DNA of 64,000 nt from Rhizobium sp. NXC24 (GTDB lineage Bacteria; Pseudomonadota; Alphaproteobacteria; Rhizobiales; Rhizobiaceae), in the NCBI RefSeq assembly GCF_002944315.1, contig NZ_CP024311.1, positions 2,270,501 through 2,334,500 of the forward strand, read 5' to 3'. The position numbers and the translations under genes were made by a program. The notes under the pieces were generated by a model. It was not told the DNA's origin. It did not search any database and was given only the letters and a program-made list of their open reading frames with translations. Every line of letters starts with the position of its first letter. The first letter of the stretch is position 1. This document shows, piece by piece, positions 1 to 64,000 of this stretch.

Positions 1-1
1 C

Positions 2-1855
2 CAGAAGACCGGCGACCTGAAATCGGTGAAGATCTACGCCAATTCGCACTATGTTACACCCCGGCCGACGTTGAATGGCGCCATCAAGGCGATCAAGGAA
101 GAGTTGAAGCTCCGCCTCGCCGAGCTGGAAAAGGCCGGCCGTTTGTTGGAAGCGCAGCGCCTGGAGCAGCGCACCCGCTACGATGTCGAGATGCTGGAAG
201 CCACCGGCTCCTGCCAGGGCATCGAGAACTATTCGCGCTATCTCACCGGCCGCAATCCCGGCGAGCCGCCGCCGACGCTGTTCGAATATATTCCCGACAA
301 CGCCATCATCTTCATCGACGAAAGCCACGTCACCGTGCCGCAGATCGGCGGCATGTACCGCGGCGACTTCCGGCGCAAGGCGACGCTCGCCGAATACGGC
401 TTCCGCCTGCCCTCCTGCATGGACAACCGCCCGCTGCGCTTCGAGGAATGGGACGCCATGCGCCCGGACACGATCGCGGTGTCGGCAACGCCGGGCGGCT
501 GGGAGATGGAGCAATCCGGCGGCGTCTTCGCCGAACAGGTCATCCGCCCGACCGGCCTGATCGACCCGCCGGTCGAAGTCCGCTCCGCTCGCACCCAGGT
601 CGACGACGTGCTCGGCGAAATCCGCGAGACCGCCGCCAAGGGCTACCGTACCCTCTGCACCGTGCTGACCAAGCGCATGGCCGAGGACCTGACGGAGTAT
701 CTGCATGAACAGGGCGTGCGCGTCCGCTACATGCACTCCGATATTGACACGCTGGAGCGCATCGAGATCATCCGCGATCTGCGCCTCGGCGCCTTCGACG
801 TGCTCGTCGGCATCAATCTGCTGCGTGAAGGCCTCGACATTCCCGAATGCGGCTTCGTCGCTATCCTCGACGCCGACAAGGAAGGGTTCCTGCGCTCGGA
901 AACGTCGCTGATCCAGACGATCGGCCGCGCCGCGCGTAACGTCGACGGCAAGGTCATCCTCTATGCCGACACCGTTACCGGCTCGATGCAGCGGGCGATG
1001 GAGGAAACCAGCCGCCGCCGCGAAAAGCAGATGGCCTATAACGAGGAAAACGGCATCACGCCGGAATCGGTTAAGGCGAAGATTTCCGACATCCTCGACA
1101 GCGTCTACGAGAAGGACCACGTCCGCGCCGATATCGGCGGCGCCTCCGGCAAGGGCTTTGCCGATGGCGGCCATCTCGTCGGCAACAACCTGCAGGCCCA
1201 TCTCAACGCGCTGGAAAAACAGATGCGCGACGCCGCCGCCGACCTCGACTTCGAAAAAGCCGCCCGCCTGCGCGACGAAATCAAACGCCTCAAAGCCGCC
1301 GAACTCGCCGTCATGGACGACCCGATGGCCCGCGAAGAGGCAAGGAACATTGAAGGCGGCAAAATTGGCCGCCCCAATCCTTCGAGGCCCCGGTCCCCTT
1401 CGACAAACTCAGGAGCCTCCGCACCTCAGGATGAGGACGGAGCAGGCGCCGCATCGGGAGGTAGAGGCAACCCTCATGGTGAGGAGGCCCGCAGGGCCGT
1501 CTCGAACCATGAGGAGGAAGCGCAGCGCTCTTATTTCGCCAAGCCCACCCTCGACGAAATGGGCCCCGGCAGCGACGCCGGCACGCCCCTCTTCCGCAAA
1601 AAAACCAGTTCGGACGCCTTGTCCGGCACAGCCGGGCAAGATAGCGAATCCGAGCAAGCAAGAACTCGAGGCTATTTCCGAAGGAATAGCCTCGACGAAA
1701 TGACCGTCGGCAGGACGGAAAAGCCGGTCCTCGGCAAGGTGCCGGACAAGCCGATCATCCGCGCGAAGCCGGGCGTCGGCTCCTATGAGGATGCGGTGGA
1801 TGAGAAGCAGCGGAAGGGCCGGACCAAGGGCAAGACGGGGCGGCCTGGGAGGTAA
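2..1855 (+). CDS. uvrB: UvrABC excinuclease subunit B (5' truncated by window)
   Basis: UvrB is the damage-loading helicase-like subunit of nucleotide excision repair. The frame is open from base 2, so the gene starts outside the window; the first in-frame GTG at 26 is not the true start. Visible features are the DESH box near residues 98-101 counted from base 26, the SATPGGWE motif, the [13 protein letters not shown] and QTIGRAARN helicase motifs, and a C-terminal UVR motif ([17 protein letters not shown]). After the UVR motif there is a long low-complexity tail, longer than in E. coli UvrB. Part of that tail is encoded by an intergenic-type palindromic repeat (1379-1514). The last ~165 bp recur at 4039-4203 beyond the arsenic genes. 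Family assignment is certain; the function of the tail is unknown. Confidence 0.97.
1379..1514 (+). repeat. Palindromic intergenic-type repeat inserted in frame in uvrB
   Basis: This stretch contains CCTTCGAGG, CACCTCAGGATGAGG, CCCTCATGGTGAGGAGG and AACCATGAGG blocks typical of short palindromic repeats scattered between rhizobial genes. The blocks CCTTCGAGG and TCAGGATGAGG recur in the intergenic element at 14070-14228. Here the repeat is read through in frame and encodes roughly 45 Pro/Ser/Gly/Glu-rich residues of the UvrB tail. Confidence 0.65.
1666..1695. repeat. Perfect 11-bp inverted repeat inside the uvrB tail
   Basis: TCGAGGCTATT, an 8-base spacer, and AATAGCCTCGA form a perfect hairpin. 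It lies just where the tail coding sequence becomes similar to the second uvrB copy at 4039, so it marks or sits beside the junction between divergent and shared sequence. Confidence 0.6.
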
Positions 1856-1909
1856 GCGGATTTCAGTTTTCCAGTGGCAACTTGCGGCTCATTGCGGTCA
1901 TCGCATGGA

Positions 1910-2422
1910 CTACCCGCAGCACTTGGCAGCAGCCGCCGATCCGCAGCAGGCCGCCACTTGAGCCTGTTCAGCCAGCCACCGGTCACGCGGCTTACAACTC
2001 GCCGCGCGGGGAACGAGTTCGACATATAGCGCACCATCGCAGATGACAGGAGTCGATGCGCAATAGAGCCGCATCGGCTGCACACCATCGCTTACCTCAA
2101 AGGTCAGCTTCGCCGAGCCATCAAGCTGAACATGCTCGGAAACCTTGCGAATGATGGCAGCGAACTTGCCCGCAAGCATATAGGTGCGGTTGCCTTCCTC
2201 GATATCCCAGAGCTGCACGAAAATCTCTGCCCATGCTTCCGGATTGGCCCCGCAGTCCAGCGCTGAAAACTGCCCCGCCTTGACTTCGGTGACATGATAG
2301 CCCGGCTTCACCGACCGGCCCTCATAGCGGAATACAAGGGGCAGATCGCGGGAAGCTGCCAATGTCTCAAGCAAAAGGCCAAGGTTGATATCCGAAGATT
2401 GGACCTTGTCGATCGCATTCAT
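1910..2422 (-). CDS. DUF6428-like protein of arsenic operon
   Basis: 170-residue soluble protein with no signal peptide or membrane segment. I read it as a member of the small family found beside arsR in rhizobial arsenic loci (DUF6428), function unknown. The start at 2422 (MNAIDKV) is preferred over the longer frame from 2479, which would run into arsR and the operator. The C-terminus carries two CC pairs (AACCG and KCCG), a possible thiolate site for arsenite, echoing the Cys pairs at the ArsR C-terminus. It is transcribed divergently from arsR across a 42-bp gap, so one operator could control both directions. The metal-binding idea is inference from the cysteines only. Confidence 0.75.
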   Translation of the reverse strand: MNAIDKVQSSDINLGLLLETLAASRDLPLVFRYEGRSVKPGYHVTEVKAGQFSALDCGANPEAWAEIFVQLWDIEEGNRTYMLAGKFAAIIRKVSEHVQLDGSAKLTFEVSDGVQPMRLYCASTPVICDGALYVELVPRAASCKPRDRWLAEQAQVAACCGSAAAAKCCG

Positions 2423-2446
2423 TTGAGATACCCATCGTTTCAACAT

Positions 2447-2462
2447 TTCAAGGATTATTGAA
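2447..2462. promoter_or_regulatory. Candidate ArsR operator
   Basis: The palindrome TTCAAGGATTATTGAA (5-bp arms, 6-bp spacer) lies in the divergent gap. It overlaps the AAGGA ribosome binding site of arsR and ends two bases before its ATG. A dyad at this position fits autorepression by an ArsR-family protein; binding is inferred. Confidence 0.55.
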
Positions 2463-2464
2463 TT

Positions 2465-2818
2465 ATGGATGAACGTCAAGCTCTCGCTTCGTTCGGTGCG
2501 CTCTCGCAGGAGACCCGACTACAGATCATCCGCATGCTCGTCGTTGCCGGTCCGGACGGCATGTCGGCAGGAACAATTGCGGAAAAGCTCGAAGTATCGC
2601 CTTCGAACATCTCGTTCCATCTTAAGGAACTGGATCGAGCCGGCCTCGTCAACCAGCAGCGTGAAGCTCGCTCCATCATCTACACCGCCAATTACGATGC
2701 GCTGAGCGGCCTCGTGCGTTTCCTGATGGAAGACTGCTGCGGGGGCAATCCCGAAATTTGTGCACCAACGGCCAAGGTTGCCGCCTGCTGCGCGCCCGCA
2801 GAGGAAAAAGTTCAATGA
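2465..2818 (+). CDS. arsR: ArsR-family arsenic-responsive repressor
   Basis: 117-residue winged-helix regulator. The helix-turn-helix spans about residues 36-62 (AEKLEVSPSNISFHLKEL). The classical ELCVC motif in the DNA-binding region is absent. Instead, Cys91-Cys92, Cys99 and Cys108-Cys109 cluster in the C-terminal tail, as in ArsR types that bind As(III) near the C-terminus. First gene of arsR-aqpS-arsC. It likely represses this operon and the divergent DUF6428-like gene, releasing DNA when arsenite or antimonite binds. Family is certain; the ligand is inferred from cysteines and neighbours. Confidence 0.93.
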   Translation: MDERQALASFGALSQETRLQIIRMLVVAGPDGMSAGTIAEKLEVSPSNISFHLKELDRAGLVNQQREARSIIYTANYDALSGLVRFLMEDCCGGNPEICAPTAKVAACCAPAEEKVQ

Positions 2819-2848
2819 ACGTCCCGATTTGGTCTGTGGTCTGAAGCT

Positions 2849-3550
2849 ATGACTTTGTTTCCTCTCTCGCGCCGCCTTGCCTCGGAAGCCCTCGGCGCGG
2901 CACTTCTGGTTGCGACCGTCGTCGGTTCGGGCATCATGGCGGACAGGCTGACGACTGATACGGCGCTTGCATTGCTCGCCAACACGCTTGCGACGGGTGC
3001 GATCCTTGTCGTGCTGATTACTGTGCTGGGGCCGGTTTCCGGGGCTCACTTCAACCCGGTCGTATCGCTGGTTTTCGCGCTCCGTCGCGGACTGACCGCA
3101 ATGTCGGCTCTGACCTATATCGTCGCGCAAATCCTTGGTGGCATTGTCGGAACCATTCTTGCCCATGCCATGTTCGAATTGCCCTTGCTTCAAACCTCGA
3201 CCACCATCCGTGCCGGCGGCGCGCAATGGCTTTCTGAAGTAACGGCCACGTTCGGCCTCATCTTCGTGATCCTCGCTGGCCTGCGATTTCGGTCCGAAAC
3301 CGTGCCCTGGCTGGTCGGTCTCTATATCACCGCCGCGTACTGGTTCACGGCTTCCACTTCATTCGCCAATCCCGCCATCGCTATCGCCCGCTCGCTGACA
3401 AACACCTTTTCGGGCATCCGTCCGGTCGATCTGCCAGGCTTTATCGTCGCGGAAGTCCTGGGCGCATTGCTGGCATCGATGCTCGCTAGCTGGCTGTTGA
3501 TGGAAGCCCGCAATCCTCAAACTCCTACAGAAACGGAATCCGCCCCATGA
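2849..3550 (+). CDS. aqpS: Aquaglyceroporin, arsenite channel
   Basis: 233-residue MIP-family channel with about six membrane segments and both asparagine boxes: HFNPVV (Asn69-Pro70-Val71) and FANPAIAIAR (Asn174-Pro175-Ala176). Placement between arsR and arsC matches the Sinorhizobium meliloti arrangement, where AqpS lets arsenite made by ArsC leave the cell down its gradient. No ArsB or ACR3 pump and no ArsH is present here, so this channel is the only visible exit for arsenite. Its stop overlaps the arsC start by 4 nt, indicating coupled translation. Confidence 0.93.
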   Translation: MTLFPLSRRLASEALGAALLVATVVGSGIMADRLTTDTALALLANTLATGAILVVLITVLGPVSGAHFNPVVSLVFALRRGLTAMSALTYIVAQILGGIVGTILAHAMFELPLLQTSTTIRAGGAQWLSEVTATFGLIFVILAGLRFRSETVPWLVGLYITAAYWFTASTSFANPAIAIARSLTNTFSGIRPVDLPGFIVAEVLGALLASMLASWLLMEARNPQTPTETESAP

Positions 3551-3975
3551 GCATGGACGTCACCATCTATCACAACCCGCAATGCGGCACGTCGCGCAAC
3601 ACGCTGGCGATGATCCGGAATGCCGGCATCGAACCGACTGTCATCGAATATCTGAAAAATCCGCCGACCCGCGAACAGCTCGTCAAGATGATTGTGGATG
3701 CAGGTTTGAGCGTCCGCGAGGCAATGCGCGACAAGGGCACGCCCTACGCCGAACTCGGCCTCGACAATCCGGGCCTGACCGACGATCGGTTGCTCGATGC
3801 CATGTTGAAGGATCCGATCCTGATCAACCGCCCATTTGTCATTACGCCGATCGGCACACGCCTTGCCCGGCCTTCCGAGATCGTTCTGGATATCCTGCCC
3901 GACACCCATAAAGGCTCCTTCACCAAGGAAGACGGCGAGCAGGTACTCGATGCCCAGGGCAAACGCCTTGTCTGA
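3547..3975 (+). CDS. arsC: Arsenate reductase, glutaredoxin-dependent
   Basis: 142-residue ArsC of the thioredoxin-fold, glutaredoxin-coupled class. The N-terminal HNPQCGTSRN segment gives the catalytic Cys13, and NRPFVITPIGTRLARP matches the conserved region with arginines that contact arsenate. It reduces As(V) to As(III), which would exit through AqpS. It overlaps aqpS by ATGA. Last gene of the cassette; the duplicated uvrB end begins about 60 bp downstream. Confidence 0.96.
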   Translation: MSMDVTIYHNPQCGTSRNTLAMIRNAGIEPTVIEYLKNPPTREQLVKMIVDAGLSVREAMRDKGTPYAELGLDNPGLTDDRLLDAMLKDPILINRPFVITPIGTRLARPSEIVLDILPDTHKGSFTKEDGEQVLDAQGKRLV

Positions 3976-4018
3976 ACGCGTGCTGCTTCCCGCCGTGCTG
4001 GCCGTCGATGCCGTCAAG

Positions 4019-4203
4019 CCCTCTTCCGCAAGAACACGCTAGACGAAATCACCGTCGGCAGAACGGAGAAGCCGGTACTCGGCAAGGTGCCGGACAAGCC
4101 GATCATCCGGGCTAAGCCGGGTGCCGGGTCCTATGAGGATGCGGTGGATGAGAAGCAGCGGAAGGCCCGCACGAAGGGGAAGACGGGGCGGCCTGGGAGG
4201 TGA
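4019..4203 (+). pseudogene. Duplicated, diverged 3' end of uvrB
   Basis: From about 4039 the sequence matches the last ~165 bp of uvrB (1690-1855) with scattered, mostly synonymous substitutions (roughly nine bases in ten identical by eye), down to a stop codon at the same place (TGA instead of TAA). A weaker match continues left to about 4010 with a frame-breaking difference. It has no start or ribosome binding site, so it is a remnant. It encodes the compact form (LFRKNTLDE...) without the extra tail residues of the resident uvrB. The two copies bracket the ars cassette. Confidence 0.85.
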
Positions 4204-4287
4204 GCCGAGTTAAATTCAAAAAATACGCACATACGGTTTGCCGCATGCGATCAAAATTAACTTAGCTGAAGTACGTAAGGGCCTATA

Positions 4288-4467
4288 TCAAGAACGGCTT
4301 GATTTCAATAACCCTTTGTTTTTCAAAGACTCTTTGATTTGCACGTGTCGCTTATCTGATGTCGCAGATAAACCTTTTGAAGCACGCTCATCTACAATAA
4401 GAGAAGCGTTGTTCAGACGCGCATTGCTGATTGGTAACAACATCGAAAGCTGCTGTTCCTTTTTCAT
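4288..4467 (-). CDS. Small 59-residue protein coupled to avcD
   Basis: A 60-codon frame opens with ATG one base after the avcD stop codon. Its AAGGAGG ribosome binding site lies inside the last avcD codons, 8-9 bases before the ATG, so the two genes are almost certainly co-translated. The product begins MKKEQQLSM and ends KSSRS. It is basic (about 12 Lys/Arg against 5 Asp/Glu), without cysteines, a signal peptide or a membrane segment. It shares the AT-rich composition of avcD. I recognise no family. Possible roles are an accessory or regulatory partner of the deaminase, or a protein antitoxin; these are guesses from position only. Confidence 0.62.
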   Translation of the reverse strand: MKKEQQLSMLLPISNARLNNASLIVDERASKGLSATSDKRHVQIKESLKNKGLLKSSRS

Positions 4468-4468
4468 T

Positions 4469-5977
4469 TTATATCCCCTCCTTTTCTAACACAGGCTGCA
4501 GAACCAATTGCTCGCGAGTTACAAGAGAGTCTAATGGTGGCGATGCCAGCGGCCTAGCGGTCTTAGGTATAACATTCTTTAGCTTACCTGATTCTTTACG
4601 TTCAAGCTTGCCACCAAAAACTCGCGAGAAGCTGGAAGGTGACACACCGGCATACTGCAGAAACGCAACTTTCCCTTTCTCATTGGGATTGGTAGTTATA
4701 GCATCTGAATGCAGCGTCAATGCCAAACTTTTGGGATATGGGTCGATATAAATAACCGCGTCGATCCCGCTTGCCACGATGTGACGAGCGCAATTGTGGC
4801 AAGGAAATGTTGTCGTAAATAATTTAGATCCAACGATCCCACCCTTGCCCAATCTGGCGACGGAGATAATGGCCTCCATCTCAGCATGGACCGCCCTGGA
4901 AAATTCTATAAGGTTTTTGACGTCCGTGTTTCTAAGACTTTGCCTAATGTCAGATGATTTTACGGAATTCCCAACCTTCGCACTAATTTGGTCGAAAAGT
5001 TTATTCTTATGGAAGTCATTCCAACACTGGCACGCCTTCCACTTATAGCATCGATTATCTCCGGATCCGTCGTCAATATTGTAGGTCCCACCCCCAAATT
5101 TTGGCACATCGTTAGCACCTTGACCGATTACCTCGCCCGTCTTTGACACAATTACGGCACCGACCTGCCTGGATAGGCAAGCCGAATTCAAAGAAATACC
5201 GGAAGCAACCTGCATCGCATATTCATCACGCGTAGGGGTTTGAACGCCAATTCCGAAGACCAAATTTAACAAACGATCCACTGCAATCCCGACGTTATCA
5301 GTATTATCTTCGTCATTTCGGAAGAAGACATCAGCATAGTTCATCGTTTTACGAACAGATTGGCCGAAGTCCAGACCTTCATCGTAGTCAGCGTCTTTGA
5401 TCTTGGAGAGATAAGAGGAGTTTGAAACATTACTCTCCAATCTCGAAATTCTCTTATCCTCGGGAGAAAATACACCTATTAACCAAAACAAATCACCGTA
5501 GACCTTTCGCAATACTGCAACTTCCTCTGGATTCTTCAAAGAATCTATTATCGCGCAGAATCGCCTGTCCTCGCCATTTTCAACATCTTTTCTGGATTTA
5601 TTTATTTGATCTATACTTAAAATGGCAAGAACGTCGTTTGAATGCTTCTCTCTAAGTTTGTTGCCGATATGTTGAAGCTTTTCAACTCTCTCCGAATCTG
5701 ACGCATCAACTGTGACAGAACCGACACTCTCAGCACGTTCATTAATTATGTCGCTAATCTTTATAACGTTAGTTTGGTAAGAGAAATTCTCCTCTATTTT
5801 CTTTTTAATAAGACTTGCCACCGTCGACGCACCGGATCCGATAGGCGCAACCATAGCGAAGACAAGCTCTTGCGTTCTCCGTTGATCTAAAGTGACAGGT
5901 TCTTCTTGCTCACCGCTGGCGAATGTCACAGCGGATTCTTCAATTGCTTCGCTTTTTTTATTAAGAATAATTGCCAT
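4469..5977 (-). CDS. avcD: Anti-phage dCTP deaminase (P-loop + deaminase, AvcD type)
   Basis: 502-residue two-domain protein. The N-terminal half is a P-loop nucleoside-kinase-like domain with APIGSGAST at residues 44-52. The C-terminal half is a zinc cytidine/dCMP deaminase fold with HAE at 364-366 and PCHNC at 392-396. This architecture is that of the defence deaminases (AvcD/DCD) that convert dCTP/dCMP to uridine nucleotides and starve phage of dCTP. In Vibrio cholerae the enzyme is held inactive by an upstream RNA, AvcI. The gene is markedly AT-richer than its neighbours and lies between the duplicated uvrB end and an unrelated cyclase, so it looks acquired. The ATG at 5977 has only a weak ribosome binding site (GGTGG). 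Confidence 0.9.
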   Translation of the reverse strand: MAIILNKKSEAIEESAVTFASGEQEEPVTLDQRRTQELVFAMVAPIGSGASTVASLIKKKIEENFSYQTNVIKISDIINERAESVGSVTVDASDSERVEKLQHIGNKLREKHSNDVLAILSIDQINKSRKDVENGEDRRFCAIIDSLKNPEEVAVLRKVYGDLFWLIGVFSPEDKRISRLESNVSNSSYLSKIKDADYDEGLDFGQSVRKTMNYADVFFRNDEDNTDNVGIAVDRLLNLVFGIGVQTPTRDEYAMQVASGISLNSACLSRQVGAVIVSKTGEVIGQGANDVPKFGGGTYNIDDGSGDNRCYKWKACQCWNDFHKNKLFDQISAKVGNSVKSSDIRQSLRNTDVKNLIEFSRAVHAEMEAIISVARLGKGGIVGSKLFTTTFPCHNCARHIVASGIDAVIYIDPYPKSLALTLHSDAITTNPNEKGKVAFLQYAGVSPSSFSRVFGGKLERKESGKLKNVIPKTARPLASPPLDSLVTREQLVLQPVLEKEGI

Positions 5978-6303
5978 CTACACCACCAGAATGGTTCGTT
6001 GAGTCTATCTATGCGAGCATAGTTGCATAATGTAATTCCGCGAGACAGCTAAATCCAAGATAGAAATTTCGAATTAATAATGCGTCGTGAGCGACACAAT
6101 CCGTGTTAAATTGCGATATTGGATTATTTTCTAAGCCGCTGTGGGCAAGGATTGTCGCTGAACTCACCACAACAGAAAGGCTGAGTCCTTCCCCATTTGA
6201 CCCTCAGCGGACGTATGCCCCATTCTCTGCTATACTCTCAAACAACCAAGACAACTCCCAAGGCATGGCCAAACCTGATCGATAGCTGAAGCGCAGGTGC
6301 CAC
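5978..6303. other. AT-rich gap upstream of avcD; possible regulatory RNA region
   Basis: This 326-bp gap separates the divergent avcD and cyclase starts. The 120 bp next to avcD are AT-rich and contain a short dyad, ATGCgagcatagttGCAT, near 6013-6030. In Vibrio the AvcI inhibitory RNA is encoded just upstream of avcD, so this is where a counterpart would be. I see no diagnostic RNA structure, and no convincing ORF on either strand. Confidence 0.3.
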
Positions 6304-7749
6304 ATGACTGACGTTCAGGAAAGGCTCCTTGAAAGCAAGATCATCGAGATCGAGCAGGCCCGGTCTTGGAGTCCGCGGATCATCTCCAAATTAGAAGCGC
6401 TGATCCGCAGCGGTGACGACTTGTCCCTCTATCGCATCAATCCCCTGGCCTTCGCTCGCGACCGTGCCATCGCGGAGGCGGAAAGTATTGATCTGTTTCT
6501 CCATGCCACCCGAAACGGATTGTTCGAGATGAGCTGGGATGTGGTGTGCCCGCAATCCGGCATGGTGCTCGACAGTTTCGGCGCGCTGCGAACGTTGAAG
6601 ACCCACTATGTCTGCGGTCTGTGCGACGTCAGCGGCGAAACCAACCTAGATGACTTCATCGAGGTCACCTTCACGGTGTCGCCGCACCTCCGCCGGCTGC
6701 CCTTTCATGATCCCGGCTCGCTCTCAGTCGAGGATTTTCACTGGAAGGCGCGATTCCTGAGCGACGCGCGAATACCCGGCCAACAGGTCCGCTTTCTCGA
6801 TGTCCTGCAGGGACTGGTTCGTGGACTCTCTTTTCTGCCGCCTAGCTCGGTCACGACGTTGAGGGCGGAGCTCGGTCCCGGCGCCCTGGCGGGCATCAAT
6901 GTCCAGACCCAGGCGAGTTTTGCATTGCCGGTCGTAGGCGAGCCGGTAACGGAGCCGACGCGCTTGCGGATCGGATATGACGGGCAACGGTTTTCCGCTT
7001 CGCTGCCGGCAGCGCCGCCCGGCCCTGTCATCATCGACGTGCAGAACTCCGGTGCCGTGCGTGGCTCGTTGCTGCTGATCAATTGGCCGCCGGAAATCCT
7101 CGCGCAGACAATCAAGCCGGCCCTCGACTTCGATCCTTACATGTCGGGCGGGATGCTGCTGGCCCGACAGACATTTCGGCGCCTGTTCCGCTCGGAAAAC
7201 GTCGATGAGAAGGAAGGTCTGGGTATCCGTCAGGTGACCCTCCTGTTCACGGACATCAAGGGGTCGACCGCCATGTATGAGCGGCTTGGCGATCTCAATG
7301 CCTATGCGCTGGTTCGCGAGCATTTCGCACTGCTCGGTGCGACGGTGCAGGAGCACTCAGGCGCGATCGTCAAGACAATCGGCGACGCCGTGATGGCTGC
7401 CTTCTCTCGTCCGGCGGATGCTGTCTCGGCTGCGCTGCACATTCTGGGGGTCATCGAGCGCTACAATGCCGCGCATGGCGACCCGAGCCCTATCCTGAAG
7501 ATCGGAGCCCATTGCGGCCCCTCGATCGCCGTGAGCTTGAACGAAAACCTCGATTATTTCGGCCAGACCGTCAATGTTGCCGCACGCGTGCAGTCGCTGG
7601 CTGACGCGGGGGAAATATGCATTTCCGAAGCGCTGTTTGCGGCGCCCGGTGTCAGCCAACTCCTCGCCGGTCAAAGACTGGTCGCCTTCGAAGCTCCTCT
7701 CCGGGGCGTCGAGGGAATTGCATGCGTATACCGCGTGATGCCCAATTAG
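6304..7749 (+). CDS. Class III adenylate/guanylate cyclase with DUF5939-type N-terminus
   Basis: 481-residue protein. The N-terminal ~290 residues form a sensory region resembling DUF5939, with a possible metal knuckle (Cys82, then Cys104 and Cys107 in YVCGLC). The C-terminal class III catalytic domain starts near residue 305: LLFTDIKGST supplies metal-binding Asp317, and KTIGDAVMAAF supplies Asp361. It presumably makes cAMP or cGMP; the substrate is not settled from sequence alone. No membrane segment. An IS110-family element follows directly downstream. Confidence 0.88.
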   Translation: MTDVQERLLESKIIEIEQARSWSPRIISKLEALIRSGDDLSLYRINPLAFARDRAIAEAESIDLFLHATRNGLFEMSWDVVCPQSGMVLDSFGALRTLKTHYVCGLCDVSGETNLDDFIEVTFTVSPHLRRLPFHDPGSLSVEDFHWKARFLSDARIPGQQVRFLDVLQGLVRGLSFLPPSSVTTLRAELGPGALAGINVQTQASFALPVVGEPVTEPTRLRIGYDGQRFSASLPAAPPGPVIIDVQNSGAVRGSLLLINWPPEILAQTIKPALDFDPYMSGGMLLARQTFRRLFRSENVDEKEGLGIRQVTLLFTDIKGSTAMYERLGDLNAYALVREHFALLGATVQEHSGAIVKTIGDAVMAAFSRPADAVSAALHILGVIERYNAAHGDPSPILKIGAHCGPSIAVSLNENLDYFGQTVNVAARVQSLADAGEICISEALFAAPGVSQLLAGQRLVAFEAPLRGVEGIACVYRVMPN

Positions 7750-9248
7750 ATGGGATATTCGGCTTTGCGTCTCAGCGTTGACCATTGTGGCTTGCGGTGC
7801 TGCGCTTCTGGCTGATGGTAAAACGAGGTCATGTCTTTCAACAGCCTCAAACATCAAAGGGAGAAGCGCAGCATGAAACACTATTGTGCACTGGATGTAT
7901 CGGTGAAAGAGACCGCGGTCTGCATTGTTGATGAGACAGGCAGGATTTGCCGGGAGACGAAAGTTGCCACTCACCCTGAGGATTTGATCTCGGTGATCAA
8001 GGATCCGAAGTGGCAGATTGAGCGGATCGGTCTTGAAGCCGGACCACTATCGCAATGGCTTTATGACGGACTTGCCAAGGCAGGATTGCCGGTGATCTGC
8101 ATCGAGACCAGGCATGCCAAGGCATTTTTGAAAGCCCAACCGAATAAGACGGACCGCAACGATGCGCGTGGCATGGCCCAGATGATGCGCGTCAATCTCT
8201 ATCGGCCTGTGCATGTGAAGACATTGACGAGCCAGAAGCACCGAGCATTGCTGACCGCGCGCAAACTTTTGCAGGAAAAAGCCATCGCCATCGCGAATGA
8301 CATTCGCGGATTGTTGCGCAACTTCGGTCTGAAAGTCGGATTGGTCGGCAAGATCAAATTCGAGGAGCGGATCAATGAGCTCGTCGAAGACAGGCCTGAT
8401 CTACACGAAATCATGCAGCCATTGTTGGCTGCACGCAAACTGTTGCGCAACGAGTTCACCAAGCTGCACAAGAAGGTTTTGGATTTGGTCCGCGAGGATG
8501 AAGTCTGTCGCCGATTGACGACGATCCCTGGTGTCGGCCCCGTGGTCGCTCTCACCTATACGGCAACCATCGATATTCCTGCGCGGTTTGCACATTCAAA
8601 GACGGTCGGTTCTGTGCTCGGGCTGACGCCGAAACTGAACGAGTCTGGTGAAAGCAAGCGGGTCGGGCGCGTATCCTGTTGCGGTGACGCGATGATGCGA
8701 TCCCTGCTGTACGAAGCAGCGCAAGTCCTGCTTGTAAACGTCAAGAAATGGTCGTGGCTAAAGGCCTGGGCGATGAATATCGCTAGGCGTCGCGGGAGGC
8801 AAAAGGCGGTTGTAGCGTTGGCTCGACGGCTTGCGGTGATCATGCATCGCATGTGGAGTGACGGAACCGAATTTTGCTGGACACGGGAGAGCTTGCCTGT
8901 TGCTGCGTAGTTAGCAACCAGGGTAACGAGAAAAAAAGGAGACAAGAAGATTCCGCCGCCGGTGGAAAAGATGTCCTTCGCAGGACGACGGATGGGGTGA
9001 GTTCGCGTGGTTGTCTTGGTACGGTCGTTTATTGCGATCAGGTCGCCAATTAGATTGTTCCGCCCCATTCTTCTGGTCCCATAGTGGGAGGGCCACACAG
9101 GTCGATCCCGGAGAGAAGCGCGATACTGCGAAGACATCGATCACCATAGCTACGGACAGTCAGAAGGTGCTTGACCTCACCACGCCGAATAGAGAAGACA
9201 TCGCTGGAGGCACCGCCGATACCCTAAGTCCGCCGGTCTCGCCTCCCC
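7750..9248 (+). mobile_element. IS110-family insertion sequence (ends not resolved)
   Basis: The element lies between the cyclase stop and the end of the ROK gene; true ends are inside this interval. IS110-family elements lack ordinary terminal inverted repeats and make no target duplication, so I cannot place the termini. About 120 bp precede the transposase start and about 340 bp follow its stop. The longer 3' flank contains a stem-loop, GTCCTtcgcAGGAC at 8973-8986. IS110 elements specify target and donor through a bridge RNA from a non-coding end; here the 3' flank is the larger candidate. Confidence 0.55.
7873..8910 (+). CDS. IS110-family transposase
   Basis: 345-residue DEDD/serine transposase, complete for the family. 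The N-terminal RuvC-like domain shows CALDVSVKET (first Asp), IGLEAGPLSQWL (Glu) and KTDRNDARGMAQ (Asp pair). The C-terminal Transposase_20 domain has TIPGVGPVVALT and GRVSCCGDAMMR with the candidate catalytic Ser. ATG 7873 follows a GGGAGAAG ribosome binding site, so the longer frame from 7831 is not used. No frameshift or internal stop is visible, so it could be active. Confidence 0.92.
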   Translation: MKHYCALDVSVKETAVCIVDETGRICRETKVATHPEDLISVIKDPKWQIERIGLEAGPLSQWLYDGLAKAGLPVICIETRHAKAFLKAQPNKTDRNDARGMAQMMRVNLYRPVHVKTLTSQKHRALLTARKLLQEKAIAIANDIRGLLRNFGLKVGLVGKIKFEERINELVEDRPDLHEIMQPLLAARKLLRNEFTKLHKKVLDLVREDEVCRRLTTIPGVGPVVALTYTATIDIPARFAHSKTVGSVLGLTPKLNESGESKRVGRVSCCGDAMMRSLLYEAAQVLLVNVKKWSWLKAWAMNIARRRGRQKAVVALARRLAVIMHRMWSDGTEFCWTRESLPVAA

Positions 9249-9992
9249 TCAAAACCGCAAACTGTCATCCAGCCAGACCCGGAAACCACCGCGGAAGGCG
9301 TTGTCATTGTTGCCGCGCCGGCACTTCGAGGGCAATTCCTTGAGCTTTTCGACATTGCCGCCGCCGATGACGATGTAGCTCGGCAGCAGAGCCTTGTCCA
9401 AGCGCTCGGCGACGTCGAATACCGATTTTCGCCACTTGCTCTTGCCCCGTCGCTCCAGGCCGCGTTCGCCGACATAGTCCTCGAAGGTCGCCTTTCGGTA
9501 GGGCATATGCGCCAGTTCCAGCGGCATGCAGACGTTGTCGGCGATCATGGCCGAGCCGAGGCCGGTGCCGAGACCGAGGAAGAGCATGCGGCCCGCCTCG
9601 TAGCTGCCGATCGCCTGCATCAGCGCATCGTTGACCATCCGCACGGGCTTGCCGAGCGCTGCCTCGAAATCGAAATCCTTCCATCCCGGTCCAAGATTGA
9701 ACGGATCGGCTGCGGCGCGGTGGGCGACCACGGGTCCGGGGTATCCCATGGTGACGAGGTCGTAGTGCCAGTCGGATGTGAGATCGCGCAGCGCGTCCAC
9801 CATCTTGGCCGCCGTCATTTTGTTCCCCGATTCGACTGCTCGCCGCTCGCCGCCGCTACTGAGTTCCACCTTCACATGCGATCCGCCGATATCGACGGCA
9901 AGCACGGTGCGGCGGGCAGGCGCCGCATGCGCCTTCGGCTTGCTGTGGTGACGTGTTTGCTCTGCTGCGGGTTCTTCCGTCATGTCATCCAT
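9249..9992 (-). CDS. ROK-family (polyphosphate) glucokinase-like kinase
   Basis: 247-residue sugar kinase of the ROK/actin-like ATPase fold. VLAVDIGGSHVKVEL is the first phosphate motif, VRMVNDALMQAIGSYE holds the sugar-contact segment, and LFLGLGTGLGSAMI is the second ATP motif. It resembles the PPGK-like group that phosphorylates glucose with polyphosphate or ATP; the phosphoryl donor cannot be told here. A GGGAGGAG site precedes ATG 9992. It is divergent from the GH15 glucoamylase, so the pair plausibly releases glucose from a glucan and phosphorylates it. Confidence 0.85.
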   Translation of the reverse strand: MDDMTEEPAAEQTRHHSKPKAHAAPARRTVLAVDIGGSHVKVELSSGGERRAVESGNKMTAAKMVDALRDLTSDWHYDLVTMGYPGPVVAHRAAADPFNLGPGWKDFDFEAALGKPVRMVNDALMQAIGSYEAGRMLFLGLGTGLGSAMIADNVCMPLELAHMPYRKATFEDYVGERGLERRGKSKWRKSVFDVAERLDKALLPSYIVIGGGNVEKLKELPSKCRRGNNDNAFRGGFRVWLDDSLRF

Positions 9993-10008
9993 GTCTAGCG
10001 CTCCTCCC

Positions 10009-10114
10009 TAAAGCATGCCGCGCAAAAGCGCACAGCGGTTTTGCGATAACGACATGCGCAAAATCAAAGGCCCAAAGCGCAAGGAGCGAATCCCAGAGAT
10101 CGCGATGCGCTTTA
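10009..10114. repeat. Short rhizobial intergenic palindromic repeat
   Basis: The stretch opens TAAAGC and closes GCTTTA, with GACATGCGCAAAA and CCAAAGCGC blocks of the kind found in many rhizobial intergenic spaces. It lies between the divergent ROK and GH15 genes. Confidence 0.5.
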
Positions 10115-10253
10115 GACCCTGCCCTTCGTCGCTCCCACGCCTATGGGGCGCAAGATCGGCACTCGCTGTCAAGTCCGGGGCGTATTGCGGATCGCTTAAA
10201 TTCAATCCAGGATGGCTCCGAAGAGGAACGCATACTGAGCGGAGGATCGACAC

Positions 10254-12662
10254 TTGGCCTATCCGACACTGCCACCCGGTTCCATAGACCCGCCCGGGGC
10301 CCCGGGCATCGAGCCTCGCTGGACCTCGAGCGACAAGAGCGCGGTCGGCACTGCCGTCAGCACGGCGAGCAGCGTTTGGTTCACGGCGAGCCATGGCATC
10401 CTCAACGAGATCTACGCGCCGCGGCTCGATATGGCCTGCGTCCGTGATTTCGGCTTCATCGTGACGGCCGACGGCTATTTTTCCGAGGAGAAGCGCGATG
10501 CCGATCATCGCGTGCAGGCGATCGAGGATGGCGTTCCGGCTTTCCGCCTCGTCAATACCGCCCGCGACGGTCGCTATCGCATCACCAAGACCATATTTTC
10601 GGACCCAGAGCGTGAGGTGGTGCTGCAGAAAGTCTACTTCCAGGCGCTCATCGGCGATCTCTCCGACTACCGACTGCATGCCCTCGTGGCGCCGCATCTG
10701 GTCAACGGCGGCGCGGACAACACTGGCTGGTACGGTGACTTCAAAGGCAGGCCGATGCTCTTCGCCGAGGGTTCCGGGCGGGTGCTCGCCGTCGCCGCCT
10801 CGGTGCCCTGGCTGGCGCGCTCCGTAGGTTATGTCGGCTTCTCCGACGGTTGGCAGACGTTGTCGCGCGGCCAAGGGCTGAAGGAGGAGTACCGCTACGC
10901 TGCATCCGGCAACATCGCGCTGTCGGGGACGCTCGATATCCAGGCGAACGAAGGGCGCGCGCTGATCGCCATCGGCTTCGGCACGCAGCCGGAAGAAGCT
11001 GCCTTCCGCGCTGTCCTCAGCTTGGAACAAGGCGTCGAGCCGGCGCTGAAACATTATCGCAGTGGCTGGCGGGAGTGGCAGGCCAGCCTGCTTGCCCTGG
11101 ACGAACCCCACGATCCCAGCCAGCTAAACCGCTACCGCGTCAGTACCGGCGTGCTTGCCACTCACCGCGACGATGCTTCCGGCGCCATCATCGCCAGCCT
11201 TTCCATCCCCTGGGGTTTCAGCAAGAGCGACGACGACCTTGGCGGCTATCATCTGGTCTGGACGCGCGATCTCGTGGAAACGGCCGGCGGGCTGCTTGCC
11301 GCCGGCGCCAAGGCCGACGCGCGCTCCGTGCTCGACTATCTCTCGGCGATCCAAGAGGCGGATGGCCATTGGGTGCAGAATGCATGGCTCGATGGCCGGC
11401 CCTATTGGTACGGCATCCAGATGGACGAGACGGCCTTTCCCATCCTGCTCTACGACATGCTGCTGCGCGCCGGCGCGATCGACGCGTCGGAGAGCGGCCG
11501 GTACCTGCCGATGATCGAGGCGGCTGCGGCCTATATTGTCAGAAACGGCCCTGCTACCCAGCAGGATCGCTGGGAGGAGGATGCCGGCTACTCGCCGTTC
11601 ACGCTCGCCGTCGAGATCGCCGGCTTGCTCGCGGCGGCCGATGCGGTGGAAGCAGCCGGCCGGCTGGCGGCGGCGCAATATCTGCGCGAGGTGGCCGATG
11701 GCTGGAACGAGCGCATCGAGGAATGGACCTATGCCACCGATACGGAACTATCGCGCAGCCTCGGCATCGAAGGCTATTACGTGCGCATCGCCTCGGTCAC
11801 GGATGGCAGCTCGTCACTGAGGCGTGACTTCATCCCAATCCGCAATCGCGATGACGCCAGCGAAGTCTTGGAGGCGGACCTGCTTATCAGCCCGGACGCG
11901 CTGGCGCTGGTGCGCTTCGGCCTCAGGGCCGCCGACGATCCGCGCATCCTCGGCACCATCGCCGCGATCGATTCGGAATTGCGGCGCGACCTTCCCGCCG
12001 GACCCTACTGGTACCGCTACAATGACGACGGCTACGGCGAGCGCACCGGCGGCGCGCCCTTCGCCGGCAGCGGTGTCGGCCGCCTATGGCCGCTGCTGAC
12101 GGGCGAGCGCGCGCACTATGAGCTCGCCGCCGGGCGGCCGGATGAGGCGAAGCGCCTGCTGGCGGCACTGGAAGTCTCGGCAAGCGAAGGCGGGCTCCTG
12201 CCCGAGCAGATCTGGGACAGCAAAAACGTGCCCGAACGCGAGCTTTTTCTCGGTCGCCCCTCCGGCAGCGCCATGCCTCTGGTCTGGGCCCACGCGGAAC
12301 ACATCAAGCTGCTGCGCTCGATCCGTGACGGCGTAGTCTTCGATATGCCGCCCCAGACCTTCGCCCGCTACGTCGGCGCCAAGCCGGCACCCGCGCCCTT
12401 CGCCTGGCGCCCGACGAACAAGCGCGCGCGTATGCCGGCAGGCCGCGCCCTGCGCATCGAACTGCCGGAACCAGCGCAGGTGCACTGGTCCACCGACGGC
12501 TGGTCCAGCTTCACCGACAGCCAATCTCACACTACGGGTTTCGGCATGCACATCTGCGACATACCGACGAAGGCGCTCGGCCCGGGCACGATCATCTTCA
12601 CACTCTTCTGGACGGATACGCAGCGGTGGGAAGGCGCGGATTTCAAAATCGAAGTGGTTTGA
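10254..12662 (+). CDS. Glycoside hydrolase family 15 glucoamylase
   Basis: 802-residue glucan 1,4-alpha-glucosidase. An N-terminal beta-sandwich (about 1-270) precedes the (alpha/alpha)6 catalytic domain. YHLVWTRDLVE and DRWEEDAGYSPFTLA carry the general-acid Glu region, and GLLPEQIWD carries the catalytic-base Glu. A small beta domain follows at the C-terminus. No signal peptide, so it is probably cytoplasmic and acts on imported maltodextrins or internal glycogen. The start is a TTG at 10254, chosen because GGAGG sits 8 bases upstream; no ATG fits. Some GH15 members hydrolyse trehalose, so substrate is not certain. Confidence 0.92.
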   Translation: MAYPTLPPGSIDPPGAPGIEPRWTSSDKSAVGTAVSTASSVWFTASHGILNEIYAPRLDMACVRDFGFIVTADGYFSEEKRDADHRVQAIEDGVPAFRLVNTARDGRYRITKTIFSDPEREVVLQKVYFQALIGDLSDYRLHALVAPHLVNGGADNTGWYGDFKGRPMLFAEGSGRVLAVAASVPWLARSVGYVGFSDGWQTLSRGQGLKEEYRYAASGNIALSGTLDIQANEGRALIAIGFGTQPEEAAFRAVLSLEQGVEPALKHYRSGWREWQASLLALDEPHDPSQLNRYRVSTGVLATHRDDASGAIIASLSIPWGFSKSDDDLGGYHLVWTRDLVETAGGLLAAGAKADARSVLDYLSAIQEADGHWVQNAWLDGRPYWYGIQMDETAFPILLYDMLLRAGAIDASESGRYLPMIEAAAAYIVRNGPATQQDRWEEDAGYSPFTLAVEIAGLLAAADAVEAAGRLAAAQYLREVADGWNERIEEWTYATDTELSRSLGIEGYYVRIASVTDGSSSLRRDFIPIRNRDDASEVLEADLLISPDALALVRFGLRAADDPRILGTIAAIDSELRRDLPAGPYWYRYNDDGYGERTGGAPFAGSGVGRLWPLLTGERAHYELAAGRPDEAKRLLAALEVSASEGGLLPEQIWDSKNVPERELFLGRPSGSAMPLVWAHAEHIKLLRSIRDGVVFDMPPQTFARYVGAKPAPAPFAWRPTNKRARMPAGRALRIELPEPAQVHWSTDGWSSFTDSQSHTTGFGMHICDIPTKALGPGTIIFTLFWTDTQRWEGADFKIEVV

Positions 12663-12798
12663 GAGCGGCCCGGCGTGCGGAAAGCTGCGGCGCAATTGGC
12701 GAAGATGCTACCATTGAGGGACCGAGCCCGCCGGTCGTTGACAACTCATCGTTTTCCAGCCAGTTGAGGTCATCTCAATTTTCCCGACCGGTGTCCTC

Positions 12799-13338
12799 AT
12801 GTTGCCTTTGCACTCCCTTGGCGAGCGCGTTGTCGTTGTTGGCCCTTCCAATGCGGGGAAATCGACGTTGGCGGTCGCCCTTGCTAAAAAGCTTGGTTTT
12901 CCGGCCGTCCATCTCGATCAACTTCATCATCTGCCCTATACGGATTGGCAGCCGCGCCCCGAAGCAGAGTTCGCCGCGCTTCACGATGCGGCAATTCTGG
13001 GAGAGCAGTGGGTTATGGAAGGCAACTACTCGCGCCTGATGCCGCAGCGTTTGGCCCGTGCTACCGGCGCCATTCTCCTAACGTCCAATCACTGGCTACG
13101 CTTTTCCCGCTATCTCAAGCGCACGCTGATCAACCGCTCGGACCGCGCGGGACATCTCGAAGGTGCCCAGGACAGCATCAAATGGGAAATGATTCACTGG
13201 ATTCTCGTGAAGACTCGCGACAGTGGCGTCAAATATGCAAAAATTCTCCAGGAATCCGGTTTGCCAGTCGTCGAATGCCGCACAGCGGATGCGCTCAATA
13301 ACCTCTATCGGGTTTGGGATTTGCCAGCGCGGCGATAA
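12799..13338 (+). CDS. P-loop kinase-like ATPase (adenylate-kinase-like)
   Basis: 179-residue NTPase. The Walker A motif VVVVGPSNAGKSTLA is at about residues 11-25, and the overall shape matches the small AAA/adenylate-kinase-like proteins often labelled DNA topology modulation (FlaR-like). Conserved blocks are HLDQLHHLPYTDW and WVMEGNYSRLMPQRL. The substrate is unknown. It stands alone, 136 bp after the glucoamylase. Confidence 0.75.
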   Translation: MLPLHSLGERVVVVGPSNAGKSTLAVALAKKLGFPAVHLDQLHHLPYTDWQPRPEAEFAALHDAAILGEQWVMEGNYSRLMPQRLARATGAILLTSNHWLRFSRYLKRTLINRSDRAGHLEGAQDSIKWEMIHWILVKTRDSGVKYAKILQESGLPVVECRTADALNNLYRVWDLPARR

Positions 13339-13773
13339 TCCGCGCCATTTCATTTCGAGTGACTCATCGCAAATAGTTGTCATCGAAGCTACGTCATTGA
13401 TCGGTATACGGGTAATTTTCGCCGTATTGTAGTGTCAAAATGAAACAATAACGGCCATTACCGGCATAAGCATCACCTCCCCAACCCCTTGAAATCTCCC
13501 CCCTATCCGGCCTCATTCCCGCTTCGCCCCAATATTGCCCCTTGCCTTTTGTCGCAAATCCTGTCACCCATACACCCGCTCGGGCATTTGCATGCCGGTG
13601 ACTGGACTGATTTGGCAATGCCGACTGCGCGAGGCAGCCTACAGAGGTTTATCCTCTGCGTAGACGTTCTTTCCCCGTACGTGACTTCTCGACTGGTCTT
13701 TGCGTAGGGCAAAGGCTAAACCGCTCGGGGCAGCTCGGGCAGACATCAGACTGTAGGGAAAAGGACTATCCCA
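13339..13773 (+). other. Non-coding leader region upstream of cspA
   Basis: 435 bp with no supported gene. The last ~130 bp look like a structured 5' leader, as usual for cold-shock genes: a stem CAGAGGtttatCCTCTG lies at about 13640-13656, and an AAGGA ribosome binding site precedes the ATG. No promoter could be assigned with confidence. Confidence 0.4.
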
Positions 13774-13986
13774 ATGGCCACCAAGGGCATCGTAAAATTC
13801 TTCAACCAGGACAAGGGTTTTGGTTTCATCACCCCGGACGGCGGCGCTAAGGACGTTTTCGTTCACATCTCCGCTCTTCAGGCTTCTGGCATCCAGTCGC
13901 TGCGCGAAGGCCAGCAGGTCACCTTCGACACCGAGCCGGATCGCATGGGCAAGGGCCCGAAGGCTGTCAACATCAAGGCTTCCTAA
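13774..13986 (+). CDS. cspA: Cold-shock protein
   Basis: 70-residue single OB-fold protein with RNP1 (KGFGFIT) and RNP2 (VFVHIS) RNA-binding motifs. It acts as an RNA chaperone in the cytoplasm; the paralogue number is not determinable. A long untranslated leader and a strong intrinsic terminator bracket it, so it is a single-gene transcript likely controlled by leader structure at low temperature. Confidence 0.97.
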
Positions 13987-14016
13987 GTCTTAGTTGAGAA
14001 GCCGGATAAGGTTTCG

Positions 14017-14047
14017 AACGGCGCGGTGAAAACCGCGCCGTTTTTTT
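14017..14047 (+). terminator. Intrinsic terminator of cspA
   Basis: AACGGCGCGGT, loop GAAA, ACCGCGCCGTT (perfect 11-bp stem), followed by a run of T. Confidence 0.95.
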
Positions 14048-14069
14048 GCGTTTGCAGGCAGATCGGGCA

Positions 14070-14228
14070 CCCTCGTCCTTCGAGGCTACAGCCTACGGCT
14101 TCCGCATCTCAGGATGAGGGTAGAGCAGGCTTCGTAATTGTTCCCAAGATCACTTGCAATTGCCGCAAGACCCAATCGATCAGCCCTCACCTGAGGTGGG
14201 AGCATAAGCGACCCTCGAAGGACGAGGG
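14070..14228. repeat. Palindrome-bounded intergenic repeat element
   Basis: A perfect 16-bp inverted repeat, CCCTCGTCCTTCGAGG at 14070-14085 and its complement at 14213-14228, bounds this 159-bp element. An internal CATCTCAGGATGAGGG block matches the repeat inside uvrB. It lies between cspA and dusA and encodes nothing recognisable. Confidence 0.75.
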
Positions 14229-14251
14229 CGGGTTGGCATATTCCCAGGGCG

Positions 14252-15292
14252 CTAAGCGCTCACTCGCTCGCCCTCGCCGGCAAAATCCACTGCTGCAAAT
14301 GCCGCTGCAATCACCTCCGCCCCCGCCCCCGGCTTGTTGGCGTCGGTGGAGAGAATCTGACGGTAGCGGCGGGAGCCCGGTAGGCCGGTGAAGAGGCCGA
14401 CCATGTGGCGGGCGACATGCTGCAGGCGGCCGCCGTTGGCAATGTGGCGCTCCGTATAGGCCATCATCCGGTCGCGCAGGTCGTTCCAATCCGGCTCGAC
14501 GGACGGTTCACCATAGAAGCGATGATCGACATCGGCGAGGATAGCAGCGTTCTGATAGGCGGCGCGGCCGAGCATGACGCCGTCAACATGGGCAAGATGC
14601 GCTTCGGCCTGATCCAGCGTCTGGATGCCGCCGTTGATGCCGATGAAGACGTCCGGCCAACGCTCTTTCATCCGGTAGACGATGTCGTAATCCAGCGGCG
14701 GGATCTCGCGGTTTTCCTTCGGCGACAGGCCCTTCAGCCAGGCCTTGCGGGCATGGATCCAGATCGCATCGGCGCCGGCCTCGAGCACGCGGGTGATCAG
14801 CTCCGGCAACGCCAGCTCCGGCTCCTGCTCATCGACACCGATCCGGCATTTCACCGTCACGGGCGCCTTGGAAACCCTCTTCATCGCCACAACGCATTCC
14901 GCCACCGTCTCCGGCGTCAGCATGAGGCAGGCCCCGAACGTACCGGACTGCACGCGATCCGAAGGACAGCCGACGTTCAGATTGATCTCGTCATAATCAT
15001 AAGCCCCGGCAATCTGCACCGCTTCCGAAAGCTTGGCCGGATCGGAGCCGCCGACTTGCAGCGCCACGGGATGCTCGGAGGTATCATGTCCCAGCAGCCG
15101 GTCACGCGGCCCATGGATGATCGCATCCGCCACCACCATCTCGGTATAGAGCAGCGCATGCCGGCTGATCTGCCGATGCAGATACCGGCAATGCCGATCC
15201 GTCCAGTCGATCATCGGTGCGACGGCGAAAACGGGCTTGCGGCTATAAGGGATATCCGCCGGCACTCCGGGCTTTTCTGCCGATTTTGTCAT
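14252..15292 (-). CDS. dusA: tRNA-dihydrouridine synthase A
   Basis: 346-residue FMN flavoprotein that reduces uridines in the D-loop of tRNA. APMIDWTDRHCR at the N-terminus, DEINLNVGCPSDRVQSGTFG with the catalytic Cys, and VKCRIGVDEQE are characteristic of the DusA subgroup. TIM-barrel domain followed by the helical tRNA-binding domain. The gene is monocistronic as far as can be seen, ending beside the palindromic repeat. Confidence 0.95.
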   Translation of the reverse strand: MTKSAEKPGVPADIPYSRKPVFAVAPMIDWTDRHCRYLHRQISRHALLYTEMVVADAIIHGPRDRLLGHDTSEHPVALQVGGSDPAKLSEAVQIAGAYDYDEINLNVGCPSDRVQSGTFGACLMLTPETVAECVVAMKRVSKAPVTVKCRIGVDEQEPELALPELITRVLEAGADAIWIHARKAWLKGLSPKENREIPPLDYDIVYRMKERWPDVFIGINGGIQTLDQAEAHLAHVDGVMLGRAAYQNAAILADVDHRFYGEPSVEPDWNDLRDRMMAYTERHIANGGRLQHVARHMVGLFTGLPGSRRYRQILSTDANKPGAGAEVIAAAFAAVDFAGEGERVSA

Positions 15293-15515
15293 GTCTTGTC
15301 TGCTCGCATAAACTTTGTTCTGGCCCGCTCCAATCGTCTATTGCCGCGTCTAAGCGACCTTAAGCGGCGCGCAGCAACAAAATGGGGCACGATGTCGAGA
15401 GGCGATATACAGCACAGATAGGAATAAAGCGAGACGGCGTCAAAGTTCAAACGCGGCAGCAAATCTTCGTCCCGCAATGTATCGCGCTGAGATGACCAGC
15501 AACGCCACTAGCGCA

Positions 15516-16487
15516 TTAGGGCTTTGCCGCCGCGGTTTCGGTCTTCGGCTTCAGCAGGGTGACAAGCAGCAGGCCGACGACGATGATCGCAGCGCCTTCG
15601 AGGTGATAGGACTGCAACTGTTCGCCGAGAATCAGGTAGGCGAGTATGGCGGTGAAGATTGTCTGCAGGTAGAGCATCATGCCGGCCCGGGCCGCACCCA
15701 GCGCCTCGACGCTCCGATTGAAGAGGTAATAGGTCATGGCCCCGCCGGGGATCGCCACATAGGCGAGCGCGATCAGCCCGTTGCCGTTGAGCGTCGAGCG
15801 CTCGTCGGACGCAAGCTCCCAGAGATAGAACGGCAACGCCGTAAGCACCGCGGCGCCAAGAAGCAGCACCAAAAGCGGAAGGCGCTCTATATCGAATTTC
15901 GCGCGGCGGAGCAGGACGGTGTAGAGACTGAAGCAGAAAGAGCCGGCGACGATCCACAACTCCCCTGGATTGATATCGAGGCGCATCAATGCCGCCGGGC
16001 TGCCTTTGACGACGATGGTTACGATGCCGAGGAAAGCGATGATCGATCCCGTCACCTGCCAGGTTCCCATTGGCTCCCCCAAAATCAGGCGGGCAAGGAT
16101 CATCGTGAGAATGGGGATCAGAGCCATGATGATGCCGGCCGTCGTGGCATCTGCATGTTCGAGGCCGATGAAAAGCAGCCCCTGACAGATCGCGAGCCCG
16201 GTGCCGCCAATACAAAGTAATTCCAGCGGACGAGCCCGCACAAGCGCAACCATGGCGCCAAAATGCCCGCGCACGATCGGCAGCAGGATGGCCCAGGCGA
16301 TCAGCACGCGCCAAAAGCAGAGCGCCCAGGGCGGCATTTCATGAGAGACCCACTTCGCGGCAATATAGACGCCGGACGACAGCACCCAGCAGAAGACGGC
16401 CACAGAATAGGCGGCTGCAAGCGAATTGCCCGACGCCTGTTCCGTCCTGACCTGATCGGTGTGGACCCCCAAGACATTTATAGCCAT
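15516..16487 (-). CDS. EamA/DMT-family transporter
   Basis: 323-residue inner-membrane protein with ten predicted helices in two EamA repeats (about 25-160 and 170-310). The second repeat ends with the usual GEQLQSYHLEGAAIIVVGLLL segment. Drug/metabolite-type exporters cannot be assigned substrates from sequence. It stands alone, divergent from the FAH-family gene. Confidence 0.85.
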   Translation of the reverse strand: MAINVLGVHTDQVRTEQASGNSLAAAYSVAVFCWVLSSGVYIAAKWVSHEMPPWALCFWRVLIAWAILLPIVRGHFGAMVALVRARPLELLCIGGTGLAICQGLLFIGLEHADATTAGIIMALIPILTMILARLILGEPMGTWQVTGSIIAFLGIVTIVVKGSPAALMRLDINPGELWIVAGSFCFSLYTVLLRRAKFDIERLPLLVLLLGAAVLTALPFYLWELASDERSTLNGNGLIALAYVAIPGGAMTYYLFNRSVEALGAARAGMMLYLQTIFTAILAYLILGEQLQSYHLEGAAIIVVGLLLVTLLKPKTETAAAKP

Positions 16488-16726
16488 GGCCTAGTTATGC
16501 CACAGTTCCCATCACCTGCACAGATGAGCGAATCTAAGGCTTACGGCGGATATCCGGGCATCGCTTTCGAGAGTGCCGGTGAATACGGAAAACGCCTCCG
16601 CCCACGCTTTACACCAAAACGTTTCCATTGGTCGGTTTTCCCCTCCGCTCCATTGATGCTAGGCTGACACTGGAGTCGGAAGACAGCGTTCTTCTGGCAG
16701 CAGACGAATTTTGCGAAGAGATTGTC

Positions 16727-17422
16727 ATGACCGAACAATTTGCCACCGTCATTCCCCTGCCCGCACCCGTCCTATTGCCGATCGAAGGCGAAACCGCATT
16801 CTTCCCCGTGCGCCGCGTCTATTGCGTCGGCCGCAACTATGCCGACCATGCGATTGAGATGGGCCACGACCCCAGCCGCGAACCGCCCTTCTTCTTCCAG
16901 AAGAACCCGGACAATCTGTTACCATCAGGCGATTTCCCCTATCCGCCGCTGTCGTCGGATGTGCATCATGAGGTCGAGCTGGTGATCGCGCTGAAAAGCG
17001 GCGGCGCCGACATTCCGGCCGAGAGAGCGCTAGACTGCATCTACGGCTATGCCGTCGGCATCGATTTCACCCGCCGCGACCGGCAGGGCGAAGCCAAGAA
17101 GCTCGGCCGCCCTTGGGAAGTCGGCAAGGCCTTCGAACACTCCGCCCCCATTTCCCCTCTCGCCCCGGCAACTAAGGTTGGTCATCCCGACAAGGGTGGC
17201 ATCTGGCTGATGCGCAACGGCGAGTCGGCGCAGAGGGGTGACCTCTCGCAGATGATCTGGAAGGTACCGGAAATCATCGCCGAGCTCTCGAAGCAGTTCA
17301 CGCTGGCGCCTGGGGATGTCATCATGACCGGCACGCCGGCCGGCGTCGGACCGGTGGCGCGCGGCGACAGGATCACCTGCGCCGTCGATGGCGTCGCGAC
17401 GCTGGTGCTGAACGTCATTTGA
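16727..17422 (+). CDS. Fumarylacetoacetate hydrolase-family protein
   Basis: 231-residue FAH-fold enzyme. YCVGRNYADHAIEMGHD, FFFQKNPDN, the metal site in HHEVELVIAL, and GDVIMTGTPAGVGPV are conserved. Length and sequence fit fumarylpyruvate or acylpyruvate hydrolases; the physiological substrate is not shown. ATG 16727, with an AAGAG upstream, is chosen over the longer frame from 16628. It is followed 15 bp downstream by the gamma-carbonic anhydrase gene, so the two are likely one operon. Confidence 0.88.
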   Translation: MTEQFATVIPLPAPVLLPIEGETAFFPVRRVYCVGRNYADHAIEMGHDPSREPPFFFQKNPDNLLPSGDFPYPPLSSDVHHEVELVIALKSGGADIPAERALDCIYGYAVGIDFTRRDRQGEAKKLGRPWEVGKAFEHSAPISPLAPATKVGHPDKGGIWLMRNGESAQRGDLSQMIWKVPEIIAELSKQFTLAPGDVIMTGTPAGVGPVARGDRITCAVDGVATLVLNVI

Positions 17423-17437
17423 TCGAGGAGAAGCGAG

Positions 17438-17968
17438 ATGCCGCTCTATGCCCTTTCCGGCTTGGTGCCGAAGACGCCAGATCCCGGCCGCTATTGGATC
17501 GCGCCCGACGCAAGTGTGATCGGCAAGGTGGAGATCGGCGAGGATGTCGGTATCTGGTTTGGCGCGGTCCTGCGCGGCGACAATGAGCCAATTGTCGTCG
17601 GCAAAGGCACCAATATTCAGGAAGGGGCGATGGTGCATACCGATCCTGCCTTCCCGACCACGATCGGTGAAGGCTGCACGATCGGTCACCATGCCATCAT
17701 CCACGGCTGCACCATCGGCGACAATTCGCTGATCGGCATGGGCGCGACCGTGTTGAACGGCGCAAAGATCGGCAAGAATTGTCTGGTCGGCGCCAACGCG
17801 CTGGTGACAGAGGGCAAGGAATTTCCCGACGGCTCTTTGATCGTCGGCGCTCCCGCAAAGGCAATCCGCACACTGGACGAGGCTGCCATCGAAGGCCTGC
17901 GCCGTTCGGCCCGCAACTATGTCGCCAATTGGCAGCGTTTTGCCCGCGACCTCAAGAGGCTGGATTAG
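17438..17968 (+). CDS. Gamma-class carbonic anhydrase-like protein
   Basis: 176-residue left-handed beta-helix protein with hexapeptide repeats. Zinc ligands are visible in VHTDPAFPTTIGEG and IGHHAIIHGCTIG, giving the three-histidine site of gamma-carbonic anhydrases. The GAGGAGAAG ribosome binding site is good. Many family members have unproven anhydrase activity and may be acyl-acceptor or scaffold proteins. Confidence 0.9.
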   Translation: MPLYALSGLVPKTPDPGRYWIAPDASVIGKVEIGEDVGIWFGAVLRGDNEPIVVGKGTNIQEGAMVHTDPAFPTTIGEGCTIGHHAIIHGCTIGDNSLIGMGATVLNGAKIGKNCLVGANALVTEGKEFPDGSLIVGAPAKAIRTLDEAAIEGLRRSARNYVANWQRFARDLKRLD

Positions 17969-18019
17969 GCGGCATTTTTCAAAAGTGCGCGCGGCTTTAG
18001 AATCGCGCCACGCCGACAT

Positions 18020-18418
18020 TCAAGCGGCACAGCTCGCGCAATGACCGCGAATCTCGATGGTCGACTTCTCGGCCTTGAACTTCTGCGATTTCAGCCAGTC
18101 CATCAGCCGGTGATCCACTTCATGATCGTGGAATTCGATCACCTGGCCGCAGCTTTCGCAGATGGCAAAGGCGACGAGGCCGTGGCTATGGCAATTCTCA
18201 TCCGGATGGGCACAGGCAACGAAGGAGTTAATGCTCTCGAGACGATGGACGACACCATATTCCAAGAGCTTGTCCAACGCCCGGTAGACCTGCAGCGGTG
18301 CGCGGAAACCATGGTCACGCAGCTTGTCGAGAATGGTATAGGCGCTGAGGGGCGCCTCCGCCTTGGTCAGGACATCGAAAACGAGCGACTGGTTCTTGGT
18401 CAGTATCGGAGTGGTCAT
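18020..18418 (-). CDS. zur: Zinc uptake regulator, Fur family
   Basis: 132-residue Fur-family repressor: N-terminal winged helix (to about residue 75), then a metal-binding half with HPDENCHSHG, CESCGQ and a final CASCAA giving two CxxC pairs for structural zinc. Its position as last gene of znuC-znuB-zur, with ATGA overlap to znuB, identifies it as Zur rather than Fur or Mur. It should repress this operon and znuA when zinc is sufficient. Confidence 0.93.
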   Translation of the reverse strand: MTTPILTKNQSLVFDVLTKAEAPLSAYTILDKLRDHGFRAPLQVYRALDKLLEYGVVHRLESINSFVACAHPDENCHSHGLVAFAICESCGQVIEFHDHEVDHRLMDWLKSQKFKAEKSTIEIRGHCASCAA

Positions 18419-19242
18419 GATCCCTGTCCTCCTTGTTGCGCCGCCGGCGCGCCGGCCCTACGGGCAAGGGGCAGCAGACTGATGATAAACAGAACGAGCG
18501 CCGCCACCACGATCGACGGGCCGGAGGGCGTATCGTAACGCAGCGAGCCGAACAATCCGCCGACGACGGCAACAGCCCCAATCAGCGATGCGAAAACCGC
18601 CATCATCTCCGGCGTCGCGGCAAAGCGGCGTGCCGTGGCGGCCGGGATGATCAGCAGCGCGGTGATCAGCAGGATGCCGACGATCTTCATGGCAATGGCG
18701 ATAACGACGGCCATCAGCAGCATGAAAAACAGCTTCGCCCGCTCCGGCTGCAGTCCCTCCGCCTCGGCCAACTCCGGATTGACGGTGGAGGCGAGCAGCG
18801 GCCGCCAAAGCCAGGCAATGGCCGCCAGCACCAGAATGCCGCCGCCCCAGATCAGGGCAATATCCGAACGATTGACGGCAAGAATGTCGCCGAACAGGAA
18901 AGCAATGAGGTCGATTCTTACCCAGCTCATGAAAGCGACGATCACCAGGCCGATCGCCAGCGTTGCATGCGACAGAATGCCGAGCAAGGCGTCCGCCGAC
19001 AGCGCCTGACGGCGCTGCAGGAACAGGAGCAGGATCGAAACGGCCGCAGCGACAGCGAAAACGGAGAGCGTCAGATTGAGCTGGAAGAGCAATGACAGCG
19101 CCACGCCGAGCAATGCCGAATGTGAGATCGTATCGCCGAAATAGGCCATGCGCCGCCAGATGATGAAGCAGCCGAGCGGCCCGGTGGTCAGCGCCAGCCC
19201 GACGCCCGCGATGACGGCGCGCAGGAAGAAATCGTCAAACAT
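18415..19242 (-). CDS. znuB: Zinc ABC transporter permease
   Basis: 275-residue membrane permease of the metal ABC-3 family with eight or nine helices. ATG 19242 (MFDDFFLRAV) is chosen; the longer open frame upstream is the antisense-free shadow of the His-rich znuC tail. It overlaps znuC by 8 nt and zur by 4 nt. Works with ZnuA and ZnuC to import zinc across the inner membrane. Confidence 0.95.
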   Translation of the reverse strand: MFDDFFLRAVIAGVGLALTTGPLGCFIIWRRMAYFGDTISHSALLGVALSLLFQLNLTLSVFAVAAAVSILLLFLQRRQALSADALLGILSHATLAIGLVIVAFMSWVRIDLIAFLFGDILAVNRSDIALIWGGGILVLAAIAWLWRPLLASTVNPELAEAEGLQPERAKLFFMLLMAVVIAIAMKIVGILLITALLIIPAATARRFAATPEMMAVFASLIGAVAVVGGLFGSLRYDTPSGPSIVVAALVLFIISLLPLARRAGAPAAQQGGQGS

Positions 19243-20122
19243 GGCGTTCTCCTGCGGCATTATGATCATGATCGTGGTGGGCATGATCATGGTCGTGATG
19301 ATCGTGATGGCCATGGCCGTGATGACCGTCATCGGCACGGCAATCATCGGTGATCGAGCCGTCGGCATGCTGCACACGGCCATCAGGCAGATGCGTATGG
19401 TCGTGATGATGACTGTAGATCGCCAGCGATTGTGCTGCCCGCGTGCCGAACAGCCTGACATATTCCGGGCTCTGGGTCACCGCCTGCGGCGTACCGCGGC
19501 AGCAGACGTGGCCATTGAGGCAAACAACGGTGTCCGTCGCGGCCATGACGACGTGCAGATCATGTGAGATCAACAGAATGCCGCAACCTTCGGAATTGCG
19601 GATCGATTTGATGAGATCGTAAAGCGCGATCTCGCCACTGAAGTCGACGCCTTGTACCGGCTCGTCCAGCACCAGCAAGTCCGGCTTGCGGGCAATCGCA
19701 CGCGCCAGCAAGGCCCGCTGGAATTCGCCGCCGGAGAGATGCTGCACCTCAGCCTTGGCGAGATGGGCGATGCCCACCGCCTCCAAAGCCGCCTTCAACT
19801 CCGCTTCCGGCAAGGGTCCGGTCAATGTCATCAAACGATGCACGCTCAGCGGAAGGGTCCAGTCGATGGCAAGTTTCTGCGGGACATAACCGACCTTGAG
19901 CCCGGCGATGCGATCGACGCTGCCCTCATCCGGCTTCAACACGCCGATGGCGGTCTTGGCACTGGTGGATTTGCCGGAACCGTTCGGGCCGATCAGGGTG
20001 ACGATTTCGCCGCGGCTCACCGAAAAATCGACGCCGCGCACCAGCCAACGGCCACCACGGCGGACGCCGACATCATGGAGCGACACGAGGGGCCGGCTCT
20101 TATTGTCCACGGAAGAAAGCAT
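19235..20122 (-). CDS. znuC: Zinc ABC transporter ATP-binding protein
   Basis: 295-residue ABC ATPase with Walker A GPNGSGKST, signature LSGGEFQRALLARA, Walker B LLVLDEPVQG and the switch His in LLISHDLHVV. The C-terminal ~60 residues are extremely rich in His and Asp (HHGHGHHDHHDHDHAHH), likely binding zinc in the cytoplasm. ATG 20122 (MLSSVDNK) avoids running through the Zur-like boxes. Divergent from znuA. Confidence 0.95.
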   Translation of the reverse strand: MLSSVDNKSRPLVSLHDVGVRRGGRWLVRGVDFSVSRGEIVTLIGPNGSGKSTSAKTAIGVLKPDEGSVDRIAGLKVGYVPQKLAIDWTLPLSVHRLMTLTGPLPEAELKAALEAVGIAHLAKAEVQHLSGGEFQRALLARAIARKPDLLVLDEPVQGVDFSGEIALYDLIKSIRNSEGCGILLISHDLHVVMAATDTVVCLNGHVCCRGTPQAVTQSPEYVRLFGTRAAQSLAIYSHHHDHTHLPDGRVQHADGSITDDCRADDGHHGHGHHDHHDHDHAHHDHDHNAAGERHV

Positions 20123-20161
20123 GAAATTTCCATTTGCGCTGTTGCGTCCTGCTATCGCACA

Positions 20162-20176
20162 CGTTATAGCATAACG
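20162..20176. promoter_or_regulatory. Zur-like box 1
   Basis: CGTTATAGCATAACG is a dyad (arms CGTTAT/ATAACG overlapping a 3-bp centre) in the znuC-znuA divergent gap. It matches the GTTATA..TAAC style of alphaproteobacterial Zur sites. Confidence 0.7.
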
Positions 20177-20183
20177 CAATTGA

Positions 20184-20198
20184 TGTAATAACATAACA
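20184..20198. promoter_or_regulatory. Zur-like box 2
   Basis: TGTAATAACATAACA is an imperfect dyad 8 bp from box 1, nearer znuA. One box for each divergent promoter is plausible. Confidence 0.6.
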
Positions 20199-20222
20199 GA
20201 ACCCATTCAAGGGCAATATCGC

Positions 20223-21173
20223 ATGATCCCGCCAAAGACCCTTCTCCCCCTCGCCGCTTCCTTATTGCTCTCCGGGCTTTTCGCCGCCCCGGCATTCGCG
20301 GGCGATCCGCCGGAAGTGGTGGTGTCGATCAAGCCGGTTCATTCCCTCGTCGCCGCAATCATGCAGGGCGTCGGCACGCCGGATTTGATCGTGGAAGGCG
20401 CGGCCTCGCCGCACACCTATGCGCTGAAGCCTTCGAATGCGCGGGCGCTGGAAGGCGCCAAAGTGGTCTTCTGGGTTGGTCCCGGCATGGAGGCTTTTCT
20501 GGAAAAACCCCTCTCGGCGCTCGGCTCGAACGCCCTCGTGGTCGAACTCGACAAGGCGCCTGGCATCACTAAACTGAAATTCCGCCAGGGCGGCGCTTTC
20601 GAAGCGGATGACGACGGCGACGAACCGGCTGCGGACGCAGGTGATACACACGATCACGGCGCGTTCGATACGCATCTCTGGCTCGATCCGCACAATGCCA
20701 AGGCAATGACGGCTGAGATCACCACCACATTGGTCGCGGCCGATCCCGCCAATGCGCTAACCTACGAGGCGAACCAGAAAGCGCTGGACGACAAGCTGGA
20801 CGCGCTCGACTCGGAAATCGCCTCGACCGTCGCGCCGGTAAAGAACAAGCCCTTCATCGTCTTCCACGATGCCTATCAATATTTCGAGCGCCGCTACGGC
20901 GTGCATGTCGCGGGTTCGATCACGGTCAGCCCGGAAAGCATCCCCGGCGCGGAGCGGGTGGCGGAAATCCACGGCAAGGTCGCCGGTCTCGGCGCAACCT
21001 GCGTCTTCGCCGAGCCGCAATTCGAACCAAAGCTGGTCAATGTCGTCATCGAGGGCACATCCGCCAAATCGGGCGTGCTCGATCCGGAAGCGGCGACGCT
21101 GACGCAAGGACCGGATCTCTATTTCGACCTGATGCGCAGCATCGCCAATTCCCTGAAAACCTGCCTTTCCTGA
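20223..21173 (+). CDS. znuA: Zinc ABC transporter periplasmic binding protein
   Basis: 316-residue cluster A-I metal-binding lipocalin-unrelated ABC substrate-binding protein. A signal peptide runs to about residue 26 (LFAAPAFAG). Ligand histidines lie in ASPHTYALKPS, DTHLWLDPHNAKAM and FHDAYQYF, and an acidic/His loop (DDDGDEPAADAGDTHDH) is the usual ZnuA zinc-capturing loop. Divergent from znuCB-zur and probably Zur-repressed. Confidence 0.95.
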   Translation: MIPPKTLLPLAASLLLSGLFAAPAFAGDPPEVVVSIKPVHSLVAAIMQGVGTPDLIVEGAASPHTYALKPSNARALEGAKVVFWVGPGMEAFLEKPLSALGSNALVVELDKAPGITKLKFRQGGAFEADDDGDEPAADAGDTHDHGAFDTHLWLDPHNAKAMTAEITTTLVAADPANALTYEANQKALDDKLDALDSEIASTVAPVKNKPFIVFHDAYQYFERRYGVHVAGSITVSPESIPGAERVAEIHGKVAGLGATCVFAEPQFEPKLVNVVIEGTSAKSGVLDPEAATLTQGPDLYFDLMRSIANSLKTCLS

Positions 21174-21256
21174 AGCGGCAATAGATCGACGAAGAGAGCG
21201 AGCCATTTGCTCGCTGTCACGGCTTTCGACGATGGTAGGGAAAAGACAAACGAATT

Positions 21257-21277
21257 ACGCCCGCACAATGCGGGCGT
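21257..21277. terminator. Hairpin between convergent znuA and PAS gene
   Basis: ACGCCCGCA, loop CAA, TGCGGGCGT: a perfect 9-bp stem between convergent genes. The T-richness after the stem is modest on both strands, so bidirectional termination is plausible, not certain. Confidence 0.6.
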
Positions 21278-21313
21278 TATCGAAAGATTATCGTTTGGAA
21301 CCAAAACGGCCGA

Positions 21314-22048
21314 TCAGGCCACCAGCATGTTCGCCGGAACGACGCTGACTTCATGCACCACCACCAGCGCGCCGATTACTTCGCCTCTCGACTTGGTGGC
21401 GCGTAGCGGCGTCATTCGGCAATGCAAGGTCTTGTTGGCCTCCTTCGGACGATAGGCCGGATAGAGGCAATCGACTGTCTCGCCGGCAAAGCAGGCATCC
21501 AGCTTGGTCTTGAAGGTGCTTTCAAACAATTCGGAACCGGTGAATTCTGCAATATGCCGGCCGACCAGCTCGATCGGCTTAGACCCCAGAAATTCGGAAT
21601 TGGCCGCGTTGCTATAGAGATAGCGATAGTCGCGCGTAATCACCGCGACACGATCCGGCAGGCTATCGAGGATAACGTCGTTCAGAACATTGTCCTCGTC
21701 GAACCCGGCGACCTCGGCTTCGTGCTGGTTCTTTCCTGTGGAAAATGCCATCAGCACCTCCGCCGCGGCCTCACTGGCGCCGCCGAAATAGCGATCGATC
21801 AGTGACGATAGCGACGCGGAATTGCGCATTACTCGTGAGCGGTCATCCGATTCCTCGCGGATGAGATTGCTCATAAATTGCAATTGCATATACATTTCGA
21901 GAAGGCTGGTGGCTTTATAAGCCAGGATCGCTGTAACGAGCGGCTCCAACTCGCGATCGAGCGAACCGACAAGTTCATCGTCACCCAGCTTGATTGCCCT
22001 TTGAATCTGGGTGCATTTCATGGAGAAGGCATGAAAGAGTGCCAGCAA
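21314..22048 (-). CDS. PAS-domain protein
   Basis: 244 residues. The N-terminal half is helical and unassigned. A PAS domain covers about residues 115-230 (ILDSLPDRVAVITRDYRYLYSN... and VGRHIAEF). No kinase, GGDEF, EAL or HTH output domain is present, so it is a stand-alone sensor or adaptor. The TTG start at 22048 is chosen because a strong AGGAGGG ribosome binding site lies 6-7 bases upstream; the next ATG is ten codons in. Confidence 0.75.
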   Translation of the reverse strand: MLALFHAFSMKCTQIQRAIKLGDDELVGSLDRELEPLVTAILAYKATSLLEMYMQLQFMSNLIREESDDRSRVMRNSASLSSLIDRYFGGASEAAAEVLMAFSTGKNQHEAEVAGFDEDNVLNDVILDSLPDRVAVITRDYRYLYSNAANSEFLGSKPIELVGRHIAEFTGSELFESTFKTKLDACFAGETVDCLYPAYRPKEANKTLHCRMTPLRATKSRGEVIGALVVVHEVSVVPANMLVA

Positions 22049-22318
22049 ATTGCCCTCCTGTCCTTGCCCATGGTTCAGCTTCGGGCCTCATTCCCGACGC
22101 TACCATAAACAAGGATATTCAGCCTGGCGCCCGCTATCTCACCAAGCTTTCTTGCAAATGCAATAACATGACTTACCCTCACATTCAATCCGGGTGAAAT
22201 GAAGTTCTCGGTAAAGGCGAATTTTTCGAAAGGCAGGACTTACCGAAGGTCTAATTTTGAGCCTAAGAAGGCTTAAGATGGTTCATTCTGCTACGAATTG
22301 TTTTATTTAAGTAATTAC

Positions 22319-23260
22319 TTAGAAAAGAGTCTTTTTGATATTCCAGCGGTCGTGATACCACAGCCATTGCTCGGGATATTCCCTCACCCAGCTCTCTACC
22401 TTGTCGTTCAGAAGCTGCGCCGTCGCAGGCAGATCCAGATTGCCGCGAGCATCGCGCGGCATCTCCAGTCTCGGTTCGATCTCCAGTCGATAGCGATTAT
22501 CGGGCAGCCGGATGCAACGAGCCGGATAAACTTCGCAATTAAACTGACGAACCAGCTTCGGCAGCAGCGGATTGGTTTTGACGTCGCGACCGAAGAACAG
22601 CGTCTTCAGTCCCTTTCGGAACTTCTGATCGACCAGAACGCCAACCCCGCCGCCGGCTTCCAATTGCCTGGCCAAGGTGAAAGACGATCCCGCATGCGAG
22701 GGTACGAGATTGCCCATGCGCTTGGCGCGAAAATCGAAAACCTTCTCTGCCACATAGGGATTGTTCGGCGGACGGAAGAGCACGGTGACCTTCAGCCCGA
22801 AGGCAGCGCCTGCAACCGGCAGCAATTCGAAATTTGCCGTATGTCCTGTAAAGACGATGAACGGCCGCGGATTGTCCCTGAGGTCGAGGAAGATCGGAAT
22901 GCCGGATACCTCGACGCGGCCCGGCTTCTCGCTAAACGGATCGAAATCAAACAGCCGATCGAGGAAGACATACTCCGCCGCCAGCCGCCCCATATTGCCC
23001 CAGCTCGCCAAGGCAATCTCCGCGATCTCCGCCTCGCTCTTCTCAGGAAAAGCGTTGCGCAGATTGGTCAGCATCAGCTTGTGGCGGCTCGTATGCGGCC
23101 CGATTTTCCGGGTCAGCCAGTCGGCGAAGTTGATGCCGCCATCGGCGGGGAACAGCTTCAGGAAATTTAGGAAGCCGAAGATGATCTGCGCAATCAGCCA
23201 TTGGCGGAAATGCCTGACGGCAAGCACGATCCGGGTGAGGACGAGCTTCACGCCGCTCAA
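22319..23260 (-). CDS. lpxXL: Lipid A very-long-chain acyltransferase
   Basis: 313-residue LpxL/HtrB-superfamily acyltransferase with an N-terminal membrane anchor and the HX4E catalytic motif (TGHTANFELLP). It is the last gene of acpXL-fabZXL-fabF2XL-fabF1XL-adhXL-lpxXL, the rhizobial cluster in which LpxXL transfers the 27-hydroxyoctacosanoyl chain from AcpXL to lipid A. It overlaps adhXL by 4 nt. The name rests on cluster identity plus family. Confidence 0.92.
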   Translation of the reverse strand: MSGVKLVLTRIVLAVRHFRQWLIAQIIFGFLNFLKLFPADGGINFADWLTRKIGPHTSRHKLMLTNLRNAFPEKSEAEIAEIALASWGNMGRLAAEYVFLDRLFDFDPFSEKPGRVEVSGIPIFLDLRDNPRPFIVFTGHTANFELLPVAGAAFGLKVTVLFRPPNNPYVAEKVFDFRAKRMGNLVPSHAGSSFTLARQLEAGGGVGVLVDQKFRKGLKTLFFGRDVKTNPLLPKLVRQFNCEVYPARCIRLPDNRYRLEIEPRLEMPRDARGNLDLPATAQLLNDKVESWVREYPEQWLWYHDRWNIKKTLF

Positions 23261-24285
23261 TCCATCTTGAGGATGATCTTGCCGAAGATCTGGCGCGATT
23301 CCATCCGCTCCAGCGCCCGGTCGATATCGCCAAAGCTCACTTCAGTGTCGATGACCGGATATACCAGCCCACGCGCCATCTTCTGCATGGCGTTCGCCAT
23401 GTTCTCCATCCGGCAGCCGAAGGAGCCGAGCAGCTTTAGCTGCTGCTGGAACAGCATCATCAGGTTCATGTCGGTGGAGACGCCCGAGGTCGAGCCGCAG
23501 GTGACGAGACGCCCGCCACGCTTCATACACAGCATCGAGCCGGCCCAGGTATCTTTGCCGACATGTTCGAAGACGACGTCGACGCCCTTCTTCTTCGTCA
23601 GCTTGCGCACCACGCCTTCAAAACGGTCGGTGCGATAGTTGATGACGTGATCGGCGCCGAGCGCCTTGGCCTTCTCGATCTTGTCGTCGGAACCGACGGT
23701 GGTGATGACAGTGCAGCCGATCTTCTTGGCAAGCTGGATTGCCGCCGTGCCGATGCCGGAGCCGCCGGCGTGGACAAGGATCGTCTCGCCGGGCTCCAGC
23801 TTGGCATTGTCGAACAGCATATGCTCGACCGTGCCGAAGGTAACGGGTGCTAAAGCAGCGCCAATCGCATCGACACCGGGAGGCGCCGGAACCAGCAGGC
23901 GCGCCGGCAGGTTGACCTTCTCCTGCGCGAAGCCATCGAGATGGAAGCCATGCACGCCGCCGACATGTTCGCAGAGATTGTCGCGGCCTTCGCGGCAGTG
24001 GCGGCAGAGACCGCAGGTGCGGGCACCGTAGATCGATACGAGCTGGCCGGGCAGTACGTTGGCAACACCCGGTCCGATCGCCTCGACGACACCGGCCGCT
24101 TCCGCGCCGATCACCAGCGGCATCTTGCGCTTGGCAAACGCCATCCCACGCCAGCCCCATACGTCGATATGGTTGAGGGCGACTGCCTTCACGCGCAGGG
24201 TAACCTCACCCGCGCCCGGAGCTTCAGGCTCCGGTAGATCGGTGATCTCAAGTTTGCGGTCGTCGATCAATTGCAAAGCGCGCAT
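23257..24285 (-). CDS. Zinc-type alcohol dehydrogenase of the VLCFA cluster
   Basis: 342-residue medium-chain dehydrogenase/reductase. GADHVINYRTDRF and VHAGGSGIGTAAIQLAK form the nucleotide-binding fold, and a structural-zinc loop shows CGLCRHCREGRDNLC. Its fixed place between fabF1XL and lpxXL suggests reduction of an enoyl or keto intermediate during C28 chain formation; the reaction is not proven from sequence. Confidence 0.88.
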   Translation of the reverse strand: MRALQLIDDRKLEITDLPEPEAPGAGEVTLRVKAVALNHIDVWGWRGMAFAKRKMPLVIGAEAAGVVEAIGPGVANVLPGQLVSIYGARTCGLCRHCREGRDNLCEHVGGVHGFHLDGFAQEKVNLPARLLVPAPPGVDAIGAALAPVTFGTVEHMLFDNAKLEPGETILVHAGGSGIGTAAIQLAKKIGCTVITTVGSDDKIEKAKALGADHVINYRTDRFEGVVRKLTKKKGVDVVFEHVGKDTWAGSMLCMKRGGRLVTCGSTSGVSTDMNLMMLFQQQLKLLGSFGCRMENMANAMQKMARGLVYPVIDTEVSFGDIDRALERMESRQIFGKIILKMD

Positions 24286-24339
24286 GGCAAAATCCCCCGC
24301 CTCTCGGGCGCAGTAACGTCTTTTTGTTCAAAGGTCCGA

Positions 24340-25626
24340 TTAAGCCGGTTCAAGCGCCATGACAAGGCTGGCGTTCTGTCCGCCGAACCCGAAGGAGTTC
24401 GAAAGAATGGCGCCCACCTGCTTTTCGCGCTTCTTGTTCGGCACGACGTCGAGAATGATCGACGGATCGGGATTGTTGTAATTGATGGTCGGCGGCAGCG
24501 TGCCGGTCAGCATGGTCTGCAGCGAGAACACCGCTTCGACCGCGCCGGCGGCCGTCAACGTATGGCCGATCATCGACTTGTTCGACGAGACCGGAATGGA
24601 CGGAAGCCGCTCGCCGAAGACGGCGGACATGGATCCGTACTCCATCTTGTCGTTTTCCGGCGTCGACGTGCCGTGCGCGTTGATATAGCCGATATCGGTT
24701 TCAGCCATTCCCGCATCGGCAAGAGCAGCGCGGATCGTCGCGATCGCCGGGCCGCCGTCCGGCGACGAGCGGGTGCGATGGAAGGAATCCGCCTTGTCGC
24801 CGGCGCCCTTCATGATGCCAAGGATCTTTGCGCCGCGGGCAATAGCAGATTCCAGCGATTCCAACACAAGCGTTGCGGCACCTTCCGCGATAACGAAGCC
24901 GTCGCGGTCCTTGCTGAACGGCTTGGATGCCTTGGTCGGCGGGTCATTCTGCGTCGACAATGCCGAAAGCAGCGAAAAGCGGATCAGCGCTTCGGCACTG
25001 AGCGAACCATCCGTCGCGACTGTCAGCGCCCGCGTGGTGCGACCCTGGCGGATTGCCTCGATGCCGAGCTGGATCGCGGTAACGCCCGATGCACAGGCCG
25101 TCGACAGCGTCACCGGCAGGCCGCGTGTACCGAAACGGTCGGCAAGACGCTCTGAAATGGCGCCGAACAGGGCTGCCTCGTGGAAAGCCGGATCGGGACG
25201 CTCACGCATTGCCGCGAGGAAGCGCTCATAGGCATCGGCCGGATGATCGGCCGGCGGCGAGCGGTCGGCCAGCTCGAAGCGTGCGCTCCATTCCGGCTCG
25301 ATCGGCGGTGCGGCGAGGAAAAGCGGCGCGTTGAAATCACCCGAAATGCCTGCCTGGGCGAGCGCCTCGATCGTGGTCTCGCGAGCAAAGGCATAGGAGC
25401 GCTCGACCGCGTTCGGTACCGGAATATCGATGAAATCCACGGTGCCGGCAATGCGCGTCGAAAGGCCGTCGGTCGGGAAGCGGGTGATCCCGTGGATGCC
25501 GGACGTGCCCGAGGAAAGCGCGTTCCAATTGTCCTGCAGCCCCTGGCCGAGTGACGTGATGATGCCCATGCCGGTAACGGCGACGATCGGGCGGCCGAGA
25601 TGATCCTTGTAGGCGGATGCGGTCAT
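24340..25626 (-). CDS. fabF1XL: Beta-ketoacyl-ACP synthase (catalytic) of VLCFA cluster
   Basis: 428-residue KAS II-type condensing enzyme with the full Cys-His-His triad: Cys in STACASGVTA, His in NAHGTSTPEND, and His in SMIGHTLTAAGAVEAV. It elongates acyl chains on AcpXL. It follows fabF2XL by 12 bp; the partner FabF2XL lacks two of these residues, so this protein must supply the catalysis. Confidence 0.93.
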   Translation of the reverse strand: MTASAYKDHLGRPIVAVTGMGIITSLGQGLQDNWNALSSGTSGIHGITRFPTDGLSTRIAGTVDFIDIPVPNAVERSYAFARETTIEALAQAGISGDFNAPLFLAAPPIEPEWSARFELADRSPPADHPADAYERFLAAMRERPDPAFHEAALFGAISERLADRFGTRGLPVTLSTACASGVTAIQLGIEAIRQGRTTRALTVATDGSLSAEALIRFSLLSALSTQNDPPTKASKPFSKDRDGFVIAEGAATLVLESLESAIARGAKILGIMKGAGDKADSFHRTRSSPDGGPAIATIRAALADAGMAETDIGYINAHGTSTPENDKMEYGSMSAVFGERLPSIPVSSNKSMIGHTLTAAGAVEAVFSLQTMLTGTLPPTINYNNPDPSIILDVVPNKKREKQVGAILSNSFGFGGQNASLVMALEPA

Positions 25627-25638
25627 GATCCTAACTCC

Positions 25639-26844
25639 TCACGCTTCGGCGGAAAGTACGGCGACGCCTTCACCGCGCACATGCCCAACGGTCGTGACGA
25701 CCGCTTTCTGCGCGCCGGCAGTCATCGGCTTTTCATGCGTGGCATCGAAAGGCGGTACTTTGGCCTTGTTGGCGACCGCCAGAGCGGCAAAGGCGAGCCC
25801 AAGCGGAAACTGGCTTTCAAGGCCGTGGCCGGAAACGCCGGCATAGCCCCGAATGGCCGATCCGGGCAACTGCGCTTCCAGAACGGCCTTCTCGCGCGTC
25901 GCGAGATCTGGGATCGCAGTCGTGCCGCAGAAGACGACCGTGCTGTCGCCTTGCGCGTCCTTGGCGGGCGCGAGCAAGTGCTCCAACCGGGCCTCGAACT
26001 TGCCGCTATCGCGGCTGCCGCGATCGCCTTCGATGGCGTCGATGGTTGCGTAGATGCGCGCGCCACGGCCTTCGGCATGGGCGCGCGATTCGAGCACGAG
26101 GAAAGCGCTGAGCGAACCCATGATCATACCGCCGCCATCTTCAGGCTTGCGGGACCAAAGCGGATGCCAGTCGCCGATCGCATGCGCGTTCACTGATTCG
26201 ATCAGCAGTATCATGTCCTGACGCTCGGCCGAAAACGCACCGCCGACCAATGCATGGCTCGATTCGCCCGACCTGATGCGATGGAAAGCAGTTTCGATGG
26301 CCGAGATGCCGGAAGCTTCCTCGCCCATGAAGGTACGCGACGAACCCGTGACCTTGTGGACGATGGAGATATTGCCAGCGAGCAGATTGGAAAGCTGGGC
26401 GAGGAACAGCGTCGGACGCAGCTCGGTCGTCAGCTTCTCGTTCAGAAGCAATTCGCGGTCGTTGCGCTTCAGACCTTCGTTGACGATCAATGTATCGACA
26501 TTGATGTCGCGCTCGCCGCCGCCGGCCGCAACGATCATGTCCATGCTGCCGCAAGCGTCCAGATCGTCCTTGAAGCCGGCATCATCCAGCGCCAGGCCGG
26601 CAGTGAAGACGCCGATGCGCTGCCAGTTTTCCATCTGGCGCTGATCACCACGCTTTGGGATCTGTTGCGACCAGTCGATCTCCGGCAGCGGATGCACGGG
26701 ATAGGGTTTGAATTTCTCGGTCTCGACGATGGTCGGCGGCACCTTGTCCGATGTCAGCAGGGCGACATGCGCATCCTTGCCGACACCCTGACAGGTGACG
26801 ATGCCGATACCCGTGATCACCACATCATTCTGAGCCTTGCTCAT
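25639..26844 (-). CDS. fabF2XL: Beta-ketoacyl synthase-like subunit lacking catalytic Cys
   Basis: 401-residue thiolase-fold protein of the KAS family. In the nucleophile position the sequence reads VTGSSRTFMGEEASG, without Cys, and the first His motif (AHGTST in FabF1XL) is replaced by CGTTAIPD. Only the second His (GVSGHGLES) remains. This is the pattern of chain-length-factor subunits of type II polyketide synthases, so it may dimerise with FabF1XL and set the C28 length. The cluster position identifies it; the CLF-like role is inference. Confidence 0.88.
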   Translation of the reverse strand: MSKAQNDVVITGIGIVTCQGVGKDAHVALLTSDKVPPTIVETEKFKPYPVHPLPEIDWSQQIPKRGDQRQMENWQRIGVFTAGLALDDAGFKDDLDACGSMDMIVAAGGGERDINVDTLIVNEGLKRNDRELLLNEKLTTELRPTLFLAQLSNLLAGNISIVHKVTGSSRTFMGEEASGISAIETAFHRIRSGESSHALVGGAFSAERQDMILLIESVNAHAIGDWHPLWSRKPEDGGGMIMGSLSAFLVLESRAHAEGRGARIYATIDAIEGDRGSRDSGKFEARLEHLLAPAKDAQGDSTVVFCGTTAIPDLATREKAVLEAQLPGSAIRGYAGVSGHGLESQFPLGLAFAALAVANKAKVPPFDATHEKPMTAGAQKAVVTTVGHVRGEGVAVLSAEA

Positions 26845-26887
26845 TCATCAATCCTCTTAGAATGCGGCGCCATGCAAGCCGGAAACG

Positions 26888-27361
26888 TCAGCCATTAGCG
26901 GCGATAGCGTCGAGAAGCCCGACCTCGCCTGCCCGCTTGCGCACGATATCGGCGAGCGGCACCTCATTAAACGGCATGGTGCGCAGCTTCAACTGCGCAT
27001 CGCAGATCTTCTTGCCGGCAATCGTGATCCGCGCCTTTGTCACCGCAAAGCCCGAGCCGTCATGCTCCAGTTCCGCCTCGATGTCGAGCTTTGCTTCTGG
27101 CTCGACGAAGGTACGCATCTTGGCGCCGTCGACCGACATCAGGAACGGCATATAGGCGAATTTCGTTGCCGCGAGCACCAGCATGCCCGACGCCTGCGCC
27201 ATGGTCTCGATCAGAAGGACGCCGGGAACGAGCGGCATGCCCGGAAAGTGACCTTCGAAAACGGGGCTCTTGGCCGGAACGACCGAATGCGCCTTCAAAA
27301 GGCCCTTGGTGAGATCGACCGACTCGACCCGGTCAATCATCTGGAAATATTCCAGCAGCAT
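26888..27361 (-). CDS. fabZXL: 3-hydroxyacyl-ACP dehydratase of VLCFA cluster
   Basis: 157-residue hot-dog fold dehydratase. The catalytic His is in FEGHFPGMPLVPG and the acidic residue in LLIETMAQASG, as in FabZ. It would dehydrate 3-hydroxyacyl-AcpXL intermediates in the C28 pathway. Located between acpXL and fabF2XL. Confidence 0.92.
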   Translation of the reverse strand: MLLEYFQMIDRVESVDLTKGLLKAHSVVPAKSPVFEGHFPGMPLVPGVLLIETMAQASGMLVLAATKFAYMPFLMSVDGAKMRTFVEPEAKLDIEAELEHDGSGFAVTKARITIAGKKICDAQLKLRTMPFNEVPLADIVRKRAGEVGLLDAIAANG

Positions 27362-27429
27362 TAACGCCTCCGATCCGACCCGGTGACGCGGTTTGGCCCG
27401 GGCAGGATACGATAGTTAAGAATGAAACC

Positions 27430-27461
27430 GCCCGGCCGCCATATTTCAAGGGCGGCTGGGC
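27430..27461. other. Stem-loop between acpXL and fabZXL
   Basis: GCCCGGCCGCC and GGCGGCTGGGC form an 11-bp stem (one G-T pair) with a 10-base loop. The poly-T on the minus strand precedes the stem, so it is not a standard terminator. It might protect or process the acpXL mRNA. Confidence 0.4.
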
Positions 27462-27484
27462 GTCAAAAAAAGCAAGGACGTTGC

Positions 27485-27769
27485 TCAGCCCTTGGCGGCG
27501 CGCAATTCGTCGATCTTGGCACAGAGGTTCTTGAGGACGAAATATTCCTCGGTCGAAACCTTGCCCTCGTTGACTTCCTGCGTCCACTGTTCCAGCGGAA
27601 TCTTGATGCCGAATTCCTTGTCGATGGCGAAGACGATGTCCAGGAAGTCGAGGCTGTCGATGCCGAGGTCGTCGATCGTGTGGCTCTCTGGCGTGATCGT
27701 TTCACGGTCGATTTCGCTTGTCTCAGCGATGATGTCGGCAACTTTGTCGAATGTAGCAGTCACGCCCAT
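27485..27769 (-). CDS. acpXL: Very-long-chain acyl carrier protein AcpXL
   Basis: 94-residue acyl carrier protein. The phosphopantetheine Ser lies in [17 protein letters not shown]. Length and sequence match AcpXL, the carrier of the 27-hydroxyoctacosanoyl chain of rhizobial lipid A, and the downstream cluster confirms it. First gene of the cluster, with a GAGG-type ribosome binding site. Confidence 0.96.
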
Positions 27770-28016
27770 ACCTCTTGAAATGATAATTCAACCCTCCTCA
27801 TAGGGAAATCCATTCCAAAAGCCAATGGTTTCCACCCGAGACCCCGGTAATTTGGCGAAGCACTGTTGCCTAAACAGCAAAGATACTTCCGGTGCGCAAT
27901 TGCCGGAACAGCGGCCGGCATGCGAGCAAGATACGGCAGCATTGCGGCTTAGTGGCAAAGCCAAGCAAATTAGTTGCAATCCCAGCCAGATCGCTGGTGC
28001 AATGAGCAAACCGTGG

Positions 28017-28445
28017 TCACTGGTTGATGATAATGCGCGTGTTGCTCAGCCCCACCTGCGATGCCATCGAGAAGAAGGTCGCGGCGTTTCGCGGTTCCAG
28101 ACGAACGCAGCCATGCGATGCCGGCCGGCCGAGATGCTTCAGCTCATAGGTGCCGTGCACCGCGTAGCCGCCGTTGAAGAAGACCGCATAGGGCATCGGC
28201 GCATTGTCGTATTTCTTCGAGCGATGATCGCGCGACAACCACTTCGCAGTATAGGAGCCGGTAGGGGTTACATAACCTCTGCGGGCCGTTGATACTTTCC
28301 AGCGATACTTGAAAACGCCGTCTTCGGAAACGGTCATCGTCTGCGACCGAAGATCAACACTGGCGAGAACAGTTCCAGCCTGCGCTGTTGTAACATGAAA
28401 CTGCATGCATAGACATGCGGCAGCGGCCGCCGTTATTCGCTTCAT
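28017..28445 (-). CDS. L,D-transpeptidase (YkuD domain)
   Basis: 142-residue exported protein: signal peptide to about residue 23 (TTAQAG), then a minimal YkuD domain with AVHGTYELKHLGRPASHGCVRL carrying the catalytic His and Cys. Such enzymes make 3-3 peptidoglycan crosslinks or anchor outer-membrane proteins to peptidoglycan. It stands alone between acpXL and the cob genes. Confidence 0.92.
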   Translation of the reverse strand: MKRITAAAAACLCMQFHVTTAQAGTVLASVDLRSQTMTVSEDGVFKYRWKVSTARRGYVTPTGSYTAKWLSRDHRSKKYDNAPMPYAVFFNGGYAVHGTYELKHLGRPASHGCVRLEPRNAATFFSMASQVGLSNTRIIINQ

Positions 28446-28566
28446 TTCGCCCCTCCACCGTTTGCTTCTTTTCGAAACAATTCCGATGGAGGGAATAACT
28501 ACCAGCTCTCTGATTATACTAAATTAATACAGATAGTGACCAATTCGTTAACGCAAGCGTGGCCAA

Positions 28567-29547
28567 TCACAACAACAACAGGAATGCCGCGAAGGCGATA
28601 AGCGTCAGCATCGTGCATGCCGAATAGAAGATCGAGATGCCGCTGTCGACATCGCTGACGGTGGCGATATCGCGGCCGGAACCGTTGATCATCGGCTCGC
28701 GAACGACCTCGCCGCCGTAGACGCGCGGCCCGGCAAGCTGGATATCCAAGGCGCCGGCCATCGCCGCCTCCGGCCGGCCGGAATTCGGCGAGCGGTGCAG
28801 CCCGCCATCGCGAACCGCCACGCGGATCGTATTGCCGAGTGCCGAAATCCCCTTCTTGGCGAGCGCGCCGGCGGCAATGAACAGGATCGACAGCCGCGCG
28901 GCCGGCCAGTTGGCGATGTCGTCCAGCCGGGCCGCAGCCCAGCCGAAATCGATATAGGTCTCGGATTTATGGCCGATCATCGAATCGGCCGTATTCAGCA
29001 TCTTGTAGAGAAACAGGCCCGGCAGGCCGAACACGGCATACCAGAGCGCCGGCGCCACCACGCCGTCGGAAAAATTCTCGGCAAGGCTCTCGATCGCGGC
29101 GCGGCAAACGCCGGGTTCGTCCAGCGTTTCGGGATCACGACCGACAATGCGCGATACGGCGCGGCGTCCACCGTCGAGCCCCTCGCTGCGCAACGCCTTC
29201 GATACCTCGCCGACATGATCGGCCAGGCTCTTCTGTGCCAGGAAGATCGCCACCAGACCCGCTTCAGCCAGGATGCCGAGCCAGCCGAAGAAGGCGAGCA
29301 GCCCGTGCACGGCGAGGCCGGCTATGACCGCGCCGAAAAGCAGCGCGACAATCGACATCACGCCATTGCGGCGTCGCACCAGACCAGGCAGGCCCTTGAT
29401 GTTGAAATGACCGTCGAAAAAGGAAATCGCCTTGCCGAACAGCGCGACGGGATGCGGCATGCGCTGCCATAGCCAGTCCGGATCGCCGATGAGGCGGTCC
29501 AACAGCAATGCCAGAACGAGGATGAGCAGATGTTCGTCGATCGTCAT
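28567..29547 (-). CDS. cobD: Adenosylcobinamide-phosphate synthase (CobD/CbiB)
   Basis: 326-residue inner-membrane protein that attaches the aminopropanol arm to adenosylcobyric acid. LLLDRLIGDPDWLWQRMPHPVALFG and the GGRRAVSRIVGRDPETLDE... ENFSDGVVAPALWY blocks are diagnostic. ATG 29547 overlaps the cobC stop (ATGA) and replaces the longer frame from 29622. Last gene of cobA-cobB-cobC-cobD. Confidence 0.95.
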   Translation of the reverse strand: MTIDEHLLILVLALLLDRLIGDPDWLWQRMPHPVALFGKAISFFDGHFNIKGLPGLVRRRNGVMSIVALLFGAVIAGLAVHGLLAFFGWLGILAEAGLVAIFLAQKSLADHVGEVSKALRSEGLDGGRRAVSRIVGRDPETLDEPGVCRAAIESLAENFSDGVVAPALWYAVFGLPGLFLYKMLNTADSMIGHKSETYIDFGWAAARLDDIANWPAARLSILFIAAGALAKKGISALGNTIRVAVRDGGLHRSPNSGRPEAAMAGALDIQLAGPRVYGGEVVREPMINGSGRDIATVSDVDSGISIFYSACTMLTLIAFAAFLLLL

Positions 29548-30542
29548 ATCGAATAAGCCTCGAGCGCCCCGGCAAGCCTGCGATCGGTCACCTCGCCTGG
29601 GGCAAGACCAAAGCGCAGCCAATTCGGCGCATAGTCGAACTTGCGGACAAGAATATGATGGCGGCAGAGATGCGTATATATGTCGCTTGCGCGATCATCG
29701 GCAACCAGCGCGAACAGCCCCGTGCCGCCGGCGACCTGAAGCCTGGCTTGGCGAAGGACCGCATCCAGCGCCGATCTGCGATCGAGAATGCGGTTGCGGA
29801 TGGAGGTTGTGTCACCGGTCATCAACGAGGCGGCCAATGAAAGCGCCGGTCCGGAAACGGCCCACGGGCCGAGCCAATCCTCGAAACGCTCCAGGATCGA
29901 GGATTGCGCGATAACGAAACCGAGGCGCAGACCAGCCAACCCGAAGAATTTGCCGAAGGAACGGAAAATGATGAGATTCGGCATGGAGGAAGCATAAGGC
30001 GCCAGGCTGCTTTCCGGCTCCATGTCCCCAAATGCTTCGTCGACCACCAGCATGCCGCCGCGCGGCTGCAGCCGGTCGTGCAATTCCCGTAGCCGGTCGA
30101 CGGACAGAGTTCGGCCATCCGGATTGTTGGGATTGACGACGATGACCAGCTTCTGTTCGGGAGTGAGATCATCGATCCCCGTAATCTTGCAGACGGGCAG
30201 ACCCGCCAGCGCAAAGGCGCGGGCATATTCCCCATAAGTTGGCGACAGGATGGCCACACCGCTTGCCGATGCAAGTCGCGGCAGTAGCTGAATCACCGAC
30301 TGCGTACCTGGGACAGGCAACGGCAGGATATCCCCGCTGCGATAATAGACTCTCGCCGCCGCCCTCGCCTGTTCCACCAGATGCTGATCCGGCAGCCGAT
30401 GCCAGGCCGAAACGGAAATTTCCGGCAAGGCAACAGGATTGGGGTTGATGCCGGTCGATAGGTCGAGCCAGTCCTCCGGTTGCCCGCCGTAAAGACGAGC
30501 CGCCGCAGTGATGCCGCCGCCGTGTACGATCCTGTTCGTCAT
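29544..30542 (-). CDS. cobC: L-threonine-O-3-phosphate decarboxylase-type CobC
   Basis: 332-residue fold-type I PLP enzyme. The cofactor Lys is in FRSFGKFFGLAGLRLGF, and IVVNPNNPDGRTLS and VVDEAFGDME are the PLP-contact motifs. It supplies the aminopropanol precursor of the nucleotide loop. It overlaps cobB and cobD by 4 nt each. Confidence 0.93.
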   Translation of the reverse strand: MTNRIVHGGGITAAARLYGGQPEDWLDLSTGINPNPVALPEISVSAWHRLPDQHLVEQARAAARVYYRSGDILPLPVPGTQSVIQLLPRLASASGVAILSPTYGEYARAFALAGLPVCKITGIDDLTPEQKLVIVVNPNNPDGRTLSVDRLRELHDRLQPRGGMLVVDEAFGDMEPESSLAPYASSMPNLIIFRSFGKFFGLAGLRLGFVIAQSSILERFEDWLGPWAVSGPALSLAASLMTGDTTSIRNRILDRRSALDAVLRQARLQVAGGTGLFALVADDRASDIYTHLCRHHILVRKFDYAPNWLRFGLAPGEVTDRRLAGALEAYSI

Positions 30543-31846
30543 GCGGCGTCACCGGCAAGATCGATCAGGTGCATATAGGAACCGGCGACATTGCCGCGCT
30601 GCAGCCCGGCCGTACCAAGATCGTCCCCCAACGCGTCTTTGACAGCGAACAGCCGATCCGCCGTACCTTCCGAGACAATGGTCGAATAATGGAATTCATG
30701 CGCCGTCATCGGTCGGTCGAAGAAAGAACCGTCAAGCGGCACCACGCGCCGGTAGCCGAGATGCCGCTGGCGCTTTTGATAGCTGGTGACGACGGGCAAC
30801 AGCCCGAGCATTTCATGACGCATGCCGGTAGCATCCACCAATCCTTCGCCAAGCACCATGTAGCCACCGCATTCGCCATAGATTCGCGCACCCCGCGCTG
30901 CGGCTGCCTTCATTGCCCCTTGAAAGCGGGATGCGGTCGCGAGCCTGCCCGCATGCAATTCCGGATAGCCGCCGGGCAAATAGATGGCGTCGGCATCATC
31001 AGCCGGCGCTTCATCGGCAAGCGGCGAGAAAAACGAAATCTCCGCCCCGCGCCGGCGCCAGCCGAGCAGCATATGCTCGTAGCAGAAGGCAAAAGCGATA
31101 TCGCGCGCCACGGCGATGCGCTGCCCAAACGGCATCAGCCGGGCAATGTTGGCGGCCGATGGCCGAACGAGATTCTGGTGTGCGGCGCGCAGCAGCAGCC
31201 CGAAATCGCATGCCTTGGAGACCGTATCCGCCGCGTGCTCGATGAACGCCTCCAGGCCTGCATGTTCTCCCGCCTGCACCAGCCCGAGATGCCGCTCCGG
31301 CAACGTCAGTCCCTTGTCGCCGCGAATGACGGCGGCTACGGGAATGCGCACGGCTTCCAAGGCGCGGCGCAGCATCGCTTCATGCCGGTCGCTGCCGACG
31401 CGGTTAAGGACGACACCGGCGATACGGACATCGGCGCGAAAATTGGCAAAGCCGCTGACAAGCGCTGCAATCGACTGCGACATCCGTGAGGCGTCGACCA
31501 CAAACACGACGGAGAGTCCAAGGAAAGCGGCGAGATCGGCCGGTGTGCCCGAACCATCCGCCGCCCCGTCGAACAACCCCATCATCGCTTCGATGACCAG
31601 CATCCGCCCTCCGCCACGATGAAGCGCCGAATTGGCCGAAATCAATTCGCGGCGCATGGCCCAGGGATCGAAATTGAGGCAGGGCGAACCGCTAGCAGCG
31701 GCGAGGAAGGCAGGGTCGATATAGTCGGGACCGGCTTTGCCTGGGGCCACCGCAATCCCCCTTTTCCGCAGCGCTCGCAGGAGGCCGAGCGTGACCGTGG
31801 TCTTGCCCGAGCCCGAAGCCGGCGCGGCGATCAGCAAGCCGCTCAT
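30539..31846 (-). CDS. cobB: Hydrogenobyrinic acid a,c-diamide synthase
   Basis: 435-residue two-domain amidotransferase: N-terminal P-loop ATPase (APASGSGKTTVTLGLL) and C-terminal class I glutaminase-like domain with nucleophile Cys in YGECGGYMVLGEG. It amidates side chains a and c of the corrin ring using glutamine and ATP. It overlaps cobA upstream and cobC downstream. Confidence 0.95.
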   Translation of the reverse strand: MSGLLIAAPASGSGKTTVTLGLLRALRKRGIAVAPGKAGPDYIDPAFLAAASGSPCLNFDPWAMRRELISANSALHRGGGRMLVIEAMMGLFDGAADGSGTPADLAAFLGLSVVFVVDASRMSQSIAALVSGFANFRADVRIAGVVLNRVGSDRHEAMLRRALEAVRIPVAAVIRGDKGLTLPERHLGLVQAGEHAGLEAFIEHAADTVSKACDFGLLLRAAHQNLVRPSAANIARLMPFGQRIAVARDIAFAFCYEHMLLGWRRRGAEISFFSPLADEAPADDADAIYLPGGYPELHAGRLATASRFQGAMKAAAARGARIYGECGGYMVLGEGLVDATGMRHEMLGLLPVVTSYQKRQRHLGYRRVVPLDGSFFDRPMTAHEFHYSTIVSEGTADRLFAVKDALGDDLGTAGLQRGNVAGSYMHLIDLAGDAA

Positions 31847-32691
31847 GCTGGCACCTTATGACCGGTTCCCGCCCGCACCTCCGTCTCCGGCAGGAGCTTG
31901 CGGCCGGATAGAGCGCCCAGCCAGTCGAGGGAAGGCCGCAGCTTGACCACATTGCCAACCACGACGATTGCCGGCGGCTCCAGGCCGGAAGCGGCGACAT
32001 CGGCGTCGGCTTGCCCGAGCGTCGTCTCCAACACCTGCTGCGCCGGCGTCGCGGCATTGCAAACGAAGGCGACCGGCTCGTCGGCCGAACGGCCAGCGGC
32101 AATGAGATTGGCGCTGATCTGCGCAATATGCTTCATCGCCATGTACATGACGATAACGGGCGAGCCCTTGCCGATAGCTTCCCAATTGATCCCGTCCGGG
32201 ACGACGCCGGAGGAATCGTGGCCAGTCAGGAAGGTGACGGCATGATTGACGTCGCGGTGGGTTACGGGAATGCCAGCATAGGCGAGACCGCCGATGCCGG
32301 CGGTAATACCCGGCACGATGCGAAACGGGATCCCGTGTTCGACCAGCATCAGCGCTTCTTCGCCACCGCGCCCGAATACAAAGGGATCGCCGCCCTTCAG
32401 CCGCAACACGCGCTTGCCCGCACGGGCCAGCTCGACAAGACGCAGGGAAATGTCCCGCTGCTTGGCAGACGGCTTGCCTCCGCGCTTGCCCGCATATTCC
32501 AGTATCGCACCGGGATGGGCGAGTTTCAGGCAGTCCTCGTTGACGAGCGCGTCGTGGACGATGATGTCGGCCTCCGCCAGTCCCTTGGCCGCCAGCAAGG
32601 TCAAAAGCCCGGGATCACCCGGCCCCGCGCCAACAAGCCAGACGGAGCCCGGCTCCAGCGCCGGCAGATTGGAAAATGCGGTATCGTTCAT
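31843..32691 (-). CDS. cobA: Uroporphyrinogen-III C-methyltransferase
   Basis: 282-residue SAM-dependent methyltransferase (SUMT) making precorrin-2. VGAGPGDPGLLTLLA, GDPFVFGRGGEE and PGITAGIGG are the conserved SAM and substrate motifs. No siroheme oxidase/chelatase domain is fused, consistent with a cobalamin-dedicated enzyme. ATG 32691 with GGTGGG upstream is preferred over the longer frame. First gene of the coupled cobABCD set. Confidence 0.95.
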   Translation of the reverse strand: MNDTAFSNLPALEPGSVWLVGAGPGDPGLLTLLAAKGLAEADIIVHDALVNEDCLKLAHPGAILEYAGKRGGKPSAKQRDISLRLVELARAGKRVLRLKGGDPFVFGRGGEEALMLVEHGIPFRIVPGITAGIGGLAYAGIPVTHRDVNHAVTFLTGHDSSGVVPDGINWEAIGKGSPVIVMYMAMKHIAQISANLIAAGRSADEPVAFVCNAATPAQQVLETTLGQADADVAASGLEPPAIVVVGNVVKLRPSLDWLGALSGRKLLPETEVRAGTGHKVPA

Positions 32692-33005
32692 CCCACCTGT
32701 CCTATGCCCGGATGGGCAAAATTGCAATCTTGGGAATGGGATAAGGCCGCTCCGGCTCGACTCTCATTTCCCTCGTAGAATGATAGGATAAATCGGATCT
32801 CAGCAGCGGCGATGCTGCGCTATTCGCTTTTCCCAAGACGACGAAGACACCGGAAAGAAGCCGATGTATCGCTTGAAATCTCCGACTCGAACTGTCAGGG
32901 CGTCGGCACAACGATCTGATAATATTATAAAATAAAAAACCTTGCGAATAAGACGCTTTCGGAGAGGGCCGCACAGCCTCCCTCTCCGAATCTGTCCTCA
33001 GCGGT
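32692..33005. other. Non-coding region between cobA and nucleoside hydrolase gene
   Basis: 314 bp. It must hold the cobA promoter. Apart from the terminator at 32958-32990 and an AT-rich stretch (TAATATTATAAAATAAAAAA near 32923-32940), I see no gene and no B12-riboswitch motif. Confidence 0.5.
32958..32990 (-). terminator. Intrinsic terminator of nucleoside hydrolase gene
   Basis: TTCGGAGAGGG and CCCTCTCCGAA form a perfect 11-bp stem with an 11-base loop, just after the minus-strand gene; a T-run on the minus strand follows about 18 bases later. Confidence 0.65.
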
Positions 33006-33956
33006 TCACTTGCCGAGAATCACATCGCGGATCAGATCGATCACCGCTTGTGAACGGATGCCGGTGCAAACGATCTGGCTCGGAAGATTGTCCCATTCGT
33101 TCGGCGGAAAATGGCGCCCGTTCGGTTTGACGATCGTCTGGCCGTCGGCAATGCCGCCGCAGACGACGCGTACCGAACCCTCGATCGTATCGAACAGCTC
33201 CGGCGCCACGACATAGACGCAGGCGCAGCTATCATGCACCATCATGCCGTCGTCGACCGCATGGCTGTAGAAATCGATATAGGATTGCGACAGGTCGGCC
33301 AGCAACTGCACGGACGGCCCCCCGGCCTTTGCCATGTCGGCGAGATAGCTGCGGCTCATCGTCGTGATCGCGGTCACGTCGAGGCCGACGACTACGACCT
33401 TCCAGGCTGCGGTCATGACGGCATCGGCGGCTTCCGGGTCGCCGTGAATATTGGCTTCCGCCACCGGCGTGACGTTGCCCGGAACATAGAAATTGCCGCC
33501 CATGATGACGACGTCTTTCACCAGCCTGGCGATCTCCGGATCATGCTTCAGGGCCATCGCCAGATTGGTCATTCGGCCGACGGCGACAAGGGTCACCTCG
33601 CCCGGATTGGCGCGGACTGTATCGATGATGAATTGATGCGCCGGACGCGGATCGGTCGCCAGATCGATCGTTTCAGGCACTTCGATATCGCCGAGACCAT
33701 TATGCCCATGCACGAAGGTAGGCCAATCCCGCTCCTTTCGCGACGGATCGAACGTGACGCTGGCGCCGCGGGCGACCGGGCACGGAATATTCCATTCGCG
33801 CTTCAGAAACAGCGCGTTGCGCGTCGTCGTGTCGACGGAAGCATTGCCGAACACGGTGGTGATGCCGAGAAGATCGATATCCGGATGGCGATGCAGGAAG
33901 AGAAGCGCCATGGCGTCGTCGACGCCAGGGTCCGTGTCGTAAATGACCTTGTGCAT
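33006..33956 (-). CDS. Ribonucleoside hydrolase (IunH/RihA-type)
   Basis: 316-residue inosine-uridine preferring nucleoside hydrolase. The calcium-binding DTDPGVDDAMALLF cluster is at the N-terminus; VVIMGGNFYVPGNVTPVAEANIHGDPEAAD holds the second metal and ribose-binding residues. It cleaves nucleosides to base and ribose. It lies between cobA and cobE but has its own terminator, so a cobalamin role is not implied. Confidence 0.93.
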   Translation of the reverse strand: MHKVIYDTDPGVDDAMALLFLHRHPDIDLLGITTVFGNASVDTTTRNALFLKREWNIPCPVARGASVTFDPSRKERDWPTFVHGHNGLGDIEVPETIDLATDPRPAHQFIIDTVRANPGEVTLVAVGRMTNLAMALKHDPEIARLVKDVVIMGGNFYVPGNVTPVAEANIHGDPEAADAVMTAAWKVVVVGLDVTAITTMSRSYLADMAKAGGPSVQLLADLSQSYIDFYSHAVDDGMMVHDSCACVYVVAPELFDTIEGSVRVVCGGIADGQTIVKPNGRHFPPNEWDNLPSQIVCTGIRSQAVIDLIRDVILGK

Positions 33957-34170
33957 GATTTTTCCTTGTTATCCTTTTGACCAGCTTGATCTTGTCCAAA
34001 GGCTGCGCCGCAGTTTTTGGGGATCATGCTCCGAAATCACCGGGGCGCACGAGAGCCGTGCTCAGCGAAATGCCTCACCATAGCCGCAGACGCCATTTCT
34101 GCAATATCGGATACAATCTCGTGCGAATTCGCCACAGATTGCGGCAAATCGATGCCAATCAGCCGAAAAT

Positions 34171-34575
34171 TCAGCCGATTTTCGCAATTGCGGCGGTAGC
34201 AAAATCGGATTTGATTTTCGGAAGAACAAGCTCCGCAACGGGTCCGGCCGCCGCCAGTGCGGCCGCCTCGGCGACACCGTGGCAGCCCACACGCGCAAAG
34301 ACGAGTTCGGACGGGTTCTTCAGACGAGGCGTCTCGCGCTCCAGGGTGGCCGCGTCGAAAAAATGCAGCGGCAATTGAAGATGAGCGGCCGTTTCTACGA
34401 TTGCGGGCTCGTTGCTTCGCGTATCGATGGAGGCGATCGCGACGACTTGAGCGACCTCTATCCCACCCTCCCGCAAGGCCCGTTCGGCAAGCAGGCGCAC
34501 ATCGTTCCAGTCCGTACCGCGCTCGCAGCCGAGACCGAGGATGTAGCGGCGGGTGAAAGGATCAAGAGTCGTCAT
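34171..34575 (-). CDS. cobE: Cobalamin biosynthesis protein CobE/CbiG C-terminal type
   Basis: 134-residue protein with YILGLGCERGTDW, VVAIASIDTRSNEPAI and the final SELVFARVGCHGVAEAAAL block typical of CobE, the stand-alone equivalent of the CbiG C-terminal domain. Its exact role in the aerobic pathway is unclear. A nine-codon ORF with a good ribosome binding site (34582-34608, product MPNHNRRR) ends 6 bases before its ATG. Confidence 0.88.
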   Translation of the reverse strand: MTTLDPFTRRYILGLGCERGTDWNDVRLLAERALREGGIEVAQVVAIASIDTRSNEPAIVETAAHLQLPLHFFDAATLERETPRLKNPSELVFARVGCHGVAEAAALAAAGPVAELVLPKIKSDFATAAIAKIG

Positions 34576-34741
34576 GGGGCCTCAGCGACGGCGGTTATGA
34601 TTGGGCATAGTCTCCTTTGTCGCGCGTTCGTGTCCACCCCCCTGCCCGTCAATTTCGCCCGGTGTGTCCCTACAGCAATTGCCCTAATGTGTTTGCAGTG
34701 CCAGAAGACGTCTCAACTTCACGCCGTCGAGTTCCCCGCCC

Positions 34742-35527
34742 TTGCAAGACATCACCCTTCACCTGCTGCTTCTGCTCTTCGCCGCTTCCTTCTTTGCCGG
34801 TTTTGTCGACTCCATTGCCGGCGGGGGCGGACTTATCACCGTACCAGCCATGCTGCTTGCCGGCATTCCGCCATTGCAGACGCTCGGCACCAACAAGGTG
34901 CAATCAATCTTTGGTGCCGCCTCGGCGACTATTGCCTATGCCCGCCAGGGCCATGTGCGGCTTCGCACGCAATTGCCGATGGCCCTGATGGCTGTCATCG
35001 GTGGCATGCTGGGCGCTGCGCTGGCGACGATCATGCCCGGCGATGTCCTGCGCATCATCTTGCCGTTCCTGTTGATCGCCATCGCGCTTTATTTCGCCTT
35101 CAAGCCCAATCTCAACGATATCGAAAAACACGGCCGCATGAGCGCAACGCTCTTCGGGTTCACCTTCGTGCCGCTGATCGGCTTCTATGACGGCGCCTTC
35201 GGACCTGGCACTGGCTCGTTCTTCATGCTCGCCTTCGTCACGCTCGTCGGCTTCGGCATGCTGAAGGCGACGGCTCATACGAAGCTTTTGAATTTCGGCT
35301 CGAATCTCGGCAGCTTGATCGTCTTCATCTTCTCCGGCGTCATCCTATGGAAGGTCGGCCTCACCATGGGTCTCGGCCAGTTCCTTGGCGCTCAGGCCGG
35401 CTCACGACTCGCCATGCGCATCGGCGCAAGGCTGATCAAGCCGCTGCTGGTCGTCGTCTGCATCGCCTTCGCCATCAAGCTCCTGGCCGACCCGACCAAT
35501 CCTGTTCGCGTCTGGCTGGGGTTCTAG
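34742..35527 (+). CDS. TauE/SafE-family membrane exporter
   Basis: 261-residue protein with about eight membrane segments. GFVDSIAGGGGLITVPAMLLAG and FYDGAFGPGTGSFFMLAFV are the paired TauE/SafE signature repeats. The family exports sulfite, sulfoacetate or similar anions; the substrate is unknown. The frame opens at a TTG (34742) with no in-frame ATG nearby and a weak ribosome binding site, so the start is not certain. Confidence 0.85.
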   Translation: MQDITLHLLLLLFAASFFAGFVDSIAGGGGLITVPAMLLAGIPPLQTLGTNKVQSIFGAASATIAYARQGHVRLRTQLPMALMAVIGGMLGAALATIMPGDVLRIILPFLLIAIALYFAFKPNLNDIEKHGRMSATLFGFTFVPLIGFYDGAFGPGTGSFFMLAFVTLVGFGMLKATAHTKLLNFGSNLGSLIVFIFSGVILWKVGLTMGLGQFLGAQAGSRLAMRIGARLIKPLLVVVCIAFAIKLLADPTNPVRVWLGF

Positions 35528-35548
35528 TATCAGGCGGCTTTGAGGCGC

Positions 35549-36661
35549 TTACTGGCCCAACACGAACTCCCCGACTTGCATCGCCACGCCATTCACCATT
35601 GCATCGATCCGATGGAGACCAGGATAATGTTTGCGCGTCGTCAGGTCATCCAGCCGCAATGCCTTGGAGAATTGTGCCGTTTCACCGGGCGCCAAGGATA
35701 CTGATGTCAGCTTGAAGACCTTTGGCCTTGCCATGCCGTTTGCCTTGACGAAGTGCACGGCAAAATCGACGAGCAGAGATTGCGCAGCTTCTCCCTCGTT
35801 GACGAGGGAAAAGCCGATGCGGACGATGTCGCCCATCTGCGCCTTCGCCGGCATTATCTCAGCACTGCCAACGCGAATGCCTTCGACGGCGGAATAACCC
35901 ATAGCGCCGATCGCATCGGCCTCACCACGCTTGACGGCGGAGCGCAGCGCATGACGGATCAGGCGCAGACGTTCCCGCGGCGCATCAATGCTCCAGCGGC
36001 GTACCGTCTCTATGAGAACGCCGGGATGATCTTTACCGATATCGTTGAGATTATTGGCGACGGAACGACGGACATAAAGCTCCGGATCGTCCTTCAGCAA
36101 TTCCAATAACTCAAGCACCGGCGCCGGATCAGCCTGAAAGGCGCGGAGCCGTTGTGCCCATGGAAGACGTGGCCGCGTACCTTCCGACACCAGCCGCCGG
36201 ACGTGCACATTGGCATCGCTGGCCCACATACGCAGCCGCTCCAACGTCTCCTCCTGCCTCTTGTCGAGGAAGGTGCGGACCGAGAATTCAGCGGTAAAGC
36301 GCTTCGTCAGCTCATATTGCGCCCGCATGGACGGCTCGAAGTGATCGATGCCGTTGTCGGCAACGAAGATCGTGTGTGGCAGATAAAGAAACGGCGTCAT
36401 GCCGAAATTGTCGCTGCCATTCATTTCCGGACCCAGCGAGCGAACGAGAATATCGATCGCCTCAGAATAATCTCCCGGCAAAAACACCTTGAGCGTGCGC
36501 GCTATCGCTCGCCCACGATCCATCAGTTCCAGCGGCTCGTATCCATCAAGCGTCGCCGCAACGAAGCCTTTCCGGTCGAATGCCGGATGCACCGCACCGA
36601 TCATTTCGGCGATACGGGCCGGCACCTCTGCACCGAAGCGATCCTTCAGGCGTTCAGCCAT
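35549..36661 (-). CDS. DNA alkylation repair protein, HEAT-repeat type
   Basis: 370-residue ALK-fold protein. Helical HEAT-like repeats run to about residue 250 (WASDANVHVRRLVSEGTRPRLPWAQRL, DDPELYVRRSVANNLNDIGKDHP), followed by a beta-rich C-terminal domain. The C-terminal extension resembles AlkC more than AlkD. It likely excises N-alkylated bases. It overlaps the upstream 113-residue gene by 16 nt. Confidence 0.85.
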   Translation of the reverse strand: MAERLKDRFGAEVPARIAEMIGAVHPAFDRKGFVAATLDGYEPLELMDRGRAIARTLKVFLPGDYSEAIDILVRSLGPEMNGSDNFGMTPFLYLPHTIFVADNGIDHFEPSMRAQYELTKRFTAEFSVRTFLDKRQEETLERLRMWASDANVHVRRLVSEGTRPRLPWAQRLRAFQADPAPVLELLELLKDDPELYVRRSVANNLNDIGKDHPGVLIETVRRWSIDAPRERLRLIRHALRSAVKRGEADAIGAMGYSAVEGIRVGSAEIMPAKAQMGDIVRIGFSLVNEGEAAQSLLVDFAVHFVKANGMARPKVFKLTSVSLAPGETAQFSKALRLDDLTTRKHYPGLHRIDAMVNGVAMQVGEFVLGQ

Positions 36662-36987
36662 GCCATCCCCTCAAAAGCTTCGCAGTTGTTCGAATGCAGC
36701 ACGCTGGTGCCGGCATTGGCGGCATCGATCTGCATGTGATCGAAATAGTCGAGGCAATCCTTGCTCGCATGCACCTTCGGCAGAGCGGCCACCGCATCAG
36801 CATGAGAGCGCCACCAGATGACATCGACATAGCCGCCATCACAGCCGCGCACCAGTTCGCGATTGATATAGCCGGGCTGGAGCTTCAGAAAACGATCCTG
36901 CATTCTCGCAGCCGCTTCCAGAAGCGCACCTTCGGATAGGTCGGCGCGGAGCTTGAACGGCGCCCATTCCATAACTTTTCCCGTCAT
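36646..36987 (-). CDS. Small dimeric alpha/beta-barrel-like protein
   Basis: 113 residues resembling antibiotic-biosynthesis-monooxygenase/Dabb-type ferredoxin-fold proteins: MQDRFLKLQPGYINREL followed by YVDVIWWRSHADAVAAL. Catalytic function unknown. Co-transcribed with the alkylation repair gene, as shown by overlapping ends, and divergent from the WYL regulator, which may control both. Confidence 0.65.
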   Translation of the reverse strand: MTGKVMEWAPFKLRADLSEGALLEAAARMQDRFLKLQPGYINRELVRGCDGGYVDVIWWRSHADAVAALPKVHASKDCLDYFDHMQIDAANAGTSVLHSNNCEAFEGMAWLNA

Positions 36988-37059
36988 CGTCTTTCCTCGG
37001 GTTCAGTCAGATGCCCATCGCTTATTGCTTAATAGGACAGATAACGACATATTTCAGCA

Positions 37060-37794
37060 ATGGCGCGCACGGCGGATGGAACAAGGCTGAACAGGCTGGA
37101 AGAGCTGAAAGGGCTGCTTCGCGAACGTGAGCACGCGACAGCCGCCGAGCTCGCTGCCGAGATGGGCGTCAGCCTGCGCACGCTCAACCGCGACATTGCG
37201 CTACTGCGCCAAAGTGGCCTGCCGATCGATGCCGACCGCGGCCGCGGCGGCGGCATGCAATTGCATCGTAGCTGGTCGCTCGGCCGGCTGCATCTCGATC
37301 ATCTCGAAACGATCGACCTGCTGCTCAGCATCACCATCGCCGAAAAGGTTGGTTCGCCTCTGCTGTTGCAACATCTGACGTCGATCAAGCGCAAGGTCTC
37401 CGCCGCCTTCACCGAAGGCTATCAGGGCCGCATCCGCGACCTGCGCCGCCGCATCATCGTCGGTGCGCCGGCAACGCTCAATGTCGTCAACAGCTATGTG
37501 CCGCCAAGTCGCGCCAATCTTGCACTGATATCCCAAGCCTTCTTCGAGCAGCGGCAGGTGATCATCGATTACGAGGCCGGCGACGGCGTTGTCACCAGCC
37601 GCCGGATCGAGCCGCAATTCCTCTATTTGAATGCGCCCGTCTGGTATCTCATCACCTGGGATCACCTGCGGGATGACATCAGAACCTTCCGCGTCGATCG
37701 CATCCGCGCGGCAGAACTCCAGCCGGCAACCTTTCGCATCGGCGATCCGAAGATCTACATCGCCGCCGCGGACCGAAGCGCCTCGCTTCTCTAA
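37060..37794 (+). CDS. YafY-type HTH/WYL transcriptional regulator
   Basis: 244-residue protein: N-terminal winged helix (RLEELKGLLREREHATAAELAAEMGVSLRTLNRDI) and a C-terminal WYL domain (PVWYLITWDHLRDDIRTFRVDRI). WYL proteins respond to nucleic-acid or small ligands. It is divergent from the 36646-36987 and 35549-36661 pair, so it may regulate that repair operon. Confidence 0.88.
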   Translation: MARTADGTRLNRLEELKGLLREREHATAAELAAEMGVSLRTLNRDIALLRQSGLPIDADRGRGGGMQLHRSWSLGRLHLDHLETIDLLLSITIAEKVGSPLLLQHLTSIKRKVSAAFTEGYQGRIRDLRRRIIVGAPATLNVVNSYVPPSRANLALISQAFFEQRQVIIDYEAGDGVVTSRRIEPQFLYLNAPVWYLITWDHLRDDIRTFRVDRIRAAELQPATFRIGDPKIYIAAADRSASLL

Positions 37795-37798
37795 TTCC

Positions 37799-38443
37799 TC
37801 AGAATTCGACGCCCGGCTGCCCCTTGATGCCGGAACGGAACGGATGCTTGATCAGCTCCATCTCGGTGACGAGGTCGGCGATCTCGATCAGCTCTTCCTT
37901 GGCGTTGCGGCCAGTCAAAACGACATGCGTCATGTACGGCTTCTCCGTTTTCAGGAAGTCGAGGACGTCGTTGATATCGAGATAATCATAGCGGAGCGCG
38001 ATGTTGATCTCATCGAGAAGCACCATCGAATTGCGCTCGTCGCGAATCAAATCCTTGGCCTTCTCCCAGGCTGCCGCAGCGGCCGCCACGTCGCGGGCAC
38101 GATCCTGCGTCTCCCAGGTGAACCCCTCGCCCATGGTATGAAACTGGCAGATATCGGAGAAATGCTTTTCGATCAGATCCCGCTCGCCGGTCCACATCGC
38201 GCCCTTGATGAACTGCACCACTGCGCACGGCTTCCTGTGAGCGATGTGACGGAAAATCATGCCGAACGCGGACGACGACTTGCCTTTGCCCTTGCCGGTA
38301 TGGACGATGATCAGTCCCTTCTCGTCCGTCTTCGTTGCCATGATCTTGTCGCGCGCGGCCTTTTTCTTGGCCATCTTGTCGGCATGGCGTGCGTCATCGT
38401 TCTTCGGTGCTTCAGTGCCCGTTTCGGTTGGTTCTTCGCTCAT
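37799..38443 (-). CDS. cobO: Cob(I)yrinic acid a,c-diamide adenosyltransferase
   Basis: 214-residue CobA/CobO-type ATP:corrinoid adenosyltransferase with P-loop HTGKGKGKSSSAFG and the conserved FHTMGEGFTWETQD and VLLDEINIALRYDY blocks. ATG 38443 overlaps the stop of the cupin gene (ATGA). Last gene of the riboswitch-led operon cobP-cobW-higBA-cobN-cupin-cobO. Confidence 0.95.
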   Translation of the reverse strand: MSEEPTETGTEAPKNDDARHADKMAKKKAARDKIMATKTDEKGLIIVHTGKGKGKSSSAFGMIFRHIAHRKPCAVVQFIKGAMWTGERDLIEKHFSDICQFHTMGEGFTWETQDRARDVAAAAAAWEKAKDLIRDERNSMVLLDEINIALRYDYLDINDVLDFLKTEKPYMTHVVLTGRNAKEELIEIADLVTEMELIKHPFRSGIKGQPGVEF

Positions 38444-39039
38444 TCTACTCTCCCTGCAATTGTCGATTTCTGCGCTAACGGCCCGCCACGCCAAAGGTAA
38501 AGCGCCGCCAGCGGTGTCCTCTCGGTTCGCATCGCATGGCGAATATCCGAGGGATGATGAATGATTTCGCCTGTCCACCGCGGCAGGAAGGCTTGACTGT
38601 CCTTGCTCCACAGTGAGCCTTCCGTCAGCGGAATATAGATTTCCTCGGCGATGTGATGGTGATCCGGATAATGCACATCTGGCCCGAGCAGCAGAAAGCC
38701 GCCGGCCATTTCATCGCTGACGAAGTGGCCGCGCGTGCCGAAAAGCTCGACCCAACAGTATCTCTGCAGAAAATCGGCGCCGAAATCAGCGATGTTATAG
38801 GTCTGCGCCCAGTGCAATGCGTCTGCCGCACCTACGAGGCTGGAAAACAATTCACTTTCCGCGACATCGGCTGGCCGGTGGAGATCGTTCAGATAACTCA
38901 CGACCGGCAGACTACGTGCCGCAAGTAACCGCCCGCCCATCCGCCAATCAAAGCCTGCAATGAAACGCCTCAATATGGGATCGCTCCGCGAAGCGACATA
39001 GCGCTGGAAGGCTTGAAGAAGATCGTCGACCGCACTCAA
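38440..39039 (-). CDS. Cupin of the DMSP-lyase-like family in the cob operon
   Basis: 199-residue soluble protein. A C-terminal cupin domain has PDHHHIAEEIYIPLTEG (metal ligands likely His127, His129, Glu133; Tyr135 near) and a second motif with His168 in SDIRHAMRTE, the arrangement of dimethylsulfoniopropionate lyases DddL/Q/W. The gene overlaps cobN upstream and cobO downstream by 4 nt each, so it is translated as part of the cobalamin operon. DMSP cleavage has no obvious link to corrin chemistry; it may instead act on a corrinoid precursor or metal. Annotation as a lyase by homology alone would be risky. Confidence 0.8.
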   Translation of the reverse strand: MSAVDDLLQAFQRYVASRSDPILRRFIAGFDWRMGGRLLAARSLPVVSYLNDLHRPADVAESELFSSLVGAADALHWAQTYNIADFGADFLQRYCWVELFGTRGHFVSDEMAGGFLLLGPDVHYPDHHHIAEEIYIPLTEGSLWSKDSQAFLPRWTGEIIHHPSDIRHAMRTERTPLAALYLWRGGPLAQKSTIAGRVE

Positions 39040-42000
39040 GCTACGACCTCCTTGTCAGTCAAAGTCTCCAGATCGAACCGTGCCGAATTGCTGCGTGGCG
39101 TCCAGAGTTGGCGATCGATCGCTTCGAGCAGACGCTCTTGCATCTCCCGTAAGGCCGCCGGATTCTTCTCCGCCATGAAATCGCGCACCAGGGGATCGAC
39201 GACAAAAGCCTGATAGACCGCCTCGAAATGATGATTGCGCACGGCGCCCGTGGTTGCGGCGAAAGCGAAGAGGTAGTCGACCGTGGCTGAAATCTCGAAG
39301 GCGCCCTTATAACCATGGCGCATCACGCCATCGATCCACTTCGGATTGACGACACGGCCGCGCACGACACGGCCGATCTCCTCTTCCAGCGAGCGGATAA
39401 CCGGCTTTTCCGGGCGGGAATGGTCGTTGTGATAGATCGACGGACGAGCGCCCGCGAGCTGCTCCGCAGCAGCCGCCATACCACCTTCAAACTGGTAGTA
39501 ATCGTCGCTGTCCAGCAGGTCGTGCTCTCGATTGTCTTGATTCTGCACCACCGCCTGAATCGAGCGCAACCGCTCCTCGAACACGCCGCGCTCGGCTTTC
39601 CCGTCCTCGCCTGCGCCATAGGCATAGCTGCCCCAGACGAGATAGGCCTCCGCCAGATCGGCGCGACGCTCCCAGCCCTTCTCGTCGATCAATGCCTGCA
39701 GTCCGGCTCCATAGGCGCCGGGCTTGGAACCGAAGATACGGTAGCCAGCTCGCCTGCTGGCCGAAGCCTCGTCCAGTCCTGCCGCCTCCAGCCGCCTAAT
39801 CTCGCCGCGCACGCGTGCCGCGATGGGATTGTCCACGGCATCCTCATCCAACGCCCCGACCGCGCGGACCGCCTTGTCGAACAGTGCGATCTGCTCCGGA
39901 AAGGCATCGCGGAAGAAGCCGGAAATTCGCAACGTCACATCGACACGCGGCCGCCCGAGCTTTGCCGGCGCAATAATCTCATAGCCGGTAACGCGCCGCG
40001 AGGTCATGTCCCAGACGGGCCTGACACCGATCAAGGCCAGCGCCTGGGCAATATCGTCACCGCCGGTGCGCATATTCGACGTGCCCCAGGCCGTCAGCCC
40101 GAAGGAAACCGGCCACTCACCGTGATCCTGCACGTAGCGGCGGACTAACAGCTCCGCCGACTTCTTGCCAAGCTCATAGGCCGCCGGCGTCGGCACGGCG
40201 CGGCTGTCGACGGAATAGAAATTCCGACCCGTCGGCAAAACATCTGGCCTACCGCGTGTCGGCGCCCCTGAGGGGCCGGGCGGCACGAACCGGCCGTCGA
40301 GGCCTTTTATCAAGGCGGCAATCTCCGCATCGCCGCACGCGAGAATGGACGGCTGCAGTTGCGAGAAAATCCCCTCAAGAACCATGTGGGTGTTTACCCA
40401 GCTCTCTGGACAGACCATCCCGCGTGAAACGAGTTGAGCGGCCAGCAGCTCGATACGTTCGACAGTGTCGCCTTGCGTGCGCCAGGGCGCATCGGAGGCG
40501 TCTTGCAGGATAGATGGGCGCGGGCCGAGCCATTCGTCCGCCATATCGCAATCCAGAGGATCGAACGACGTAGGCTGCACCAACGCATCCCGCGCGATCG
40601 CCCGCTGCAAACTCTGATCGCCGCCCTCGCCCAATCCCCGCGGCACGCGCGCCAGGGCCACCGTCAAATCCGTGAGCAGCCTTCCGGATGGCGAAACGCC
40701 GAAAACATGCAGTCCGTCACGGATCTGCATTTCCTTGAGGTCGCAGAGATAGGCGTCGAGCTTCTTCAGCGCCTCATCCTCACCTTCGCCTTTGGCAATG
40801 CCGGCATCCTGATCCAGGCCGATATCGGTGACCAGATCGAGAATCTGTTTGCGCAGCAGCCGAATACGGCGGGGATCGCCGCCGGAAGCCTCATAGTATT
40901 CGTCCACCAGCGCTTCGAGGTCCTTGAGCGGGCCGTAGCTTTCGGCGCGTGTTAAAGGCGGGGTCAGGTGGTCGATGATCACGGCGCTCGCGCGGCGCTT
41001 GGCCTGCGTGCCCTCGCCTGGATCATTGACGATGAACGGATAGAGATGCGGCAACGGCCCGAGAATCGCTTCGGGATAGCAGGTTTCTGACAGCGCCAGG
41101 GCTTTCCCCGGCAGCCATTCGAGATTGCCATGCTTGCCCATATGAATGACGGCATGCGCGCCGAAAGACCGGCGCAGGAATGCATAGAAAGCGAGATAGC
41201 CATGCGGCGGCACGAGGTCCGGCGAATGATAGCTTTCCTTCGGATCGATATTATAGCCGCGCGCTGGCTGGATACCCACCAGCACGTCGCCGAAGCGGGT
41301 GAAGGGCAGTGCAAAGGCACCTTCGCGAACATAGGGATCGCTCTCCGGATCACCCCAACGCGCAGTAGTCTCGTCCTGAATCTGAATAGGAAGAGATGAG
41401 AGGAAATTCTTGTATTCGCTTATAGAAATGGTCTCGCGTACGACCTTGCCGTCGTGGCCGGAATTGGTCGGCCCGTCCATCAGGTGCCGCATGAGCGCAT
41501 CGCCATCGGCAGGCAGATCGGCAACCGGATACTCCGCCGCCTGCATAGCTTTCAGCACTTCCATCGTGCCCGCCGGCGTATCGAGCCCGACGCCGTTACC
41601 AAGCCGTCCGTCGCGGTTCGGATAGTTGGCCATGACGAGCGCCACCCGCCGATCTTGCGGGCGCGTTTTGCGCAATCCCGCCCAATTGGCCGCCAATCGA
41701 GCGGTATAGCGCATGCGGTCGGCTGCCGACTCGCTGGCAACGATATTGGCCTCGACACGATCATCATAACGCGCCGCCGCCTTGAAGGAGACGGCACGAG
41801 CCAGTACGCGCCCATCCACCTCCGGCAGCGCGACATTCATGCCGAGATCACGTGCGGAAAGCCCTTGTGACGAAGCATCCCAAGCCTCTCGCGATGAAGC
41901 CGAAAAGATCGCCTGCAGCACGACGGCGTCACTCGCCTCCAATACGGTCGGCTGCCGATCCGCGCCCGGCGCCGAGACGGCAAAACCGGTCGTGTTGATC

Positions 42001-42806
42001 ACGACGTCGGGCTTCAGCTCGCCGAAAACGCTTTCGAGAATGCCGACTGAAACCGGATCCTTGAGGCTGTAGGCAAAGACCGGCAGCGGCCGCATGCCCT
42101 CGGTGATCAGCGCCTCTATCATGGCTTCGACCGGCTTGGTTTCACCGCTTTGCACGAGGGCACGATAGAACGAAATAGCGACGGTCGGGGGTTCAAATCC
42201 CTCTCCCGCTACCATCGAAGATGCTGAGATATTTCTCCACTCCTCGGTCCCAATCACGCCCCTGCCCGGCCACCAGATCCCCGCCTTCATCAACGGAGCG
42301 GCCGGCGCCGGTTTTTCGGCGCCCGACAGCAACGCCCCGGCGTAGCCGAGAAAGTCACGAGAATTCGCGTCGCCGCCTTCGATCAGATAGGACCAAAGCG
42401 CGTTGAGGTCCTCGAGCGCAACATTGGAGAACGGCGTCAGCCCGGGATCAGGCTTGGAATCTCCCGGAAGTACCGCGATAAGCGCACCGCTGCGTACGGC
42501 GCAGGCATGCAACGCCTCGAGCGCATAGTGGAAATAGCTGGCACCGCCAAGCGCCCTGACGATAATCAGCTTCGCATGCCGAGCCGTCCGTTCGATATAG
42601 GTATCGACGGACATCGGATGCTTGAGGCTCATCAAGCTCGCAAGCCGCAACGAATAGGCGGCTTCCCCCTGCCCATGGGCGGCAGCGATCGCCGCAAGCT
42701 CCGTATCGGCGGCCGACAGAAACAGGATATCGCCCGGCGACTGGCCAAGATCAATCGCCTCCTCGCCATCGCTGATCGTTCCCTTTTGCGCTAGGAGGAG
42801 ATGCAT
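39036..42806 (-). CDS. cobN: Aerobic cobaltochelatase subunit CobN
   Basis: 1256-residue large subunit of the ATP-dependent chelatase (with CobS and CobT, not in this window) that inserts cobalt into hydrogenobyrinic acid a,c-diamide. Recognisable blocks are FYRALVQSGETKPVEAMI, VIHMGKHGNLEWLPGKALAL, WGTSNMRTGGDDIAQAL and SRRVTGYEIIAP. Near residues 198-208 the reading frame passes through a segment that on the opposite strand is a tRNA 3' end (42182-42214). Length is normal for the family. Stop overlaps the cupin start. Confidence 0.96.
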   Translation of the reverse strand: MHLLLAQKGTISDGEEAIDLGQSPGDILFLSAADTELAAIAAAHGQGEAAYSLRLASLMSLKHPMSVDTYIERTARHAKLIIVRALGGASYFHYALEALHACAVRSGALIAVLPGDSKPDPGLTPFSNVALEDLNALWSYLIEGGDANSRDFLGYAGALLSGAEKPAPAAPLMKAGIWWPGRGVIGTEEWRNISASSMVAGEGFEPPTVAISFYRALVQSGETKPVEAMIEALITEGMRPLPVFAYSLKDPVSVGILESVFGELKPDVVINTTGFAVSAPGADRQPTVLEASDAVVLQAIFSASSREAWDASSQGLSARDLGMNVALPEVDGRVLARAVSFKAAARYDDRVEANIVASESAADRMRYTARLAANWAGLRKTRPQDRRVALVMANYPNRDGRLGNGVGLDTPAGTMEVLKAMQAAEYPVADLPADGDALMRHLMDGPTNSGHDGKVVRETISISEYKNFLSSLPIQIQDETTARWGDPESDPYVREGAFALPFTRFGDVLVGIQPARGYNIDPKESYHSPDLVPPHGYLAFYAFLRRSFGAHAVIHMGKHGNLEWLPGKALALSETCYPEAILGPLPHLYPFIVNDPGEGTQAKRRASAVIIDHLTPPLTRAESYGPLKDLEALVDEYYEASGGDPRRIRLLRKQILDLVTDIGLDQDAGIAKGEGEDEALKKLDAYLCDLKEMQIRDGLHVFGVSPSGRLLTDLTVALARVPRGLGEGGDQSLQRAIARDALVQPTSFDPLDCDMADEWLGPRPSILQDASDAPWRTQGDTVERIELLAAQLVSRGMVCPESWVNTHMVLEGIFSQLQPSILACGDAEIAALIKGLDGRFVPPGPSGAPTRGRPDVLPTGRNFYSVDSRAVPTPAAYELGKKSAELLVRRYVQDHGEWPVSFGLTAWGTSNMRTGGDDIAQALALIGVRPVWDMTSRRVTGYEIIAPAKLGRPRVDVTLRISGFFRDAFPEQIALFDKAVRAVGALDEDAVDNPIAARVRGEIRRLEAAGLDEASASRRAGYRIFGSKPGAYGAGLQALIDEKGWERRADLAEAYLVWGSYAYGAGEDGKAERGVFEERLRSIQAVVQNQDNREHDLLDSDDYYQFEGGMAAAAEQLAGARPSIYHNDHSRPEKPVIRSLEEEIGRVVRGRVVNPKWIDGVMRHGYKGAFEISATVDYLFAFAATTGAVRNHHFEAVYQAFVVDPLVRDFMAEKNPAALREMQERLLEAIDRQLWTPRSNSARFDLETLTDKEVVA
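42182..42214 (+). other. tRNA 3'-end-like sequence within cobN
   Basis: On the plus strand this reads GGGGG-TTCAAAT-CCCTC (T-arm stem and loop) followed by TCCCGCT-A-CCA (acceptor strand, discriminator, CCA). No matching 5' half, anticodon arm or D-arm precedes it, so it is not a tRNA gene. On the cobN strand it encodes VAGEGFEPPT. Confidence 0.6.
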
Positions 42807-42830
42807 GCCGCCCCAATTCGTTTCATTGAT

Positions 42831-43142
42831 TTAAGCCGCTTCAAGCGGCTTGATGGCTGCGAATACATCGCTCTTTTCCGCTTGCGCGATCGCGAGATCA
42901 TAACCCGTTTGCATCGCCATCCAGAAATCTGGCGTCGTGCTGAAAAACCGCGCGAGCCGAAGTGCCGTATCCGGCGTGACCCCGGTGTCCTCCGAAACCA
43001 GCCTCTCAATACGCGTTCGAGGCACGTTAAGATGTTTCGCCAAAGCACCGGCGCTCATCGTCAATGGCTTCAGATACTCCTCCCGCAAGATTTCACCCGG
43101 ATGGATCGGCGGAAGTTTGGTCTCGGTCATGTTACGCTCCAT
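42831..43142 (-). CDS. higA: HigA-type antitoxin
   Basis: 103-residue (or 99 from Met5 at 43130) XRE-family antitoxin: IHPGEILREEYLKPLTMSAGALAKHLNV and VTPDTALRLARFFSTTPDFWM are typical of HigA. It follows higB, toxin first, as usual for this class. The pair is embedded between cobW and cobN. It would neutralise HigB and repress the higB promoter. Confidence 0.93.
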   Translation of the reverse strand: MERNMTETKLPPIHPGEILREEYLKPLTMSAGALAKHLNVPRTRIERLVSEDTGVTPDTALRLARFFSTTPDFWMAMQTGYDLAIAQAEKSDVFAAIKPLEAA

Positions 43143-43423
43143 CAGTGATAATCCACGATCTCGACATCACGCGGTCCAGCTTCGGTCCATAGGAAGCAAA
43201 TGCGCCATTGATCGTTGATTCTGATCGAATACTGGCCAGAACGATCACCTTGCAAACGCTCCAGCCGATTGCCGGGAGGCGATCGCAGGTCGTCCAGCAC
43301 AACCGCATAGTTCAATATCGTCAGCTTGCGTTGCGCGGAACGAACGAGGTCGGCTGGAAAGCCCTTTGGCACGTTTCCTGAGGCCACAGCTTCGGCGAAC
43401 TTCCCCTTGTATGAAACGATCAC
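43142..43423 (-). CDS. higB: HigB-type RelE-superfamily toxin
   Basis: 93-residue mRNA interferase of the HigB group: LVRSAQRKLTILNYAV, the LRSPPGNRLERLQGDRSGQYSIRINDQWRICF core, and a VEIVDYH end with the usual catalytic His/Tyr region. GTG start. Abuts higA. A 19-bp palindromic operator (43459-43477) lies 36 bp upstream. Confidence 0.93.
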   Translation of the reverse strand: MIVSYKGKFAEAVASGNVPKGFPADLVRSAQRKLTILNYAVVLDDLRSPPGNRLERLQGDRSGQYSIRINDQWRICFLWTEAGPRDVEIVDYH

Positions 43424-43458
43424 CGCTATCTCAACTTCCGCCTAAGCAGTATATCCAA

Positions 43459-43477
43459 TGTATCATGACCTGATACA
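43459..43477. promoter_or_regulatory. Operator of higBA
   Basis: TGTATCAtgaccTGATACA is a perfect 7-bp dyad with a 5-bp spacer in the gap between cobW and higB. This is the expected place for HigA autorepression and shows that higBA has its own control inside the cob operon. Confidence 0.7.
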
Positions 43478-43480
43478 AAA

Positions 43481-44530
43481 TCAAGCTAACTGCTCGATCG
43501 CCTTGCGCACGATCTCCTCGTCCATCTCGTGCAGCCCAATCACCACAAGCCGCGTCTGACGCTCTTCGCCCGGCGTCCAGGCGCGGTCGAAATAATGGTC
43601 GATGCGGCTGCCGACGGCCTGGATCTGCAAGCGCATCGGCTTGCCGGGCACATCGACAAAACCCTTGAGGCGCAGGACATCGTGTTCGGCAATCACGCCC
43701 TTCAAGTTCTCGATAAAGGCAAGCGGATCGGCGATCGGGCCGAGCTCGACGATGAAGCTGTCGAATTCGTCATGATCATGCGGTGCGCCGTCCTCGTGTT
43801 CCAGCTCGTGATGTGATTTGCGGTTGGCGATATCGCCTTCGGTGCCGATGCCGAGGCCGAGGAGGATGGCGGCCGGAACCTCACCATTTTTCGCTTCGAT
43901 GATCGTCGGCTTGCGGGCGGTGCGAGAGGCAACTTCGGTACGGACGCGACCAAGGCCAGCGACATCGATCAGGTCGGTCTTGTTGAGAACGATAAGATCG
44001 GCGCAGTGCAATTGATCCTCGAACAGCTCCTCGATCGGGCTTTCGTGATCAAGCGATTCGTCTTCGACACGACGGGCTTCGACAGCATCGTGATCATCGG
44101 CAAAACGGCCGGCGGCGACAGCGGCGCTATCGACCACGGTGATGACGCCGTCGACGGTGACCTGGGTGCGGATATCCGGCCAGTTGAAAGCAGCGACGAG
44201 GGGCTGCGGCAACGCCAGACCGGAAGTCTCGATGACGATATGATCGGGACGCGCATCACGCTCCAAAAGCTTGGTCATGGTTGGGATGAAATCGTCTGCG
44301 ACCGTGCAGCAGATGCAGCCGTTGGTCAGCTCGATAATGTCGTCCTCGGTGCAGTTTTCCGCGCCGCAGCCCTTCAGCACGTCACCATCGACGCCAAGAT
44401 CACCGAACTCGTTGATGATCAGGGCGATCTTCTTCCCACCGGTGTTCTGCAGGAGGTTGCGGATCATCGTCGTCTTTCCGGCGCCAAGGAAGCCGGTGAT
44501 GACGGTGGCGGGAATTTTTTCCTGATTCAT
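43481..44530 (-). CDS. cobW: CobW-type GTPase metallochaperone
   Basis: 349-residue G3E GTPase: P-loop VITGFLGAGKTTMI, metal-binding NGCICCTV, and NKTDL base-recognition motif. A His/Asp-rich loop (HHELEHEDGAPHDHDEFD) may hold metal. CobW delivers cobalt to the CobNST chelatase. It starts 5 bp after the cobP stop. Confidence 0.94.
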   Translation of the reverse strand: MNQEKIPATVITGFLGAGKTTMIRNLLQNTGGKKIALIINEFGDLGVDGDVLKGCGAENCTEDDIIELTNGCICCTVADDFIPTMTKLLERDARPDHIVIETSGLALPQPLVAAFNWPDIRTQVTVDGVITVVDSAAVAAGRFADDHDAVEARRVEDESLDHESPIEELFEDQLHCADLIVLNKTDLIDVAGLGRVRTEVASRTARKPTIIEAKNGEVPAAILLGLGIGTEGDIANRKSHHELEHEDGAPHDHDEFDSFIVELGPIADPLAFIENLKGVIAEHDVLRLKGFVDVPGKPMRLQIQAVGSRIDHYFDRAWTPGEERQTRLVVIGLHEMDEEIVRKAIEQLA

Positions 44531-44535
44531 GCAGA

Positions 44536-45063
44536 TCAACCCTTCATTTTCAGCGGCAGCCCCGCCGCGATAAAATAGACTTCGGCGCTTGCCGCCGCGA
44601 GCATCTGGTGCAACCGGCCGGCATGATCGCGAAACTCGCGTGCCATACGGTTTTCAGGCACGATGCCGAGCCCGACCTCATTGGAAACGAGGACGAGGCG
44701 CGACTTTGCGCCTGGTAGAAATTCTGTGAGAGCGGAAAATTCCGCCGCGATGTTGCGCTCGGCCATCATCAGGTTGGTGACCCAAAGCGTCAGGCAATCG
44801 ACGAGAACAGCGCGGTCCTCGCCGTCGATCGCCGCCAGCCGCGCCGTAAGATCGAGCGGCTCCTCATGCGTCGTCCAGAGAAGATCACCCCGTTCGGCGC
44901 GATGTTGTGCGATGCGATCGCGCATTTCGTCGTCCCAGGCCTGGCCCGTCGCCACGTAATGACGATCGAGGCCGGTATCCGAGATCAGCGATTCGGCGAA
45001 TCGGGATTTACCGGAGCGTGCGCCGCCGAGAACAAGAACGGCGCGGGACGGTGAGGATAGCAT
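44536..45063 (-). CDS. cobP: Bifunctional adenosylcobinamide kinase/guanylyltransferase
   Basis: 175-residue CobU/CobP enzyme with P-loop [15 protein letters not shown] and [14 protein letters not shown]. It phosphorylates adenosylcobinamide and transfers GMP to give AdoCbi-GDP. Its ATG lies 3 bases after the stop of a 30-codon ORF and has only a weak ribosome binding site of its own, which suggests coupling to that ORF. First cob gene after the riboswitch. Confidence 0.95.
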
Positions 45064-45066
45064 CGG

Positions 45067-45159
45067 CTATTTCCGCCCCGACACAAAGGCGACCGCGGGC
45101 GCGATGCCGCCAAAGCCGCAAAGCAGGCGCCTGCGCGCCCAAAATTCATTTCGCGCCAT
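45067..45159 (-). CDS. 30-residue ORF between riboswitch and cobP
   Basis: ATG 45159 is preceded by a GGAGG site at ideal spacing and the frame ends 3 bases before cobP. The product starts MARNEFWARRRLL and has a short hydrophobic core (CGFGGIAPAVAFV) after a basic N-terminus, like a tiny membrane peptide. It might serve as a translational lead-in for cobP, so the riboswitch would act on its ribosome binding site. No family recognised. Confidence 0.5.
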   Translation of the reverse strand: MARNEFWARRRLLCGFGGIAPAVAFVSGRK

Positions 45160-45223
45160 GACAACCTCCGTGCTGGCAGCCGAGACATCCGTCCCTGGGG
45201 TGGGCCTTGTGCCCGGCACGTAT

Positions 45224-45590
45224 GGCAGGTCTCCTGGCTCGCGGATGAGGCGCAGCAAGCGGGGCAAACCGAAATCGGTCGCCTCCGCTCCTGCACCAGC
45301 GGATCTCCCTCGCCTTCCCGGCAAACATCATGAAAAGGCGGACGATTCGTAGAATTAGAGGCGTCCAGCCCTGGTTGATCATGATGCCACGCCAGTGGCT
45401 TTTCCGGCTCGAAGCTGCTTTCACCTGCCCGCACCACGCGGACCATCAGCAAAATACCCCCCAAACCGGATGAAAGACCCTGACCGCTCTACAGTCGCGG
45501 GGTCGGCTGTGATGAGAACGCCCGAGTTGGGTCCGCCCCTTCACATTCCCTTTTCATCCCATGCGACAGATCGCCGCTCGGGAACCATTC
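45224..45590 (-). promoter_or_regulatory. Adenosylcobalamin riboswitch
   Basis: Read on the minus strand: AATGGTTCCC, GATGAAAAGGGAAT, GCCGACCCCGCGACTGTAGAGCGG-type core, AAGCCACTGG, GCCGGGAAGGCG and the closing CGCGAGCCAGGAGACCTGCC box. These come in the correct order for a cobalamin riboswitch. The element spans ~367 nt, well above the usual ~200, because of long inserts between conserved blocks. It leads the operon cobP to cobO and should lower expression when AdoCbl is plentiful. Confidence 0.9.
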
Positions 45591-45602
45591 GTTATGCCGC
45601 AA

Positions 45603-45631
45603 TGATTAGGCTTTCGGTCCCGGCAAGTCAA
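45603..45631 (-). promoter_or_regulatory. Promoter of the cobP-cobO operon
   Basis: On the minus strand TTGACT (45631-45626), a 17-bp spacer and TAATCA (45608-45603) match a housekeeping promoter. The start of transcription would fall a few bases before the riboswitch. Confidence 0.65.
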
Positions 45632-45785
45632 TCAAGGCCGGCCGATACGACATCGGCTGTCCTAACGGCGAAATATGCATAAAAGTCGCAGCGGTTTGGC
45701 GCTCTTTTTGCCGTATTTCTTTGATGTTAGGAGTTTATAGAAGCCAAGCACGTAGCTTTGAGCAAAAAACTGTCGTCTGTTCCCC

Positions 45786-47582
45786 ATGTTGCAGAAATTC
45801 CAACCGCGCCGCCTCGGCGTCTTCTCCGCCCTATTCGAACTTGGTCGGTTCAGGGCATTGCTGCGTCGTGGCGAATTGGGGCTGGTTTTCGCCGGCGCCC
45901 TGGCGGGAATAGTCTCCGGTTGCGCCGTAACAGCGATGAGCTTTGTCTCGCGCAAGCTTCACAGCGCCATCTATGGGATCACCGACTATGAGCGCCTGAG
46001 TTCGGCAGCGGTAGCTATACCAGACAAGTCGGTGCTTCTGATCGCGCCCATAGCCGGCGGCATCATCCTCGGCATCTTGCTCTATATATTGTCGCGCACG
46101 CGCAAGAAGCCGATGGTCGACCCGATCGAAGCCAATGCGCTGCACGGTGGCCGTATGTCGCTCACCGATAGTATCCTCGTTGCGGTGCAAAACCTGATCT
46201 CGAACGGTTTCGGCGCGTCGGTCGGGCTTGAAGCTGGCTACACGCAGCTTGCCGCCGGCATTGCGTCGAAATTCGGCTATAAGATGCAGATGCGCCGCGC
46301 CGACCTGCGCATGCTCGTCGGTTGCGGCGCTGCCGGCGCCATCGCCGCCGCGTTCAATGCGCCGCTCACCGGCGCCTTCTACGCTTTCGAGCTGATTATC
46401 GGAAGTTATTCCATCCTCACCCTGACGCCGGTCGTCGTCTCAGCGCTGATATCGACCATGATCGCAAGATTGCTCGCCGGTGACGACTTCGCCATCGACA
46501 TCGATCATTTCGGTGCGATCGTCCCTGCCGACTATCTTCCGGCTGTCCTGCTCGGTGCTTTCTGCGCCGGTATAGGCATCCTGATCATGCAAGGCGTCGC
46601 CTGGGTCGAAGAGTTTGCACGCAAGAGTTCCATCGCACCGCCCTTCCGCCCCGCGCTCGGCGGCCTTGTCGTCGGCCTGTTGGCGCTGATCTCGCCGCAG
46701 GTTCTGTCGGCTGGCCACGGCGCACTGCATCTCAACCTGTCGACAAATGTGACCCTCAGCGCATTGGCCGGACTTTTCATCCTGAAATCACTGGCCTCTG
46801 CCGTGTCGATCGGATCCGGTTTCAGAGGCGGCTTGTTCTTTGCGTCGCTGTTCATGGGCGCGCTGCTCGGCAAAATCTTCGCCTATTGCGGCCCCTATTT
46901 CGATCACGCCACACTGACGCCGGCCGTCTATGCCGTGGTCGGCATGAGCTCGCTTGCCGTCGCCATCATCGGCGGCCCCTTGACCATGACCTTCCTGGCG
47001 CTGGAGATCACCGGCGATTTTCCGATCACCGCCCTGGTGCTCGCCGCCGTCATTACCTCGTCGCTCGTCGTGCGCACCACCTTCGGCTATTCCTTCGCAA
47101 CATGGCGCTTCCATCTGCGCGGCGAAAGCATCCGCAGCGCCCATGATGTCGGCTGGATCCGCAATCTGACGGTCGTCCGCATGATGCGCCCGGACGTCCA
47201 CACGGCTGATGTCAACACGAGCATCGAGGAATTTCGTCACCGCTTTCCGATCGGCTCAGCGCAGCGCGTCATTCTTATCGACAAGGACGAGAAATATGCC
47301 GGCATGGTGCTGATGCCGGACATTTATGCGAGCCCGGTCGAGAAGGACGACGAGGAACACGGCCTCGCCGATTTCATCCGCCATCGCAACGATTTCCTGC
47401 AGCCGCAGATGAACGCCAAGCAGGCCGCCGCCCTGTTCGACCAGACGCAAAGCGAAGCACTGGTGGTGATCAACGACCTGATCGAGCGCAAGGTGATCGG
47501 CCTGCTCACCGAGAGCTATACGCTGCGCCGCTACAGCGAAGAACTCGACCGCCGCCGCCGCGAAGTGTCGGGCGAAATTTAG
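45786..47582 (+). CDS. ClC-family chloride channel/antiporter with CBS domains
   Basis: 598-residue membrane protein. The ClC core (about 30-440) shows [37 protein letters not shown] and [15 protein letters not shown]. The cytoplasmic C-terminal ~130 residues form a CBS pair ([18 protein letters not shown] and [19 protein letters not shown]). Whether channel or H+/Cl- exchanger is not decided. It converges with cobQ; the two stops overlap by 4 bp. Confidence 0.92.
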
Positions 47583-49033
47583 TACACGAGGCTGTCGAGC
47601 CAGGCCGGATCAAGCACCGCTTCCAGCTCCGTTGCAATCTGGTCCAGAGCCGCCTCGACGCCGGCGCGGTAATCCATCCGCTCGCCGGTCAGGCCGAAGC
47701 TTGCAAGCAGCTTTGCCCGGTAGGCGTCGCTGGTGAAAAGCCCGTGCAGATAGGTGCCCATGATCAGGCCGTCGCTGGAAAGCGCACCATCCGGCCGGCC
47801 GTCGATCATCGTCGAGGGCCGGTCGCAATCGGTGCCGCGAGTCACGCCGAGATGGATTTCATAGCCCGAGAGCGGTGCGTCGTATTCCCTGGAAAAAGCC
47901 ACGCTGTTGCGCAATGTCTTTTCCGGCGCCATCTCGGTCTCGACATCGAGCAGGCCAAGCCCCGGTATCTCCGTCACCGATCCCTCTATGCCGAGCGGAT
48001 CATGCACCACGCGGCCGAGCATCTGATAACCGCCGCAAATGCCGATGACGCGGCCCCCGCGGCGGACATGATCAGCTATATCCTGATCCCACCCCTGCGC
48101 CCGCAAATCCATCAGGTCGCCGATGGTCGATTTCGAGCCCGGCAGGATTACGAGTCCTGCGTCCGCGGGCAACCGCTCGCCAGGGCGCACGAAGACGAGA
48201 TCGACATCGGGCTCGGCGCGCAGCGGATCGAGATCGTCGAAATTGGCGATGCGCGGCAAGACAGGCACTGCGATCTTCAACGCGCCATCCGAGCCGCGCG
48301 CCAGCCGCTCCAGCACGACCGAATCCTCGGCTGGCAGCCGGCCCGCCGCCTTTAGCCAGGGCACGACGCCATAGCAAGGCCAGCCAGTGAAGCCCCCAAT
48401 GGCATCCACCCCTTCGCCGAACAGCGAGATATCGCCGCGAAACTTGTTGATCAGGTAGCCACGGATCATCCGCCGGTCTTCCTCGGGCAGGATATGATGG
48501 GTGCCAACCAGCGAAGCGATCACGCCCCCGCGATCGATATCGCCGACGAGCACGACCGGGACATTAGCGCGGGTGGCAAAACCCATATTGGCGATATCGC
48601 CCTTCCTGAGATTGATCTCGGCCGGCGAACCGGCGCCCTCGACGATCACCAGATCGGTACCGGCGCGCATGGTCGCAAAGCTTTGCAGCACGGCGCCGAG
48701 CAATTGCGGCTTCAGCGCCTGGTAATCCCTGCCCTTTGCCTGCCCCCAGACCTTGCCCTGCACGATGATCTGGCTGCCGGTTTCTGATTGCGGCTTCAGC
48801 AGCACCGGGTTCATATGCACCGATGACGGCACGCGCGCGGCCAGCGATTGCAGCCATTGCGCCCGGCCAATTTCGCCGCCGTCCTCGGCGACCGCGGCAT
48901 TGTTCGACATGTTCTGGGGCTTGAAAGGGCGCACCCGAACGCCCCTGTTGGCAAACAGCCGGCAGAGTCCGGCGACCAATACCGTTTTTCCGACATCGGA
49001 GCCGGTCCCCTGCAGCATGATCGCCTTCGTCAT
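47579..49033 (-). CDS. cobQ: Cobyric acid synthase
   Basis: 484-residue amidotransferase: N-terminal ATPase [20 protein letters not shown] and C-terminal glutaminase domain with Cys in [12 protein letters not shown]. It amidates side chains b, d, e and g of adenosylcobyrinic acid a,c-diamide. It is separate from the two cob operons, with no riboswitch motif visible upstream. Confidence 0.96.
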
Positions 49034-49266
49034 CCGTTATCGCTCCGATATGGCACTACGACCGAAAACCCTGGTTTCGCCTTGATTCTGCCGCGATGAT
49101 TAACAGCGAAAAGCCGGATCTGCGAGGCAAAAAAGCATCACGTCCTCACATACTCTATTTGCGACATTCGATGACGACTTCATCCATTGTTCGGCGCACT
49201 GAAGAGGATTATCTCCGTCGCCAATCAAACAACGAATGCCGGTCGATCCGGCCCGAGGAAACCCCG

Positions 49267-49410
49267 ATGCTCTTCATCTTCAACAACAAGAATTCCATCC
49301 AGATCGCCTGGAATTCGAAACTGCCGTCGCGCCGCCCCGAGAGCCGCCTGCAGCAGCTCGATACCCGCTTCGGCCCGATCGGTTTCATCCGCACCTACAG
49401 CGTCGGTTGA
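49267..49410 (+). CDS. Small 47-residue protein
   Basis: ATG 49267 preceded by GAGGAAA; product starts MLFIFNNKNSIQIAWNSK and ends FIRTYSVG. It has a hydrophobic start and a basic middle, with no recognised domain. A strong intrinsic terminator 35 bp downstream supports a real transcript ending here. Function unknown. Confidence 0.55.
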   Translation: MLFIFNNKNSIQIAWNSKLPSRRPESRLQQLDTRFGPIGFIRTYSVG

Positions 49411-50228
49411 TAGGCCGTCAAGGCCGCCAACCGACCGCACATCAAGCCGCCATGCGAGAGCATAGGCGGCTTTGCTGTTTCCGCCATTCAGGTGCGCCGT
49501 GGTCCGTCCGCACCTCGGGAATATCCTATATCGATTCTGCCTGAGACCGTTAGCCTAAGCCCAAAACGCGAAAACCGCGCGATCTCCAGATCGACGCGGT
49601 TTGCCAAAAACGCCGGCTCGCTTGCATTTCACACTGCAAGGCTCGCTTCCTCCGGTACGCACTACCTGATCCGGAGAGGCAGGTTTGTCCCCCGCCACGT
49701 CCAGATTGATAGCCGGACATCGTTACCGGAGGGTTATTAAGAGCTTAAATAAGGATGAATCCGAAAATTTTTTGAATTTTTTTCGGCTTGCCTCGACAGA
49801 CTGAAAACGGCGCGAATGGAATAAAAAAGGTCTTTGCCGGGCGCGATATTTTAGCGATGTTTAATCGCTACGGGTTCGCTTGCCTCTTCCATAACCATTT
49901 TACAGCCATGAATAGCAGAAAACAGGCTAATTCAAGCGCTTATATAAGCTTTTCGACAAGGCGTGGTAAGCCCGCACGGTCGACGGCAGGTTGATTTCTT
50001 CACTCAAATCCTTAGGCTGCATCCTGTCGATGCGAAAAAGAGCACGGTCGCGACATGGTTCGTAGCCGCATAAAGAGCAAGCGCACGACTGAAAAACAGG
50101 GGACCGGACAGACGTCGTCAGCGGCGAGTGAACGGTTGTGGTGCGACCACGCTGACGGGGGATCGGCAGGCATCATGTCTGCTGGAGTCGATTCCCGTAA
50201 CTTAACGAGAACTGGGAGACATTATCCA
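49411..50228 (+). other. Long non-coding region before choX
   Basis: 818 bp with a terminator at its left end. I see no convincing gene. Contents include a rhizobial repeat-like block near 49558-49612 (AACGCGAAAACCGCGCGAT...), a stem CTCCGG/CCGGAG around 49650-49676, and an AT-rich block near 49750-49790. An open frame from 50055 runs into choX but lacks a ribosome binding site. A small RNA and the choX promoter may lie here. Confidence 0.4.
49444..49475 (+). terminator. Intrinsic terminator after the 47-residue gene
   Basis: AAGCCGCC-ATGC, loop GAGA, GCAT-A-GGCGGCTT then TTGCTGTTT: a near-perfect 12-bp stem with a T-rich tail. Confidence 0.85.
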
Positions 50229-51227
50229 ATGAAGAAGCTCATTGCTTCCGCCATCTTTGCATTTGGTGCCTATGCTTTGGCTGGCTCGGCGCAGGCTGCG
50301 GAATGCGGCGACGTGTCAATTGCTGAAATGAACTGGGCGTCCGCCGGCGTCGCCGCGCAGGTCGACAAGATCATCCTGCAGAACGGCTATGGCTGCAACG
50401 TGACGCTGGTCACCGGCGACACGCAGCCGACCTTCGCCTCCATGGACGAGAAGGGCGAGCCCGATGTCGCGCCCGAACTCTGGGTCAATGCCGTGCGCAC
50501 CGCGCTCGACAAGGCCGTTTCCGAAGGCCGCCTGATCGAGGCCGCCCCCCTTCTCAGCGACGGCGGCGTCGAAGGCTGGTGGATTCCGAAATTCATGGCC
50601 GACGCCCATCCGGATATCAAGACCGTTCAGGACGCGCTGAAGCATCCGGAACTTTTCCCCGCCCCGGAAGATTCCTCAAAGGGCGCAGTCTACAATTGCC
50701 CGTCGGGCTGGAACTGCCAGATTTCCACGGCCAATCTCTATAAGGCGCTTGGCGCCGAGAAGCTCGGCTTCACGCTGGTGGACACCGGCTCGGCCGCTGG
50801 TCTCGACGGCTCGATCGCCAACGCCTTCGAAAAGAAGACCGGCTGGCTCGGCTACTACTGGGCTCCGACCGCGATCCTCGGCAAGTACGAGATGGTGCGC
50901 CTGAGCTTCAACGTGCCGCATGACAAGAAGGAATGGGATGCCTGCACGGCCATCCAGGATTGCGCCAATCCGAAGGTCAACTCCTATCCGGTTTCCGACG
51001 TCTATACCGTCGTGACCAAGGCGTTTGCCTCCAAGGCAGGTATTGCCATGGATTACGTCAAGACCCGCAAATGGGACAACGGCACGGTCGGCAAGGTTCT
51101 GGCCTGGATGACGGACAATCAGGGCACCAACGAAGACGGCGCAAAATACTTCCTGAAGACCTACCCCGATATGTGGACCAAGTGGGTATCTCCAGAAGTA
51201 GCCACCAAGGTGAAGGCTTCGCTTTGA
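50229..51227 (+). CDS. choX: Choline ABC transporter substrate-binding protein
   Basis: 332-residue periplasmic protein of the OpuAC/ProX family. Signal peptide MKKLIASAIFAFGAYALAG with cleavage after SAQA. Aromatic residues for quaternary-ammonium binding occur in EGWWIPKF and GWLGYYWAP. Adjacent permease and ATPase plus bmt match the rhizobial ChoXWV choline system. ATG 50229 with a GGGAGA site is chosen over the longer frame from 50055. Confidence 0.92.
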   Translation: MKKLIASAIFAFGAYALAGSAQAAECGDVSIAEMNWASAGVAAQVDKIILQNGYGCNVTLVTGDTQPTFASMDEKGEPDVAPELWVNAVRTALDKAVSEGRLIEAAPLLSDGGVEGWWIPKFMADAHPDIKTVQDALKHPELFPAPEDSSKGAVYNCPSGWNCQISTANLYKALGAEKLGFTLVDTGSAAGLDGSIANAFEKKTGWLGYYWAPTAILGKYEMVRLSFNVPHDKKEWDACTAIQDCANPKVNSYPVSDVYTVVTKAFASKAGIAMDYVKTRKWDNGTVGKVLAWMTDNQGTNEDGAKYFLKTYPDMWTKWVSPEVATKVKASL

Positions 51228-51471
51228 CATGAAACGCGTGGACTGGCGGCCGGCACTGCGTCGGCCGCCAGTTCCATATTCGCAGCCGCGGCGTCGACGC
51301 CCATATCGACGGAGTAACGCGGCCTTAGGTCGCAACAAGCGCAGGATGGCGCCTTCAAATGGTGTAAAAAAATAAACAGCAGTCTGACGAACCGGTCGCA
51401 GCGCTGCCCACCATCCGCACGTGAAGGCCACACGCACGGGCTGGTCAAAACCGGACAAGAAGGGGAATTTC

Positions 51472-52383
51472 ATGGCTATACAATGTAGTTTTTTGCCGGA
51501 TGTTCTATGTAATTTTCCGGCGATCGACGACACTCTCATTCGCGCCGCGCGCAAGAATATCGATGATGGCTTCAGAGGAATAGTGCGGGCTTATGGCAAT
51601 GTCATCGATGCCGTGGTTCAGCCGCTGCAATGGTTTCTGAACTATCTGGAATGGCTTTTCACCAATACGCCTTGGTTCATTGTGCTCTTCGTCATGATGG
51701 CCGTCGTCTACGCCGCCAGCCGTAATCTCAAGATCGTCGCCGGCACCGCCATTTCCATGATCCTGATTGGCGTCTGTGGCCTCTGGGGCGACACGATGGT
51801 GACCCTTGCCATGGTGACCGTCTGCACCCTGATCGCGATCGTCATCGGCCTGCCGATCGGCATTTTGATGGCCCGTTCCGATCGGCTGCAATCGATCATC
51901 AACCCTACCCTCGACGTGATGCAGACGATGCCAAGTTTCGTCTATCTCATCCCCGTCGTCGTTATTTTCGGCATCGGTAAGGTCCCTGGCCTGATCGCTG
52001 TCGTCATCTATGCCGTTCCGCCGATGATCCGGCTAACCAATCTCGGCATCCGCCTCGTTGACAAGGAAGTGCTTGAGGCAGCGGACGCCTTCGGCTCGTC
52101 GCACCGGCAGAAGCTGTTCAACGTGCAGATTCCGTTGGCGCTGCCCACCATCATGGCCGGCATCAATCAGACCATCATGATGTCGCTCGCCATGGTCGTC
52201 GTCGCCTCAATGGTCGGCGTCGGCGGGCTTGGCAAGAACACGCTGCAGGCGATCAACAACCAGTTCTTCACTGTCGGCTTCCTCAACGGCTTCGCCCTGG
52301 TCGCGATCGCCATTATTTTTGACCGCACGAGCCAGGCCTACGGCAGACGGCTCCAGAAGCACTCGGAGGTCATCCATGGCTAG
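51472..52383 (+). CDS. choW: Choline ABC transporter permease
   Basis: 303-residue ProW-like permease with about six or seven helices and the EAA loop EAADAFGSSHRQKLFNVQIPLALP that contacts the ATPase. ATG 51472 follows AAGGGGAA. It overlaps choV by 8 nt. Imports choline (perhaps betaine) with ChoX and ChoV. Confidence 0.93.
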   Translation: MAIQCSFLPDVLCNFPAIDDTLIRAARKNIDDGFRGIVRAYGNVIDAVVQPLQWFLNYLEWLFTNTPWFIVLFVMMAVVYAASRNLKIVAGTAISMILIGVCGLWGDTMVTLAMVTVCTLIAIVIGLPIGILMARSDRLQSIINPTLDVMQTMPSFVYLIPVVVIFGIGKVPGLIAVVIYAVPPMIRLTNLGIRLVDKEVLEAADAFGSSHRQKLFNVQIPLALPTIMAGINQTIMMSLAMVVVASMVGVGGLGKNTLQAINNQFFTVGFLNGFALVAIAIIFDRTSQAYGRRLQKHSEVIHG

Positions 52384-53428
52384 TCATGCGATCCAGATCA
52401 AAAGCCTCTACAAGATCTTCGGTCCGCGTGGGCGCGACTATGTGGATGCGGTGAAAAACGGCATCGGCAAGGCCGAACTCAATGAGACGCATGGCCATGT
52501 CCTCGGCCTGCAGGATATCAATATCGATATGCCGGCCGGCGCCATTACGGTCGTCATGGGTCTCTCCGGCTCCGGCAAATCGACGCTGATCCGCCATATC
52601 AACAGGCTCATCGAACCAACCGCCGGCGAAGTCCTCTATGACGGCGTCGACGTCTGCAAGATGGGCGAAAATTCCCTTCGCGAGTTCCGCCGTCACAAGA
52701 CGGCGATGGTGTTCCAGAAATTCGCCCTGCTGCCGCACCGCACGGTGATCGAAAACACCATTTACGGCCTGGACATCCAGGGCGTGGCCCGGACCGAAAG
52801 CCAGAAGAAAGGCCAATACTGGATCGAGCGCGTCGGCCTGAAGGGGTTCGAGAACCACTATCCGAACCAGCTTTCCGGCGGCATGCAGCAGCGCGTCGGC
52901 CTTGCCCGCGCGCTCACCAACGATGCCGACATCCTGTTGATGGATGAAGCCTATTCAGCACTTGACCCGCTGATCCGTGTCGACATGCAGACCGTGCTTC
53001 TCGACTTGCAGAAGGAGTTGAAGAAAACCGTCGTCTTCATCACCCACGATCTCGACGAAGCACTGCGCCTCGGCGACAAGATCGCCATTCTTAGGGACGG
53101 CAAGGTCGTGCAGCAGGGCAGCGGCCAGGAAATCGTGCTGAAACCTGCCGACGACTACATCACCGCCTTCGTCAAGGAAGTGAATCGCGGCCGCGTTATC
53201 CAGGCTCAGACGATCATGAAGCCGATTGTTGGCGAGGCGCACGGCGTACGCATATCCGGCGACATGACGCTGGAAATGGCGGCCAAACAGATGACCGACG
53301 GCGGACAGACCGCTGCCGTCGTCACCGATGCCGGTGGCCGGCCGATCGGCGCAATCGACCTGCAAACCATCATTGCCGCCATGGTGACGCCGACGACACA
53401 TGAAGCGGCGCAGATGGCAGCCGCCTGA
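52376..53428 (+). CDS. choV: Choline ABC transporter ATP-binding protein
   Basis: 350-residue ProV-like ATPase: Walker A GLSGSGKSTLIRHI, signature LSGGMQQRVGLARAL, Walker B ILLMDEAYSALDP, switch FITHDLDEAL. The C-terminal ~90 residues form a partial CBS region (GVRISGDMTLEMAAKQM), possibly sensing ionic strength. ATG 52376 with GGAGGT is chosen. A strong terminator follows. Confidence 0.94.
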   Translation: MASHAIQIKSLYKIFGPRGRDYVDAVKNGIGKAELNETHGHVLGLQDINIDMPAGAITVVMGLSGSGKSTLIRHINRLIEPTAGEVLYDGVDVCKMGENSLREFRRHKTAMVFQKFALLPHRTVIENTIYGLDIQGVARTESQKKGQYWIERVGLKGFENHYPNQLSGGMQQRVGLARALTNDADILLMDEAYSALDPLIRVDMQTVLLDLQKELKKTVVFITHDLDEALRLGDKIAILRDGKVVQQGSGQEIVLKPADDYITAFVKEVNRGRVIQAQTIMKPIVGEAHGVRISGDMTLEMAAKQMTDGGQTAAVVTDAGGRPIGAIDLQTIIAAMVTPTTHEAAQMAAA

Positions 53429-53450
53429 AACGAACCTCCATCGTGAAGCG

Positions 53451-53479
53451 AAAAAGCGCCCTACCCTGGGCGCTTTTTT
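53451..53479 (+). terminator. Intrinsic terminator of choXWV
   Basis: AAAAAGCGCCC, loop TACCCT, GGGCGCTTTTTT: 11-bp stem and T-run. Confidence 0.95.
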
Positions 53480-53531
53480 CTTGTCCATCGCATTATCGGG
53501 TAACCTCTGCCTTTATCCCGGCATTGTACTC

Positions 53532-53551
53532 ATATAAAGAAATGTTTATAT
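53532..53551. promoter_or_regulatory. Palindromic operator upstream of bmt (SahR-like)
   Basis: ATATAAAgaaatgTTTATAT, a perfect 7-bp dyad, lies 44 bp before the bmt start. It resembles sites I associate with ArsR-family SAH/methionine regulators (SahR type) in Rhizobiales; the regulator identity is inference. Confidence 0.45.
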
Positions 53552-53594
53552 CTGCATTTCAATCCGATTTATCCGACGCATTCGAGGAGACGCC

Positions 53595-54608
53595 ATGACC
53601 GTCACAGCCAATCCCTTGACCGATCTTCTTGCCGAAAAGGGCGTGCTGCTCGCTGATGGCGCGACCGGTACCAATCTTTTCGCCATGGGCCTGGAGGCCG
53701 GTGAAGCGCCGGAACTCTGGAACGAGCAGCATCCCGAGCGGATCACCAAACTGCACCAGGATTTCGTCGACGCTGGCGCCGACATCATTCTCACCAACAC
53801 CTTCGGCGGTACCCGCCACCGGCTGAAGCTGCACCATGCGCAGGACCGCGTTCACAGCTTGAACAAGCAGGCAGCCGAGATCGCCCGCGCCGTCGCCGAC
53901 AAGGCTAACCGCAAGGTCATCGTCGCCGGCTCCGTCGGCCCGACCGGCGAATTGTTAATGCCGCTTGGTGCGCTGACCTATGAGGACGCCGTTGCCGCCT
54001 TCGCCGAGCAGATCGAAGGCCTGAAGGCCGGCGGCGTCGATGTCGCCTGGATCGAGACCATGTCGTCGCCGGAGGAAATCCGCGCCGCCGCCGAAGCCGC
54101 CGTCAAGGTCGGCCTGCCCTACACCTATACCGGCTCCTTCGACACCGCCGGCAAGACGATGATGGGCCTGCATCCGAAGGATATTCACGGTGTCGCCAAT
54201 GATGTTGGCGAAGGCCCGCTCGCCGTCGGCGCCAATTGTGGCGTCGGCGCATCGGATATCCTCTCGAGCCTGCTCGACATGACCGATGCCGATCCTGCTG
54301 CGGCCGTGATCGTCAAGGGCAATTGCGGCATTCCGGAATATCGCGGCGCCGAGATCCACTATTCCGGCACGCCGCCGCTGATGGCCGATTACGCCCGCCT
54401 CGCCCGCGATGCCGGCGCAAAGATCATCGGCGGCTGCTGCGGCACCTCCTGCGGCCACCTCGCCGCCATGCGCGAGGCGCTCGACAGCTATACGCCCGGT
54501 CCGCGCCCGACGCTGGAAACAATCGTCGAGCGGATCGGCCCGTTGCGCAACAAGACCGCCAACGAAGGTGGCGCCGCCCCGACGCGCGAGCGCCGTCGCC
54601 GGGGATAA
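53595..54608 (+). CDS. bmt: Betaine--homocysteine S-methyltransferase
   Basis: 337-residue zinc methyltransferase with LLADGATGTNLFAMG at the N-terminus and zinc ligands in GANCGVGAS and IGGCCGTSCGH. It uses glycine betaine to remethylate homocysteine, giving dimethylglycine and methionine. GAGGAG precedes the ATG. Together with choXWV it links choline uptake to methionine supply. Confidence 0.94.
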   Translation: MTVTANPLTDLLAEKGVLLADGATGTNLFAMGLEAGEAPELWNEQHPERITKLHQDFVDAGADIILTNTFGGTRHRLKLHHAQDRVHSLNKQAAEIARAVADKANRKVIVAGSVGPTGELLMPLGALTYEDAVAAFAEQIEGLKAGGVDVAWIETMSSPEEIRAAAEAAVKVGLPYTYTGSFDTAGKTMMGLHPKDIHGVANDVGEGPLAVGANCGVGASDILSSLLDMTDADPAAAVIVKGNCGIPEYRGAEIHYSGTPPLMADYARLARDAGAKIIGGCCGTSCGHLAAMREALDSYTPGPRPTLETIVERIGPLRNKTANEGGAAPTRERRRRG

Positions 54609-54616
54609 AAACAATC

Positions 54617-54649
54617 GGGCGGAATGTCCTTTAGATGGTCATTCCGCCC
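54617..54649 (-). terminator. Hairpin terminator between convergent bmt and glf
   Basis: GGGCGGAATG and CATTCCGCCC form a perfect 10-bp stem with a 13-base loop. The minus-strand tail (GATTGTTTTTA) is T-rich, so it fits glf; it may also serve bmt. Confidence 0.7.
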
Positions 54650-54715
54650 ACATCTCGAATGATGGCATCGTCCGAAAACGATGTACATGCTGATCCTCTG
54701 AGTTCAGCTCAAAGC

Positions 54716-55924
<1,209 letters not shown>

Positions 55925-55977
55925 TCAGCTTGCTGGCTCGGCTGCGCCCACGACACATGGCCACACAGCTGGGCGCA

Positions 55978-57117
55978 TCAGTTCACGCCTGGAATTCTCG
56001 TGTAGGTAAACCCATAGGCATTCCAGAGCGCCGCCTGCTCGGCAATTGCAGACCGGACGTCATAGCTCGCGCCGATCGGCCGGGTATGAACGATACCGAC
56101 CGCATCGATGATGCCCATGCGCGCCGCGGGCCGGCCAAGGAATGAAGGCCACAAATGATCCAGGCCATAGCCCGAAACCGCATCCTTGATGCTGCCGACG
56201 CAAATGCGCAGTGCCCGGCGCGAAAAGAGCGGGCACATGATCTCGACGAAGGGTTCGAAGCGGACGTCGCCCCCTTGGCGCTGAGCGGTTATCGGATGAT
56301 TGATGTGGCAACCGGGCTCCTGGCGAAGCGATGGCTGAGCCAGATCGAGCCCGTATTTGCGCGACAAATGGAACATCTTGTTCAAATCCGATCCGCTGCA
56401 TAGCAGATCGTCATCGGGCAACCAGATGCGATCGTAATCCCAAAGCGGGCTGCCTTCGTAAAACAGATCGAAGATCGGTTTGAATTTCCGTTGGTTCGGC
56501 GCATGGGTCAGGTATTCCGGCGAAACCGATGCGTCGGGGGTTTCGTCGCCGTACCAGCTTACGCAGAGATCCCAGGTGCGCGTATTGTCGTCGAGCCCGT
56601 CGAACCAGCGCGGATGCAGGGATGAACCGTTGGCGCGGACGACAACGAGATTTGCCCGGCGCGCAGCCGCCGGCGGCTGCTTGAGGAACATCGCCCGACG
56701 CGCGATATGAGGCGATGTCGGCGATACCGGATGCGGCGGATGATCGACGAGGTTCAGAATGTAGATCGCTTCGACGCCGCCAAGGACGGCGTGGCCGGCA
56801 AGCGCCACGACCACCGAATTCACGACACGAGCCGCGGTGAATACGATCGTCGGCATCCCCTGGCTGTCGAGGATGCAAAGTTTACCATTGGCCACGTACC
56901 AGTGATCCAGCGATCCGTGAAAGGCGTTGCCGACAATTCCCTCGGGGGCAAGCACGACGAACGGCAACAACTGCCGCCCGTTCAGATCGCTCAATTGCCA
57001 GAATGTGCCTGAAAGCATCTCTGCCTGCAAAGGCGGAGCATCAGCCCATTGTTCTGCAATTGCCACACGCTCCGCATGCGAAAGAGTTTGCAGATTACTC
57101 GCGGCAAATGATGTCAT
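55978..57117 (-). CDS. DUF707-type putative glycosyltransferase
   Basis: 379 residues. The N-terminal ~130 residues are a beta domain (SGTFWQLSDLNG ... WYVANGKLCILDSQG). From about residue 150 the sequence matches DUF707-type proteins: ARRANLVVVRANGSSLHPRWF, WDLCVSWYGD, DRIWLPDDDLLC (a DxD-like acidic motif) and GYGLDHLWPSFLG. Sugar donor unknown. No signal peptide; likely acts on a surface glycan with neighbouring enzymes. Confidence 0.7.
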   Translation of the reverse strand: MTSFAASNLQTLSHAERVAIAEQWADAPPLQAEMLSGTFWQLSDLNGRQLLPFVVLAPEGIVGNAFHGSLDHWYVANGKLCILDSQGMPTIVFTAARVVNSVVVALAGHAVLGGVEAIYILNLVDHPPHPVSPTSPHIARRAMFLKQPPAAARRANLVVVRANGSSLHPRWFDGLDDNTRTWDLCVSWYGDETPDASVSPEYLTHAPNQRKFKPIFDLFYEGSPLWDYDRIWLPDDDLLCSGSDLNKMFHLSRKYGLDLAQPSLRQEPGCHINHPITAQRQGGDVRFEPFVEIMCPLFSRRALRICVGSIKDAVSGYGLDHLWPSFLGRPAARMGIIDAVGIVHTRPIGASYDVRSAIAEQAALWNAYGFTYTRIPGVN

Positions 57118-57177
57118 GGATTGCCCCTATTCCTCGGCCTGTCTGATTTTCGTCCGGCTGCCCTGGCGGGACGACAC

Positions 57178-59466
57178 TCAATTGACGCGATGTACCTCGT
57201 ACGCCTCGCCGTTCAGATTGTTGATCTGCATGACCCGGCCATCCGGAGCAGGCCGCAGCAGATCGATCATCTTCGAATTGGTCCAGTTCATAGCAGCGGA
57301 TCCGTCCGCCATGGGGAACCAGGTCGCGACAGCCTGCCCGCCGACGCGGACGGTGAAATCGTTCAGGAACGTCACCTGCTGACCCGTATTGGTCGCCCAG
57401 GTGCCCACTATGCGACCGAGATTCGGAAACTGGTCCGGGGCCTGCTTCAGGTTGGTGATCACGCAAACCAGACGATCGGGACGGGATGGCCGCGTCACCA
57501 CGGCGGCAAGCTCGTAGGCCGGGTCGATGCTTTTAAACAGGCCAAGCCATTGTCCGGGATGGAGAACCGCGCAATGGCTGTGTCCGTCATCGTAGCAGGC
57601 GATAACGTGATAGTTGATTCGCGCACTGCCGTGCATCTTGCGCAGGAGCTGCGGCAGCACACGCGGCTCGAAATGTTCAAGAACGTCGGCCGAGCAGCAG
57701 ACATCACCCTGCGGGAGATTGTCGACGAGGACATTCGTCGTCCGGAACATGACGTTGGCCGGAAGTTCTCCCATCTGCGCTGATCGAGCCCAATCGAGCC
57801 CGATGACAGTCTCTACGCGGCGCGCGATCTCGTGCAGGAACCGGCCATTGCCGCAACCAACCTCTACGACCACTCTCGGAGATGCCATGTTGATGATATC
57901 GCAGTGATCGACCAGCCAGTTGTTTTCCTGATAGCCTTTGGCGGTGTCATGCAGGCGCTGATAGTCGTTTGCCGTGGTGTTCCGGTGGGCGACGGCGGGA
58001 TCCAACCCCGATGCGTAGCCGCTGCGCAGCAATTCGGCATCGATGGCAGCCTCGGCGAGCGGATTCCCACGCATTTTCACGGCAAGCTCCGCATAGCGTA
58101 TGAATGCTTCGCGCGAGGTGTTGCCGACGACCATTTCGCCGATACTTGCCGCAAGGGCAGCCTGATGCAGGGTGATAGCCGCCTGGGTTGCCGCTTCCAG
58201 CATGACATCGGCATCCGCCGCATGTCCGGCCGGGCGGACAGCTTCATTCTTTTCGGCGGCTAGACGGTCGGCAAGCTCGACGGCCTGGCGGGCGATTCTC
58301 TGCACATTGGCGAGTTCCGCCTGAGACTTGGTGAACATGCGCCTGAAGTCTTCGACCTGGCCGTATGCCCGGAAGAGCTCCTTGCGATCGTCGTGCGGCA
58401 TGATTCCGGCCGGGCGGGAAATCTTCGAAAGCGCGTGGTCCACGCGCTGCTCGATGGTGGAGATATCGTAGATCGAGAAGCAGCAGTGATCGAGATAATA
58501 TGCGAGAAACCTCGCCGCGCGACCATCATCGGCGGGCAAGACGGCTGAGAATGCCTTGTGAAGCTCATCGAGAGACGAGACCGCGGTCGTTGCCAGCTCA
58601 TATTCGCTCGCCGCGAAAGAAAAGACCGGCTTTCCGTAAAGGAGCGCTTCCATGCCGACGCCCGAATTGGCGACGATAACGGAATTGCAGCCTTCGAGAT
58701 GGCGGTGAATCGAGGCGTTGGAGACAATAACGTTCCTGAACTTCCGACGCAGATCGTCCAGCGTTTGCCCGATGACAATGCTCTCGCAAAGAGGGTGACG
58801 CTTCACGACCAGCAAGGTGTCGGTCTGATCCGCCAGCTCCGCCGCGCGATAAAGGACCTCAAGCGTATTCAGCCGGCAGAATTCCGCGACCGGGTCATCC
58901 ACCTTCTGCAACGGAAAATAGACATAGGGACGAGAGACGTCGAAACTTTCCGAGGACTGATTGTATTTGGACAAATTGCGTTTGCGCAGCTCGTCGCGCA
59001 ACGCTCCGATACGCTGACGCGCGGCATGGGTGTCCATGCGGTCGATTGCGGGGGCATGATTCTGCGGAAAGCGAGCAAGCGAACTCCAGCCCGAGAAACC
59101 GTTGGCATCGAAGGAATACCATCCGGCAATAGGCGTCTCCTTGATGCGCCATACATTCGGCTCGTCGCCCACCGAATGGTACGAAAGCACGATGCCGCCC
59201 TCGGGTGCATTGCGTGGCATGTGATGGACGCCACCCATGACAAGCGACATGTTCACCGAAACCGGGCGCTGCGCAAGAACGGAACACAGGCGCACGAACA
59301 TCCAGCGATGGCGGTCTCCGTCCTGGGCGATTGGAAACCATGTCACTGGAACTTCGAGATCGACGGCGATGCGCCCCTGACCTGCGGCAGCCGATCCTTC
59401 CGGCGCTCCCAGAGGCATCAGTTGTTCGCCGGACACAGCGAGATTCCAGCCCGAGTTGATTTGCAT
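57178..59466 (-). CDS. Capsule-synthesis-like / SAM methyltransferase fusion
   Basis: 762 residues from ATG 59466 (MQINSGWNLAV), which follows AAGGA; the frame stays open to 59571. Three parts: a Capsule_synth (KpsS-like) transferase region at about 95-375 (PYVYFPLQKVDDP, LLVVKRHPL, VIVANSGVGMEALLYGKPVFSF); a class I SAM methyltransferase near 530-660 (VVVEVGCGNGRFLHEIA, CCSADVLEHFEP); and a small C-terminal beta domain (GTWATNTGQQVTFLNDF...). The domain pairing suggests one protein that adds and methylates a sugar, perhaps a chain-end cap. Function is inferred. Confidence 0.75.
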   Translation of the reverse strand: MQINSGWNLAVSGEQLMPLGAPEGSAAAGQGRIAVDLEVPVTWFPIAQDGDRHRWMFVRLCSVLAQRPVSVNMSLVMGGVHHMPRNAPEGGIVLSYHSVGDEPNVWRIKETPIAGWYSFDANGFSGWSSLARFPQNHAPAIDRMDTHAARQRIGALRDELRKRNLSKYNQSSESFDVSRPYVYFPLQKVDDPVAEFCRLNTLEVLYRAAELADQTDTLLVVKRHPLCESIVIGQTLDDLRRKFRNVIVSNASIHRHLEGCNSVIVANSGVGMEALLYGKPVFSFAASEYELATTAVSSLDELHKAFSAVLPADDGRAARFLAYYLDHCCFSIYDISTIEQRVDHALSKISRPAGIMPHDDRKELFRAYGQVEDFRRMFTKSQAELANVQRIARQAVELADRLAAEKNEAVRPAGHAADADVMLEAATQAAITLHQAALAASIGEMVVGNTSREAFIRYAELAVKMRGNPLAEAAIDAELLRSGYASGLDPAVAHRNTTANDYQRLHDTAKGYQENNWLVDHCDIINMASPRVVVEVGCGNGRFLHEIARRVETVIGLDWARSAQMGELPANVMFRTTNVLVDNLPQGDVCCSADVLEHFEPRVLPQLLRKMHGSARINYHVIACYDDGHSHCAVLHPGQWLGLFKSIDPAYELAAVVTRPSRPDRLVCVITNLKQAPDQFPNLGRIVGTWATNTGQQVTFLNDFTVRVGGQAVATWFPMADGSAAMNWTNSKMIDLLRPAPDGRVMQINNLNGEAYEVHRVN

Positions 59467-59678
59467 AAGAAGTCCTTCCTTGACCCCACCCACTGCGCAC
59501 AGGATTCCAGCCATGGCTTGCGTCAGGCTGTCTGAGAGATGTCGTGGTTGGATCGATGCCCCGTGCGGCACGGCTTAAGGGGGTCAAGGGCGGACAAGGA
59601 CAGCCCCACGAAAGCAATCTCTCCTATCCAACGGCGAAGCTTGCGCTCCGAATCGCGCCGATGCCCCTGGAGAAGTCG

Positions 59679-60890
59679 ATGTCCTCTATTGAATCCCCCG
59701 TCCTTTCGATCTGCGTTCCGACCTACAATCGGCAGTTCATGCTTGAGCGCAATGTAAGCTTCCACCTGGAGGCCTTTCGCCGGCTCGGCATTTCCTTCGA
59801 GATCGTGATCGTCGACGACTGCTCCACCGACAATACCGCTGCGTATGTGCAATCCATCTCGCATCATCCGGAAATCAATGCCTACCGGCGCGCAAGCAAT
59901 GCCGGTTTTCTCAGCAACTATGCCTTCGCCATGCAGCGCGCCCGCGGCCAATACGCGGTTTTCCTTGGGGACGATGACCTGCTCATTCCGGAAAAAGTCG
60001 TCGAATATATCCGCTTGATGACGGACGACCAGCGGATCGGCATGGTGCAGGCGCCGTGGATGCTCGTCGATGGACGGCCGAGCGGCGGTGACATGCAACC
60101 CTTCTATCACCTGCCCTACCCGACGCGTCACGCGAAGGGCGATTTCCATTCGATGCTGGAATTCATTCTGGAGCGGCACGTCTTCCCAGAGTTCATGATC
60201 ATCAGGCGCGATGTTCTGGCCAAGGCCATCTCCAGCCCGACGCCCTTCATCTTCTGGGCATTTCTCTATACGACCCGCGCGCTCGACAAGGCCGACATCC
60301 TCTTTATGCCGGAACCCTTCGCGCGCGTGACGGCAGTTTCCGATGACCCGCGCCTGCAGCAGGGTAACAAGGAATGCATGTTCCAGTGGGATAGCTACAG
60401 GGGCGGCCTGGAATATCTTGCCTCGCAAGCTCTTCGCGACGGCCGGCTTCCCGCCGAGTACCGGACGTCTCTAATGCAGCGCATCACGCAATTCATGCTG
60501 CAGCGTCAGGCGGTTGCGATGCGCCTGCATGTCAACGCGCAAAATTGGGTCGAGGCTTACATCATGTATCATCGCATGGCGGCCTATCATCCCGCGCCGC
60601 TGCCGCCGGAATCCTACGATCAGATCCGCAAGCTCGCCGGCATCGCGACCGCCGCAACGGAAGCAATCGCATTCAATGGCGAACCAGTGATTGTCGAGCC
60701 GATCGTCGACGACACGACGATCAATCTTCTGCCGCCATCGATCCGGGAACGCTTAAGCCGGGAAGCTCCGCAACTCGATAGGTCCGACAAGCCAAGGGCT
60801 TTCCTTCGCTTCACCCAGAACTTTCCGGCCAATCCCGGTCCCAAGGATGGGTTGTTCGATATTCTCACCTATATCGAACAGTTCGTTTGA
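59679..60890 (+). CDS. Glycosyltransferase family 2
   Basis: 403 residues. GT-A fold with LSICVPTYNRQFML, IVIVDDCSTDNTAAY and FLGDDDLLIPEKVV (DxD). The C-terminal ~180 residues are helical and unassigned. ATG 59679 is preceded by GGAG; earlier ATGs at 59544 and 59661 lack a good site. Divergent from the fusion gene across 212 bp. Probably adds a sugar to the same surface polysaccharide; donor unknown. Confidence 0.88.
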   Translation: MSSIESPVLSICVPTYNRQFMLERNVSFHLEAFRRLGISFEIVIVDDCSTDNTAAYVQSISHHPEINAYRRASNAGFLSNYAFAMQRARGQYAVFLGDDDLLIPEKVVEYIRLMTDDQRIGMVQAPWMLVDGRPSGGDMQPFYHLPYPTRHAKGDFHSMLEFILERHVFPEFMIIRRDVLAKAISSPTPFIFWAFLYTTRALDKADILFMPEPFARVTAVSDDPRLQQGNKECMFQWDSYRGGLEYLASQALRDGRLPAEYRTSLMQRITQFMLQRQAVAMRLHVNAQNWVEAYIMYHRMAAYHPAPLPPESYDQIRKLAGIATAATEAIAFNGEPVIVEPIVDDTTINLLPPSIRERLSREAPQLDRSDKPRAFLRFTQNFPANPGPKDGLFDILTYIEQFV

Positions 60891-60897
60891 GGCTTCC

Positions 60898-61644
60898 TCA
60901 GTCCGGCAGCAACGCCGTGACCGCGATAATCGGGCCGAGCGGGAATAATTCGTCCCGTCTCTGCCATTCCGGTATATCGAGGCTGGAGATGCTGCCGTCG
61001 AGGAAGAGAGCATTGGCGCAGCCGAGATCGTCACGGAACAAGGTCGCGAAATCGTGGAAGCGGACGGCGCCGTCGGACACGGCGAAGATCACCTTACCGT
61101 CCGCCGAAACGCCGACGCCGTTGCGTGTCTTGAAACTGGTGCTGTCTGCCAGGAACGACGGATGCAGCTTGCCGTCGATCACGAGCATCGGGCCGGATTG
61201 CGTTGCGTAGAACGGCTTGATGCCGGAAGCCACGAAGGCCTTGCTCTCCATGATGCCGGCATGGCCCGGCTGAATGTAGAACACGCCGTTCGGCAGCAGA
61301 TGAAAATTGCCCCATCCCTTGTTGACGTTGATCGCTCTCTGCTGCCTACCTTCTTCGATATAGAGGCCCACCGGCGACTGATCGTCCCGGTACATGCCGC
61401 CATTCATGGCAAATCGAACATAGATGCGGTCCTGACGCAGATCGTCTTCCAGCGCCCGGAACGAACCATAGGGCTTGCCGCTACGGTCGTTCTGATAGAG
61501 CCGGATGCCGTCGATGGCAGGATCGAAGGTGCAGACCGTGTAGCTGTCGCCGAGATGCAGGACCTTGCGGCAGGCCTCATCGGCAAAAGCCGTGGTGGCG
61601 CAGGCGAGCAGGGCAAGGGCTATCAGCAATCGGATCAAGCGCAC
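60898..61644 (-). CDS. Exported phosphodiester glycosidase-family protein
   Basis: 248 residues with a signal peptide (cleavage after TTAFA, about residue 21). The body matches the NAGPA/phosphodiester glycosidase family: VRFAMNGGMYRDDQSPVGLYIEEG, FYATQSGPMLVIDG and CANALFLDGSISSL. It may trim phosphodiester-linked sugars of a periplasmic or surface glycan. Ends 7 bp from the convergent GT2 stop. Confidence 0.85.
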   Translation of the reverse strand: MRLIRLLIALALLACATTAFADEACRKVLHLGDSYTVCTFDPAIDGIRLYQNDRSGKPYGSFRALEDDLRQDRIYVRFAMNGGMYRDDQSPVGLYIEEGRQQRAINVNKGWGNFHLLPNGVFYIQPGHAGIMESKAFVASGIKPFYATQSGPMLVIDGKLHPSFLADSTSFKTRNGVGVSADGKVIFAVSDGAVRFHDFATLFRDDLGCANALFLDGSISSLDIPEWQRRDELFPLGPIIAVTALLPD

Positions 61645-61716
61645 AACTCCGCTGCGAATTTCTCAAACATTAGAGCGCAATGGAAATGCGGCAAAAGAAG
61701 GAAATTGCTCGTCTTT

Positions 61717-62403
61717 TTAGGGCTTAAGTGCCGCCATGTGAAAGGCGCGCTGCGCCTGCGAATAGCGGTAGGCCGAGCCCACCGGACAGGCATTGCGCGC
61801 GAGACAACCACCAGCCATGCAGCCGGTTTTCCCTGTGTCCGTGCGCAGATGCGACCGACAGGCCGCAACATCGAAGCCGGTGGACGCAACGGCGTCGACG
61901 GGACAGGCGGTCAGGCACGGCTTTTCGGCACAATGGTCGCAGGGATGCGCAACGGCCATCCTTGCCTCTTCAATCACAGCGGCAAACCCGAGCGCACCGC
62001 GATAGCCGTGCCATAGGCCATAGTCCGGATGGATCAGGATGCCGAGCGGCGATGCCTTCAAACCTTCCGCCTGCATTGCCCATCGCTGAAAGGGCTGCCA
62101 CGGCGGATCGGAGGGGAAATAGGCTGTCGCCTCGAATGCTGCGGCGATAGGCCGTATGACTGCCTTCGACCACTCGTCCAGCGGATCGTTGCGGTCGGCA
62201 CTTTCGGACGATTGCCGCCACCGGGAAAACGGCTCCCAGATCGAGCCGCCGATATTGCCGAGCAGGATCACGCTCCTCGCCGGCATCCCATCGGCTAGTA
62301 GCGGCCCCTCACCTTCGCCGAAGGTAACCGTCCCGCGAACAAAAACTCCGTGCGGAGCAAGCGCCGCACGGAGTTCATCAACCATGACGGAGCCGCCGCT
62401 CAT
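61717..62403 (-). CDS. 4Fe-4S ferredoxin-domain protein
   Basis: 228 residues. Two cysteine sets in the C-terminal third, HPCDHCAEKPCLTACP and CMAGGCLARNACP, bind two 4Fe-4S clusters, distantly like QueG-type reductases but without the cobalamin-binding half's hallmarks. ATG 62403 with AAGGGG upstream. The redox partner is unknown. Confidence 0.75.
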   Translation of the reverse strand: MSGGSVMVDELRAALAPHGVFVRGTVTFGEGEGPLLADGMPARSVILLGNIGGSIWEPFSRWRQSSESADRNDPLDEWSKAVIRPIAAAFEATAYFPSDPPWQPFQRWAMQAEGLKASPLGILIHPDYGLWHGYRGALGFAAVIEEARMAVAHPCDHCAEKPCLTACPVDAVASTGFDVAACRSHLRTDTGKTGCMAGGCLARNACPVGSAYRYSQAQRAFHMAALKP

Positions 62404-62504
62404 CGCGGCCCCTTATATTGATAGTGCGGCCGCCAGACCTCTTTCTGAATCAGATCGGCGACGCGTACCGCGCCGCCTTGCTCCCTGGCGGCCTCGGGCT
62501 CTCT

Positions 62505-64000
62505 TCAGGTGAAAGCGTCCGGCATCGAATCCTTACGCTTCTGGATGTAGGCCAGCAGCGCCTCATCGATCGCAGGATCCAGCGGCGGTGCTTCGTAGTG
62601 GTCGAGCCAGGAGCGGCAAAGCGCATTGGCACGTTCCTCGACGCGCTTCTGGCCCTCAATTTCCCACTGCTCGAAGGAGTTATTGTCAGCCAGTGCCGAA
62701 CGGTAGAAGGCCGTCTGGAAATTGGCCTGCGTATGGCCGCAGCCGAGATAGTGGCTGCCGGGACCGACTTCGCGGATCGCATCCAGCGCCTGGCCATTTT
62801 CCGAAAGATCGACGCCCTCGGCCATTTTCTGCATCATGCCGAGCTGGTCCTGGTCGATCATGAACTTCTCGTAGGACGAGACGAGGCCGCCTTCGAGCCA
62901 GCCGGCGGCATGCAGCACGAAATTCGTGCCGGCAAGCAGCGTCATGTTCAGCGTGTTGGCCGATTCATGCGCCGCCTGCGCATCCGGCACCTTGGAGGCG
63001 CAGAGCGAACCGCCGGTACGGAACGGCAGGCCGAGACGGCGGGCAAGCTGGGCCGAACCGTAGGAAACCAGCGATGGTTCCGGCGTGCCGAAGGTCGGCG
63101 CGCCCGACTGCATGGAGATGGACGCAGCGAAGGTGCCGTAGAGCACCGGCGATCCCTTGCGGATCAACTGCGTGAAGGAAGCGCCGGCCAGAACTTCGGC
63201 CAGGATCTGCGTCAGCGTACCGGCAACCGTCACCGGGCTCATCGCTCCGGAGAGGATGAAGGGCGAAACGACAGAAGCCTGGTTGTGGCGCGCATAGACC
63301 TTCAATGCGCCGAGCATGGTCTCGTCGAACACCATCGGTGAGTTCGCGTTGATCAGGTTCAGCGTGACGCAATTGTTTTCGACGAAATCATCGCCGAAGA
63401 CGATCTTCGCCATGGCGACTGTGTCTTCGGCGCGTTCCGGCGCAGTGACCGAGCCCATGAACGGCTTGTCGGAATATTTGATATGGCTGTAGACCATATC
63501 GAGATGGCGCTTGTTGACGGGAATGTCGACCGGCTCGCAGACCGTGCCGCCCGACGAATGGATCGACGGCGCCATATAGGCGAGCTTCACGAAATTGCGA
63601 AAATCCTCGATCGTCGCGTAACGGCGATTGCCTTCGAGATCGCGGACGAACGGCGGGCCATAGACCGGCGCGAAGATCGTCCCCTTGCCGCCGACATGGG
63701 CGTTGCGGGCGCTGTTGCGCGCATTCCAGGTGAATTCCTTCGGCGCGGTCTTCAAGAGTTCGCGGCAAAGCCCCTTCGGGAAATGGACCCGCTGCCCCTT
63801 GACGTCGGCGCCGGCTTCCTTCCAGAGCGCCAGCGCTTCCGCATCGTCGCGAAACTCGATGCCGATTTCCTCGAGCACCTTATCGGCATTGCGCTCGATA
63901 AGCTGCAGGCCCTCTTCGTCCAATACTTCGTAGACGCCGATCTTGCGGGTAATATATGGAAGCGACGGACCTGGCCCGCCGCCGCTGCGCGATGCGCGCC
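62505..64000 (-). CDS. MttB-family methyltransferase (5' end beyond window)
   Basis: The frame is open past the first in-frame TTG (63923) to the window edge, and the extra residues (PYITRKIGVYEVLDEEG) fit the family, so the gene starts outside. At least 495 residues are visible, including IHSSGGTVCEPVDIPVNKRH, GAPTFGTPEPSLVSYGS and GHTQANFQTAFYRS. It belongs to the non-pyrrolysine relatives of trimethylamine:corrinoid methyltransferase, which demethylate betaines via a corrinoid protein. No internal amber codon. Substrate not shown. Confidence 0.9.
   Translation of the reverse strand, partial: RASRSGGGPGPSLPYITRKIGVYEVLDEEGLQLIERNADKVLEEIGIEFRDDAEALALWKEAGADVKGQRVHFPKGLCRELLKTAPKEFTWNARNSARNAHVGGKGTIFAPVYGPPFVRDLEGNRRYATIEDFRNFVKLAYMAPSIHSSGGTVCEPVDIPVNKRHLDMVYSHIKYSDKPFMGSVTAPERAEDTVAMAKIVFGDDFVENNCVTLNLINANSPMVFDETMLGALKVYARHNQASVVSPFILSGAMSPVTVAGTLTQILAEVLAGASFTQLIRKGSPVLYGTFAASISMQSGAPTFGTPEPSLVSYGSAQLARRLGLPFRTGGSLCASKVPDAQAAHESANTLNMTLLAGTNFVLHAAGWLEGGLVSSYEKFMIDQDQLGMMQKMAEGVDLSENGQALDAIREVGPGSHYLGCGHTQANFQTAFYRSALADNNSFEQWEIEGQKRVEERANALCRSWLDHYEAPPLDPAIDEALLAYIQKRKDSMPDAFT

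Follow-up and report, generated by a model that had tools for sequence, protein, structure and literature searches.

AvcD, an antiviral dCTP deaminase, must stay silent until infection. A small protein whose gene is coupled to that of the enzyme and evolves fast would suit the part of restraint or adaptor. The locus analysed here raises the question of whether AvcD has a dedicated partner of this kind, as an avcD gene in our window (the whole stretch of DNA analysed, 64,000 nucleotides of Rhizobium sp. NXC24, to which all positions refer) is directly followed by a 59-codon open reading frame (ORF). In the excerpts available of two published studies, AvcID consists of the AvcD enzyme restrained by an RNA inhibitor, AvcI (PMC10511110, PMC12409362), and no protein partner of AvcD is named in the titles or abstract starts that our searches of open-licence PMC papers listed.

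The avcD locus and its probable island setting

We assign the window gene to NF041025/AvcD by its score, its P-loop and its HAE/PCxxC motifs. It matched NCBIfam NF041025 (anti-phage dCTP deaminase) with 468.7 bits against a cut-off of 400, over positions 1-437 of the 437 in the profile, and the PADLOC dCTPase model with 538.1 bits. The three motifs described in a first-pass annotation of this DNA are present at the residues it gave, namely the P-loop APIGSGAST (44-52), HAE (364-366) and PCHNC (392-396), and the HAE and PCH-C columns are invariant in our AvcD alignment. Relatives of the protein numbered 5,278 at E ≤ 1e-3 (7,996 scored). Sequence search found no solved AvcD structure, and comparison of the AvcD model with the PDB pointed to a resemblance to dCMP deaminases and adenylate-kinase-like proteins.

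The same annotation had reported that the 59-codon ORF has its AAGGAGG site in the last avcD codons and encodes a basic protein. Re-reading the sequence bore this out: the ATG lies one base past the avcD stop, nine bases separate it from AAGGAGG, and the product carries 12 K/R and 5 D/E. No Pfam, NCBIfam or PADLOC model matched the small protein at E ≤ 1, tblastn against plasmids returned nothing, and a single-sequence search found only the protein itself, a 95% relative and a 59% relative (Rhizobium sp. BK491). Three matches would suggest a local oddity; the family became visible only on comparing avcD neighbourhoods.

A defence module of shared AT-rich composition at an island site had also been proposed, and both points are supported. 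The G+C content is 0.40-0.48 in 500-base windows from 4251 to 6250, against 0.50-0.67 elsewhere in positions 1-7500. Furthermore, a 193-nt direct repeat of the uvrB 3' end (Table 1) brackets a DUF6428-arsR-aquaporin-arsC block, with the avcD module right after its second copy. Islands may settle at the uvrB end repeatedly: among 60 genus genomes searched, G059 and G027 likewise had an extra uvrB-end match, and in G095 (locus L007) an ORF with a uvrB-like end, as judged by eye, is followed after about 130 bp by an AvcD of another clade. An IS110-family transposase gene is located near the module, at 7831-8910.

Table 1. Features of the avcD locus, in window coordinates
Feature	Position	Strand	Basis or remark
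Small partner gene, 59 aa, basic	4288..4467	-	ORF directly downstream of avcD
C-terminal conserved stretch KRHVQIKESLKNKGLLKS	4300..4353	-	Alignments; corresponding part a helix in models of two relatives
QLSMLL, small-protein residues 6-11, place of the clamp-binding-like motif	4435..4452	-	Family motif counts
AAGGAGG ribosome-binding site of the small gene	4477..4483	-	Sequence, inside last avcD codons
avcD, anti-phage dCTP deaminase, 502 aa	4469..5977	-	NF041025, PADLOC dCTPase, intact motifs
avcD layout (502 aa): N-terminal part with P-loop, C-terminal part zinc deaminase			
Second, partial copy of the uvrB 3' end	4024..4216	+	88% to 1676-1868

A small-gene family beside one AvcD clade

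We compared avcD neighbourhoods from genome contigs (80 loci, the best 80 of 371), viral contigs (33), relatives' genomes (9), plasmid and phage records (12) and a class-wide draw (30, many of them unrelated short deaminases). Keeping full avcD frames and removing near-copies left 142 loci: our own, 78 from genome contigs, 30 from viral contigs, 6 from relatives' genomes, 12 from plasmid or phage records and 15 from the class-wide draw.

Of the 109 loci having an avcD ORF, 64 showed Q[LM]x[LMF] within the first 50 residues of the ORF next downstream; one of these matches, in a 128-aa ORF (L073), was set aside as a chance match. Under a fixed definition (an ORF of 40-110 aa, starting ≤60 nt from the stop, with the pattern in its first 45 residues), such an ORF was found after 58 of the 104 avcD genes, and after 3 of the 481 further long ORFs that the loci contain, a comparison that is not independent, because the motif had already been noticed in these loci; the test on fresh genomes given below is independent. 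Split-half profiles, each trained on one half of 59 motif-bearing ORFs and searched against 17,382 ORFs, gave 35 and 38 matches at E ≤ 1 in loci outside the training half, 30 and 34 of them downstream of avcD. Eight of their nine matches elsewhere, in six loci, lay just before avcD, and the remaining one (L043) was on the opposite strand and not just before avcD. Likewise, a profile seeded with 62 downstream ORFs matched, at E ≤ 0.1 in the 142 loci, 65 downstream ORFs (nearly all of them seeds) and 7 of 262 upstream ORFs, against 0 of 19,326 others (Fisher p 7e-14). A later profile at E ≤ 5 matched 76 downstream and 14 upstream ORFs in these loci, 85 of the 90 at E ≤ 1. Altogether, a member of the family lies beside avcD in 103 of the 142 loci, downstream in 83 and upstream in 20 (13 of the 103 assigned by eye); in one alignment the small-only rows were misaligned and were hence dropped.

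Outside these loci, a profile search of a large protein set gave 26 weak, unnamed matches, and the ten that were read by letters resemble the profile members. Scanning 79 small proteins gave no NCBIfam match and no named Pfam, NCBIfam or PADLOC family model; two of them match one unnamed PHROG (1.9e-43), one matches another, and three Pfam entries and one PADLOC candidate were hit weakly by single members (E 0.006-0.008).

In a tree of the 137 AvcDs of 430 aa or more (FastTree, drawn open), 110 form one clade with a local support of 94, comprising 81 loci with the small gene downstream, 20 with it upstream, 2 run-on frames and 7 unlabelled rows. The profile found no family member beside the 27 AvcDs outside the clade; by-eye additions were made only inside it, the loci outside were eyed in part (L141-L151 left out), and the contig of one of them (L121) lacks downstream sequence. 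The first-pass annotation would have failed had the small ORF been missing next to related avcD genes. Instead, we found it beside 106 of the 110 clade members (88 by profile, 13 by eye, two run-on and three later by eye), and the other four (L101, L103, L106, L112) are on contigs without upstream sequence. Read by eye, L110 has an intact upstream small ORF, L073 an upstream ORF carrying QLPLDL, and L108, an E. coli-type locus, an upstream small ORF (4727-4912) with an internal stop, the locus being otherwise near-identical to L107 and L110, where the ORF is intact. The two run-on avcD frames (L017, L041), which continue into the small ORF, look like a frame change at the avcD end, and a first reading of them as gene fusions was set aside.

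By record labels, the clade covers Pseudomonadota and Bacteroidota, with one locus each from Nitrospirota, Acidobacteriota, Deferribacterota and Myxococcota. The upstream subclade includes E. coli ETEC H10407 p58 and plasmids of Photobacterium and V. coralliilyticus. In L130 and L131, avcD is on small plasmids of about 4.6 kb from E. coli and Klebsiella, and one avcD plasmid record of that size has three annotated genes, the small upstream gene among them.

The translational coupling claimed for the window recurs in the family: with start codons chosen by our own rule, 44 of the 83 downstream ORFs begin ahead of the end of the avcD stop, and 67 begin within 30 nt of it. As in type II toxin-antitoxin pairs, the gene of the small protein thus overlaps or adjoins that of the putative toxin.

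The independent test came from a later draw of 398 Pseudomonadota genomes, in which we read 14 new avcD loci, their clade being judged by score and not by tree. A small ORF was found beside all four AvcDs of about 440 bits or more, three of which are independent, as the ORF of L167 is that of L044 and is clear only to a profile containing it. Beside the ten AvcDs of about 387 bits or less there was none (in L178 and L179 the contig ends on one side).

Is the small ORF a gene? For the seven closest pairs, whose proteins have an amino-acid identity of 0.67-0.85, pN/pS ranges over 0.21-0.45, third positions being the most changed; between the window and Neorhizobium vignae (L011), pS is 0.83 and pN 0.30. 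Over all 110 pairs pN/pS is 0.49 in frame against 0.61 to 0.91 in control frames, a comparison that leans on the amino-acid alignment, so only the closest pairs were used. Moreover, in six E. coli chromosomal variants, fetched from the 48 genomes with a match among 5,426, the 61-aa upstream ORF is intact in all six and annotated as a hypothetical protein in three. A lack of codon-level conservation would have spoken against the initial proposal; selection on the protein is seen in 7/7 close pairs. By comparison of these close pairs, we could show that the small ORF has the signature of a protein-coding gene.

Altogether, the comparison of sequences shows a small-gene family that appears to belong to one large AvcD clade, in which gene order varies while linkage stays. 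The proposal of a dedicated small partner is thereby strengthened, with a family kept far beyond Rhizobiaceae, selected on its protein in close pairs and tightly coupled, and we regard the small protein as almost certainly a conserved, dedicated partner of AvcD.

A clamp-like motif and the proposed role of the small protein

The family alignment opens with a short hydrophilic part, followed in most downstream members by Q-L-x-L-x-F/L. A variable linker then leads to a short V-V/I-x-F/L stretch, and the C-terminal stretch is amphipathic. A terminal W is found in 16/20 upstream and 6/83 downstream members. A loose pattern finds the motif in 72/83 downstream members, a count inflated by a pattern written after the sequences were seen and by seeding the family on motif-bearing ORFs, and in 3/20 upstream members (75/103 overall); shuffled small proteins gave 3.8/103 on average and 10 at most. 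A strict pattern retains 61/83 downstream and 3 upstream members (64/103 overall). Position 2 is mostly L, position 3 mostly S, E or N, position 4 L or F and position 6 F or L; of the two published spacings, the five-residue one is seen in L052 and L086 (QLDLF and QLELF), and the six-residue one occurs as well. The QLSMLL of the window fits the strict pattern and departs from the consensus at position 4.

According to the excerpted texts, the clamp-binding consensus is QL[S/D]LF or QxxLF (PMC12309361), the QLSLPL of Hda is a tight clamp binder (PMC12309361; PMC3836487), and a transposase clamp motif reads QLxLF (PMC4549789). Downstream members thus usually carry what resembles a binding motif for the sliding clamp DnaN; the segment is of low confidence in the two relatives modelled. 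We considered a transfer of the motif into AvcD in the upstream subclade, and rejected it since 0/20 of the AvcD ends there carry it. With the motif in 3/20 upstream members and in none of their AvcD ends, clamp binding cannot be general. Whether the small protein contacts DnaN is, from its motif, an evenly balanced call.

We ran AlphaFold2 on two read-through chains of AvcD and small protein, one with the gene downstream (L047) and one with it upstream (L079). In both, AvcD folds with high confidence and the small part with low confidence, with one C-terminal helix of low to middling confidence (571-587 in L047, 45-62 in L079). Neither chain gave a confident contact between AvcD and the small part, a lack that says little, given the few aligned rows over that part.

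Phages reshape replication, and our best guess, which we would put at about an even chance, is that the small protein is a regulatory or targeting subunit linking AvcD to the replisome. Its C-terminal part would contact AvcD and its N-terminal motif the DnaN clamp, so that the small protein would tie the state or place of the deaminase to the replisome. Most likely it would be an antitoxin-like restraint that gives way once a phage seizes control of replication or stops host expression; AvcD would then be freed by losing its partner or by a changed replisome. In our judgement, restraint is a somewhat better bet than activation. On this reading, the AvcI region of the upstream subclade would be the source of the same protein, and may act both as RNA and as message. 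The fullest form of this proposal, in which all AvcD systems of the clade are two-protein systems, the small protein binds DnaN and makes dCTP destruction depend on the state of the replisome, and the AvcI region of the upstream subclade also encodes this protein, we consider rather doubtful.

A plain type II antitoxin is the alternative that survives best, and we hold it to be possible, with clearly less than an even chance. The small protein would bind and inhibit AvcD, and Q-L-x-L-x-F/L would be an AvcD-binding strand unrelated to the clamp. The protein is indeed small, basic, coupled and faster-evolving than the enzyme (identity between the window and L012 of 0.40, against 0.81 for AvcD), its gene stays with avcD when the gene order differs, and the published AvcD is restrained by an inhibitor, as the excerpt of PMC10511110 has it. 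However, the five- and six-residue spacings and the frequent S, E or N at the third position resemble the clamp motif, and AlphaFold2, with its few aligned rows there, did not place the segment on AvcD.

The AvcI region and comparison with known systems

AvcI is encoded adjacent to avcD (PMC12409362), and in V. parahaemolyticus its transcript is about 280 nt long, with no terminator predicted between avcI and avcD (PMC10511110), as far as the excerpts go. Where the small ORF immediately precedes avcD, in the upstream subclade, it adjoins that gene as the published AvcI does, and the p58 record annotates a 61-aa hypothetical protein whose end is 12 nt short of avcD. We infer that AvcI and the upstream ORF overlap and that the ETEC system tested was that of p58. 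The upstream form, its position in common with AvcI and the clamp-like motif go beyond what the first-pass annotation had proposed.

An AvcI-type inhibitory RNA beside avcD, with the ORF incidental, would have the published RNA inhibitor adjoining avcD as its precedent (excerpts of PMC10511110 and PMC12409362), and we consider it very unlikely here. The RNA of the small gene in the window (4280-4480, minus strand) is more stable than shuffles (z -2.8 and -2.6), but in seven relatives the signal is weaker or missing (z from -1.6 to 0.6), which counts against the RNA reading. In the upstream ORF of L107/L111 (4727-4912), pS is 0.51 against 0.79 in avcD, as if RNA and protein were both constrained; the gap is smaller in L130/L131 (0.63 against 0.73), and between the window and L011 the small ORF is not below avcD (0.84 against 0.83). 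The RNA reading is further opposed by the protein-level selection in all seven close pairs and by an Rfam scan of nine loci, which placed no family at the gene pair and gave two RNAI matches at other places on plasmids. Nor did we see conserved sequence upstream of avcD in the window, L011, L012 and L013, where 350 nt align at 37-45%, a figure taken without a shuffled baseline.

To an independent small gene hitch-hiking with avcD on islands, with a role of its own, we give a very low chance: although interaction with AvcD is our inference, the gene is present clade-wide, in several phyla and in both gene orders, and searches found neither another copy of it within its genome (E ≤ 1) nor any match in the 147 other genomes of the genus (E ≤ 0.01, by a single-sequence query that would miss divergent copies).

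A clade-wide protein partner, if true, would change how AvcD systems are cloned and tested, and could explain restraint where AvcI-like sequence is not evident. If the two-protein reading is true, AvcID would not be a pure RNA-antitoxin system, and the clamp motif, if real, would tie immunity by nucleotide depletion to the machinery of replication.

The small-protein family shares with Hda and other short-motif clamp binders a Q-L-x-L-x-L/F near the N-terminus, and differs from them in its length of about 60 aa, its deaminase partner, its lack of a Pfam domain and a motif known from sequence. Among toxin-antitoxin systems, SocAB (through SocB) and RipAB (through RipA) involve the clamp, as described in the excerpt of PMC12795458. 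Like the pair proposed here, they are two-gene systems linked to DnaN; there, in the same excerpt, the toxin acts on the clamp, whereas here the enzyme is a deaminase and its small partner bears the motif. Another close counterpart is AvcID of Vibrio and E. coli, classed as a type III toxin-antitoxin system, which likewise combines an enzyme of the AvcD family with an element directly beside avcD, and the AvcD of E. coli ETEC H10407 p58 falls in the same clade as that of the window. In AvcID, this element is an RNA, and the excerpts name no protein partner; in the window, by contrast, it is a protein-coding gene, located downstream.
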